Of a stretch of DNA of 64,000 nt, positions 1-64,000 are shown piece by piece. Source of the DNA: Phoenix dactylifera. Taxonomy: Eukaryota > Streptophyta > Magnoliopsida > Arecales > Arecaceae. The translations under genes and the position numbers were made by a program. The stretch is from positions 145,218 through 209,217 of the forward strand of contig NW_024068191.1 in assembly GCF_009389715.1 (NCBI RefSeq). Direction: 5' to 3'. A model generated the notes under the pieces. That model was not told where the DNA came from. It saw only the letters and a program-made list of their open reading frames with translations, and searched no databases. Positions within the stretch are counted from its first letter, which is position 1; each line of letters opens with the position of its first letter.

Positions 1-645
1 GTTGTAAGGCTGCTCATTATTGTTTTCTCATACACCTGACACCTCTCATTATTATCCAATTACTAAACTCCTATTTTCCCTTCTCTCTCCACACACGCTT
101 CAAGAGGAAAGTGAATCCAAGTCGTTGGTACGTAAGATCCAAAAGACAAACCTCTATCCCCCTATTTTCCCTTCTCACTCCTATTTGCTTCTTTTTTTTT
201 AGCAAGTGAAGAGTAATTGAGAGGGGCCAAGGCATAGGCAGCTCAGGAAGATTCAATGGAGGGCTGAGAACGATTCCAGGACGAGGCAAGGAGTGACTGT
301 GTTCCCTCGAACAAGAATCCCTCCATATGTGCAAAGGAAATTTTTTTTTTTTTATTAAACCATATATTCCATCGTACATATCTTAAAATAGAAATCAAAG
401 AGTCAAAATTAAATGAAACTCCCTACTAATAGAATCCTACTATTTCAAAACTTGAAAGAAAAAAAAAAGAAATACATAAAGTGTCTGCTCACAAGACAGT
501 CCATTCTTATCTCTTCTTCCTCATCAAATTGTCCTTCCCTCTCCATCTATGTACATGGTGTTCGCTACTATACAATCTATAGCTAAATAATCCATATTTG
601 ACGACTTTATGATATTGTAGGTTTCTTCATATCTAGTAGCAACTC
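1..645. other. AT-rich intergenic DNA, nothing recognised
   Basis: This stretch has short homopolymer runs (for example a poly-T near 339-354) and only short open frames with no familiar domain. I see no gene, RNA or complete element in it. Confidence 0.5.
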
Positions 646-649
646 AATA

Positions 650-1070
650 CATATCAGATAAATCGATATACGGTTTTCAGAAGATAGTATTTAAGAGTAC
701 ACAATATATGACCAAACGAGACATGCATAGCAAATAAGTCATATAGTAATTTAATATACGCCTCTAAATAAATAGATATACAATTTTTAGAATGTGAATT
801 TTACTAGTATATAGTATATGGTCACGTGATACATATTCGTTGGCTTTTTGATATATATTGTAAGTTTCTTTGATACATTACCAATAATAATTTAATGCAT
901 ACCTCCAAGTAAATCGACATATTGTTTCTACAATATGGTGTTTACTAGTACATAGTCTTTGACCAAGTGATGCATATTTGGCAAATTAGTAATCAAACAA
1001 TCTAATATATACTTTCAGGCAATCGATACGTAGTTTTTAGAATATGGTGTTTACTAGATCACCATGTAAT
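650..1070. repeat. Degenerate tandem array, about 110-140 bp unit, 4 copies
   Basis: A core reading roughly 'tTTTtAGAAtatggTgTTTActAGTA' in degenerate form begins near 672, 781, 922 and 1031, so the spacing is about 109, 141 and 109 bp. Each core is followed by 'atAgT.tatgaccaa.tgA' and a stretch ending in 'aatttaatataya'. The copies have diverged strongly, so the array is old. No coding potential is visible. It could be a satellite remnant or the inside of a decayed element. Confidence 0.65.
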
Positions 1071-1143
1071 TGAACATATCTCAACCAAATGAGCTTTTAG
1101 TTTTCATGCTTACCATTCCTTTTCTTTAATGCCCCTCCCTCCT

Positions 1144-1189
1144 TGGATGCTTGGATAGTCACAAGTAGGATGCTTGGACGGTCACAAGG
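1144..1189. repeat. Two 23-bp direct repeats
   Basis: The unit begins GGATGCTTGGA and ends GTCACAAG. It occurs at 1144-1166 and immediately again at 1167-1189 with a few substitutions. It is a simple tandem duplication. Confidence 0.7.
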
Positions 1190-2516
1190 ATAAAAGTAGT
1201 TAAATTCTTTGATTTTTATGATTTATGACTTGATGAAACGCTTGAAAAAGTCATGAGGAATTGAATCCGTCAGGCTTTTTTTTTTTTTTTGCTCGTTTGC
1301 GAAGAAGGGACGCGGAAACTCGATATCTATAAAAAGTTATGAGGTATTAAATAAGACAAGCGTTTTAGAGCTATCAAAAACTCATAAATTATTACATGAT
1401 TAAAGTGATGCACTGAAATTGTCGTTTGCTCTTGCGATGGACAGTATTGCCTTTCCTATCCTTGTTAGTTTACACATAATTTAGTACAATTGTGCAAAAG
1501 TAATAGCTAACCATATGTTTCAGGAGTACAGACTCACCACAATTCATCCCCATTCCCAAAAACCATCAAATCCTATTTCTCGTTTCACAAAACATTAAAG
1601 TCTTGTTAGAAAAATCACTATTTTTTTTTTCTAAAGAAAACAGATTGTTATTTAGAACAGCACAAATCATAACATGTTTATTTTCTTTCTAGGATCATTA
1701 TTGAAATCTTATGTTAATCCAACCAACATACTTGTAAGACTTGTGGTTGGCAGCCATGCTGGTTTGTTGTCAATTCTTGATAAGGAGGCCTTTGACTCAT
1801 TTTCATGAATTGAATCGTGGTGGTCTTAGAACCCCTGCCATCTCTATGTTTGCAAAATCTTCTTAATCTAAGAATATGATCAAAATATCTGTTTCTGCAA
1901 TTATTCTAGTAAGAGATGGGTAGCAACATATGGGGAACTCTCAATCAATCATGATCACATAGTTTTAATGATAAATCTATAATTATTTTCTTAATAGTAT
2001 GTTCCTATTTATGAAATACTTAGAAAATGAAAGCTGTCAATTCATTGTCATCGCTTCACTCAAAAAACCAAAATGATAGTTGCTTGTCATACAGAATTTA
2101 AGATACTTCTATGCACAATCAATAAACAAATGGGAGATAGAAGAAGCAATTGAAAATAATACATAGATTGAAATATTTTTTCACTGAAAGATTTTAAAAC
2201 AAAGACGTAGAAGTCAAATTGTCTCCCACTGGATCTCAAAGTTAAATTATTAAAGTATATTATCAGGTTACCATCAATATACTTTCCCCTGGTACTGACA
2301 ATAGGGCACAAAAATACTTCACTTTTTTTTTCCAGAATTTTCTCCTCAGCTGTTTGACATGGTTAATTCCTTTCAATATTTATGGGAACTGATTGTTGAC
2401 ACTCCCACCATGATTCTATAACGTGTAAAGAGAACAGAAAACGTGGATTCTTCTCGACTATTACATAATGAAAGGATAATTTTCTTGCAATATCTTTATT
2501 AAAAGAACAATTTCTC
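1190..2516. other. Intergenic DNA, nothing recognised
   Basis: AT-rich sequence with poly-T/poly-A runs (about 1278, 1621) and no open frame resembling a known protein. It ends where the left LTR of the retrotransposon at 2517 begins. Confidence 0.5.
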
Positions 2517-2841
2517 TGTTAGTATAATTTTAGAAATCACATAATAACTTGCAATCCACAATATACTTTTTATTAGCATGATCCTGTATCAATCTATATT
2601 ATTTTTTTTGTTAGCATGATCTTGTTAAAGTGATTATAAGGATCACATAACAACCTACATCACCCATAATATTTTTCTTTCTTAGCATGGTGCTATATCA
2701 TCCTATATTATTTTTCTTATATAGAGCCTGTACACAATTATATATGATCTTTGAGATGTACCGAATATGATAAAACAGAGAAAAAAAATCACTTTTCTCT
2801 CTCTTTTTCTATTTTCTTTTTCTTCTACAAATATTTTAACA
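2517..2841 (+). repeat. Left LTR of the 2.5-kb retrotransposon
   Basis: Starts TGTTAG and ends AACA, directly before the primer-binding-site-like sequence at 2842. It contains two related 'TTAGCATGATC.TGT' segments, so the LTR is itself partly duplicated inside. Confidence 0.75.
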
Positions 2842-2959
2842 TGCGATCAGAGCCACTGATTACCTAATCTCATCTATTCTGCTTTTGCTATAGTCGTCGT
2901 TGCCATGTTTAACAGTTTTGATGACCCCTATTGTCAATTTATCATTCTTTGTTTTCCGG

Positions 2960-3150
2960 TAAATTAACACCCGAAGGTTCTCTATTTTCTAGCGGATTCA
3001 TAGATCCTCTATTTTCTGCAGATCCTCTATTTACTAATGAATCAACATTCGAAGATCCCATATTTCTTAGTAGATCTTCATATCCTCTATTTTCAGTAGA
3101 TTAACATTCGAATATCTCTTATTTTCTAATGGATCTGCAGCTCCTCTCCT
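2960..3150. repeat. Degenerate ~30-bp repeats inside the retrotransposon
   Basis: The phrase CTCTATTTTCT followed by a variant of AGYRGATC recurs several times across this stretch, often with ACATTCGAA nearby. This is a decayed short tandem array in the 5' part of the element's interior. Confidence 0.6.
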
Positions 3151-3574
3151 CCACTTTTATCCTTAGCTTCAGATCTTCGGTCGTCTCTCCTCACCGTCAC
3201 TCGGCTCCTTTCTTTCTATCTCCGATTTTATTTGCTGCCTTTGACTCCTTCACCATCCAGTTCGAGGTCTCTTGCTCCTCTTCCATAGTAACTCCATCTG
3301 TGAGGATTGTCGACCTTCGGTTTTCTTTTAACTAATCATCAGTTCTTGCTGCAACTATTATCTTCCATGTATCTTCTTACTGCCACATCGTCTAAAGTAG
3401 CCATAATAAACGACACAACATTCTACTACATTAGCACACACAAGACATGTCATCCAGCCTCATTATCGTTGATTGATTGTGATATTCTGTTACATCATCG
3501 TCTGTCCATCCGCAAAGCTTGTCGCAATAGCTGTTTTGCCATATCACTACAATATGAGAGCCACGTTGGCTACT

Positions 3575-4740
3575 AGTCGGATACAATAGTCCATATCATC
3601 AAATATATTTGTCAGCCACATCAATTTGCGATATTATCAAACAAGTTAATCAGTTGCATCGGCAGATATTTTAGTTGCCGCATCAGTCAGACACATCGAT
3701 AGACATACCAGTGTGCTATGTTAGTCAGCTATGTTAGTGGACATTGTTGAGGTCCGGGTTCCTCCGACCTTAGACCTTAGCCCCCACTGAACTGGAACAG
3801 GGAAAGGAGACTGCGTCCCCACAGAAGGTATTGTCCGCTTTGGAGTACGTAGAAGCCTTCCTCACGGTTTTGCTCTTTAAAAGGCACCTCCTGAGGAAAG
3901 GGTAATCGAGCCCTCCCTTTAAGGCACAGACCTTTCCGCTATTCAGTCGATGTGGGACTAAGTCCGAGATCCTTTATTTCCACAACATCAGCCCCCCCAG
4001 CGGGAAGGTCTGAGCCGAGGTCAAGGGTCCCTACCTGGTGCGCCAATGTTGAGGTCGGGGTTCCCCCAACCTTAGACCTTAGCCCCCACCGAAGTGGAAC
4101 AGGGAAAGGAGACTGCGTCCCCACAGAAGGTATTGTCCGCTTTGGAGCAGGTAGAAGCCTTCCTCACGGTTTTGCCCTTTAAAAGGCTCCTCCTGAGGGA
4201 AGAGTAATCGAGCCCTCCATTTAAGGCACAGATTTTTCCGCTATTCAGTCGATGTGGAATTAAATCTGAGACCCTTTATTCCCACAACGGACATATTAGC
4301 TTACTGCATTAGTTAGCTACGTCAGCATTGCTAATTATATCAGTTTACTGCATTAGCTCTTGGATCTGCCGCATCAGTTTTTAAGCTACTATATCAGCAT
4401 CTATTCTGACATATTAGATTTTGTATTATCACATCAGCTTGATATATGAGTCTGCCATACTGATTTTTGAGTTGCTACGTCAACTCCTGATCTACTATAT
4501 CAGCTTGTGAGCCGCTATAGCAGCTCCTGATCCGCCATATCAAACTCTACGCTGCCACATCAGCCTTTGGTCTATTACTTCAGCCTCTAAGCTGCCACGT
4601 CTGCTTCTAATCTACAATCACGTCAATTTTTGAGCTGCTATGTTGGCTCCTAATCTATCATATCAACTTCTGAGCTACTACTTTATCTTTTGATCTGCTG
4701 CGTCAATTTCTAAGTACATTCGCGATCTAGTTTCCAAACT
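3575..4740. repeat. Degenerate CTGCCACATCAGC-type minisatellite, split by a nested element
   Basis: Variants of 'GCTGCCACATCAGC' alternating with 'CTGATCTRCYATATCAGC' recur roughly every 20-25 bp from about 3575 to 3739 and again from about 4295 to 4740. The two parts were one array until the element at 3745-4289 was inserted. The spacing is too irregular for a single exact period. Confidence 0.7.
3740..4294 (-). mobile_element. Hyper-compact LTR element (TRIM-like), 243-bp LTRs and 59-bp interior, with TSD
   Basis: Two direct repeats of exactly 243 bp each, 3745-3987 and 4047-4289, are separated by 59 bp (3988-4046). The whole is flanked by the 5-bp duplication GACAT (3740-3744 and 4290-4294). 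Read on the minus strand, each LTR begins TGTTGTGG (the outermost base has mutated to C in the 4289 copy) and ends CCTCAACA. The interior then opens with TTGGCGCACCAGGTAGGG, resembling the TGGCGC-type primer-binding sites of plant LTR elements. It closes with the purine tract CTGGGGGGGCTGA directly before the second LTR. By eye the LTRs differ at about 21 of 243 positions, mostly transitions, so the insertion is old. Confidence 0.85.
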
Positions 4741-4781
4741 TAAGTTGGTATCTACAGTGTCATATTTAGTTTGACGGTGGA

Positions 4782-5063
4782 TGTTAGCGTAATTTTAAAG
4801 ATCACGTAACAAGCTACATCACCAAAAATATTTTTTTATTAGCATGATTCTGTATCAATATATATTTTTTTATTAAAATAATCTTGTTAGAGTAACTTTA
4901 GGGATCACGCAGCAATCTGTATCATCCATAATATTTTCTTTTATTAACGTAAACCTTTTGTTTTCTTTATATAGAGTTTATACATGCATATATGACCTCC
5001 GAGGTATACCGAATGCCATAGGGAAATAAAATTATTTTTTTTTCTTCTATAAATTTTTTAACA
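4782..5063 (+). repeat. Right LTR of the 2.5-kb retrotransposon
   Basis: Starts TGTTAGCG and ends TTTAACA. It aligns along its length with 2517-2841, with deletions in the 3' pyrimidine-rich portion. Confidence 0.75.
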
Positions 5064-5234
5064 CTGTATTTTACGTTTAGACATAAGTACTTTCTGACCA
5101 AATGATGACCACCCCAACATCCCAGCAAACTTTGTGACCTTGGGAAAGCTTTGATAAGATGAATCAGCCTGGGTCCATGCGTTTGTTTCCGGTCCTTCCA
5201 CCTATTGATTACGATTCCCTTCTTTTTTTGGGGC

Positions 5235-5390
5235 AATTGATTAGTATTCCTAACCCATGGAAATGGTGTTAATGATGCTTAGTTGGACAAGGCCGTATTC
5301 TTGGTCTTTTTGAGGTAATCGATTATTATTCCTAACCCGTGGAAATGGGCGTTAATGCTGCTTAGCTGCACAAGGCTGTATTCTCGGTCT
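5235..5390. repeat. Imperfect 82-bp direct duplication
   Basis: The segment starting 'AATTGATTAGTATTCCTAAC' at 5235 recurs at 5317 with a few changes. Both copies carry CCTAACCC.TGGAAATG and end near CAAGGC.GTATTCT.GGTCT. Confidence 0.75.
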
Positions 5391-8300
5391 ACAAATCTTT
5401 TTTGACTAAACCCTCACCAGCCTTGGCAATTAGTGCACAACCTACCAAACCAAAAGCTGAGCTACTGTGGACAAAATATTAGGTTCAGAATGGACTAGAA
5501 ACCTCATCAAATCAATTCAAGCTCACCTCAGTCAAGATGGCATTTTGAAAGGATCACTGTTTCTGTAATTCCTCTCAATGATATTCTTGTTGTTTCTAAC
5601 TTTTCATTGGAGGTTAAGTGCTTGAATGGTCCTGGTAGTTGGTAACATATAAAGAAAACTAGTAGAAATTTAGCGAGCTATACAGATACGAACAGTAGAT
5701 AAGACTTTAATGCTCAGAAATGGTCCTCGTAGTTGGACCGACAAATAGGAAATGCGTTTTAATGCTCAGAAATGGTGGAAACAGTGTCTGTCTCTTCTTT
5801 ATGCCCTCTTTCCTTTGGTTAATATATATAATATGGACAATTGGGAGAATCCAACGTTAAAGGCCTGTTTGTGGCAAGCAAACTCTATTGCCAAGTTGGA
5901 AAGACCCATGCGAGCCCTGTACACTCCAAAATCAAAGAAAGCTTCAACAACCTCCACAATGGAAAAATAGTTCAACTTCTTTCGCACAAATATAATTCCA
6001 TCCCTCATCCTCTTCGTTATCAATAAATTTAACTTTTACATCTAACTCGAAATCAAAGCAGAGATTGCATAAATCTTCAAAAAATAAAATCAGGTCTATA
6101 ACTGCATGAGATTGCATGAAACAATTCAGCCTAATATAAAACTACGCTCAGTCTCAAGTCTCAACCAGCCATAAAATACCTCATTTAATGTTTATACCAA
6201 GTTTAACCCCCAACTGGAAAGCTGCAATTAAAATGTCAGCTGAGCTATCCACTGCTCATTTAAATTAAGTAACAAGAGAAAGGATAGATAGACAAGTAAT
6301 CTAATATCCATGCCACCTTTAATTACTTCAGTCAACTAACATTCAAGCCTTTTATGCCAAAGATTTCAACTTTAATGATGAATAAAACAGGTTCAATCCC
6401 ATGATCTCAAAGTTGCACCTAGGACTGTCAAACAACCATGATATGCGCCCGATGCTTTTCAGGATCTTCTAGAAGACGGCAAGGCGACAGAAAACACTTG
6501 TAACATTTCTATTGGATGATCCATTGCCCGAATCCAGACACCCATTTCTCGAATCCTGGCACTAAAGCCCACAACTGGGAATCCACTTCGATCAACACTA
6601 TCGAATGTCCCACTCAGGAGCCACACCTTACAGTCCCGGTGAAGTAAAGAGTGGAGAATGTGATTCTCTAATTGGAAAGTTGATGCTGACAATGGCAGAG
6701 GAAGTCAAAATCATATGGACCAAGTTCTGGGTTGTCCTCCAAGATAATAAGCAAAATAGTTGAGAACAGGGAAAGTCATGAATGATGCCAAAAATCCTAG
6801 GTCCCAAAAAAATGATATTTGAAGTTCAGAGCAACGGCATGGCAAGGAAGATGAAGGATAACTTCCTTCAAAACATTGTCCTGATGCACTAAAGATTAGT
6901 AACCAATACCCTGGCTGCAATTCCTGTGAATAAAAATTATAAAAGAATAAAACGGCAAGTGAGTGAATGACATTTTATCTTTAGTTTAAACAATGACAAG
7001 CAAGCATGATGCTTGTGGTGGTTGAAACATTACACAAACAGATAGTAGCTCAGAAGTCAAGAACTCAACTTCATCTGGAGGGAATAATTAGCTTGGTAAG
7101 CTGTCAAAGCAACCAGCACAAAATCTCTGTCCAAGAATATTTACCAAGCTGATGGATTATGGAAACAGACTGCTGGAGGTTTACTATAAACCAGTAGTCA
7201 TCCTTGCCTAGTTCTTCGATTGCAGGTACGTGTTAACGAGAAACATTTATCTAACGAGATGCATGGGAAACAGAGGAAAGGATCACCATCTTCCTTTCTT
7301 AGCAATCAAGTTGTGAGTAGGCAATCAACTACCACTAAACTTCAGAAATTTATATATATATATATATATAGAAAAAAGAAAATGTTATAGAAACAACTGG
7401 AAAAATTGCAGTGGTTTCTGAAACACCCATATGCTTACCCCGCTCCCAATGAACAGCTTCATCAAAAATGAAATAGAACACAGACTCAAATGTCTCATCC
7501 AAGTTCAAAGCAACTTGAGAAACAAACCAAAATAACCAAATTTCTCTTTTTCTACAGCAAATTAAGCTCACAAAAACCGAAAGCAACTTATGGAGTTAAT
7601 TCCATCGAACATTAACAAAACTCTGGATACATATGGGAGAAACTTAACCCTAGGCAACTTAAATAATGAAGTACGAGTCTAACTTTTGTTCTTCTTTTTT
7701 TTTTTCTCCCCTTTTTTCTTTTTGCATGTGTGTGTTTGTGTCTGCAACATCATTGTGATCAAAGATTAGCTTCCTCCGCTAGAAGTTGGAAGACCTTCCT
7801 TGAAGTTCTTTTATGTGTCATGTGATTCTGTGATAAATTTGTGTTATCAGAAAATAATTCCATCGGAATCATCAAAACAGATGAGGTTTAAGGGCTTAAT
7901 CTCATTCCATTTAACCAAATTATAAGTTAGTGCGGGGCCATTCGATCTTTTCACCACTACTCTCTAATCTAAATGGTTGGGAAAAATGAATCAGGCAATA
8001 ATATACATCATAAAACAGCCAGAAATTAAACTTCTGCATTCTTGGATCAACGTATTACATTTCCTTCCCCTCCAAAATTCTTTCAAAATTCTATCAAAAA
8101 TTTATCATATTCACTAATTAACGTGAAATGATAATTTACCAATGCTTAAAATAAAAAGGAAAATGCTGCAGGGCACTCGTTATGCACACTCAAAAAGTTG
8201 ATTAGGCCAGAACTGTTGATTTAGCAACACTACAATTAATCAAATTTTATATTTGGCAACAAATACTGCAAGTTGTACCAATCCTATCTTGCTACATGGC

Positions 8301-8448
8301 AAGAGAATTGCTCATGTGCCCACCCTGTAGCATCATTTTAGTTATTCCACATTCCATTCTTGTTTAAATCCTGCAACGATGATACCGTCGCCATTGATGA
8401 TGATGATACATCCAATACTAGCAAGTCTACCCTCATGCCTCGTATTGA
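5391..8448. other. Intergenic DNA with short unassigned open frames
   Basis: No recognisable gene. Minus-strand frames at 6459-6692, 6711-6920 and 7350-7586 are open for 70-80 codons but match no family I know and show no convincing splice structure. They could be decayed exons. A (TA)10 run lies at 7350-7370. Confidence 0.45.
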
Positions 8449-8975
8449 TATTTCTCATTGGGGGTGAAAGTGGACAAGATCATATTCGTCCAGATCCATT
8501 TTCATATTCAATTCTATTAAGATATGAACAAAAATTTAAGCATCTAACTATATCTATGTTCGTATTCATATCCATACAAAAAAAAAAAGGATATAGATAT
8601 GGATAGACAACTACCCGATCTGTATCCGAATATCCAATTTTATTTACAACCCTATTTAATTCTATATAACACACAAACTTTTAATAAAAATATATAACCA
8701 TATTAACATGCTATTGACGTGATTTACCATCCATTTAGTAATATCTTTGATTCTATGGTCATAAATTATAACTATCGGATTTATATCCATATTTATATTC
8801 ATATTTTCAGTATCCGATATGCAGCCGTATTTGTTTGAAACAAATATAGATATAAATTTTTGTATCCGAATAATATGCATATCCATATTTATATTCATCA
8901 AATAAAATAAATGTAGATATGGATATACTGATATTCAATCAGTATCTAGTCTAATTTCAGCCTTATTTCTCATTG
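8449..8975. mobile_element. 503-bp MITE with 12-bp target-site duplication
   Basis: The sequence TATTTCTCATTG occurs at 8449-8460 and 8964-8975 and brackets 8461-8963. The element ends are imperfect terminal inverted repeats: GGGGTGAAAGTGGACAAG at the left against AGGCTGAAATTAGACTAG (right end, reverse complement), 13 of 18 matching. The interior is made of degenerate ATATGGATAT / ATATCCATAT motifs. There is no transposase. The long duplication suits a Mutator-like (8-11 bp) better than a hAT (8 bp) origin, but the class is uncertain. Confidence 0.75.
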
Positions 8976-9116
8976 TGGTGGCCCCGAGAACTTTCCATTG
9001 TTTTGTTGTGAAGAAATGATATGGTGGTAATGCGCCACGATCAGAGTTCAAAGCTGGACCAATAGAAAGTCATATAACCAACCGAACGAAAAGGCCTGCC
9101 AAGTGCCAAGAGAAAT

Positions 9117-9240
9117 AGCCCAACAGCCCACTACCGCTGGTTTGGGTTTCATCTGAACTTCTAGGGTTTTTCCCATCGGTTGACTCTTTAAATTGACACG
9201 CCGGGGACTTGGACTTCCCCATCTCGAGCGGCCTCCATGG
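9117..9240 (+). promoter_or_regulatory. Promoter-like stretch: site II motifs, telo-box, TATA-like box, no gene recognised behind it
   Basis: AGCCCA motifs (reverse of TGGGCT, site II) occur near 9117 and 9126. The telo-box TAGGGTTT is at 9162-9169, a TTTAAATT box at 9187-9194, and an ATG at about 9238 is followed within a few codons by a possible donor (GTGGTACTC). In plants site II plus telo-box typifies promoters of ribosomal-protein and other growth-related genes. No downstream exon could be recognised, so this may be a 5' remnant or the start of a gene whose other exons I cannot see. Confidence 0.4.
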
Positions 9241-13281
<4,041 letters not shown>

Positions 13282-13358
13282 TGGGTCATCCTGATATGGC
13301 GCATACGTAAGTATGGCAAAAGGGTAGTTGGATATGGTTTGATTTCAAGGTACTAGCC

Positions 13359-13984
13359 CAGTTGTGATGGTGCCGGATGCTCGATCAATACATACCTAGC
13401 CATGATCAAGTTGTCGTAGAAGGCAATCATGGCAGTATTTGCTATTCGTTCTTCAAATGACAATATTTCTGAAAACAAGCTCGATCATATTCCAAATATG
13501 GCGTTCTAATTTTGGAAGATAACTATGGTTGAAATAAACTTGATTATCTTCCTATTATGGCCATAGCCACGATTTCCTTCCTGTATTGTCATTGTATGAT
13601 TTTTATATATTGTCATTATATGATTATATGTAATCTCTCATTATATTCCTTGAAATGCTGCGTTTATATATAAATTGTCAAAGAATCAAATCTCAATAAT
13701 AAGGAGAAATCTAACAACTACGGAAAATCATATAATGACAATATACATAGAACCATATAATAACAATACATGAAAGTAATTACAGCAATGATAGGAAGGT
13801 AATCGAAGCCATGATAGGAAGATAATCATATTTGTTTCAATCATAATTATCTTCCAAGAATCAGATGCTATATTGGAAGGAGTTCAAACTCGTTTTTAGC
13901 AATATTGCCATGATTGCCTTCTATGACAACATGACAATGGCCGGGTGTATTGACCGAGTATTAATTAAGGCACCATCATAACTG
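13359..13984. mobile_element. Fold-back element (long inverted repeat, ~626 bp)
   Basis: The left arm 13359-13634 and right arm 13726-13984 are imperfect inverted copies separated by a ~91-bp loop. Matching landmarks are CAGTTGTGATGGTGCC at the left end against the reverse complement of GGCACCATCATAACTG at the right, AGAAGGCAATCATGGCA in both arms, and TGTCATTATATGATT against AATCATATAATGACA at the inner ends. No coding capacity is present. No clear target duplication was found. It is a long fold-back MITE or a segmental inverted duplication. Confidence 0.75.
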
Positions 13985-15571
13985 AGGCAATTGCCAACTC
14001 ATGCATGCAAGTACCTGCTGTACACGCCACATGACTCATAAAGCTTATGAATAGCTCAATTCGGTTGAGAAACTTTATAGCAGTGTGACACATTTCATAT
14101 GGACGGCGTACCTTGGTAACTTGATAGAGAAGGCAGTGGGCTGCTCAGAGGTTTTAAATTCCACCCGGGGCTTCTTTCCGCCCAATAACTAGGTGAGAGA
14201 GAGACTTGGCCATTCTTTTCCATTGTCTACATTCTTTTTTATTTATTTTTAAGAAAGCCCTCCAGGTTTGCTCTTTGAAGAGGGATATTGTATGAAACGA
14301 AAATATGTACGTTTATCAATGTCATTAGATTTATATAGTACAAATATAATGATATTTTCGATTTTTTAAGCAATGATGATGTTATCTTTCTTACTATATG
14401 CCCAATACTAGAATTGCATCTGCGTAAGAAGAGTTGTTAATATTCATTTCACCAGCAAAAGTTGTTCACGTAGCAAGATCCATTAGTCAGGCATGGGTCC
14501 CTCATTCGAATCCTATGCGCCTTTTTCAATGCTTATTACAAGTGTTAGACTACAAATAGAGTTTGTATAATAATTTAATGAAATTGAAAGGAGTCTTTAA
14601 GAAAACACGAGTGCAGGTTGTGAACTCTATTGAGAGAAATGGATGAACTACGACAAGCAGACTCCTTTAACCCTCCATAAACGTAAGGCATTGTCATGAA
14701 TTTTTTTATTATAAATACACTTTATTTTTAGTAGATACATGGACTAATATTCAGCCTCAATTAATTAGTACAAAAGGTGTATAAACTAATCTATTACAAA
14801 AAAACTTAATTGTAATCATGGTCATCCATCTTAAACAAACAACATGCGTCTGTCAAGATCGAGTAGCATATATATATTGCAACTGAAGCTTCCAAATAAA
14901 ATCCAGGATTAATGACTGAGATCGCTGGAGAGAATTCTTAGAAGAGCTAGAGAAACTTCTGTGAATCTTTTAAATTTACCATATAATCTAACAAGAAGTA
15001 ACAACAATTACTAATTAGCACTTGCAATTAAATAGTGCACATGCAGTGACGGTAATGAAATCAGTTTGTTCGACTCGTATTATGGAGCCCGGCCGAATTG
15101 AATGGATGATCAGTTTTTTTTCTTCTTTGTTGGTGGAAACCATGGAGGTCTAAGAGTTTCTTCCCCAGTTAAAACCCTAGCCCTTTAGATTTGGAAGATT
15201 GATGCGGCTAGCTACAATGCAGTACAATAAAGGTGCTGATCACGAGGTGACATGGGTAGGTGAACTCATATTCCAAGTAGTTATGAGGCTTGGATGAGCT
15301 GTTCTCATTAGAGCAAGGGTTCTCCAAACTCGGGACGACAGTAGTCTTCCAAGCTGCACTTATTAACACCCCATCCAGGACTATACAAATAAATAGACGA
15401 CAAGCTTCTAACGTATTATCCGTGTCATATCCTATGTGATGGCGATCAAGACAATGCATCGAGGTTGGGCCTAGATATAGTTGAAAGAATACTTCATTGC
15501 CTTCTGGTTTCAAGAAGCGTCAATTTCCAAACTTAGATGAGCTCCCTTATGCTACAAAGCATTAAGTCCCT
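13985..15571. other. Intergenic DNA upstream of PDF1
   Basis: No gene recognised. The 101-codon minus-strand frame at 15208-15513 overlaps the upstream region of PDF1 and resembles nothing I know, so it is left unannotated. Confidence 0.5.
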
Positions 15572-15579
15572 TAAATGCA
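15572..15579 (+). promoter_or_regulatory. L1 box (TAAATGCA) upstream of PDF1
   Basis: An exact TAAATGCA, the L1 box bound by the HD-ZIP IV factors ATML1 and PDF2 that drive protoderm-specific expression. It lies 195 bp before the PDF1 ATG and about 90 bp before a TATTTAT box (15673-15679). The Arabidopsis PDF1 promoter is the classic L1-box example, so position and target gene agree. Confidence 0.85.
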
Positions 15580-15672
15580 CCTGCACCACGTCAACCAACT
15601 TTTTACAGTCTATCTGCGTCCATATTTATGCTCGTATGCAGTGCTATCAATCGAGTCTCGCTTTTCCCGTGT

Positions 15673-15679
15673 ATTTATG
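15673..15679 (+). promoter_or_regulatory. Probable TATA box of PDF1
   Basis: TATTTAT about 95-100 bp before the PDF1 start codon. Transcription would start near 15700-15710, giving a short leader. Inferred from position only. Confidence 0.5.
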
Positions 15680-15773
15680 GACACCAACTCCCCGTGCCAC
15701 TCTTCACAGCGACTCGACTCCTTTAATTCCTCTCTCTTGCTCCTCCCTCTTTGTGGGCTTTGAGTTGGTCGCG

Positions 15774-16966
15774 ATGGAGAGTGGGAGGAAAGGGAAGGGC
15801 CTTCTCATGTATTTCCTGTTAATGGGGCTGGTTTCTCATGAAGTGGTCACACCCGTTGTGTGCAGGAGCCTCGAGAAGTTTGCTGACCAGAAGAACTACT
15901 ACTCTCCTGATCCACATGCACCGAGCCATCCCAGACGTAAACTCTTCTTCCTTTCCTCTGATCCTCTATAGCTTTAGCTAACAGTGTAATAACACAGCAT
16001 GGTTGACATTCTTACAGACTCACACAGGACTCCTTCTTGCGGAACACCGCCGCACGGCGGGACGCCGACGCCGACGCCGACGCCAACACCAACACCATCC
16101 CATGGAGGTGGTGGCCACTCCAATCCGCCATCTGGTGGTGGGTACTCCAATCCGCCATCTGCACCGATCGTCGACGCCCCTCCTTCCCCTCCCCTGGTTC
16201 CTATCGTCCCTCCAACTCCATTTACTCCGGTGAGCCCCACGCCTCCGGCGCCGCCGTTTATTCCGAATCCAAATATCCCGCCATTCTTCACTGGCACATG
16301 CGAGTAAGTCGCCTGAACTTGGTCACAAGGCGCTTGGTACATTCTTCTGAATCTTTCACCTACGTTGAAATCACCACCCACCCCAAAAACTTAAGGCTAA
16401 TAGGATGAGATAAATTTATTTATATATTTTATTTTTTTTTACACTTCTTCTCTAAGCCGAATTTTTTTTTAATAGATGAGCTCAATATGTAATTTCTTTT
16501 TTTAATAATGGGGTTAAACTTTAATACCATGTTGAAATTACCACTTATCCCAAAAACTTAAGCTAATAGTGTAAGATAGGTTTATTTATATATTTTATAA
16601 TTTTTTACTATCTAAGTCGTTACGTTACATGCATTCAGCTTCTGGAGGACGCACCCAGCAGCAATATGGGGCCTCTTTGGTTACTGGGTCCCCGTCGGCC
16701 AATTCTTCGGGTTGCCATCTACTTCGATGTTTGGGAGGAACCTGAGCTTACCGGAGGCACTGGCGAACACTCGCAAGGATGGCTTCGGAGCTCTCCTCCG
16801 CGAAGGGACGGCTTCTCTTCTCAACTCCATGGTGAACCGGAGGTTTCCCCTGACGACGCAGCAAGTGACGGACGCTTTTGCCGCTGCTGCAGCGTCCAAC
16901 AAGGCTGCTGCAGCCCAAGCCCAGCTCTTCAAGAAGGCTAATGAGGGCCATCTCAAGCACAATTAG
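15774..16966 (+). CDS. PDF1: PROTODERMAL FACTOR 1-like secreted proline-rich protein (3 exons)
   Basis: Exons 15774-15936, 16018-16303 and 16639-16966 join in frame through GT-AG introns into a 258-residue protein (Arabidopsis PDF1 is about 300). Residues 1 to about 31 form a signal peptide. Then come the KNYYSPDPH motif, a middle region rich in Pro, Thr, Gly and Ser that includes a (Thr-Pro) run coded by CCGACG/CCAACA repeats, and the conserved C-terminal domain. That domain has Cys-Asp-Phe-Trp, WGLFGYW across the start of exon 3, LSLPEAL, DGFGALLREGTASLLNSM and an ANEG end. The family is secreted to the cell wall or surface of the outermost (L1) cell layer and serves as an epidermal marker; its biochemical role is not firmly known. 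An L1 box upstream predicts HD-ZIP IV control. Intron 2 holds a TRIM-like relic. The start is the first ATG before the signal peptide. Confidence 0.93.
16361..16638 (-). mobile_element. TRIM-like relic filling PDF1 intron 2
   Basis: Two ~90-bp direct repeats (16361-16458 and about 16531-16638) both read GTTGAAATyACCAC...CCCAAAAACTTAAG...TTTATTTATATATTTTAT. On the minus strand the right copy ends TTTCAACA, followed by TGGTATTAAAGT, close to the initiator-Met primer-binding site TGGTATCAGAG. That is the layout of a miniature LTR element with a ~70-bp interior. It occupies most of the 335-bp intron. The outer borders are unclear. Confidence 0.6.
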
Positions 16967-18500
16967 TAGCGCCTCCTGATATTTTCCTTCAATGGTGCAT
17001 GCGTTTTCGCTGTAGTCTCGTGTAATGAGCTTGAGTAGTGTGTATGACTGATGATCTTCTTTGTGTGTGTTAATGTCTTGTGTCAAAGCTTCGTAATTTC
17101 AAATGTAGTGCGATGTTGTGGGGAGTGGAAATGGCATTAAAGATGAAACATGAGCATATGTTGCAGTGGACCGAACTCGGTTAATGTTCGGATATCAGGC
17201 TTAGAACTAGTCCATGCAAATTTAGGCAGCTCAAATAAGGTGATGATGCCCCAACCCGCTGTTAGTACAAAGTTCAGAGTTATGCCTTCAAGACCAGATC
17301 TGATTGCAATGAAGTGGCGTGAATTTTTCCCATAAAGCTATTTCGTTCGTTCAAGGTCCAACAGAGATTAACTCGAGGCCATTTCCATTCATTTCCAGCC
17401 CTAGTTGGTAGGTAGGAAACCATGAATGTAATCGGCGAAAGGAGACCACAATTGAATGTCAGTATCAACCATGCCGCATAAAATAGACCTCTTAATAGAA
17501 CCTCGCCAAATCATGGCAGTCTAACGTTGCCTCGGAAGTGCGGCCAGATCCAGTTCCTTGAGGAATGGACGGACTTCTTGCTGTGTAGTCTGCTCAAATC
17601 AGAACAATCAATGCGCCTTAATAGCACTTCACAGTGACAATTAATCGGATTCAAGTCAGCATTGTGCTGAACCAACCATCCCCTGCCCGGAAACATTTAA
17701 GGGATACAGCAGGCACAGAGAGAGCCTTCCGGCCAATCCTAAACAGGGCTCTAGTTGCCCCGGTTGATTTGGCTACACCAAGTTCTCGCTTGAATCAGTT
17801 GCATACGTATAACACTTGTTGGGAAAGGTATCAAAGGGGAAGCAGTGTACATGGATTTTAACCATTTGCATCTTTTCGTTCATCATCTTATAAATTGTTC
17901 AAACAAAAAAAAGAAAAAGGGAGGAAACGATGCTCCAAGTTCACCTAGGTCTTTATGATTTTGTTGGAACCTATCTGATCTAAGCCTGAATTGAAAAACC
18001 AAGAGCTTGTTTGGTAATGTTTTCATTTTCTGTTCAAGAAGAAAATGAACCAACTTAGATATCATGTACGTTGAAAACTATTTGTTCTTCAAAATTTTTT
18101 GTAAAATAGATTTTGCTACTATGCCTTTTTTGTTGTTTTTAATAGAATGAACTAAACGACACAAACCATCAATTGATGAAAGATATTATGAGAAAATAAT
18201 AGGCTAATGTTGACAATCGATTTTCTATATTTATTTTTTATTTCTAATTTGGTCCAAATTCCACGTGAGCGATAACCTTCCAAAATTCAATCTTATTGCT
18301 AAAAATTCGATTTTTTTCGAGTGCTAGCCATGTACGAGATGTGCTTCAACGTCTTGATCAACGGTGCCATCCCCAATACCATCAACCTCCACTTGAATTG
18401 CCGCACCATTTTCATGAATCTCCACCACAATGGTTCACTATAAAAATATAAATATATATTTTTTGAGAAGATAAAATATAATTATTTTTTATTTCTTTAT
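16967..18500. other. PDF1 3' flank and intergenic DNA
   Basis: The PDF1 3' UTR is expected in the first few hundred bases. From 17150 to 17860 the base composition is more even and short frames occur on both strands, but none matches a family I recognise. Near 18005 an 'AGCTTGTTTGGTAATG' phrase resembles MITE ends, without a partner I can define. Confidence 0.45.
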
Positions 18501-18504
18501 CTTA

Positions 18505-18625
18505 AATAAAATAAAAGAAGAAGAAAAAGAAAAAGAAAGAAAGAAAAAATAAATAAATAAATAAAAGAAAGGATGAAAGAAGATAAAAGAAGAAGAACAA
18601 AAAGAAAGAAAGGAACTATGGAAGG
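18505..18625. repeat. Purine tract (AAG/AAAG/AAAT repeats)
   Basis: About 120 bp of almost pure A and G on the plus strand with (AAAT)n and (GAAA)n runs. The opposite strand gives a spurious hydrophobic open frame. The frame starting at 18641 just downstream has no recognisable domain. Confidence 0.85.
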
Positions 18626-19930
18626 AGGGGCGAAGTAGGGATGGTGTCCACCCAAACATTTGACCGGAACCACTGCAAGAACGGGGATGGACCAGTAATA
18701 TTGGATTTCCATTACGTGAGGCGGTGCGGCCGTGGTGCCTGGTTTGGCGTCAAGACCGTGTCCTTGCCGACGACTTGCAAGGTGTGCTTGATGTTTACCC
18801 TCCGTCTTTCCACGTTCCTTCCAATGTTAGAATGTCACATCAAGCCAACCGTTTTCGAAGGCAACCTAAAACGCGTATCTGCCATGAACCTGTTTGAGTT
18901 TTTTCCACATACTAATCTGAGAGTACACTTCAAGCACTTTAGCTGACATCCAGAACACAACCTTACATCTGTTACATCAAATCAAATAATTTAATCTCCA
19001 ATTTACAGGCAAATTACTTCATAATAGTTTTGTATCTTACCTTTCCGTGAAAAAAAAACTGTCATTTTTTTTTTTTGGCGTGTGGAGTGAATTGAAAGTT
19101 GGGCAGCAGTCCATGTTTCCAACCTGCTAGCGTTTGGTGTCTTGGTACCTCCGAACCAGAGCCGTTACTTTATCTTTATTAATTAATTCGGCTACAAATC
19201 AACGTGCTTTCTAAGTTCCAATCCAAAGAAGAAAGCGATCTTAGTCTTAGAATGAGTGCAGCATCCTGCCATGTGCCATCGGTGGGCGTGTCCTTAAATA
19301 CGGTCAGATCCTCTCCATCTAAGCCCACCATTTCCGGAGATTAGATGCGGCAAATCCAACCTTAACCTAGGATTTTCCCAAGCATGAGCCACAAACCAAG
19401 GACCTCCTGCAATTGCGCCACCAAAATAGAAGGTATTCCTACTCACAAATCGTCAGACTAATTAAGCAAAGGAAGTTAATCCAGCGGTCTTCATTTCTTT
19501 TTTAAATAACCGGATTTATAACAGATCTCTTTTATTTATAAAATATTAAATTAATATTTTTTGAATAAACTATTTATTATTTTTTTTTGGTACAATAGTT
19601 GCTTATGTTAATCAAGCATGAATACAACCGAGTCAAGATACAACATATGGCATAAAGATGGGATATAATATTTAGTCCATATCTATTAAACCTTATGGTA
19701 CTCGTTGTAACTTTGGACACGGAAGGTAGTCCATAAAACATAAAAAAGTCATTCTAGAATTGGATTAGATTAATAAAGTCTGAAATTATAAAATAGCTGA
19801 TTAAGAAGAAAAAAAGGGGGGATAAAAAAGAAAAACAAAAGGAGGAGAGACCCAAGGGAGAGAGACCGTTGAGAGCATCCCGTGTGGCCGTACATACACG
19901 TGTGGAAATTTCCGGCACCGCGTCGCCGAG
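18626..19930. other. Intergenic DNA upstream of RHM
   Basis: No gene recognised. It includes the 101-codon plus-strand frame 18641-18946 without a known domain, and AT-rich DNA with poly-T runs (19066, 19581). The last part is presumably the RHM promoter region. Confidence 0.45.
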
Positions 19931-19937
19931 CCTGCGC

Positions 19938-21101
19938 TTTAAATTCCTTCCCCTCTCTCCTCTTCCTCTCCTCAACCCCAACTAAGGAGAGGGAGGAAAG
20001 GGTCTGGTTCGCGCTCTCTCGGGACTCGATTCCGCAGCTACGCCTACGCCCTCTCGCCTCGGATTCACATCATTTATCGGCCCCTGTCCCCGGAGAAATC
20101 CTACCCGTCTTCTCCGGCCATCTCTTCTCGCACCCGTAAGAGCTCCTTTCTCTCGGATTCATGCCCCATTTTTAGGTTTTCTTGACCTTATTTAGCAAAT
20201 TAATTTTCAGATTAGATCTCATGTTGCCGTGATTCTTCTGCTGCTTTTGAGTCTTTTTGTTCTTAGATCTTCGGATAATTCGGTAGAAAATAGTAATTTT
20301 AACCTGGCTGCTTGGATTCTCGCCTCCATCTCCTTTAGATCCGGCGAGGGGAGGAGGAAAGAAAGGTTTTGTAGCGTTCGATCTCTTTTTGCGAGGTTTC
20401 TTGCTATATTTTCTTTGAAAGGGCTCTTTTTGTTTGAGGAGATGGGATCTTTGGCTTGAATTCGGTCAGATCTGATTGGTATGAATGGGAGGAACGAAAT
20501 CTTTGTCCTAAAAAGGAAATAAGGAATCGGATCTGATCGCATTGCCTTCTATTTACTTACTGTGTAAAGAATGGAAGTCTGACTGTTGTGTGGCAATGTT
20601 GTTTCCATGCTGCGCTCATGCTCTGAGAGTTTCCCCTAAGATTTCTCGATTAGATATTTGTGGTTGGTCAATCTAATCAGTGGGGTCTCATTTTTTTAAT
20701 ATTCCAGACGCATAATAAAAATTGGTACTTGCTCTTACTTAAGAAATTACAAGAAGACCAATTGAGGGTTGATCTGGACTCAAGTGCCCTCATTGCCTTC
20801 AATATTCTTAGTTCTATATTAAGATAAAAGATGAAGAAATTCCTTGCTAACTAAAGCATTCTTAGATCTATATGAAGATACTCTACAAGAACTGTTTAAT
20901 TCCTGAAAAAAAGCATCCTGGGTTTGCTGGCTTATTCTTACCCATTTAACTATTTCATCATTCCTTATTATTAAAAGTTTTGCCTTTTCTTTGCTGCACT
21001 CTTGATATTGCTGATCCGCTTGCAAAACAAACAATTTCAATTTCGCTTTCTTTTTTTTCTTTTGGTTTGCAGTATTGATATAGGAAAAGGAAAGAGGACA
21101 G
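19938..21101 (+). promoter_or_regulatory. RHM promoter TATA-like box, 5' UTR and 937-bp leader intron
   Basis: TTTAAAT at 19938-19944 is followed by a CT-rich start region. The non-coding leader exon probably ends at 20135 before GTAAGAGC. The intron 20136-21072 ends in TTTGGTTTGCAG, and 21073-21101 completes the leader before the ATG at 21102. Long leader introns are common in highly expressed plant genes and often raise expression. The transcription start is inferred. Confidence 0.7.
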
Positions 21102-23228
21102 ATGGCATCATATGAGCCCAAGAACATCCTCATCACTGGGGCAGCTGGCTTCATTGCATCGCATGTCGCCAACCGCCTCATCCGAAACTACCCTGAGTAC
21201 AAGATTGTGGTTCTCGACAAGCTCGACTACTGCTCGAACCTTAAAAACCTCAATCCATCCCGCTCCTCTCCCAATTTCAAGTTCGTCAAGGGTGACATTG
21301 GCAGTGTCGACCTCGTCAACTACCTCCTCATCACTGAGTCCATTGATACCATCATGCATTTTGCCGCCCAGACCCATGTCGACAATTCCTTTGGCAACTC
21401 ATTTGAGTTCACCAAGAATAATATCTATGGAACCCACGTTCTCCTTGAGGCTTGCAAGGTCACTGGTCAGATCAGGAGGTTTATCCATGTTAGTACTGAT
21501 GAGGTTTATGGAGAGACCGATGAGGATGCTGTGGTTGGAAATCATGAGGCATCTCAGCTCCTTCCAACAAATCCATATTCAGCGACAAAAGCTGGGGCGG
21601 AGATGCTTGTTATGGCTTATGGAAGGTCATATGGTCTGCCAGTGATAACTACCCGAGGAAACAATGTGTACGGGCCAAATCAATTTCCAGAGAAGCTCAT
21701 TCCAAAATTTATCCTTTTGGCTATGAGAGGGCTGCCACTTCCGATTCATGGTGATGGTTCTAATGTTCGAAGCTATCTATATTGCGAGGATGTTGCTGAG
21801 GCTTTTGAAGTTATTCTTCACAAAGGAGAGGTTGGGCATGTTTATAATATTGGGACGAAGAAAGAGAGGAGAGTGATTGATGTAGCAATGGATGTCTGTA
21901 AACTTTGCTCACTGGACCCAGATACAGTTATCAAGTTTGTAGAGAACAGGCCCTTCAATGACCAGAGGTACTTTTTGGATGATCAGAAACTGAAGAACTT
22001 GGGTTGGTCAGAGCGGACCCCTTGGGAAGAAGGGCTGAAGAAGACAATGGAGTGGTACACAAGCAACCCTGGTTGGTGGGGGGATGTGTCTGGTGCTCTT
22101 GTGCCTCATCCAAGGATGCTGATGATGCCTGGGATTGAAAGATATATTGATGGGTCCGAAGAGGTGAAGGGCATGGTTTCTCAGTTCACCAATAATCAGA
22201 GCAGGATGGTGGTTCCTGTTTCAAAGGGTATTAGTGGCTCTCCTCGGAAGCATTCTTTGAAGTTCTTGATATATGGCAGGACTGGATGGATTGGAGGCCT
22301 TCTAGGAAAGATTTGCGAGAAGCAAGGGATACCATTTGAGTATGGAAGAGGACGTCTCGAAGAGCGCTCTCAGCTCATTCTGGATATTCAGAATGTGAAG
22401 CCAACTCATGTTTTCAATGCTGCTGGTGTGACTGGCAGACCAAATGTTGACTGGTGCGAATCTCACAAGACAGAGACAATTCGCACCAATGTTGTGGGCA
22501 CTTTGACCCTAGCAGATGTTTGCAGGGAGCATGGCTTGTTATTGATGAATTATGCTACTGGGTGTATATTCGAGTATGATGCTGGACACCCTCAAGGATC
22601 GGGTATTGGATTCAAGGAGGAAGATAAACCAAACTTTACTGGCTCTTTCTATTCGAAGACTAAGGCAATGGTAACTTCTTGCTTTCTGTCAACGAAAATG
22701 TCTTTTTACCTACTCTATTATGAAAACTCTAGAACTTAAAAGCTGATATGTTCGTTATGTTGTTGCAAAATGCAGGTTGAGGAGCTTTTGAAAGAATATG
22801 AAAATGTCTGCACTCTTAGAGTTCGAATGCCAATATCTTCTGACCTCAGCAATCCTCGCAACTTCATTACAAAAATAACTCGTTACAGCAAAGTGGTGAA
22901 CATTCCGAACAGCATGACAATCTTAGATGAGCTTCTTCCCATATCAGTTGAGATGGCCAAAAGAAATTGCAGGGGCATATGGAACTTCACTAATCCTGGT
23001 GCTGTAAGCCATAATGAGATCCTGGAGATGTACAAAAAATATATGGATCCTAGTTTTGCATGGGTCAACTTTACTCTGGAAGAGCAGGCCAAAGTCATTG
23101 TTGCACCTCGAAGCAACAATGAGATGGACGCTTCAAAATTGAAGAGTGAGTTTCCCGAGTTGCTATCCATCAAGGAGTCTCTTATCAAGTATGTTTTTGA
23201 ACCCAACAGGAAGGTCCTTGCTGATTGA
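21102..23228 (+). CDS. RHM1: UDP-rhamnose synthase (UDP-glucose 4,6-dehydratase / 3,5-epimerase-4-reductase)
   Basis: Coding exons 21102-22670 and 22776-23228 join in phase 0 across a 105-bp GT-AG intron to give 673 residues (Arabidopsis RHM1 is 669). The N-terminal half is the dehydratase: nucleotide-binding GxxGxxA at residues 13-19, catalytic Thr132-Asp133-Glu134, and Tyr159xxxLys163 in YSATK. A linker near 340-383 leads to the epimerase/reductase: GxxGxxG at 392-398, the AAGVTGRPNVDWCE motif, and Tyr517xxxLys521 in YSKTK, two residues before the exon junction. The enzyme turns UDP-glucose into UDP-L-rhamnose in the cytosol using NAD and NADPH, supplying pectin (rhamnogalacturonan) and flavonoid glycosylation. 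Both catalytic sets are intact. The start fits the family's MASY N-terminus. RHM1 against its close paralogues RHM2/RHM3 cannot be settled by reading. Confidence 0.97.
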
Positions 23229-23438
23229 GAAGCTAGTTGAAGCTCTCAGTTACTCTAGATTTCATGATCAGAAATTAGGACCTTAATCTTCATCCCTTGG
23301 TTGGCAGCTGCAGCCACCATATGATAGTATGATTATCATCCTAAGTTCTTGTAGGTTGTAGCAAAATTCTTGTTTCACTTTCGGTTCCCAGCTATGGCTT
23401 GTTTATGATGAGGTGAATATTTTGTCATCTAAATTTGG
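23229..23438 (+). other. RHM 3' UTR (probable)
   Basis: AT-rich non-coding DNA directly after the RHM stop codon. The cleavage site cannot be fixed; a T-rich stretch near 23340-23430 is a likely end. Confidence 0.5.
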
Positions 23439-23576
23439 ATTGTTTAAGACATACATTCCGTTAACGAATCCTCCTATTAAATTCTCCTAATTTAGCTGCC
23501 ATATAATTTATTAGATTCTCCTTGTGAAGCCTGTTATTGTTTAAGACATACATTCCGTTAATGAATCCTCCTATTG
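23439..23576. repeat. 41-bp direct repeat, period 97
   Basis: ATTGTTTAAGACATACATTC and the following ~20 bp occur at 23439-23479 and again at 23536-23576 with almost no change. It is a recent local duplication just downstream of RHM. Confidence 0.8.
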
Positions 23577-26500
23577 GTTTAAGATTCAAATGTCGTAGAT
23601 GTTGCAAAGATTCTTCTGTTGCATGTACAATCTATTATGGGTTGCATCTATCCTTTAAAGTACCTTCTTATATGGGAAAAAGTAGGTTCAAATATATGGA
23701 TAGGTAGATTAAGTATGATATTAATGGGCTGGGGGTGGGTATTATATTTTACTAATATTGTCCGTATGGTGAGTGACCCTGTTGAATGGAGGTCATCTTG
23801 TGTCGATAGGACGTTGTACTTAATGGGCGACCAGCCAAGTTTGATGTATTTAGAAAGAACTTGAACTTTCCAAGAGATACCTAGGAGGGATTTTAGGGTG
23901 GGATGACTAAAGAATATTAAATTTCATAAAACATTTTGGGATAGGTCTTCTTATTTATTTATTCTACTCTGGGTTTGCTCATACTTCATGAAAAAATGCC
24001 TTTGTTGGAAAATTTTCAGACTAGGTTTACCATAGAATAAGAAAGTGTAATTTATGGTTGCGGATAGTGTAGTTTAAGGGATGGTTAATTCAAGTTTTGA
24101 TTAAGCATGAATACCTCGTAGTGCAAATTATTGTTATGTTTTGCTTTCTCTTAATATGTTGTTGTTTCTGAGGTTTAATGTTTAATCTGTTCGCAAATAC
24201 TCCGACCAAATGCTATATTTAAGTAGCTCTTGAGCCGTCTATAGATTCTTATAAATGACCATTCCTAGATGACGTTAAATTGTACTAAAGTTAGTAAATT
24301 TCATGTCCTATGCTACTAGTGGTTAGCTTAGGGATGATTGAGGGTGCATTTTGATGTACTACATTGAGTCGTATTTCATAACTTCACATTATGCTTTTTA
24401 AGACTGGGTAATTATTTATGGAACAAAAAATTAAATCCCTGGAATAACGGAACAGGAAATTCTACTTTGAAACAAAAAGAATTCCAAAATTTTTGTTTTT
24501 CTTTCCTTGTCATGTCAAATTTTTCCAATTTTGTGTCTTTTGTATATGTCAAAGTGGACAAGTCCTAAAATATTGAACTTTCAAAATTCTACGAATTTTA
24601 AGCTAGGACAGGATAAGATCATGATTTTGAAACCAAAACCTCCAAATGCAACTGTTATGCATTATAGCCATAGAAACTTTCACTCCCTATCTCTTAACAA
24701 TATATATATGTATATGTATATAAGGAAATAGTGGGATGTTGGTTCGGTTGGCCACTTCTGCAGACTAGCCCAGGACTGTCGATCTGTTTAAGAATCATTG
24801 CTTTCTTTGAAAAAAAAATAAATAATTACAGACATGCTTCTTCCTCATTGTGCCAGATCATTGATTTTTCATAAACATTTTTAACATTTGCAGATTTGAC
24901 AAAGATTTGAAATAGGTTTATTGGATCATGATTTTAGAAATAATAGATTGCTTGTCATCAGTAATTTCATAGAACTGGAAAGTATTTCATCCAGACATTT
25001 AGAAGATCAATTTGCCACTCATCGATGCATGTTCCGCTAAGGTTGAATTAGATAAGAAAACTTGGGAAGTAATACTCATTCACGCAGGGTAGTCTAACTT
25101 GAACATGCCAAAATTAAAGGCCAACTTGGTAAGTGAGACAGCTTTAGTGTCTCATAGGCTGACTGCTCTGTTAACTACACCTACAGAGCTACAGAACGCT
25201 CCGGGGGTGATGATTTTTTGCCTTTGGAGTGTAAGAGAATGAACACAGGAGGGCTGCAATGTAGCATCGATTATTATTTGCATGGTTATAACTGGCCATT
25301 GATGTAACTTACTGGTTGATGGGGGATCAACATACCCATTTCATATTATGCTCTGTTGCTTTTTTAACATTCAATTACAGTGACTATGGGAAACTATGTT
25401 GATGCATGGAAGCTTGATAACTGTGTCAAGCTTAAACATAGTATCTAACATTGCAACAGTGATGACAAGTTTGCAAACTGGAGTGACGACTGCTGATTAT
25501 TTTGATGGCTGAATCATCTTAGAGTAGTTGTTCTAATCAGTTACTTCGATCTTTCACATATTGTGGTAACAAAAGTTGTTCTTGCTTTAGAGCAACGTAT
25601 TCAGTTTATGCAATTACAATGTCACTTCTGACAATTTAAACATGAAGCTCTACTACACTGAAGGTCAGTTTAAAGTCGATAGACAATACTAGTATGGCCT
25701 GCAAAAGAACCATAGTGTTCGGCCAATTAAAATGAGACTGACAGAATGTTCACTTTGAAATCACACTCTAAAAAAGATTTCACTTGGAATACTCAACTAA
25801 GTATTGCAATATTTATGGTGTTTAGGTCATGCCAAATAGCAAGGTGGATGATAAGGGTAGCATACGTTACCATCATTTTGTGATATATCATAGCTATAGA
25901 GAATCATCTGGTGGCTATAGAGAAGCAACCTAGATTGCGTTCAAATATCCAAAGATTTGGTATTGAATTTGAATGTCCAACATACATTTGAGATTAATGT
26001 TTTATTCTGAAATTTTGGGCATTTTTGAGCTGCAACTTATTGATTTTATGTGAAGGGCCCCTGCTTATCATCCTTTTTAGCTAGTCTGTAATGTGGGAGA
26101 ATTCTTTGAAAAAATATGATTTCTGGGACTCGCCTCATAGGCATTCGTATGCTAGTCTGAAGCAAAAACACCTGTGTCGCAGTTGTTGATGGGACTAAAC
26201 TGGAATAGCTTTTCGTATGCTTGATACTGTTTTATTGCACTATGCCTATATACTCCAAGTTGGTAATATATTTAATCGAAACCTTAATATTGTTGTCCAG
26301 ATTTTGTTCTTGTGATTTACTTTTAAATAGCATATTTGTTGTTGTTTTGAAAAAGAAGGGTGATTGCATGGGCCCCTTCTAGTCAGCTCTAATCGAACAT
26401 TGGCATTTATTCTACCTTCAGTAGAAGGTTAAAATTATTCTCAATTAACTCAGGGATAGCTCTTTGCTCTTTGAGCATGCCCCACAAAACCATGGTACAA

Positions 26501-26790
26501 CTCTGGAAGCTTTAAAGAGTTTTAGAATTACAATTTTATCTAGAATTAAATTGTGGTTTCCATCTCAGATAAAAGGTTTAATCTATTTTCCTCCCATATA
26601 CCTTTTAAATGGATTTTCAAGAGAACTTGTAGAAGTGGGCGTTTTATTCAGTCCTTCCATACTCGTTTATTTTTGTCCGTTAGCCACCGTCAGCATAAAA
26701 AGCGAATTCCAGAAACCTTTTGTAAGTCTAGAAAAGATCTAGAGGTTACATCTGATTGATTTGATTACTTGTTCCCTCCATCCTTATATA
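23577..26790. other. Intergenic DNA, nothing recognised
   Basis: AT-rich sequence without convincing coding signal. The short frames at 23619-23864 and 26464-26759 carry no known domain. Confidence 0.45.
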
Positions 26791-26794
26791 GCGT

Positions 26795-27480
26795 TTGGGT
26801 TAGGGTGGAGAGATAGATTTGAAAGGATGGAAGGTCTTTGTCCATCATTTAGCCCAAAAAAATTTTAAAAATAATAAATAAAAAAATCCATCCTAATCCA
26901 ATAATTTATATATTTTTTAATTAAAAGTATGCAAAGATGGGCGGAGCAAGAATAAGTTCCTACATTGATAAAATTATATCTTATTTATTTTTTTACAAAA
27001 CTCTAACATTTTTTTTATTTTTTATTAATATTTACTATTTTTAAGTTAACTATTTATAAAATTATTTAACTATTTAAATTAAATTATAAATTAATTAAAT
27101 ATTTATATAATTAATATATAAATAAATTAAAGCATATATAATTAATTTATAAAAATATTTATTAAATTAAATTAAATTAAAATGAAATATATATATATAT
27201 ATATATATATATAATGTTTTATATAATTACTAATTATAAATATTATAAGCTTATATATTATAAAGTAGGTATAGATAATTGTTATACATTGATACTAATA
27301 ATATATTTTTACCAAAAGTAGTTTAGTAAAAATGCTTTTCCTCATTCTTTTTGTACCAAATAGATGAAAAAATTATTCTCATCCATTTTTTCATATTTCA
27401 CCAAATACATGAGAGGATTGATAAGAGATCCAACTATTCTTTTTCTCAACCATCCTTCGTATCAAACAAAAAATTAAAAT
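26795..27480. mobile_element. Possible AT-rich MITE
   Basis: The left side reads GCGTTTGGGTTAGGGTGGAGAG. The right side, reverse-complemented, reads TTTGATACGAAGGATGGTTGAG, a weakly similar terminal phrase. Between them lies extremely AT-rich DNA with (AT)n at about 27190-27212. Neither the inverted repeats nor a target duplication is clean, so this is tentative. Confidence 0.35.
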
Positions 27481-28759
27481 AAATAATATATTTAATTTTA
27501 AAGATATTGCTTAACAATTGGGCCGGTAGCTTGTGCTCAAGGACGAGGTTTCATATAATTTTGATGGATGTGATATGATCATTGTAATATCCAAATGATG
27601 AATATTTGTTGTTGTGTCGCATGTGTTTGCGATTATTTAGACCGTAATAGGACAATTTCGTAAGTTCACTGTGCTCATGGATCCAATCAACTTGGAAATT
27701 CTTAGAAACCAAAATTCCTGGTTACATTTTGCTGAGATATCTCAAATGATTAGGAATTGACAAGAGTATCACAAAAGCCAAAATGAGATGGCTCATCTTC
27801 AAGCGGCAGTACTGACATTTCATTCAGGAGTGATGGCTTGAAAGACTGAAAAGAGTCCCATCCAGTAGATCTAAAGGTATTACATTTAATTTATGGGATG
27901 AGAGTGCAAACCCAATTGGATTAGCTCCATTCATGACTGAAATGCTTCTTCCCGCAGTAGTTTCAAATTTGTAAAAGACAAGATAAAACTGTGTTCTAAA
28001 TGGTGAAGACCCCTCTTTCTCCCTCTCATATCACAAGCACGCCAATCTTTCCTAGCTGGCCTCCACTGACATCACCTACTCTTCACAAAGAGCACATCGC
28101 CATGAAGCTGACAGGCTTGAAGCCACCTCAAAGGATCCATGGCTTTATTCTTGACATGTGATGCGGTAGGTAAACATTTTATTTAAAAACTAGGAGTAGG
28201 ACCCTCGTTAGAGCAATGCCTTCTGGTTATTAATGACAATGTAGTTAATATTGTGTTTATTGACTAGGGAGCAACCTCGAAGTATGTCTTTTTGCTAATT
28301 AAGAGCTGGTCCCAAGTCGGTCACATACACATGGTATGCTAACTAAAAGGATGAGAGAAATAATCAAATTGATTTCACTCAAACAATGAAAAAGTTGAAA
28401 AAAGTATAATTTACAAGATGACTATTGTTATTTTCTTTACATTCCAACTCTTGTTACGTAAAGAAAGTTAAGTTTTCTAAACTAATTCTGAGATCTTACA
28501 CCATATTGCTCATGTAAAAGATCTTTATTATGTGACTATAAGACTAGGTAGGCAGCCCATAAGGAGAAATTTTATTTAGAATCCACATATTAAGCAACAA
28601 AATGTCTCTTAGGTTTTGTAAATATTTCACGCATGTACTGCTTGAAGGGCGTACGGGAGTTCAAATATTCTGTTTTTTTTTTCTTGCTATTTTATTAAAG
28701 GGATCAATGTACAAGTATGAAATTTATTTCAATATCTTGATAGTGAGCAATAAGTGCTA
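27481..28759. other. Intergenic DNA, nothing recognised
   Basis: No coding region or complete element is visible. The plus-strand frame 28602-28961 runs through the LINE tail at 28760 and is not credible as a gene. Confidence 0.45.
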
Positions 28760-28834
28760 TTATTTACTGATTTTATTGGGTGTGTCCGTATCCATATTGT
28801 ATGACTCGCCCGTTTTAGTAAAAAAAAAAAAAAA
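28760..28834 (+). mobile_element. 5'-truncated L1-type LINE 3' end
   Basis: The phrase TTATTGGGTGTGTCCGTATC, then a TGTATGACT stretch and TTTTAGT, runs into 15 A residues (28820-28834). The same tail occurs in reverse at 49.2, 51.3 and 53.5 kb. Only the tail remains. Confidence 0.6.
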
Positions 28835-29241
28835 GCGCAACAAGCCATATTTGGCATATTGTAACGGGTTGATGTGCTGGCTGGCTCTCAATGATAAAAC
28901 TGGAAATCAAAAGGCAGTTAATTTGCAAGAACAACTTTATATAAACAGATTAGATCTTTAGTAATTATATTTTGAGGTGAAGGGCAACATGTTAGGGTAT
29001 CAGCCGTTTCATTGGTAGAATTGGAGATTAGAGAATGCCAACACTATTTTTCAAGGTATTTTTGAGGGGTTAACCATTGCTCCAAATCTAATGCACAATG
29101 TATTGCTTTTCCTCCATTGTGTTTTATCTTTCCTTTAGCATACATCACTGTCAATGCTTCTATGAATATGATAGAAAACACTAAGAAGGCTGTCCTTTAA
29201 TTAAGAGGATAGGCAACTAGCATATACATTGTCTACCACGT
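28835..29241. other. Intergenic DNA, nothing recognised
   Basis: No features beyond short AT runs. Confidence 0.45.
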
Positions 29242-29599
29242 TCTACTCAGCGAATAACCGATGTGGGACTAAACACACGCCTACACGGGTCCTCACATAC
29301 TCCTTCCGTTTAAGTCCCGACATCCTTGTTAGGCTAAGGATTTAAATCTATTCAAATCTAATCATAAATACCATGATCGGCCCGTGGTCAGCCCCAATGG
29401 ATCCGTGCTGCAGTGTTCCCTAGTTCACATAGGTTATGGGTCGGATCCGCTCTGATACCATTTGTAACAACCCAGGACCTCACCCAAAATGGCTAGTCGA
29501 AAGGTATTATTTGGGTTCCTTGATTCTGTATAAGTACCCAAGATCTACCCAGCGAATAACCGATGTGGGACTAAACACATGCCTGCACAGGTCCTCACA
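29242..29599 (-). mobile_element. TRIM (137-bp LTR), minus orientation, one LTR truncated
   Basis: On the minus strand, the LTR 29599-29463 (137 bp) starts TGTGAGGACC and ends GGGTTGTTACA. Two bases later comes a perfect initiator-Met primer-binding site TGGTATCAGAGC (29460-29449). The interior is about 165 bp, ends in a purine tract (ACGGAAGGAGTA) and meets the second LTR at 29297, of which only 56 bp (29242-29297) remain. There is no coding capacity. The same family recurs at 59.16 kb. The LTR carries the phrase AGTCCCACATCGGTTATTCG. Confidence 0.85.
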
Positions 29600-32500
29600 A
29601 AGGAAAAGTATTCCACTCCTCCACTTTCATTGCTAAGACACAACATGGTCACTGTCAACTCCCTGGTTCAGATTTGGGCAAGGAAAAGCTACTACAGCAT
29701 CCTGTTATACAGATACCTGCAGCAGTAGAACCAGCTAACTAAGCTATACCCACTCATACAACTAAAATCCACAACCTGACAAGGACCATACATCATGGGT
29801 GATTTACAAGATTAAAATACCCTGTACAAAAGTAACATCAGCAGCACTGCTTAGTGTCAAAACAGCACCCAGTCACCCTATGCAATCAGCCATGTATCCC
29901 AGGTAAGTGCAGCCAGATTTAAGAGGTATAGCAGGGTCCCCTACTGCAATCAAATGGTGAGCAAGAACAGCTGTCTGCCCTTTGAACATACTCTTGGCTT
30001 TCCTAAGGAAAAGAGAGCCGAGCATATTCAGAGCAGTGGAAAAGACACAGAGATGTAGAAAACCATAAAGGCAACCCAACCAGCCAGCAGCAGACGTAAG
30101 GAAACATTAACTCTCCCAACCCATCAGGGGAGTTAAAAGCGAAACTACTGGCCAAGCACAACATACTGCCTTGAAAAAATGCACCTGACTGGATGGCCTC
30201 TTTTGTGACAAGAATTTCTCTGAAAGAACCAAGCGGATGTTTCTTACTCACTTTGCTAGCTTGTTTTTTTTTTTGACTTTATTGGCTGCATTCATGCATG
30301 TGTCGCGTGAGGCGCCGTTGTACCAAAAAGAAAGTTTAATTAAGTACCAATGATGGCGAGCACTGACCCGGAACATATTGATTTAGAACCCAGATAAATA
30401 GATCTGAATGGTGTATATGATGGTTAGTGCACTTACTATGAGTACAAACTGATGTGATGACAAAATAGGGTCCAATTTTAGTGCTACACATTGCCCCTTA
30501 AGTCGAAAACGTAGCTTTAATACCATTGCCCAATGACAAGTTTCCAATTGAGGCTAATATATATCCTCGTTGCAGTATTTAGCCAATCGAAATAGGTTCG
30601 GTGCTGGAAGTGGTTGTGGCATTTTCTTTTTTTGGTTGAAAAAATGGGGCATGGTTATGTGCATAGGTGGTTGGCACCCTTGAATGCAAAAATTTTTGTG
30701 GGTAAACCCTAGTTCGCAAGAAATCGTTTGTGAGGATTAATTGTTGCTTCAGCATTGCATTTGCTCTTGACTAGGTGGAAATGTGTATGATTGGACTTTA
30801 TAGGTGCCACAATAATATCTAGATCCTTCCTTAATTGGATGGAGCATATTCATTAAATTATTGCTCGACACAATGATACATTGATGCTCCAATGGCAAAT
30901 CAGCTATATGCAAGACGAAGAAACACGACGACCCACTTGATTTTGTCTGTTTATTGACTATGATCTGTAAAACAAAGTTTTATGCCATGAGAACCCATAT
31001 TATAAGTTATAACATCATTTGAGGCAATATTCTATGTCTATTGATAAAAACAAGCCACATGCTTCATAGTCAGGGCCATTCAGGGCCACCAGTTTTGTGA
31101 TACTTTCTTTTGAAACAGGATGCAAATAGAGCTGTTTGTTTTGATATGAGTTATTGTAGAATTGTTCTTCCGGGAATAAAGATTGATTGCCAAGACATAA
31201 GTTATGCAGTGAGGAAGAAAATCCTAAGCATGAAGGCATACAATTAGGCAAAATATTACTAAAGGATTCAATGATCAAAGGTGGATGGCAGTGTTTGATG
31301 GCAACTTTGCTGTTTGATCATTTTAGGTTTTAAAATCAATATAGACAGATGCAAGGTGGTGTTACCTCCTTTAAAACACTTCTTTCAATTACGAGAACAA
31401 GCAACTTGGGAAAGCGAAGGCAACAAATTTGATCTTACAGCAATGAATGACATAATGCCATGTAATTTTAAAAGAATATCATACAGCATTTTACAGCTAG
31501 AAAGTAGTATTTAGAACAATAAAATTGGTCGATTTGCAAGGAGTTTTGGTACAATTGACATTATAAGAATTCTTGGATGGCTATATTTTGTTGCTTGAGC
31601 AGCTTAATTATTTGTTATTCAAACATTTGGTCTTACATTTTTACTTCTTGAGAACTTGGATGGGTTAAATGTCCAGTTCAGATTGGGTGAGAGTAGGATT
31701 CAAATCTAGGTTGTAGTATCAGTGACTTCACCGAGCCAATTAGCACCCTCATTGTCCTTATTGTGTCAAGTCACAATTTTGTAATACAAAGAATAATATT
31801 ACCTCATACAAAGAATAAAACTCCTTAGAATATGAATACTATTTTGTATATTGAAGCAAATTAATTTGTATAAAAAATTCTTTAGGGCATCGATTACATG
31901 CACATGAAAGTTTCTTTGAGCCCATCAATTGTAGCTTGGCAGCTTCATAGTTAATTATCTCTGCATCAAATTTTGTGAGGTATGGAAATCTCACTCATGA
32001 TGTCTATTAGGAGAATTTTTCATATCCTTAAAACGGGAGGTCAAAATATTACTCTTTATAAAATATAACTAAATGCTAACATTCCATTATATCAAGGCAA
32101 CAAAAATTGTATGGTTCATTTTTCATTTTCAGCATTTAAATCTTCTTAGTAACTTGCACAGCTTCCCACAATCAGAAAATTTCTCCATTTATTCAAGTCC
32201 AAGAAATGATGCAATTCGCGAGATCGAGTTTAACTTTCAAGCACGATCGACACAAATAATCCATGGACAATTATCAGCCATAATTCATTTACGACAGGAT
32301 AAGATGCAATAGAAGCTGTCCACTTGGTCTCCCTCTCAAAGACCCAAAGATTAAAAATAAATTCCAGAATCGAGACTTGAGCTATTACCCTTAGATCTTA
32401 ACCACAAATATTGCAAGGTGTTTCCTACCCCTCCCTCAAGTTGCCATCCTCCCATCTTAGGATTAAATTCCAAGTTTGATTCACCCTCATATCATCAATA

Positions 32501-33180
32501 ATGGTGGGTGGCTTCTAATCTAAGAACTCATTTTGTTCCTCGAAAAGAGAGAAGGAAAAGTATGGTCAACAGAAAAATAGAGAAATGCCTTATATTTGGT
32601 TAGAGTTTTCAAAGAAAAGGTGAAAAATGGTTTTTCCATAAGAATAAGCACACATTTTATGAAAAGGAAAAATTTATTTTAGATATGAAAAAGTTCAATT
32701 TCTAAAAATTAAGATAATTTTTTAAAAATATTTTTAAACTTTTAGATAAAATAAGATAATTTTTTTTTAATCAACGCAAAACATATATTTTATATAATTT
32801 TTCTATAAAAAATAGATACTTAAATAAACATAAACTATTTTACAATATGCCACTTTTTTATAATCAATTAAATATATAAATATTATTTTTTAAGTATTAG
32901 ATACTGACACATCAGCTTTTTATATATATATATATATATTAGTAAAAAAAATTCTTGCATGCATGGAGGAGCGTTTGGGTGTCATTTTCGCAATTTTGTC
33001 GGTGGACAAGCCCACAATTTTGCCAAATTTCAGGGGGCAATCTGGAAACCTGGTGCTTTTTGCGTCGAAGGCTCTCTCCTAAGTGGGCTCCCTGCGGCTT
33101 TTGAACGCGGCTTCTGTCGCCCCCTCTCTCTTCCCATTCCCACTCTCCCCACTTAACTCTACTTTCTAATCCTAAGGTTA
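29600..33180. other. Intergenic DNA upstream of GAUT15
   Basis: From 29600 to 30260 the composition is even, with minus-strand frames (29873-30079, 30003-30251) that are open but unrecognised; this could be a decayed gene or retroelement end. A GATACCATT-like reversed primer-binding site near 30519 has no LTR I can define. 31-33.1 kb is AT-rich without features. Confidence 0.4.
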
Positions 33181-33410
33181 ATAAATACTCAATTCAACCC
33201 CCCTCTCTCCTCTCATATTCTTTCGAGATCTAATCTAGTATTTTTCCTATCGTTTTCCAGCTTTGGACAAGGGAATGCGGGGGAGGAAGAAGAAGCGGAA
33301 ATCTCGATCGCCAATAAGTTCGGACCTGGTTTCCTTTTCTTGAAACTATTCGTGTATATATTAGCAGGAGACGGGTCATTGGAAACGAAGAGATCGAAAC
33401 GAGAAGAGGA
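33181..33410 (+). promoter_or_regulatory. GAUT15 TATA-like box and 5' leader
   Basis: ATAAATAC at 33181-33188 is followed by a CT-rich run (33200-33220) typical of plant transcription starts, then ~200 bp of leader up to the ATG at 33411. Inferred from position and composition. Confidence 0.5.
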
Positions 33411-36400
33411 ATGCAGTTTTATTCCTGGTCGGAGGAGCGGAGAGTGACGATATCGAGCTTGGGATCTTGGGAGGTTATGAAGTTTAAGGGATCCAATCGA
33501 CGGTTCTCCTGCCGCTCCGTTCTGCCCAGTGTTCTCATAGCAGGGATTTTGCTCCCTTTTCTCTTCATCAGAGTAGCTTTTCTCGCCCTCGATGCCGCTG
33601 CTTCCATTTGCCACCCCATCAGTATGCGATCCATCTCATTTATTCATTATTATTTTGTCCTATAACTTATTAAATTGTTTATGCAACAACTCATTCTTGT
33701 TTTTTAAATTGAAATTAGGTTGCTTGGGTTGGAGGTTTGGGCCAAGGTTTCTCAGAGGAAGCGATGCATCGAGGGTGAGTTCATCGTTATTATTACTTTT
33801 TACCACGGCTGTATAGTTTCACCGCGGGTGAGTTTTATTTATTTTTTTAATTAGGTTTTTTTTACATAAATATCCACCGACATATCAAATTTTGCATCAA
33901 TGCCCTTCTAAATTATTTGCATGTATACTCATATAAAATACTTGATTTATTATTTTATCATTTTTTATCCTTATTTTTTAATATATACCACGCTATCTAA
34001 CATTATTAAAAAAATTAACGATTTCAAATAAAAATGACCAAAATATTTTTAATAAGTAGATGTTAAAAAAAAAACATTTATAAAACGGCATGATATCTAC
34101 GTGCCACTTGGCGACTTAAATAATGTTATTATTTTTATCTGGTTGATTATTTTTTAAATATGTTGTAGAAACAGAATGAAATAATAAAAGTAGCAGCATT
34201 ATAATCCTTTTCTGGTACATATGCGTATATATCTTCCTTCAATTTTCTTTTATCCTAGCTTTAAATTTCTGATCTCCTGGGTGGGATAATTTTTTCCTTA
34301 ATATATATGGAAAGGTTGTTATTACATATTCCTTTTTATTTTTTTCACTGCTAAAACTACCTCACATTTTTTTTTGGCTACATAAAATACTTCACTTTCA
34401 ATTATTTGATTTGTTCTTGTTACATCCTGGGCTTTCATCTGGTGCTTACAGTCACCGTGGTTAGCAGGAATTTGCGATGGAGTTGAGAAGAGTCTACGTG
34501 CAAGGGGCAGGAGGAGGAGGGTATATAGATCGAAAGGTGGTGGAAGCTGCACCGGATTCATTGGAGGACTTGATAGCAGAAATGAGCTCTTCCTCGTCCT
34601 ATCATCAACTTGACGTCAAAACATTTGTGTTAAAGACCAAGGCCATGGTACGTTCTCCACTTGAAATTCTCTTGTTTGGCTATTTGACAAACACTCAATC
34701 CAAACCTCTAATTAAATATATACCCTTCTGGCTCCACCTGACCAATTTTTTGACGAAAGATCCTTGCACCCATCCTAGTAATTAAGATGACCTGCATGCT
34801 ACACTACGCTGGGTCATTGACCATTGAATGTTTTTGTGAAGGAATTCTCCTATGAAATGATGGACCAGCCCCCTTCATATCTTGTTTTATGATGGTTGCT
34901 AGTCTTTGGTAGGAGAGCAGCATTCACCGCTGCAACATGTATTTGGCATGGGCCCTACAAGAAGAATTTTTTATACCTTTTATAGGGAAACTTGAAAGCA
35001 AGTTAAATGACCAAGGGCATCACCACAAACTGCACTAAACTAGTTACATGGTGACATCATATTCACCAAAGAGAACTCCTAAATCATGGAGCCGATGTGG
35101 TTCTATGCACAAGAAGCTACCCAATCAGTAACACTGTAGATATAGGCTGCCTTACAATATCTCAACATGGAGATCATGCATTTCAAATCTTTCAAGTTAG
35201 GGTGGATATCATCATGATCGGTCCACAATCCTGGGATCCAAGAAATGACTAACTTTAAAAGATGGTTAAATGAGTTGCCATGTAAGTTCTACTAGGCATG
35301 TCCCAATCCATTTTCCTTTCGGTACAGTCCATTACCCAAGAGCTTTTTTTTTTTTTGAGCAAAATAAAGTAAAACAAACTAAATTAACTAGTACAAAGTC
35401 AGTTATACATGGAAGATACGGTTTCTCTGAACATAGGACCATGTCTTACGATCCAACACAACCAGTGGTTGCAGTGTCTGTCGGATGGAGAACATCTTGA
35501 GTTGGTTCTCTCGGATTTATTCTAGGCAAAAGCTAGCGGGACCTCATCTCTGGCAGCATGGTCCATATCAACTTATGAGTGCTGGAGTTAAATTATATGA
35601 CCAAGTAGACTGTACTCTGTACTGGAGTTTTTGCCAGTTTGATTAAATTCGCCTCAGATGACACTGCTGAGCCCCCAGCAGTTGGGTCATGCGATATTAT
35701 TGTGGCATGAATCTACTAGTTGGTTCGCTCCATCAGGTAGTGCAAACACGGGGACCATGAAAATTATTTGCCCCCAATCAATCTATCTTGTCTCCATGTT
35801 GACTCCTTGGGGGTAGAGTTCTGCTGGATGGAGTACGGCACATTGGAGTTGGCCTGAGCCGAAACTTTGAACATGGGTTTTGTTTACCAGCCCGTCAGAG
35901 CTCATGCAACGATATATGTTTTATGTGAGTCCTAATTTTGTTGGGAGCATTGTGTCAGACTTGACGAGTAGTTCAAAAATTTATTTCAGTCATATATTAT
36001 GATTTTTGTCCAATTTGTTTAACATCATTTCTGGGCTCCGTAGACACAACTTGCATAAAAATCATGAACTAGTATGACCTTTTACAGACATGAACCAGAT
36101 GAAATCCAACTTTGTATTACGGGCTTCTTTTTCTTGTGCACACGGACAGGCTTTGCTTATCAAATAGTGATTGTGGTTACTCCAGGCTTAGGCCTAGTGC
36201 AAATAATCTTGAAACCCTCACCTCGTCGATGATTTTGCTGTAAATCATCTTGAAAGTTGTCGGAGGATGATCGATCTTTGTTGCACTGCATTTTCCAGAC
36301 AATTGAAAACCAGTCTGGCAGTATGCAAATTGCAGGCAGATTTAAAATAGAAATATTTGTCGCTGAATTATGGGCAAATTTTTGAGCTATTCTTGCATAA

Positions 36401-38375
36401 TCAAAGTGACCGAACAACATACAATTATCATGAATTTATGTTTCATTCATGAATTATACATGATAATTCAATACATTGTCTGTAAATCAGTTTTGCTATA
36501 TGTTGTTGGTGATGGTGGTGACTTTTTTGTTGTTGTTTATCGTTCTTGTCTCTTATGTGCTTGTTTTAACTTGAATTAATATAGGATACTTCAGTTATTT
36601 TACAATTTTCAATTTATTTAAGTTTTAGTTTTCCGTATATGTTTGTGCTAAACTTTTGGCAAATTCTCTGTATATTTTCCCCCTCCTTCCAAGAGCCAGC
36701 TATTGTACGAAATGATCATGTTGAAAGAAGAATGTAACCCTTTTCTTTTCCCGTCATTAGTATCAGCAATGGAACTGTGTCTAGTTTTTGTATACCTAAC
36801 CAATATCTTGAGGTCTTTATGTCAATTTGAGAGATGTAAACCAATCTGAATAATTCAAGTAGGCAAAAGCTTATCTTGTGTCTTAAAGCTGTTGAACTTG
36901 AACTATGCATTAGTTTTGGTTTCCTCAATAATGCTTTCTAAGTTGATCTGATAAGTTATTTTCATTCTTAATATTTAACAGTATGTATATCTAATGAGCT
37001 ACATATTCCAAACAGCTTATGAAGATGGATCACAAAGTCCAATTGGCAAGGCGCCAGGCATTGTTCTATGGGCACCTGGCTTCCATTGGGATTCCAAAGA
37101 GCTTGCACTGCCTCAGCCTGAGGCTGACAGAGGAGTATCTAGTGAATGCTGTAGCCCGATCTTCACTTCCACCACCTGAATATGCCTCCTGCCTGACCAG
37201 TGACTCCTACATTCACTTTGCCCTTATAACTGACAATGTACTTGCAGCTGCTGTTGTTGTCTCCTCCACCGTCAGAAGTTCTGCTGATCCTGAGAAGATA
37301 GTGTTCCACATCATTACTGATAAGAAGACCTACGCTGCAATGCATGCTTGGTTTGCCCTCAACCCTGTCCCTCCTGCAATCGTGGAGGTCAAAGGCCTTC
37401 ATCAGCTCGATTGGCCTGCCGATGTGGATGATATGGTCATGGAGACAGTCGAAGAGATCCATCGGAGTTCATCGGCCTATCATTACATCAGTAGAGCAGA
37501 TGAAGAATTCAGAAGACTTGATGCATTGAAACCAAGCACATTTTCGGTCTTGAATTATCTGGGGATTCATCTCCCAGAGGTAAAACCATCTCATACACAA
37601 TACATACTTCTGATATTTGAATCGTTGCAACATTAGAACTGATTGTTAGTGACTGTGATAACCAGCTGTTTCCGAAGCTAGAAAGGGTGATTCTCCTTGA
37701 TGATGATGTCGTGGTGCAGCGAGACTTAACCCCTTTGTGGGATTTAAATCTCAATGGGAATGTCGTTGGTGCAGTTAGTGCACAAAAGAGTGATGAAGGG
37801 GGGGACAGCCATTGCATCGGGAAGAAACTTAGTGACTACCTAAACTTCTCAAATCCTATGATATCTTCGTTATCATTGGTATCGAAGAGAGATCAATGTG
37901 CATGGTTGAGTGGCATGACCATTTATGATCTTCAAGCATGGCGATGGACCAATATAACACCGGCCTATCAGCATTGGCTTAAACATGCAAGTTCTTATCT
38001 TCATCAATATGTTTTTATTGCCTCAAGAAGTTGCTATAGCTAAGGATAGTCTTTGTACAAGCTTTTTTATTTTATTTTTATTTTTTTGCTATGCAGAACC
38101 GTGAGTCCGGATTTGTGCTGTGCCATATGGGATCACTCCCTCCAGCCTTAATAGCTTTCAATGGCCATGTACACCCTATCGAACCATCTTGGCATCTGTC
38201 GGGATTGGGTTCAAGAATGCCTGATCCTGAGCTTCTGGAATCTGCTGCTGTTGTTCATTTCAGTGGACCACGGAAGCCGTGGCTGGAGATTGGGTACCCA
38301 GCACCACGAGAAATGTGGAGAGCCCACTTCAACCACTCCAATGAGTTCATAAGGCGCTGTAGAGTTGTGGAGTGA
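33411..38375 (+). CDS. GAUT15: GAUT15-type galacturonosyltransferase-family protein (6 exons)
   Basis: Exons 33411-33621, 33719-33774, 34468-34647, 37016-37579, 37666-37986 and 38097-38375 give an in-frame 536-residue protein (Arabidopsis GAUT15 is about 540). Residues ~38-60 form a single membrane anchor, as in type II Golgi proteins. The GT8 domain follows: [26 protein letters not shown], the metal-binding DDD at 349-351 in [29 protein letters not shown] and the C-terminal HFSGPRKPW (His498, Gly501, Lys504-Trp506). GAUTs transfer galacturonic acid from UDP-GalA in pectin synthesis; activity of GAUT15 itself is less established. [13 protein letters not shown] and MHAWFA favour GAUT15 over GAUT12-14. 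Intron 3 is 2.37 kb. Intron 5 (37987-38096) appears to use a GC donor. No frameshift or missing key residue. Confidence 0.95.
37987..38096 (+). other. Probable GC-AG intron of GAUT15
   Basis: Coding stops making sense after WLKH at 37986, where the DNA reads GCAAGT, a classic GC-type donor. The intron ends TTTGCTATGCAG. Splicing here keeps phase 0 and gives exactly the residue spacing of other GAUTs between the conserved WLK and the [10 protein letters not shown] block. The GT at 37991-37992 would shift the frame. Confidence 0.8.
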
Positions 38376-41300
38376 AGGTATATAACAGGCTAGTGAAGGA
38401 AAGAATCTCTTTCTGATCTCAACTACTCCTTGGTTTGCTTATTTGATATCATAGAACATACATGGTTGATAGTTCAATTTCATTTTGGTAGGCAAGAGTT
38501 AGCAGACTTTAGCAGAGGGAAGAAGGGAGATCCTTCAGTCTTTGCTCAGGCTAGCTTTGTATACTGGTTACTTGTATGAGTGAAATTTAGCGAAGTCATA
38601 TATAAGGATGGAGAATACCCGATGGTCCCTTCATGGATATATATCTATATATATATGTATATATAGGAGAATACCCAATGCACCTTTATAAGATCTTCAG
38701 CTATTTTGAGGTGGAAATGCTCAACCGACGGTAATCCTTTCATTCATGTACTCGAATGATGATTCATATTAAGATTCTATTGTTATTGAATGACATTTTC
38801 ATATGTAGTTTTTTTTTTTTTTTCCTTCAGTGCAAATTTGTATTCAGCTTGGGTAGAGGAAGTATGATGTAAGCCACTAATCCCCCTTCTGATTGCAAGG
38901 GTTTGAAGGGAGTCCTGGCAAACAAAAAAGAAAAGAAAAAGAAAAACATAAAGTGATGGGATGTGCGGTTACTGCATCTAGACCTTAGATAGCTCTGTCA
39001 CACATTATCAACTTTCTATTCATAAACAGAACCTAGTAATCAACTAATATCGTTATCTGTGTTTTGATGGTTTATCGTGAGATTGCTTTGTTATTTTGTT
39101 TTCCTGGATCTTAATCAATCAAATATTGGTCAAATTTCTGCATAAGGATCTGATAACCTGCATGCTATCATTTTTTAATAGAGTGTCATCCAAACACCAA
39201 TTGAAATACTGCTGGACCAAATAAACTGCTAGGTTTGAGAAGGACCAGGCTTTATGCAATCATCCTGTTAAGGCGGTGCTGAAGCTTTAGTCCTATTGTT
39301 TAGCTGAGCCCGAGACCATCTTTTTCTTTTTCTGTAAGCTAATTACTGGTGAGGCCTGGCTTAAGTAGGCCGGCCTCTGCTTGTTCTCTTACCAAATGAG
39401 CTAGTATGAGCCACTTGGTGAGCTGAGTCTGAGGATTTCATAAACAGCTTGATTCAATCGAACCATATGGGCCACTATCAGCTGCTTGGTGCTACAAATT
39501 TTACAACAACCAATGACCAATTTATAAGACCAAATTCAGATGTGCTCTGCTTAGTGGTCCAAGTTTCATCAGACAATGAGATAAGACCAATTTAAACACT
39601 TAGAAAGCACCTCCTAAGATGTGTGAACACAGAACCGGGTGCAACCGCTGAAATATAGCGAACTTTGTTTTACATTATTGTATTGAGAAGGACAACCTAC
39701 TAGCCATACGAATTGAACTGATACCTCTGTCTAAAGCTAGACATGAAGCATGTGTTAGTACTGCTCTTAGCTAAATATATTTTAAGCTCTCTATTGAGAT
39801 TGACAGTAAACTTGTCTCTTCTGTTGTTTAAGCCAAGCAAGAGCTCGTTAACATCATGCCCTTAAGCACTTCCCCACACGGCTTTATCTGTCGTAACTTC
39901 TTGCTTGGGGTTTGGTTGTACCTCGTTTTTGACATCAAGGTGTTAAGAGGCTTCGAATATTTGGCCGTATTGGGAGCCCGTCAACAAGTTCTGCTGAGAT
40001 CGAAGAATGATATTAAGTTTTTGATGTGCCAAACACTGTTTTAGAAGGAAGAGAATTGGGAGCGCCAGTCACGTAAGCCAAATAGAATCAATCTTTTCAA
40101 ACTTGAGGATAAGGCTGGGGTCGTTTTCAGGGCTATGTGGAGCTTTGGAATTGTACATTGTAATGCGGAATTCACTCAGCTTATTGGAGGAGAGGTTTCC
40201 TCTCGTTTGTTGAGAAAAAAATGGGGAGGTTAATACAAGTTGGACTCTTTGGATGAGCTAAATTTTTTAATATCATACACCCGAGTGATATGTGCATTTA
40301 TTTATTATTCATTACTCGAAGTATTCTAATGGAAGAGGATAGAATGGATTGTTAGGTAGAAGAGAAGTGAAACCATTACTAAAGCTTTTGTGCAATAGGA
40401 GGGGCAAAGCTCGACTCCAAATAGATTACATAGCAATGTTTATGTCGTGGTCTACTAATGCCATCTTAGCTGCCCTTTGGAATCATTTGGAAGAAAGTTC
40501 GCTAATATTAGTGTGCCGAAGCAAAGCTCTTTATTTTTTTTTTTTTTGTGCGCGCGCGCCAGTGACGAACTTTTCTCACGAGGTGGTTTTATAGGGTCTT
40601 GCTAAACCAACCAAATCAGAGTAGCCATGACATTGCTTCTTTGAGGTTCAGGTTGTATCTTTCGTGCAAAATAGTGATTTCTCTTTGGGCAAAATGTTGT
40701 CCATCGGATTATGCTCCGCACAAATTCCAAAGCACTCCAAACTTCTGCATTGATTTGCTTATATAAATCTTAATGATCCAACGAAGGATTCATGCGAAAG
40801 AAGGTTTATTCCATGCAAAAGAGATGGTACCTATCTGCTTCTTTGCACCTTGTAAAATATACCCATAAGCCACCAACAATCAGGTGATATACTTGCTCAA
40901 TGAAATATATAACCGATACAGTTTCGCAACTAAAGGTTTCAGGCAACCCTCATGACTGAGGTTTTAATCCAAATCAAATATTCAGAATCAGATTCAGTGT
41001 GCTTCGGAGTCCTCGTCAGATTAGATTTGGCCCTGTCATGTTTAAATTGCACTTGGGCCAAATTCCACTAGCAGTTATGCTTTTGAACATGGATCCCATT
41101 ATTATTTTTGTGGAAATATTAGTTTAACTATTTTATTTCGTGTAATATATTATGAAAAATGTAACTCTTATTGTTCGCCCCCATGAAACAAAGGAATTAT
41201 GGCTCATTTGGAAGGGCAAAAATGAAAATTTTTCCAAACAATTCCATGTTTCCACTGGATGAGGTTGTATCTTTCATACGGAAGGATTCACCTTTCTTCA

Positions 41301-43100
41301 TGCGAATCGACTTTTTGGATCGCCCACCGATCCCTTGAAGAAAAATGATGAAGTTTGGAAGATCTGTGTGGCGGGTGATCCAACGGTGGATTTGCACATA
41401 CGACCCCAATCTGTTCCCCATGGACCATTTTTCACCTCCATTTGTCAGTCTTTGTGGAATTTATGGTGGCCGCATGTCAATGACTTTTTATTTTTATTTT
41501 TTTCAGTAACCATATCAATGATCTTTCAAAATTTGGGTTCAATATCTCTAAACGTAAGACTCATATAATCAAAGGAAGGGGGAAAGAAATTAAGGTGGAT
41601 AACACCAATGTCACGCTTTGGCTTGCATCTTTCCCTAGGAAAAACTAGGTTTATTAATTCTCCGGCAAGATAACTGTGGGTCGCATATATATGATGTGTC
41701 CACGTGCATGGCATGCACATATAATTAATTGCCTATGTGCAGTTTCATAACTGTGGGCTGAGTTGGCGGCCTGAACATTCAAATCAAAGGTAAATGAGTA
41801 ACGTTATTCACAATCTCTATGACATTCCCTCGTGGCAACAACTTATCTTCATCTGACTTTAGTTGCTTAGCTTCAGTTGAGCTCCTCTCCAAATTATAAT
41901 TCTGCAGGTCGGTCATATGTATCATATATATGCCCAAATAAATTAATCAAGCTAATGCTAAATGCTATTTGACCAAATTATGTCCCCCCAAAAAAATCCA
42001 TCTAAAGTCAATTACTTCTGCTAGCCAGAGAGGAAAAGATTTAATTAGCTTCATAAGTTACATTTGGAAGATTGTCAAACCAGCCACGTTGCCCATCCAT
42101 GTCATGATCTAAAAGTAAATTGATTGGTTCTATATATATATATATATATATCAGTTCTTCCCTTTTTTTTTTTCTCATAAATTATTTTTATTATTACCAC
42201 CGCTACTGCTATTATTATTCCTTTGTCGCATAAGCACCAGGTATTAGGCCACAAACATTACTCCCATCTCATAATAATGGGCGAGACTAGAGCTTATGGA
42301 GCTGTGGCCGGCCGTTGACGTACTGTATGCAGACGTGGAAAACCTCGAGGTCACACGTGGTGCTGACGCACGTGTAATACTTTTTGCCTAGTTTAGGCTG
42401 ATTAGTTTTCACCTTAAACCAATTCCAGTCAAGGAGTTTGAAGTTTTGAGTCCAGAAGCCAACAGCAAATAATTAATTGAGAGGCCAACGCAACGATGGT
42501 AACTAGATTTTAGTGTTCCCCCTGAGACGAAATCCTCCCTTCAAGGGCACAACACCTGAGAGTAATTCAGTAAGTTTGAAGTCGTTCATGCCGTCAATCT
42601 ATCTCTCACGTACGCGTGCCAAGTTTGTTTATAAGCAAAAGAAAGCTCGTTGAATGGAAGCTCTCGCAGCACAACTGTATTGCTTCCTTCCCTTTCTTCC
42701 CATCGACATATAGAACCTTAATTAAACCAGAAATAAAGTAATTAATTTACGCAGAAAGCTCGTTGAATGGAAGCATTTGCTTGCTTAATTCCTTGCCTTC
42801 CCATAGCCAATAAAAAGATTAAAATTTTAAACCATATTGAGACAAGAGCTAATAAATTAACCCAAAAATTCAAATGGTGCAGCTTGAAAAACTCCGTTGC
42901 CGCTTCAAATGAGATGCAAAGATTCTCTACGCTGCATTTATTCCAAAGGAATTAATTACCATCCAAAAGCGGTTCATCCGTCGCTCACAATCAGATATTT
43001 ATATGTAAGTCCATAATGACAGGATCGCATCATTAATTCCGTTTCAAAACTCTGTTACATTTCCTCACGCTTCTACATCTACATTCTTCCTAAACACATC
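38376..43100. other. GAUT15 3' flank and intergenic DNA
   Basis: The GAUT15 3' UTR probably runs through the first few hundred bases. Beyond it lie AT-rich DNA, an (AT)n run at about 42131-42151, and short frames (39856-40044, 40349-40594, 41335-41568) with no known domain. A TGTGCGCGCGCGCC stretch lies near 40547. No gene is supported. Confidence 0.45.
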
Positions 43101-43101
43101 G

Positions 43102-43128
43102 TAATAATAATAATAATAATAATAATAA
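43102..43128. repeat. (TAA)9 microsatellite
   Basis: A clean TAA trinucleotide run about 110 bp beyond the stop codon of the S40 gene at 43241, probably in or near its 3' flank. Confidence 0.95.
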
Positions 43129-43240
43129 ACGAATACGAATGCTGACTTGAACCGTTCCACATATCGATAAGTATAAGCAAGGAAAAATTAATCACTATAA
43201 TACAAAGTTCTCCCGTAATTTCTTTGGATTTATGCTATTG

Positions 43241-43654
43241 TTATCTCTCGAGGAACCCGGTCATCCGGAGAATGGCGTTCCTGACTCGGTAAAGATCCCG
43301 TCCCTTGAGCGTCCTGCCTTTGCCGACGCACACCGAGAACGCCATCTTGTCCGATGTTCTTCGGGCCACGATGATGTGAGGTGGAATCCTCTCATCGCTG
43401 CTGTTGTTGCCGAAATCATCATCATCATCATCATAATCTCCATCCATGCTATTGTTGTCAGAATCGTGGAAGCTGCACCGCGGCGCCCACGAACGACTTG
43501 CACCAACTCTGGCCTTGGGGGGGATGTCGACCGGAGCCGACTCCTTCCGTCGAGCTTGCTGCCGGGTGGATGGTTGCTTCTCCAAGACCGTGTCGTCGTC
43601 GTCCTGGTGCTCGCCGTCGGACCACAAAACATCATCCTCCTGGAACTCTTCCAT
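43241..43654 (-). CDS. S40-family (DUF584) senescence regulator, copy 1
   Basis: An intronless 137-residue protein starting MEEFQEDDVLW. It has APVDIPPKAR in the middle, a stretch rich in Asp coded by a GAT-type repeat (about 43415-43440), and the conserved C-terminal S40 block: IPPHIIVARR, MAFSVCVGKG, GRTLKGRDL, ending ILRMTGFLER. S40 proteins are small, often nuclear, and linked to leaf senescence and stress; their molecular activity is not known. The open frame extends upstream to 43783, but a TATAAA box (43711-43706) lies inside that extension, and copy 2 starts MEELYEADVMW, so the ATG at 43654 is preferred. Paralogue at 50178-50519. Confidence 0.9.
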   Translation of the reverse strand: MEEFQEDDVLWSDGEHQDDDDTVLEKQPSTRQQARRKESAPVDIPPKARVGASRSWAPRCSFHDSDNNSMDGDYDDDDDDFGNNSSDERIPPHIIVARRTSDKMAFSVCVGKGRTLKGRDLYRVRNAILRMTGFLER

Positions 43655-43703
43655 TAATTGGTCTTTGGCTAAGAGGCTTTGGTGCATGGGGGACGAGGAG
43701 GGG

Positions 43704-43711
43704 AGTTTATA
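43704..43711 (-). promoter_or_regulatory. TATA box of S40 copy 1
   Basis: CTATAAACTCCCC context on the minus strand, about 50-57 bp before the chosen ATG. The paralogue has CTATAAATTCCCC at the matching place. This site argues against translation starting at 43783. Confidence 0.7.
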
Positions 43712-43789
43712 GAGGTTCTGGTGGGGCGGGGAGTTGGGAGTCGGCACCTTGGAGTCGTCGTGAGCACACTTCGAGCTAAACATGGCGTC

Positions 43790-46700
43790 ATCCGGTGGAA
43801 GGAAGGGATTTGAGGAAGGGATTTGAGTGTGGCATCCGGCACCGTGGCGACGCTGCGTGGGTTCCAGCTCTTAGGTTGGGCCCACCTCGCTCCTAAGAAT
43901 GGTCGCTGTTTCTCCGCTTATTTGATGAAGGAATAAAGGATTAAAGAGTTGCTTGAAGGGAATCTTCTTGGTGATTCCCACAGGCTAACGTTTCCACAAT
44001 ATAGTCGCTCCGGGCGTGGTCTTTTTTTAATCTTTTCGTGTTTTCTTGCAACGATGAGGTTTAAATGGCGTAATTGGGCTGTTCATAGTCCACGCCGAGT
44101 GGTATGCTGGACCATAGCCCAGCAATCTCAATTCTCAATTTAAACAACGTTAAAGTGGGCCCATTGATGTTTGGAAGGAAAAAGGGTTAAAAAAAAAAAA
44201 AAAAAAAACAGAAGACCGACTTGAGTCTTATTGCTTGGAGTAGGCATGGGTCTTGTGGAACCCTGAATATGCACCAGATCGACCAATTTGTAGGTCAAAA
44301 GCATATCGAACTACACCATGTTTGGCCCACTTTTTAATCAAAAAATTGGCAACGAGATTTATCATTTCTGTATCAAAATATTATTATCATTTTATTTATT
44401 TATTTATTTATTTATTTTTCAAGATTTTAGTGGCTAATCCTTACCTTTTCTATCTTATATGCATTCGAATCAAGCAAGCATGGGACTAATATGGTGGTGG
44501 CATTTGCAAGGGAGCATCGGATACTATCATGCAGCTAAGAAACTTGCATTTGAAGATATTGACCGGCAGGAAAGCTTATGGAGAAATGTTTGGGCAAAAG
44601 AGGAAAACCAAGCTACACATAGAGACCTCCAAAGAAGAATAAAAAAGAACAATTAATCGACGCAACCCAACAGAATGATGGAAAACAATTAACTTATGGT
44701 TATGTTTCCAAACACAACTCAAGACTTCTAGTACATGCATTCCCACTAATTGCATGTAATTAAGAATGCATAGAAATATGAAGAGACAGTATAGAAAGAT
44801 GAAACGATGGATAAATATATGAATATATTAATGATCTAGTCTGGATTAATTATGTATCTAGATTATTCCAACAAGAAAACTCAACTTTACTAATTTCAAC
44901 ATGCATGCATACCTTCTTTTTGCTAAATCAACATATATACCTTCAAGAAAACAATCCAAAGTGAACCTCCAAATGGGAGGACATCTATTAACTTCCTAGC
45001 AACCTAAGCTTATTCGGGGATTTAAAGTAGCCAACAGATTTGTGTCTCAATTTTTCATAAATGGGACTCCAAGTTCCAGCTTCACATATTTTTGTTTAGG
45101 CGGGAGCATCTTCTTTTGCTGCCACCTAGTTCAAACTTTTCATTTACAAATCCATGCGTGATATCTTAGGGACAATCATCTTTTCGGCTTCTAAGTAAGG
45201 TAGAGTTGTCACCATCCATTATTAAGGCATCGTTTGACAACCGAATAACACCATGATCGATCATCTTAGAAAAATATAGATGCCTACCACGTCACCTTAT
45301 AATTAACTCTGTCTAAAGCCAATAAACTGGAATAACAAGAAGGCATGCATCCGCAACTTCTTGCAATGGATTGAAGGTTGAATGTAGCCATTACTATCAC
45401 TTTATATATCCAAATATTATCAAACCTAGCCTAGATCTTTGTTTCTCAGTTCTTTATACAAAACCTTGCATAAACAAAATATTTTATTATCAAATTAACC
45501 TAGCCTAGATCTTTAGCCGATGGAGCGCTGCTAGAGGTCTAAGTGTCAGTTATCCTGATGGCGATAGTTATCAACAAAATATTTTATTTATTAGCATGTA
45601 GCAAATACTTTAATTATATATATATTTTTTTATTTCATGCTCATTCATCGGCTGCACTTTGCTATCAACACAAGTGGTGGGGGAGCATGCATGATAGTTT
45701 GGTAGTTACTATAGAACATAGTTGACGAGTGACTCAAACTACGAAGATAGGGTCTTTTTGTTTATAAAAAAAAAAAGAAACCTAGTCCCTCAATCTCCAA
45801 GTAGATTTTAAAGCATTATTTAAGGTAACAAGTAGAATTATTTTAAGCAAAGTGAGAATGAGAACTGAAGATATTTGGCAGGTCCAGCAGTATTCATAAG
45901 AACTCAGGAGGCTAATGAGAACTAAAAATATGTTTGTGTGGCAACCAAGTGGCTCGTCCGAGTCGGCGCACCCCACGGCCCCTGCCCCGGCCGCGATCCC
46001 TTCAGCCTTCCGACACCGCCCAAAGGAATCTCGGACGCCGGGAGCAGTCTTCAGAGCCCATCTCGTTAGGTGCCAACTGCTCACTGTTTTCGTGTTCCAA
46101 ACTCTATTGCCTCCTCAAAGTCTCCTTCCCGTTTCTCAAGCGACATTCACCCAATGGCAATATAAGAAAACAAGCAACCACAGAAGGACATGGTGTATGC
46201 ACGCACGCTTACTCCATGGCACAGCTTTGCAGCAACCCAACACCGCACACTTGGACGTCTTCTAGCTCAGGTAGAAGCGTACGGTCCACAGGAACCTACG
46301 GTCCACATGCAGGAACCCTTCTTAGCCCTTTTAAAGGAAAATGACCTTGCTTGCAATGATTGAATGTGAGATAGGGACTGCAGTACTCATTTTGAAGGGA
46401 AGACGCGGTTGATGCATGGAGAGCACGCGATGGAGTACTTCTCCTTCCCATAAATGTGATTCTTGCATCATCGGTTGTGAATTATTCTCTCTGCTTTTGT
46501 TGTTTTCCTTCTACAGTCATCGGATGAGAGGAGACGGGCGAATGCCGGCACTGAAACCATCCGGCTTAATACAAGTTCGTAGGTCCCCATCTATCAACAC
46601 CGCTCAGTTCATCCATTTTTTGGACGAGTTATTTTTGATATGTGTTCATGCTGAAAACTTTGCATTTCCTTTCATTCTTCTTCTCGTAGAAACGACATTA

Positions 46701-49190
46701 GATGCTGTGTTATGCTGCAAATCAAGAGTCACAAATGCATAATTTTGATGATGGAAAGGGGAGGCAGAAAGGAGCCACCTGGCTTTTATTGAAGATTAAT
46801 CATATTTACAATATAGATGAGTTATATTGTCAAGAGAAGAGGAACTGATACAAGAAAAAGAGGTTAAATAGTTCCGAACTAAGTGTCTGATGATCGGTAA
46901 AGAAAAAAACCTCATCCAAACCAATAAACAGAAGCATTTATTGCCAGAATGTTCCAAGCAATTTCACAAAGATTTTAACAAAAAAAATACCAGAATCTAG
47001 AATGGCCACAAGCTCCAAATTTTAGGAAAACTTGAGAAAGCCTTTGACACAAGAAACAACCGATTTTCCACCATCAATTTGCATACCACGTTCGGTACCT
47101 TCTCTGTAGCATAATATAATACAATCTGCAGGAAGACATGAAATGATGAACAGAAGCTGTAGCTGAAGAGGACAAAGTTGCCATCCTTCAATCATCATAA
47201 TTAATCAGTATAGTAGAAGTTTATAGGGACCTCCATCCCTCCATAGTTTGTTACATCCATTTCTATTGCTATGTTAATAATATCAGAAAGCCGGTGGTTA
47301 TTTTATGATGGATGCTATACATGCAATTCTTGCATGAAATCAGTTAATAATCAAAAGAGGTGATTTTTGTCCTTTGGTTCGATATTTTAGAGGAAGTAAA
47401 ATGCAATTTAACACTCTACCTTTTCATCTTCCCTTGTCTTGGCGTCTCGTAGGTAGCTGAATAAATCAACTATTTTAATGCTTAAGGCACACGAATAATT
47501 TTGATTACATTCCTTTTTTGTCAAAAATTATCCAAGGATTTAAGAACTAGCAATACACCACAAACCTAGCAAGTGGCCATAATTGGCGACATTCTATCTA
47601 ATCTTAATTTCAAATTGAATATCAATCACTCTTTCTTCTACTACATAAATCTTTTTATTTTACAACAATAGCCTCTATGATTAACCTATAATAACATCAA
47701 AGCAACATGTAGCTTCCATAAGCGATCATGGTTGTCCCAAATAGTCTTAACACGTAAACTTGATTAGTTCCTAAAAAGTAACGATTGGTTCCTTAAAAAA
47801 TAGAGAAAAAGGGGATAGGTTACTTTTTTTTTCCTTTCAAAAAGAGAAAGAAAGGGAGACCTATTCATATTAAAAAAAAATTAAGTCTAGAATTTATGGA
47901 ATGCACCTTCCAAGAATCAAACTAAGAATTCCTAGTTGGATAGGTAGAGTAGTCTGATCACTTGCTCAAGCACCAATTCACATTAGTTAAGATTGATATT
48001 CATGTTCAATATTTCAAGATTAAAATCAGTAAGGGAAGGAAGATAATAATTCGAATTAGGATATTAATTTTTTTTAATCTAGAATAATGGTTCAAAATGG
48101 AAATATCGTTCATGTCCATCAATGTTGTTTTGTCGTTCGCTAGCTTGTCTTGTCCTCTCCTCTGAGAACTATTACTCTGATGGGACAAAAGGCGTACTAT
48201 AGAGTCAAGGGGGACGCATCTACTCAAGATGACAATTGATGAGGTTCCCATCATTTGCATATTCGCACTTTGCACCTAATTGGCCTCATACTAAATAATT
48301 GAATAGGTGAATAATACCATAATAATTCTTTATTTACTTGCCTGTTACTCATTTGAATGAATAAGAGTTTGTGATATCCAGCTTAGTTATAATATTTGAT
48401 CTTCTTGATCATCCATACCAAATTGGCAAAGCCCAACCCAAATTTCTCTCGATCATCAATGGTAATGGATTAAGCAGCAGCCTGTCCTACAAATAATAAT
48501 AATTGATGACGACCCATTGAACGGCAAACGTTAGTTAGTCCGTCATGGTCGACAATCTTCTGAGTTATAACAAGGCTGCAAAGCAATGCCAAAATGACAC
48601 GATTTTGCCATATTCTCGTTCAACCTCAGTTGGAGTCACCAGATAATGCCAAGTTTCATGCAATTAGTGGCCAACGCAGCAGCCTTTCATTTGCTTTTCA
48701 GCACAAAATTTTAGTGCTTTTGGGACTTCAGAGCTGCGGTAACTTGGTATCATGTCCTTCCCTTATTTATTCGAGGCCATGTCTCCATCTCTCTGCCCCC
48801 CCAATCAGGCAAGCAAAGTGAACAGCGACTAGGACCAGCGTCAGAAACTGGGACCAAGCGCCAACGCCAAACCTAGACAAACATGCCACACTGCTACACG
48901 TTAAATCCTCCATTTGGCTTTGTGGCCTACCGGACCTGAGCTCTCAGTGGCACGATGTCGACGTTTTCCTATCAACCGGCCCGTCTCCACGACCAGAAGT
49001 TCGGCGGGGGAAGGCTTTTCAAACAACACTAAGCAGAGAACCATGCATCAAACTCCCTATAAACCTTCTCCATAACTTCCTGTAACTCTTCTATCTTTTT
49101 TAAAGAAGAAACTGGCACACCAAGATACAGGACTTATATAGTTGCACAATAAAAATATAAAATTTTTTTAAATCACTTATAAAATTATTT
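43790..49190. other. Intergenic DNA between the two S40 genes
   Basis: No supported gene. It includes a long A run (44189-44208), a (TTTA)n run at about 44392-44418, duplicated short phrases ACCTAGCCTAGATCTTT (about 45425 and 45497), and a GC-rich islet (about 45955-46070) with open frames on both strands but no domain I recognise. The first ~300 bp are the likely promoter region of S40 copy 1. Confidence 0.45.
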
Positions 49191-49191
49191 A

Positions 49192-49500
49192 TTTTTTTTT
49201 TTGCTAAAATAGATGTATCATACACGACAGGTACAAATACATCTAAAAAGATCAAAAGATAATAAGTTCCGGAGTGCATCGGATAATTCTCTTTTTTCCG
49301 GTTAAAAGATTTTTCCGAAATGTTTAGCTACAAAGAAGGCTACCTAATCTACTGCCCCGTTAGCTTCACGGAATACATACTTTGCCTGAAAAGCCATCTC
49401 CTACTCACCATCGTCCGAATATCCCTGAGCAGTAGGTGGCTGTCGCCCACCCCACCCACACTCTGCTAGATTCAATCAATAATTACCGCTGAGTCGACCA
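49192..49500 (-). mobile_element. 5'-truncated L1-type LINE with RNase H remnant
   Basis: A poly-T at 49192-49202 is the reversed poly-A tail. On the minus strand the upstream sequence translates to a decayed RNase H C-terminus, including FREANGAVD followed by a stop, then VAFFVAKHFG and a KRELSDALRNLLSFDLF-like end. Stops make it a pseudogene. The target duplication is ambiguous in AT-rich flanks. Confidence 0.7.
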
Positions 49501-50112
49501 ATGAGCCTACTTTTATTTAAAAAAAATTATTATTTATATTTATTTATTTTTTGTAAATTCTTTATAATTAGTTTCCACAAATACTCCTTTTCCTAATGGG
49601 CCGGATGGCTTTGCCTCCTTTTTCATCAAAAAAACAAAAAAATATAACTTTCCTCCATTGCAAAAGCTAAAGACCTCGATGATATATATCCAGGATAACT
49701 TTTCTACCGGAATGCAAGCCCATCACGGGTGACAACAAGTTAAAAGAGTTCGAATCGTTCGCGGTCCAAGTTTAAACCAGAATGATCTTGTTCTCATCCA
49801 CTACCAGTGTGTTGCAGAATGGTAGATAAATGTTTGGAATCAGGATGTACACCACAAAGTCATCAGAAATAGTAAAATATCGCGGAAAATAAAGGTTTGA
49901 ATTATTCCCTTTTCCTCGAGAAAGGCTAGAGAGGGCTGCTTCCCCTTCCATTTCGTTAAAAAAAGAAGAAGCAAAAGCTCTGACTTAAAAAAAGGGGAAG
50001 CATTTTTTTTTAAAAGAATATTTTATCCATTAATTTGGTTTACTTTACTATACAGTACTTGAATAAGTTTGCACACCGAAAATAGAGCTCTCCACTCTTA
50101 TTTTTGTTGGCC

Positions 50113-50113
<1 letters not shown>

Positions 50114-50149
<36 letters not shown>
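50114..50149. repeat. (CT)n microsatellite
   Basis: About 17 CT units, roughly 30 bp beyond the stop codon of S40 copy 2, so it lies in the presumed 3' UTR, where the transcript would carry (AG)n. Confidence 0.95.
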
Positions 50150-50152
<3 letters not shown>

Positions 50153-50177
50153 GCGGTCTGGACTCTCGCGGCGAGCT

Positions 50178-50519
50178 CTATCCCTCGAGGAAGCCTGTCA
50201 TCCGGAGGACGGAGTCGCGGACGTGGCTCAAATCCCGGCCCTTGAGCGTCCGCCCCTGCCCTGAGCACACCGAGAACGCCACCTTGCCCACCGTCCTGCT
50301 GCGGGACACCAGAACGTGCGGTGGGATCAGCTCCGCAGGTCCCTCCTCCTCCCCCAAGCTCTCCCCCGCCTGCCTCCGCCGCGCCCTCGGTATCTCCACC
50401 GGCGCCGCGGACGACGCCCTCTCCCTCGTCCTCTTGGGCGACGTATAGCCGTTGGATGCACCCATCGGACGGTCGTAGTTGTCCGGCCACATCACGTCCG
50501 CCTCGTAAAGCTCTTCCAT
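50178..50519 (-). CDS. S40-family (DUF584) senescence regulator, copy 2
   Basis: An intronless 113-residue protein: MEELYEADVMWPDN at the N-terminus, APVEIPRARRRQ, an acidic GEEEG, then the S40 block IPPHVLVSRS, KVAFSVCSGQ, GRTLKGRDL, ending VLRMTGFLEG. It shares the whole architecture of the gene at 43241 but lacks the Asp-rich insert. Its coding sequence is much more GC-rich than the surroundings, common for intronless monocot genes. A TATAAA box lies 73-78 bp before the ATG. Function is inferred from the family: a small, probably nuclear protein linked to senescence or stress. The start is the first ATG after the TATA box and matches the family N-terminus. Confidence 0.9.
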   Translation of the reverse strand: MEELYEADVMWPDNYDRPMGASNGYTSPKRTRERASSAAPVEIPRARRRQAGESLGEEEGPAELIPPHVLVSRSRTVGKVAFSVCSGQGRTLKGRDLSHVRDSVLRMTGFLEG

Positions 50520-50591
50520 TGCACCACCAATTATTTGGCGAGCTCCCGCCTCTACTGGAAGAGAGGGGGTGGCGCGTGGGGTGGTGGGGAA

Positions 50592-50597
50592 TTTATA
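50592..50597 (-). promoter_or_regulatory. TATA box of S40 copy 2
   Basis: TATAAA in the context CTATAAATTCCCC on the minus strand, almost identical to the TATA region of S40 copy 1. Confidence 0.7.
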
Positions 50598-51293
50598 GCC
50601 GCTTGGGGCCAGCTTCGGCTATCGTATAAAACGCCCTTATGCTTATGGTGGAGAAGCATGCGTGACATTGGCCCTCCATGTGGTGTGGACCAATTTTGCC
50701 GGGCCACGTGTCCCATATGTCCTATACGGACATTTATAAAGGACCTTAAAATAATTGGAAGTGTAGGTGGCAGCATCTTTACACGATAAAATAAGTCGTC
50801 CCTCATGACACTTAAGATGGGTTAGAGCACATAGATCCATTAGTTGGCCGTTTGTTTGATTGATTACTTAAATAAAGATGAGGAGAAGGGGAATAAGATG
50901 TGTAAGAAGGAAGGTATAATGAGGTGCTACTAAGTAGCTAAAAAAACAACATCAAAAAGAGAGTTCTCATCCAATAAGAAAAGAGCTACCCACCATGGAA
51001 TGGAGGACGGTAAGGTAAGATGGAAGAACCGTGGGGGTCATGCTCATTTGCGTCGAACCAAGCGATGACGCGTGTTTGCATGCAAGGGGCTTCTTCGAGA
51101 TAAGATATTGTAATAACATCAATTGAGAAGAGCAAATGATAGAAGCAAGAGTAAAGAAGAGAAGGGAGGGGTCGCCATCGCCTAGCTATATATATGGGGT
51201 TGGCTTTTCTTTACTCCTTCGGGACCACCTAATTATGTCAAAGCTTATCCGCAAGCTTAACTTGTAGGACTGATGCACCGAGGAGGACAAAGC
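50598..51293. other. S40 copy 2 upstream region and intergenic DNA
   Basis: Contains the likely promoter of S40 copy 2. No other gene or element recognised. Confidence 0.45.
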
Positions 51294-51525
51294 ATTTAGT
51301 GTAAGGATTTTTTTTTTATATACTAAAATAAATATTTTATACATTACGTGTACGAATGTATCCAATAAAGTCAGAAAACAAAAAATCACGAAGTGTCCGA
51401 GACAACTCTCCTTATCCGACTCACTTGGTATTCTCGAAATGGCTGGCCACATAGGCAGCCACTCAATCTGCAACTCCATTAGCCTCTCTAAATATATGTT
51501 TAATTGGCCTGAATTTAGTGTAAGG
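51294..51525 (-). mobile_element. 5'-truncated LINE insertion with 13-bp target duplication
   Basis: ATTTAGTGTAAGG occurs at 51294-51306 and 51513-51525 and brackets a 206-bp insertion. The poly-T at 51308-51317 is the reversed tail. The minus strand encodes a broken RNase H end with FREANGVAD then a stop, as in the copies at 49.2 and 56.3 kb. Insertion length, tail and duplication are all as expected for target-primed reverse transcription. Confidence 0.85.
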
Positions 51526-52236
51526 CTCTGGAGTTTGGTTTCGATTTTGGTCCCTATAAAAGCTGTATATATATATATATACTTTGGCCAAGTATTAGTT
51601 AATGACGGTATCCCAGTCTGATCCACCAATCTAAAGTACTCAATCCCTTATTGCCCAATCCATCAGCGGATAAGAATCTAACTCAGGTTGCAAAAAATAT
51701 CGGCAATTATATATAGATAGAGACAGGAGCCGGGTAGGTTTGTGAGCAAAATTGAGGGATGATGAATGATCAATACGCTTTCTCGAGCTTTTGATGGGTT
51801 TGTTGGTCTGAGTTTTGACAAAACTGGCATGTTAGCGATCCCGATAGCAACTGCTATTTTTGGACTTTCTCGCGGTGCGGTGAGATGAGACGAGAGGTGA
51901 TCCCTAAAATATTCCGCATGGATAAGTATTTGGAATCTCCAACATTGTGTCCTTTTGTTAATGTTGTCTTAATCTTGCTAAGTCTGCACCAATCAAAACG
52001 ATAGCCGTTTGTTGCTATCAACACTGCCTCGATCATGTCAATAGGCCATCCGTAAGGCTGACTTTGAAGGGGTGTGGTTTGTGTTATATGGGCAATAAAA
52101 TCTTTTATTTCACAATGGCCTGGCTGCAATTAATTAATAATAAATTGTGAGATATCATTTTTTTTTGGATGTAAATGAAGGCTAATGCGGTTAACCGACC
52201 ATATAGCCAGCCACCAAATTAAGTTTATTAGCTGAG
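51526..52236. other. Intergenic DNA, nothing recognised
   Basis: A (TA)n run at about 51568-51580 and short frames only. Confidence 0.45.
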
Positions 52237-52303
52237 AAGAAGATATATGATTTTGGGTGCGATCATACCAGCATTAACGCGCCGGATCTCATAAGAAGAT
52301 ATA
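52237..52303 (+). pseudogene. 5S rRNA fragment between 11-bp direct repeats
   Basis: 52255-52297 matches the first ~43 nt of plant 5S rRNA (GGRTGCGATCATACCAGCA onward) with about six differences, then the match stops. The internal promoter region is missing, so it cannot be a working 5S gene. AAGAAGATATA occurs at 52237-52247 and again at 52293-52303, so the fragment looks like an insertion with a target duplication. Alternatives are a remnant of a 5S-carrying element such as Cassandra or a SINE3-like retroposon, or filler DNA from break repair. Confidence 0.75.
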
Positions 52304-53508
52304 CTTTTTTTTGAGTAAAAAAATTTGTTCATAAATTGACCATAACATCATGGAAAAGTGATTATCTACAAATCTATAAGCCCGTGGGAGGAACTCAGCC
52401 TACAGCGACCGTAAAGTGAATTTAGAGTGTACACATTTTGTATGTAACTTGGTACTTTTAAAACTGAAGTATTCGTTGCCTTGTCAAGCAAAGGGAAACT
52501 TTTTATCATTGAGAATTTTAGAAAGAAATGATTTGGGGTTTATTCCAATATATGGTCATGTCCTTCTGCCTAGCAATCAGAACTTCAGGTTTCTAAGTAT
52601 TGTATAAGGCATGTTAATGGGATTGGCTAGCTAGTAGTTCCTCTTTCTTAAATTCTTTTTGAGATAAAGAGAATGGCCCACTTACACTATAAATATTACA
52701 TAAGTCCAAGCGCTTGAATCCTTGAGTTTTTGGTCTACTTGTGTCATATGGAGAGTGCTTTTGATAAATTCTTAGTAAAGATTGTTGGAGAAACTCATTC
52801 TTCTAGTTATGAAATTTGGAAAGTGTTGGAGGATTATACCTAGAAATTATTATATTGTTGTTTTTATAATTTTAGAAAAAATAAAACAAACAAACTTCTG
52901 AAAAAAAAGTAGAAGATTGAAAAGATCTTACCTATATCAAGGTGTGTGAAGTATATTTCTTAAAGAATGTGATTCGTCCTCTACATGTGGGTGTACGGCA
53001 ATTTTGTTTTTAAGGTACAACAACTCAACTCAGCTCCATTATCCTCTAACAAGCAAGAAAGATTCCTTTAGCTGCCTAGAAAAGAAAGAAAAAGTGAAAA
53101 AAGAAAGATGGAAAAGAAGAGAGTACGCAATGAAAGTAGAGTTTCTATCTCAGAAATAGTCTCAAAACAGAGAAAAGAGTGGCATTTTTAGGTATATTCG
53201 ACGGAGTCTATTTATAGATTCTATACCGAAGAGACACAATGGTTCCGAAATTACGTGATGTTTCCGAAACATTGTTTCTCTTTGGAAAAAGCCAATATTA
53301 ATCTCTTTCGAAAAGTTATAACTCTTCTGAAAGAGGCATCTAACAAAAAAATATTTTAAAGTATTTAAACCGACTAAAATTTAGAAGATAAAATTACATT
53401 ATTTTTTTAAAACAATAAATCTTCTTTAAATTAGAACTCCAGCAAAAAGGAGTGGTAATTGGGATGGCCAGTTTATGTGCAGTAACATGTTTGTTTTGTG
53501 GCTGCAAA
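52304..53508. other. Intergenic DNA, nothing recognised
   Basis: AT-rich. The 63-codon frame at 52416-52607 has no known domain. Confidence 0.45.
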
Positions 53509-53658
53509 GAAATAACAAGTTTTTTTTTTTTTTGCTAATACGGGTGGATTATACCTGATGGGTACGGATACACCCAATAAAGTCAAAAAATAGGATATCT
53601 CGGAGTGCCAAAGGCAGCTCCCCATCTCCAGTCCACAAGGTGCCTTCGAAATAACAGG
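53509..53658 (-). mobile_element. 5'-truncated LINE tail with 11-bp target duplication
   Basis: GAAATAACARG occurs at 53509-53519 and 53648-53658. The 128-bp insertion starts with a poly-T and on the minus strand reads the same LINE end as elsewhere: GAGCTGCC..., CTTTATTGGGTGTATCCG, then the tail. Confidence 0.8.
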
Positions 53659-54062
53659 TTTTAACGATCATCTTGAGTTTGAAGTGGATATACTAAACTC
53701 CGTGCTCTTTTTGCTTAAGAATAGGACTTCTTGATACTTGGATGTTGTCAAGTTAAAAATTAAGTTTTTTTTTATTTGGTTAATATTGGTTGATATGTTG
53801 TTGCTACTTCCATCTATTTTCCTTTTTCTTTGCTTTTTTCTTCTTTTTTTCTTTTTGTCTTTGTTCCTGTATTTTGGACATTTGTGTTGTTTTGCTGGTA
53901 TACTTTTATTTTTTAATAAAAAGAATAAATATTTTTTTAATATAAATATTTGGATCGAGTGGAGAGGTATAATATAATTAAGTTGCTTTGTTATGATTTG
54001 AATGTCATATGCTCAAAATATGGAAATAAATTTTTTACATGAGGGAGCGAGGCTACTTACAT
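53659..54062. other. T-rich intergenic DNA
   Basis: Pyrimidine-rich stretch (53765-53860) giving a spurious hydrophobic frame. No gene. Confidence 0.5.
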
Positions 54063-54079
54063 TTAGGCCCTGTTTGGGA

Positions 54080-54154
54080 GAGCTGTTGGTAGTAGAGCTG
54101 TTGGAAGTAGAGCTGTTGGAAGTAGAGCTATCTGAAGTAGAGCTGTTATAAAAA
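54080..54154 (+). repeat. Five 15-bp subterminal repeats
   Basis: Units of GAGCTGTTGGAAGTA with small changes at 54080, 54095, 54110, 54125 and 54140. Repeats near element ends are often transposase-binding sites; that role is inferred. Confidence 0.85.
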
Positions 54155-54399
54155 GCTGTTTGCTGTTTGGTAACTACATTCGTAAAGTGCTGTGGTACTT
54201 TGTTTTGTGTTTGGTAAACAAACTGAGAAAGTACTTTTGTATGACAAAATTACCATAAAGGACATTGCATAGTATTATACAACATAACATAATAAAACAT
54301 AACATAAATTAATACATAAATATACGATATAGTATAATATTATTGTAATATAAAATAATATTATGTTAATATAGCATAATAGTAATATAATTATTAGAG

Positions 54400-55110
54400 T
54401 AAATTAATATTTGGTAATATAACATAATATTAAATTATTTAACATAACATATTAATGTATTATGATATAATGTAATATATATTATATTTATAGTATAATA
54501 CAATAATAAAAGTATAAATTATTATAATTATTAGTATAAATTAATTTCTCATAATATAACATAATATTAAATTATTTAAAATAACATATTAATGTATTAT
54601 AATGTAATGTAATATAATACAATATTTATAGTATAATACAATAATAAAGGTATAAAATATTATAATTATTATTATAAATTAATTTTCCATAATATAACAT
54701 AATATTAAATTATTTAAAATAACATATTAATGTATTATAATGTAATGTAATATAATATAATATTTATAGTATAATACAATAATAAAGGTATAAAATATTA
54801 TAATTATTAGTATAAATTAATTTTCTATAATATAACATAATATTAAATTATTTAACATAACATATTAATGTATTATGATATAATATAATATGATATTATA
54901 TTTATAGTATAATACAAAAATAAAGGTATAAAATATTATAATTATTAGTATAAATTAATTTTCCATAATATAACATAATATTAAATTATTTAATATAACA
55001 TATTAATGTATTATGATATAATATAATATGATATTATATTTATAGTATAATAAAAAATAAAGGTATAAAATATTATAATTATTAGTATAAAATAATTTTC
55101 CATAATAATT
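54400..55110. repeat. 138-bp AT-rich tandem array, about 5 copies
   Basis: The landmark TATAAATTAATTT recurs at about 54538, 54676, 54814 and 54952, and in altered form at 55089, giving spacings of 138, 138, 138 and 137 bp. Each unit holds ATAATATAACATAATATTAA and ATTTATAGTATAATACAA. The copies are very similar, so the array expanded recently relative to the element. Confidence 0.85.
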
Positions 55111-55615
55111 TCCCATAAAATAATTTTCTGCGGTCCAGGGGCTCTTCTTCGTGGTCCACGCTCGAGGAGAACCTCAGCGCGGGCCGCGAGGTTGATGATA
55201 AAAAAAAAAACAATAGATTGATTTTGGAAGGTATGGAAAAGGATTAAAAAATTTTTCTTCTAAAATATGGTTCAAGAGATGCATACAAAAATTGAAAAGA
55301 AAAATACCTTTTCTTACGGAAGGGAGTCTGACGGCTAGGGTTCTTGGCTACAGCAGATTTTTAGGTTTATAAAGGGACAAACTATGTAATTATGTTATTT
55401 TAATATGGGTATTTTTGTCAAAAATACAGCTTTCCGAAAAAGCTGAAACAGCTTACTTCCAAAAGCTTCAAATTGGAGCTTCCTCCTAAAAGCTGTTTTC
55501 AGCTTCCCGCAAAAGCTGAAACAGCTTTTTGAAAAATTTACCAAACACAGTTTTTCATCTAAAAGTACTTTTGGAGGGCCAGAAAGCTCCAAAAGCTCCC
55601 CCAAACAGGGCCTTA

Positions 55616-56089
55616 ATCTTTTTTGGATGCCACCATAGCAGCAACCTTGTGCATGGGAATAAACTTTACACATTTTGGATTGGATCTCTCTCATTCTCTG
55701 AATAAAATGACATCAAGCAAACCTAAACAATACGGCAAGCTGCTATTTGGAAAATATGAGGGAGTCCCACCTTAGACTTTCTCATTCTCACGTACAAACT
55801 TTTTTTTAAATAATGTCATTTAGCATGTCTTATGAAAAAATGGCATGACTTTCTAGAAAAGCAAATAAGGAATCGCTGTGCCCAAATCACTTGAATTTTG
55901 TTTGACTGGACGAGACACATTAAGGTTAGGCGTGGTTGAGAGCTGATGTTCGAGGTCCAAAATTATTAACCCTCTCCTTGATAGCCTGTACTCGAACAGG
56001 GTTATCACTTCAATACATCTTCATGGATTCATATAGCTATCATCTGTACAAGTAATAATTACTAACGATACTAGGCAAATCTATAGAGA
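55616..56089. other. Intergenic DNA, nothing recognised
   Basis: No coding region or element beyond the two flanking mobile elements. Confidence 0.45.
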
Positions 56090-56507
56090 TTTTTGATATT
56101 TCTGTCCCTGGAGCGGAGCTGAGGATAGCTTGGACTAATTCGTGTTAAGCCCGGCGTGTATTGCGGGCCAACACAGTCCTGCTATAAGATGACTCAACTA
56201 CGATGATCAGCTGGATCTAGAGATGCACCGATGGCATGGATGGCTGTCATCCAGTGCTCCGGAATATTTGGGGCATGGCAAGTGGAGACATTGCCTTTTA
56301 GGCCAAGCATGTCTATAGAGAGGCTAATGGAGTTGCGGATTAGGTGGCATCGTTTGTAGCAAGTCACCCTGGGCGAGTTCTCTGGATTGGCGAGAGGGAG
56401 TTGCCTAAAGCGCTCCGAGACTTGCTAATTTTGGACTTTGTTTGGATGTATTCATTCTAGACTTGTATGAGTCATCTGTTGTAGCAAAAAAAAAAAAAAA
56501 AAAAAAT
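56090..56507 (+). mobile_element. 5'-truncated L1-type LINE, RNase H C-terminus, 22-A tail
   Basis: Plus-strand translation gives VYREANGVAD, a stop (TAG where Trp is expected), then VASFVASHPGRVLWIGER and LPKALRDLLILDFVW before the end. It finishes in 22 A residues (56486-56507). This is the C-terminal RNase H region and 3' end of a plant L1 LINE and the best preserved of the family in this window. The 5' border is approximate and I could not define a target duplication. Confidence 0.8.
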
Positions 56508-57424
56508 CCTTGTCATGAAACTAGGTTAAGCCCTAACGGTCTGCATTAGGGATTGCGGATGACATGCTTGGTGAGACCATTCCTCTACTATGAATGGTAG
56601 GAAATTCCTTAAACCTAGGCACACAAGGATATGACTGAGTGGACATGAATTTAAACCTAGATATCGTCTAATTGGGCTAGTGTCAAGAAGTTCAATAATG
56701 TTAATGAATGATAAGTTGCAGTTCATTATATAACAGCTCCTCTTGTCCTATCAAATGGTCCACAACTTGAGCTGTCGAAGTGCCACTAAATTGTTTTCTT
56801 GCATGCCTGGTACGTTCATGAATCGGAGTACCAAGGGAGAAACCTATAATACCCTAGCATGACAATAGCTTAATCCAAATTAATCTGGGTCGAACATCCA
56901 AGTTCACTTATAAACAATTTAGCAAAGCGAATCAATGTATAGGGCAACTAATTTTCTTATATATTTTTTCATTTTTTCTTTTGATTATCAAAGTTATATA
57001 TTATATATATTAAGATGAAATAATCAGTGGTTACCCCACTCATTTTTCAAAAAAAGCTCATCAAGTTTTTCCTTTCGTCGTTTTGCTTCACATAATAATA
57101 TCAGTACATCCATTTGTTGAAAAAAATGTTGATGTCATTGAGGTTAGAACTTGGAAACTCTTCCCAGTGCCCGCCCGTATCGAGGAGAGAACTGTGATTT
57201 TAGCATATGCTTCTAGCAAGAATTTGTCATATCTGAAATGATAGCATGCGAAGGTTCGTCGATTTGCCATTCTATCCAAAGGTTAACATGAGGAAGTTGT
57301 GAAATGGCTGAGGCTTAGACGTATATCCATAATCCATTGGATAGATCCAGCAGAAAATTGAAACACAAGTCTTATTTGGAGCATAGCGAACATCTATGAT
57401 GTTTTGCTTTTTGACCTTTTTTTT
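56508..57424. other. Intergenic DNA, nothing recognised
   Basis: AT-rich with short minus-strand frames (56526-56726, 57088-57279) that match nothing I know. Confidence 0.45.
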
Positions 57425-57490
57425 TTGTGCTGTATCCGTACACGTTATGTATGATACTATCGTTTTTAGCAAAAATAAATAAATAAATAA
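57425..57490 (+). mobile_element. Short LINE tail fragment
   Basis: CTGTATCCGTACACGTTATG, a TATGATACTATC stretch and TTTTTAGC run into (AAAT)n, matching the 3' end of the LINE family seen at 28.8, 49.2, 51.3 and 53.5 kb. Confidence 0.5.
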
Positions 57491-58544
57491 TCACGGCCAT
57501 AATGCTAATCAGATGTTATCTTTGAAGACGCACAATATTTTCTTTTCTCGGCCATGCAGAGTTTGTTCCTCTAGTTATTTCAAAACTGATATTAGACATC
57601 GTATACGAAGCAGCCACATACTCCTACTCCCTGCATCTTTCCTCCCATCTACTCCAAGCGGGATCCTACTCCATCACTACTCCTTTCTCACCCACCTCTT
57701 TGATTCAAACTTTAGCGAAAATCTATGCATTGATTGAAGGTTGAACAATTTTACAAAATGTGCTCAGTCCACCACTCTCATGCTGATTGATGCCATATGT
57801 TGGACCTGCTAGAAGGAGTAGAACTCCAGATTTTTTTCTAAATAAAAAATCTTCAATTGCCTCAATTGCGACTTAGATATTCCAATAACTAGCCAGGGCT
57901 ATGCGATCTTAATATGCAGATGGAGCTGGAAAGAGTTTGGTCTAAAATAAAGAATATTGTTTTTAAGATTGTGGATGGCTAATGAAGTTGAATAGAGCAG
58001 TGGACGAATTTTAGATTAGTTGGATTTCTATACTTATTTTTTTTTGTAGAATATCCTCATTTCAGATTGCTTAAACAAAAAATTCCATTTTTTCTTGTGA
58101 GCATGGTTCAGCCTTGATTGCATATGATGAAAGTTCCAGCTAGCTGTATCTTATATAAGATATCCTTTTAGAAGTTAAATATGATTAATTGGAGCATATT
58201 ACATTCTGGTTACTATTCAACCGTCAAATTTTAACTTTACAACTTCAGAATTTTTAGCTTAATCACTTTTTACTCTTTTTTTTATTGTATGTAGCCTTTT
58301 TATGATGTACATCTCTTGTTCTCAATAAAATTTGGGTGGCTTTTTTTTGGGCCTCACGTATTATCAAAAAAAAAACTTGGGCCGAGACCGTAACCAAGGA
58401 GAACACCACCTTGTTCGACATCACACCCGAGGAAAATAGTTGATGCGCCTACTGATGCATGGGTGCGTTGGACAGTAATGATGATGCCTGAGAACTCCTG
58501 CCTAAGATGTTGGCACGTGAAATGAGAGTTTTGGCGTTTTACAA
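57491..58544. other. Intergenic DNA, nothing recognised
   Basis: No gene. The phrase CAATAAAATTTGGGTGGC followed by T runs near 58320-58350 resembles the 3' end of another retroelement, not defined further. Confidence 0.4.
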
Positions 58545-58960
58545 CATAATTCCATCGTGAATCGCGTCAAGCCCTCATGCCGAGATTCCTTTATGTAACG
58601 ATACTGGTCCATGTGTGCCTCGAATTTCCACTCGAACGCCATCTTTTAGAGATTTCTAAGAACATCTGCCGACGGTTCTCAGATTCTTATTAGTAGCTTG
58701 GTCTGATTCCAATGGATGAACAAAAATCCTTTAAAACGCGCATTAGAAAAATCATAATTCCATCGTGAATCGCGTCAAGCCCTCATGCCGAGATTCCTTT
58801 ATGTAACGATACTGGTCCATGTGTGCCTCGAATTTCCACTCGAACGCCATCTTTTAGAGATTTTTAAGAACATCTGCCGACGGTTCTCAGACTCTTATTA
58901 GTAGCTTGGTCTGATTCCAATGGATGAACAAAAGTCCTTTAAAACGCGCATTAGAAAAAT
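58545..58960. repeat. 208-bp tandem duplication, nearly identical copies
   Basis: 58545-58752 and 58753-58960 both start CATAATTCCATCGTGAATCG and end CGCGCATTAGAAAAAT. I count about three substitutions, so the duplication is recent. The unit contains several CG-rich motifs and no open frame of note. Confidence 0.95.
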
Positions 58961-59163
58961 TCGTACGAGCCAGCTTTAATTTTTGTCCATTTATCTTATA
59001 ACTTTAAAAACATAAAAAAAAAAATGGGAAAACGCGTGTGAAGAGTTGAGGCTGTCTGCCTGCCCCCATCGTTTCTACCTCGTCGAGTCTCTCTTCATCC
59101 GTCCGTAAGACTTTTTCTCCTCCATCTGTCTGTAAAGTTTTTGATTCGAATGGGAATGAAAAC

Positions 59164-59477
59164 TGTGAGAACCCATGCAAGCGTGTATTTAGTCCCACAT
59201 CGGTTATTCGCTGGATAGATCTTGGATACTTATACAAGATCAAGGAACCCAAATAATACCTTCCAGCTAGCCATTTTGGGTGAAGTTCTGGATTGCTACA
59301 AATGGTATCAGAGCCGATCCGGCCCATAGCCTATGTAGTGCTGCAGTGTCCCCTAGTCTACATAGGCTATGGGCCAAGTCGGCTATGATACCATTTGTAA
59401 CAACCCATGACCTCACCCAAAATGGCTAGTCGGAAGGTATTATTTGAGTTCCTTGATCCTGTATAAGTACCCAAAAT
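59164..59477. mobile_element. Fold-back TRIM: two copies head to head
   Basis: Plus strand: a 137-bp LTR (59164-59300) of the same family as the 29.4-kb element, then primer-binding site TGGTATCAGAGC (59303-59314). After a 19-nt loop (59339-59357) the sequence returns in reverse: GCTATGATACCA (59382-59393, a one-base-altered reversed site) and an 82-bp reversed LTR piece (59396-59477). The arms, about 59219-59338 and 59358-59477, pair almost completely, including CGGCCCATAGCCTATGTAG with its reverse complement next to the loop. Normal elements have their LTRs in direct orientation, so this is an inverted duplication of the 5' end. Confidence 0.85.
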
Positions 59478-60776
59478 CGGAAGAAACAGGTTACATGATG
59501 CCTCAAAATTATTGAGACGAGAAAAGTACGAGGTGTTGCTGCACCTAGGGGCCGACGACAAATGGCTCCTGAAGCCCAAACCGGGGGAACCGCGAGGCCT
59601 CAAAACTATTCAGATAGCCGGCAGGACAACGGAGCTGTGAGAATGTGGCTCTGGTGGTACGTGCATTTCCCTCCACACCTGCCTATCATGGTAGGCAAAG
59701 ACGTGGCAATACCTTAACATCCATATATTTATTTTATGTTTCTTAAATCTTAATACATACCTACATACATACATGTATACATACAACCAGAAGAAATGGT
59801 TAAAATAAAGCGTTAGCAAGTCCTGCTTGCTGGATGGGGATGAAAGAGGCTTCGTTTACAAGCACAATTAAACGGAATTCAATCCAAAATTTTCAACATA
59901 ATTTCAAGAGTTATCCATTAGGATGGTTAAGTGGAATTCAATCTTGATTTTTCAAGATAATTTCAAGAGTCGTCCATTGCACTTTCACTGTCAGAATTAA
60001 CTGTAGGCACACCAATTAGAATCAGCTGAGTCAAATACCTGGGAAACACCTCTCAGGGTTCACTGTTAGTTTAATCTGGCATGCCCAAAATTTGCGACAT
60101 AATACGGTCATGCTACATAGAGATATGGCCTGCAAGAAGATGAAGCCCACAATCGTAATCAGCCCACAAATCCATCACAAATAAAGTATAGCACAATGAT
60201 CCAACTCCATCATCTATCAAACACATCCAGAGCGACTAAATCCAAATTTAAATACCAGAATCTATAAGCTAAAAAATTTTAAAAGTCATCGACTATAAAT
60301 TCATAGTCAATTAAAATACTATTTTTTTTTTTACAAAATCGCCAAGCTTACTAATGTGAACTCCAAGCCTGAACCATTTTTTATTCCTAGTAACTTTATT
60401 CATCTGAAAAAAGAAAAATAAAAAAAGATATAAACTATACAGCTCCGTAAGTAAATCTTTCACTATATTACCGAATCAAGTATAAGTTTTTACATGCATC
60501 AATAAATCATTTAAAGAAGACAACTATCATAAAAAAATAAATATTTTATAATAACAATATAATCATAAATTAATCATGCTATTGTACATGCATAATTCAT
60601 GCAAATTACATAAATATGGTTCCCAATGTATAACCAAAATCATATGTCATGTTAACTTTATAAATGCATAAATCATTTATCATTTTGCCGTATCATAATT
60701 TATATAATTTTCTTAGACTAAACACTAAAATCATCTTATACCTGTAACAAATATGCAATCAACATCATGCCAACTA
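59478..60776. other. Intergenic DNA
   Basis: Includes a two-copy, 59-bp direct repeat (GGAATTCAATC...TTTCAAGAG, at 59874 and 59933), CATA-type short repeats near 59755, and AT-rich DNA. No gene. Confidence 0.5.
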
Positions 60777-60925
60777 TTATAACCCGTTGGCAGGGTCGTA
60801 TGCTAAGCTACTACAATCCAATAGCGAGGGCCATATAGCAAGCTACTGTAACTCACTGGGGAGGACCGTACTTCAAACTATTGTAACCTACTGACGAGGG
60901 CCGTATGCCAAGCTACTATAACCCA
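60777..60925. repeat. 35-bp minisatellite, 4 copies
   Basis: Units resembling TGTAACCYACTGRCGAGG followed by RCCGTATGCCAAGCTAC. The AAGCTA landmark falls at 60805, 60840, 60875 (AAACTA) and 60910, an exact 35-bp period with 5-8 changes between units. Confidence 0.9.
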
Positions 60926-62160
60926 TCACTGGCCGCAGATTACAGATGGCAAAGTGCTCCGGTCTAGTGCAGTGGGTACAGAGCAGGTTGGAGGGATGGA
61001 GGGTGTCCTCTCTATCTATAATGAGAAGATTGACACTGGTCAGATCGGTGTTGGGGTCCATGCCTGTATATCTCATGAACTTTTCTCAGCCAGTAAGTAG
61101 TCCCATCACAGCGGGGAGGGAAGTAGAAGATAGACCTAGGCCTTACCTCAACTCCAGTGAGTGTTGGGGCAACAATTCCGGCGAGCACAGCGATCTTAGG
61201 CAGACGACGCTCAAGAAGAAAGAAGGGGAAAGGAGACGACAGTGGTAGGTGCTTGAAGGAATGTTGGGAGGGCCTTATATAAAGTGGACGCTAGGATTTT
61301 CAAGCCTTCGGCAAAGTCCGAGAAGAAGTCCTCTTCATGTTCGAGCAAGACTCTGCCCTGCTCGGAACCTTCAACAGGCCTTCAGATCGTTCCCAAGCCG
61401 GCCTAGTGGATCAGGCCTAGTTTGGGTTTATAGGCTGGGATTCACAATCTTCACAATATCTCCGTGCAATGAAGCAGAACCGCTGGATCAAAATATTAAA
61501 AAGGAGTAGAAATGCAGAATAACATGTCATGGCCTGCAGTCCGTGCAGAGACTCAGTACAGCTTCCCAATGGACAGGGAAGACTAGAAGATGCTTGAATC
61601 TTCCTAATGTTTATGACTAGCCCCGCATAATGCCATGCCTGCAAAGAATTGCTGTGATATCTCAGTTTGAGCACCTTCAGAGTTGCAATACGCGTGAAAA
61701 GAAAAACATCTAAACTGTGAAAAAGGATGGTTAAAAGCTATCACTATTGGAACTTCGATTAGACCGCAAATTTTCATCAGCCGTTTGAAAAAAATTACCA
61801 AATTTGTCTTAGAGAGTGGACTATCATCTAAAATTTCAAAATTTCATATTATACACTTTGTAATATTTCTAAGTTGCCTAGGTATTTTGATTATGCTTTA
61901 TCCACCCAAATACCCCACTTTATATTCCCCCACCTTCAGAAATCCATCCAATGAAACAGAGTTTGACAAGCACCTACCATTTATTGAGGTACAACAAATT
62001 CACAAAAAGAAAAAAGGAAGAGAGATACCAAACAACCTGGAAACCGGTAGTCACTTAAAACCCTTGCCCTATCATAAAATGTCTAACAAACAACCTCAAA
62101 TTCCCTAGAACATTACTCGAAGTACTATATGGACTAGAAATAAACCCCCAAAATACCACC
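60926..62160. other. Intergenic DNA, nothing firm
   Basis: Short frames on both strands (60946-61248, 61249-61509, 61604-61801) without recognised domains. Confidence 0.45.
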
Positions 62161-62179
62161 TTCACTGGAAGAGAACAAA

Positions 62180-62279
62180 CCTCAAAATAACGAACACAGT
62201 GGCATCAATTGTGTCGGCACCACGAGCCAAGTGTTGACCATCCAAAATGTGAAGAATCACGAAGCCAATCGTCTCTTGC
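62180..62279 (-). other. Possible internal exon, unrecognised gene
   Basis: On the minus strand, TATTCTTCTCAG at about 62280 is a good acceptor and GAG|GTTTGT at about 62179 a possible donor. The 100 bp between are open in a frame reading ETIGFVILHILDGQHLARG. It may belong to the same minus-strand gene as 63517-64000 or to a decayed gene. I recognise no domain, and the phase does not join cleanly with the candidate exon at 62.5-62.75 kb. Confidence 0.25.
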
Positions 62280-62324
62280 ACTGAGAAGAATACCAAATTA
62301 CTGAGTATAAATCTTAGCCATAGT

Positions 62325-62406
62325 GATGCAATTGTACAAGTAATTAGGCTAATATGATGTGTCTCGATGCAATTGTACAAATAATCAGGCTAATATGATA
62401 TGGGTC
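62325..62406. repeat. 41-bp tandem duplication
   Basis: GATGCAATTGTACAAGTAAT and the rest of a 41-bp unit occurs at 62325 and again at 62366 with a few substitutions. Confidence 0.85.
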
Positions 62407-62563
62407 TCCTGAAAGATGAAAGGTTGAATAAGATCATGTCAAGGATGTTCAAATATTTTACTTAGAATGTCCCTCAAAAATAAAATATTTTACTCAGAAA
62501 GTAAGCACCCCATTTGCAGTATTTCACACAATCCGAAAGTAGGACCATAATATTATCAATAGA

Positions 62564-62755
62564 GGTTAACCTTATCTGGCCAAGAATTCTCTTGATTTTT
62601 GATACAGAACGACTCTCCTGTGAAAGTTTTAAGAATTTGCAGTATCCAGCTTCACCATCATTTTGATTGCCCCCAATCATGGGATGGCGGATAACCTGTT
62701 GAACACACAAGGAATTAGGGCAGACAATACGATCTTTGCCAGTCAATTCAGCCTG
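62564..62755 (-). other. Possible internal exon, unrecognised gene
   Basis: Minus strand: acceptor GATGGCAG before 62755, a ~190-bp open stretch containing GKDRIVCPNSLCVQQVIRHP and SKIKRILGQI, then a possible donor ATAAG|GTTAAC near 62564. The residue mix looks protein-like, but I know no such family. This is a splice-site and composition argument only. Confidence 0.3.
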
Positions 62756-63516
62756 CCATCATTAGAATCAAACAGTATAAATAATATTGGTTACCCATAA
62801 CCAGTTTTAGTACAAAATCTTCATAAAATAATAATACCCCTGTATCATTTCCTATCTTCACTTCTGTTGTATTCTGCTACAATTTTCTTTACACGACTAT
62901 AATCTGGTCTGAGTGATCATGAAAGAAAACAACAAACACCAACAATTTCATCACACAATATTTTCCCCTGGTGATGAAAACTTGGATCAAGGTCCGTCAC
63001 TATGATACAAGTAACATGGAGCTCACTATAGTATAGCCCGAATATTGCAATTATTAGATATAAGATTCAATAGGCCTATTAAAGCTCAAATAAACTTCCT
63101 TTATAAAACACCTTGTTCTGAAAGCTCCTCTTAGGCATGTACATGTGCACAAGTATCGATTGCATTCTGAAGGCGACGACACATGATTGAGCCAACCAAC
63201 TTTGGCAGAATAGGCATACACAAATTGAGCTTTCATTTCATCACATGCATACTATACCTAGGACTCAGAATTACATCAGCAGGTCTTCATGGCACAATAA
63301 GAATGCAGCACCATTCTATACAAGATCTTTTATGCAGTACTTCCAATGAAGGATCATGTATAATTTTTTTCCATGATTTAACAAACATTTTGAGCCCAGT
63401 AAGACAGTTCAAATACTCTCTGCTCTGTAGAGAACAGGAAATTGCCTCGGAAGACTGGAGGAATTATATTTCCTTCTACCAAATGTTCAGCTTAACCTCT
63501 GCCCATTTGATGACAT

Positions 63517-64000
63517 CTAACCAGCATGATTTGGATTAGACATTGAGTGGACACCTTGACAAGCTGCATCTGCCAACTCCTTGACGAAGTAGACCACATC
63601 ATCAGATGAGTTAAGCAGATACCTTGCATTTGACCGCTTCCGACCAACCGCACAAGAGAAGTAGTTGTCTCCCTTGAGATCAAGCACCGAGGATCCCTCA
63701 CGCCATGACAAGCTCTCTTGAGGAGATCGCCATCCAACTGAGGTGTTGTGATTTGTTGGCATTCTCCTTTCAGATCTGAGAAGAGTCCTTTGATTCTTAT
63801 GACTTGAAGTCCTTGAGCTGTTCTTATAGCTGTTTGATGGCTTCTCTGTGAGCTTCTTGTCAGGAGGTGGCTTGTTACAGTCATCTGACTGCTTGTTACT
63901 ATCATTTGATTTTGATCTTGAGGAATTTACGGGTTCGGATGGAAGTTCTGGCTCAAAGAAGGTATAGATGTCCTCATCCTGTACCACAGCACCCGCATCC
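63517..64000 (-). CDS. Unrecognised protein, C-terminal part (gene continues past the window)
   Basis: The frame is open from the right window edge to a TAG at 63517-63519, giving 160 residues. The first part (DEDIYTFFEPELPSE) is acidic. The middle is low-complexity, rich in Ser, Asn and Lys. The end is better ordered: SVLDLKGDNYFSCAVGRK, then SSDDVVYFVKELADAACQG, then the stop. Even codon use and lack of breaks suggest a real last exon. A CAAG|GTGTCC about 45 bp before the stop could instead be a splice donor leading to exons near 62.2-62.75 kb. I do not recognise the family, so no function is given. Confidence 0.6.
   Translation of the reverse strand, partial: DAGAVVQDEDIYTFFEPELPSEPVNSSRSKSNDSNKQSDDCNKPPPDKKLTEKPSNSYKNSSRTSSHKNQRTLLRSERRMPTNHNTSVGWRSPQESLSWREGSSVLDLKGDNYFSCAVGRKRSNARYLLNSSDDVVYFVKELADAACQGVHSMSNPNHAG

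What the first reader, a model, noticed from the sequence alone, without database searches (positions are those of the whole stretch)
3740..4294. A 545-bp LTR element whose interior is only 59 bp: little more than primer site and purine tract
Both LTRs are exactly 243 bp, the 5-bp duplication GACAT is intact, and the interior runs from a TGGCGC-type primer-binding site straight to a G-rich purine tract. TRIMs usually keep roughly 100-300 bp inside. If this is a family rather than one deletion derivative, it is close to the minimum that can still be reverse-transcribed in trans. The unusual primer site suggests a Gypsy-type partner rather than the initiator-Met primer used by the other TRIMs in this window.
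Basis: partly seen in the sequence, partly recalled or inferred. Interest (0 to 1): 0.75.

Follow-up and report, generated by a model that had tools for sequence, protein, structure and literature searches.

The report
Tiny tRNA-Arg-primed plant retrotransposon family
A 545-letter plant jumping element keeps only 59 letters between its two end repeats, is one of a whole family built this way, and its repeats carry what looks like the switch of a small nuclear RNA gene, so it may be among the most stripped-down elements that cells still copied and pasted.

Summary
Window 3745-4289 is a 545-bp minus-strand element: two 243-bp LTRs (222/243 identical), a 59-bp interior, intact GACAT duplication. 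It is a family: 33 of 38 copies have 57-58 nt from primer site to second LTR, whatever the LTR length (243-286 bp), and 16 of 24 testable copies have perfect duplications. The primer is tRNA-Arg(CCU), not initiator Met. Of 110 such primer sites 71 were read; each lies by a nearby LTR pair or PPT block, none in a long element. A sister family has LTRs 98-99.6% identical. No autonomous partner was found; a Gypsy partner is inference. Unexpected: the LTR carries the plant snRNA upstream element RTCCCACATCG with a TATA-like box 24-25 nt on, nearer to U6 (22-24) than U2 (30-40) genes here. Genome-wide, 1,575 exact copies have the box at 22-26 nt (reversed control 5) and 2,297 at 27-31 nt, against 32 at 32-36. 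Structurally a TRIM with an unusually small interior, an unusual primer and a putative U6-like promoter. Transcription was not tested.

The parts
3740..3744 (.). target site duplication GACAT, left
4290..4294 (.). target site duplication GACAT, right
4047..4289 (-). 5' LTR in element orientation, 243 bp; outermost base mutated (starts CGTTG for TGTTG)
3745..3987 (-). 3' LTR in element orientation, 243 bp, TGTTG...CAACA
3988..4046 (-). interior, 59 bp
4028..4045 (-). primer-binding site; commonest form TGGCGCGCCAGGTAGGGG complements the last 15 genomic bases of tRNA-Arg(CCU) plus CCA; the window copy has 2 mismatches
3988..4009 (-). conserved block ACCTTCCCGCTGGGGGGGCTGA before the 3' LTR, shared in similar form with sister families; G7 tract at 3992-3998
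4250..4260 (-). snRNA-type upstream sequence element in the 5' LTR (ATTCCACATCG, 1 mismatch to RTCCCACATCG), LTR positions 30-40
3948..3958 (-). snRNA-type upstream sequence element in the 3' LTR (GTCCCACATCG, exact)
4220..4224 (-). TATA-like TTAAA, 25 nt after the upstream element, 5' LTR
3918..3922 (-). TATA-like TTAAA, 25 nt after the upstream element, 3' LTR
4194..4195 (-). predicted transcription start in the 5' LTR (54 nt after the upstream element as in this genome's U6 genes; CA dinucleotide); inferred
   Evidence: inference
4181..4184 (-). conserved TTTT about 11 nt after the predicted start, 5' LTR; possible terminator and R boundary, inferred
3879..3882 (-). the same TTTT in the 3' LTR

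Best explanation
It is an old member of a non-autonomous LTR retrotransposon (TRIM) family that was copied in trans. Shown: two LTRs, target duplications, a tRNA-Arg(CCU) primer site, a G-rich tract and almost nothing else; independent copies; a recently spread sister family with the same primer site and a similar tract block. Inferred: RNA starts at about LTR position 95 from a promoter made of the snRNA upstream element and a TATA-like box, runs through the 59-bp interior into the second LTR, is primed by tRNA-Arg(CCU), and is turned into DNA and inserted by proteins of another LTR retrotransposon, most likely a Tat-type Gypsy element because of the primer; that donor was not found. The confidence given is for the trans-copied, tRNA-Arg-primed TRIM; for the promoter step alone I would say about one half, and the first two rivals differ from this explanation only in that step.
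For: Anatomy. Interior length: 33 of 38 copies with 57-58 nt from primer site to second LTR (same-insertion partners included); a 32-nt interior core at 48 places, 0 reversed. Duplications: 16 of 24 perfect, control 18 of 552. Primer: 5 tRNA genes with the exact 3' end, all called tRNA-Arg(cct); site at 110 places, reversed control 0. Recent spread of a sister family: LTR pairs 98.2, 98.6 and 99.6% identical with matching 5-bp duplications (L097-L099), 40 LTR hits at 95-100% identity. Promoter: upstream element within 1 mismatch in 67 of 77 LTRs, none of 300 shuffled motifs fits as well; TTAWA at 24-25 nt in 20 of 21 segments next to tRNA-Arg sites, 18 of them from sister families or a chance match and 3 from this family; U6 and U2 genes of the same genome as yardsticks.
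Against: No RNA evidence. No partner found, on partial searches (score 40 candidates each; 71 of 110 primer sites read). The upstream element is only at the 80th percentile of 11-nt windows for conservation in the LTR and the TATA window at the 90th, and the sequence between them is conserved too, so common descent explains part of it. 11 of 30 wide loci next to tRNA-Arg sites have no such element within 2 mismatches in the 420 nt upstream. In 12 of 77 LTRs no TTAAA box was found by the pattern used. TTAAA is a weak TATA box (recalled). The family is old: median LTR identity 0.883 in 21 copies.
Confidence: 0.72

Rival explanations
1. Ordinary TRIM with an ordinary Pol II LTR promoter; the upstream-element match is inherited sequence without snRNA-type function, and the short interior is drift to the minimum. 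(Differs from the best explanation only in the promoter step.)
For: All structural TRIM hallmarks are met. The upstream element is only at the 80th percentile of LTR conservation and the sequence between the boxes is conserved as well. A conserved TTTT 8-11 nt past the predicted start would hinder plain Pol III read-through.
Against: The element plus box recurs at restricted spacing in repeats with unrelated spacers: 1,575 exact places at 22-26 nt and 2,297 at 27-31 against 32 at 32-36 and 21 at 12-16 (reversed controls 5, 6, 4, 2). The box alternates between TTAAA and TTATAA in sister families. Copies of one family are not independent, so this is suggestive only.
Confidence: 0.45
2. Type 3 Pol III element (a bolder form of the best explanation): transcribed by Pol III from the U6-like promoter, with TTTT in the 3' LTR as terminator. 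A start at 95-96 and a stop at 109 give a terminal repeat (R) of about 14 nt for strand transfer.
For: Spacing 24-25 nt against 22-24 in the C16 U6 cluster and 30-40 in U2 genes. TTTT 62-65 nt after the element in 20 of 21 segments and at LTR 102-109 in 31 of 33 family copies. Cassandra TRIMs with a 5S-type Pol III promoter are a precedent (PMC7215508, passages read).
Against: The first TTTT must be read through. T4 is short for a plant terminator (recalled). Other T-runs exist in many copies. The yardsticks are few: one U6 locus has its later TATA at 30, others have none clean, and one U2 gene has an extra TATA string at 18. No RNA data.
Confidence: 0.25
3. Deletion derivative multiplied by segmental or tandem DNA duplication rather than by retrotransposition.
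For: Some copies share flanks: window and C11, L018/L023, L034/L035, L043/L046. Tandem arrays exist (L010, L116).
Against: 14 independent loci with perfect, mostly different target duplications; most other flanks are unrelated.
Confidence: 0.03

Closest known systems
TRIMs of plants (Gao et al. 2016, PMC4717578; passages and section 22 read)
   Same: Short LTRs, no coding, 5-bp duplications, tandem forms with several LTRs, usually no known partner (11 of 289 subfamilies there had a larger relative).
   Different: 59-bp interior against 129 bp in the smallest whole TRIM there (233 bp with 52-bp LTRs; my subtraction). Larger relatives in flowering plants there were all Ty1-copia; here the primer points to Gypsy.
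SMART / FRetro129 of grasses (PMC3281118; passages read)
   Same: Minimal non-coding LTR element with TGT...ACA ends and 5-bp duplications.
   Different: 292 bp in all, 85-bp LTRs, 122-bp interior, Copia-type candidate partner.
Cassandra TRIMs (PMC7215508; passages read)
   Same: LTRs carry a borrowed Pol III-type promoter; very small interior; long tandem arrays.
   Different: 5S-type internal promoter and initiator-Met primer site; here an external U6-like module and tRNA-Arg, and no Rfam match. I did not find Cassandra's exact interior length.
biv-TRIM of bivalves (PMC6934838; passages read)
   Same: 202-218 bp repeats and a 77-80 bp interior.
   Different: No clear primer site there; here a clear tRNA-Arg site in a shorter interior.
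Ogre/Tat-clade Gypsy elements (PMC6317226, PMC2533021; passages read)
   Same: tRNA-Arg as primer.
   Different: Large coding elements; no sequence link to this family was found.

Membership tests
TRIM (terminal-repeat retrotransposon in miniature) | two short direct LTRs with TG...CA ends | tested here: met
   243-bp LTRs; one outer end mutated in the window copy, intact in many others
TRIM (terminal-repeat retrotransposon in miniature) | primer site next to the 5' LTR and purine tract next to the 3' LTR | tested here: met
TRIM (terminal-repeat retrotransposon in miniature) | 4-6 bp target duplications at independent sites | tested here: met
   16 of 24 perfect, control 18 of 552
TRIM (terminal-repeat retrotransposon in miniature) | no coding capacity, under about 1 kb | tested here: met
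   59-bp interior, 545 bp in all
TRIM (terminal-repeat retrotransposon in miniature) | primer site matching tRNA-Met, as PMC3532108 states for plant TRIMs (passage read) | tested here: not met
   tRNA-Arg(CCU) instead. I take this as a habit of the members then known, not a defining feature: the ant TRIM in the same paper uses tRNA-Leu
Cassandra | 5S rRNA-like sequence in the LTR | tested here: not met
   no Rfam match up to E 1 in window 3700-4330
Type 3 (U6-like) plant Pol III promoter | upstream element RTCCCACATCG one helical turn closer to TATA than in Pol II snRNA genes (PMC9845283, passages read) | tested here: met
   24-25 nt; in-genome U6 22-24, U2 30, 31 and 40; sequence layout only, few yardstick genes
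Type 3 (U6-like) plant Pol III promoter | transcription by Pol III | not testable with these tools
   no RNA data
Gypsy (Tat/Ogre) non-autonomous derivative | LTR or interior shared with a coding Gypsy element | tested here: inconclusive
   none in partial searches

The most novel reading that the evidence does not exclude
A recently active superfamily of LTR retrotransposons is driven by U6-type (type 3, gene-external) Pol III promoters in its LTRs, with a TTTT terminator about 14 nt past the start defining the R repeat, so that about 59 bp of interior (tRNA-Arg primer site plus purine tract) or slightly less suffices for retrotransposition; the same promoter layout has been kept or gained by several unrelated repeat families in this plant genome.
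Probability: 0.25. Interest if true: 0.85.

Novelty: new variant of a known kind. Interest (0 to 1): 0.6.

Why it matters
It shows that an LTR element with a 59-bp interior still spread to many sites, smaller than the interiors of the small elements I could look up (122, about 129 and 77-80 bp), and that a whole TRIM superfamily is primed by tRNA-Arg although plant TRIMs were described as tRNA-Met users. If the snRNA-type promoter works, thousands of repeat copies in one plant genome carry a portable U6-like promoter layout, which bears on how elements without genes get transcribed, on the Pol II/Pol III choice and on effects on nearby genes. How TRIMs are transcribed and by whom they are moved becomes directly testable in the young sister family.

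Tried and rejected
Single deletion derivative: rejected (37 of 38 two-LTR loci short). Larger partner from L047 (644-bp interior): rejected; the standard interior is split by a CACTA-like insert with CACTAC...GTAGTG ends and CCG on both sides. Partner at a primer site with a variant sequence (L112): also TRIM-like. tRNA-Gly as primer (my first guess from memory): dropped for tRNA-Arg(CCU). 5S-type promoter: no Rfam match.

Papers: looked for the upstream element or U6-type promoters together with retrotransposons. Lists are capped (for example 20 of 9,940 papers, 20 of 56). None of the titles and abstract starts listed reports the plant element in an LTR. One listed title (PMC8190864, listing only) says that TBP and SNAP50, a factor of snRNA promoters, bind the Pr77 promoter of trypanosomatid non-LTR retrotransposons: a precedent in another element type. 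Subscription journals and repeat databases were not searched.

Rows dropped before counts: L044 (fragment), L047 and in places L010 (tandem). Same-insertion partners L009, L023, L035, L046 were dropped (T-run count) but kept. LTR boundaries are unreliable in about a third of the 30 loci (tandem or partial) and were not used for interior lengths. Interior lengths for L016, L019, L029 and L045 are off by extrapolation; one search replaces them. One search ran with an invalid BLAST setting and printed nothing (redone).

Full report
WHAT IS THERE. The element at 3745-4289 is 545 bp and reads on the minus strand. Both LTRs are 243 bp and align without gaps; 222 of 243 positions agree, with 16 transitions and 5 transversions. 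The interior is 59 bp and GACAT flanks both sides. The interior is a one-base spacer, an 18-nt primer site, about 18 nt of family sequence and a 22-nt block with the G-rich tract.

A FAMILY. A search with the whole element gave 43 matches, a lower bound since 40 of 1,119 candidates were scored. LTR lengths cluster near 243, 252, 272 and 286 bp, yet the distance from primer site to second LTR is 57 or 58 nt in 33 of 38 copies and 56-62 in all 38. A 32-nt interior core occurs at 48 places with up to 3 mismatches and at none reversed. Of 24 copies with both outer ends, 16 have perfect target duplications, 4 match in 4 of 5 bases and 4 in fewer; flanks of different copies give 18 perfect matches in 552. 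Two of the 16 are second copies of one insertion, leaving 14 independent loci. LTR identity is 0.79-0.92, median 0.883, in 21 copies, with 5.4 transitions per transversion.

DECAY. The window copy and the copy at C11:100 kb share their flanks, so they are one insertion. The elements differ at 44 of 545 positions (39 transitions), the flanks at 48 of 2,947. Another pair, L018/L023, differs at 21 of 564 against 7 of 593; L043/L046 at 7 of 587 against 3 of 572; L034/L035 at 1 of 567 against 0 of 537. The element thus seems to decay faster than its surroundings, as methylated DNA would (inference), and LTR divergence overstates age.

PRIMER. The commonest form of the site is TGGCGCGCCAGGTAGGGG; of 38 copies 5 have it exactly, 15 with one change and 12 with two, the window copy among the last. 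Five genes in this genome have the exact matching 3' end (15 bases; CCA is added later), and ARAGORN calls all five tRNA-Arg with anticodon CCT. In PMC6317226 (passages read) non-chromovirus Gypsy elements do not use tRNA-Met but tRNA-Arg and others. In Medicago (PMC2533021, passages read) tRNA-Arg was used only by Gypsy families, among them Ogre. PMC3532108 (passages read) says plant TRIMs have a tRNA-Met site.

SISTER FAMILIES AND PARTNER. The 19-nt site with at most one mismatch is found at 110 places and at none reversed; one of these overlaps a tRNA-Arg gene. I read 71 of 110. In all 30 wide loci an LTR pair was found within 1.1 kb, though boundaries in about a third are uncertain and one (L088) has its second long copy 361 nt past the site. 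L112 is TRIM-like too. Of 40 short stretches, 38 have the block and a second LTR start 54-111 nt past the site. In L120 the LTR start is eroded, and in L142 it is mutated. No coding element was seen at these sites, but the 40 stretches show under 200 nt each. Three copies of a sister family have LTRs 98.2, 98.6 and 99.6% identical and matching 5-bp duplications (L097-L099). The LTR of L097 has 40 hits at 95-100% identity, 32 of them in 16 pairs 384-388 bp apart, plus two weaker hits; no pair is a few kb apart (40 of 1,000 candidates scored). So a sister family spread recently, but the helper remains unknown.

PROMOTER MODULE. RTCCCACATCG is the upstream sequence element of plant snRNA genes (PMC9845283, passages read). 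In 77 LTRs of this family it is present with at most one mismatch in 67 and starts at position 29-31 in 72; none of 300 shuffled motifs fits as well. A TTAAA box (counted with its preceding pyrimidine) begins 24 nt after it in 59 of 77; 12 have no such box by that pattern and 6 have it elsewhere. Of the 30 wide loci next to tRNA-Arg sites, 19 have the element with at most one mismatch in the 420 nt upstream and 11 do not, partly because LTRs there are truncated. Of 21 distinct segments found with up to two mismatches, 20 have TTAAA or TTATA at 24-25 nt; three of the 21 are from this family. Yardsticks in the same genome: 9 of 20 fetched U6 loci have the element, 53-54 nt from the RNA start, and in the five C16 cluster genes TATA starts at 22-24 nt. 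Of the other four, one has its later TATA at 30 and three have none clean. Of five U2 loci three have the element, with TATA at 30, 31 and 40 nt (the last also has a TATA string at 18) and the RNA start at 65-72 nt. PMC9845283 says the element lies one helical turn closer to TATA in Pol III than in Pol II snRNA genes. The TRIM layout is the nearer to U6.

GENOME-WIDE. The element occurs 6,252 times exactly against 626 reversed. Followed by TTAWA at 12-16, 22-26, 27-31 and 32-36 nt the counts are 21, 1,575, 2,297 and 32, with reversed controls 2, 5, 6 and 4. The 27-31 class is, in the 100 places listed, almost all one spacer, that of the initiator-Met TRIMs at 29.2 and 59.2 kb of the window, at 27 nt. 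This lies between the U6 and U2 values, so it is not clearly U6-like. The 22-26 class, in its 100 listed places, includes this superfamily and several unrelated spacers, for example that of a GCGTCG-rich repeat without evident LTRs (L113) and of a locus with two such modules (L114). Copies of a family are not independent, so these counts show spread, not significance per family.

HOW IT PROBABLY WORKS. If the U6 distance holds, RNA would start at LTR position 95-96 (CA). A TTTT follows 62-65 nt after the element in 20 of 21 segments, and lies at LTR position 102-109 in 31 of 33 family copies. It either argues against Pol III or, more boldly, is the terminator: reading through it in the first LTR and stopping at it in the second gives an RNA with a terminal repeat of about 14 nt. 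Human type 3 promoters can also recruit Pol II (PMC6023835, abstract read). None of this was tested on RNA.

AGAINST. The upstream element is at the 80th percentile of LTR conservation and the TATA window at the 90th, so selection on them is not proven, and sequence between them is conserved as well. The LTR has no Rfam match.

NOVELTY. It is a TRIM by each structural test made. It departs in interior size (59 bp against 122, about 129 and 77-80 bp in PMC3281118, PMC4717578 and PMC6934838, passages read), in its tRNA-Arg primer and in a putative U6-like promoter. The paper searches listed nothing that reports this element in an LTR, within capped lists of an open-access library.

ODDS.

Noticed in passing
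window 29259-29571 and 59192-59202: Other TRIMs in the window, with initiator-Met primer sites, also carry the exact snRNA upstream element; TTATA follows at 27 nt in two of the three LTR copies. Their spacer dominates the 100 listed of 2,297 places.
   Followed up: partly
L116 (G000:C1:11961138-11964400): Tandem array with seven upstream elements spaced 368-393 bp, the same LTR start and a similar block before it, but no tRNA-Arg site within 3 mismatches.
   Followed up: partly
L113 (G000:C1:3474622-3475322) position 301: Upstream element plus TTTATATA at 24-25 nt inside a GCGTCG-rich repeat without evident LTRs; its kin recur in the list. Possibly a transposon with a captured snRNA-type promoter.
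   Followed up: no
L047 (G000:C468:206947-208674): Family copy whose interior is split by a roughly 585-bp CACTA-like insert flanked by CCG on both sides.
   Followed up: yes
window 3745-4289 and G000:C11:100190-100734: One insertion in two contigs: elements differ at 44 of 545 positions (39 transitions), flanks at 48 of 2,947.
   Followed up: partly
window 4290-4700: The element sits beside a degenerate repeat of about 20-bp units.
   Followed up: no
LTR positions about 104-122 in several families: Conserved CCTTTT ... CAAAACC near-inverted repeat just after the predicted start; meaning unknown.
   Followed up: no
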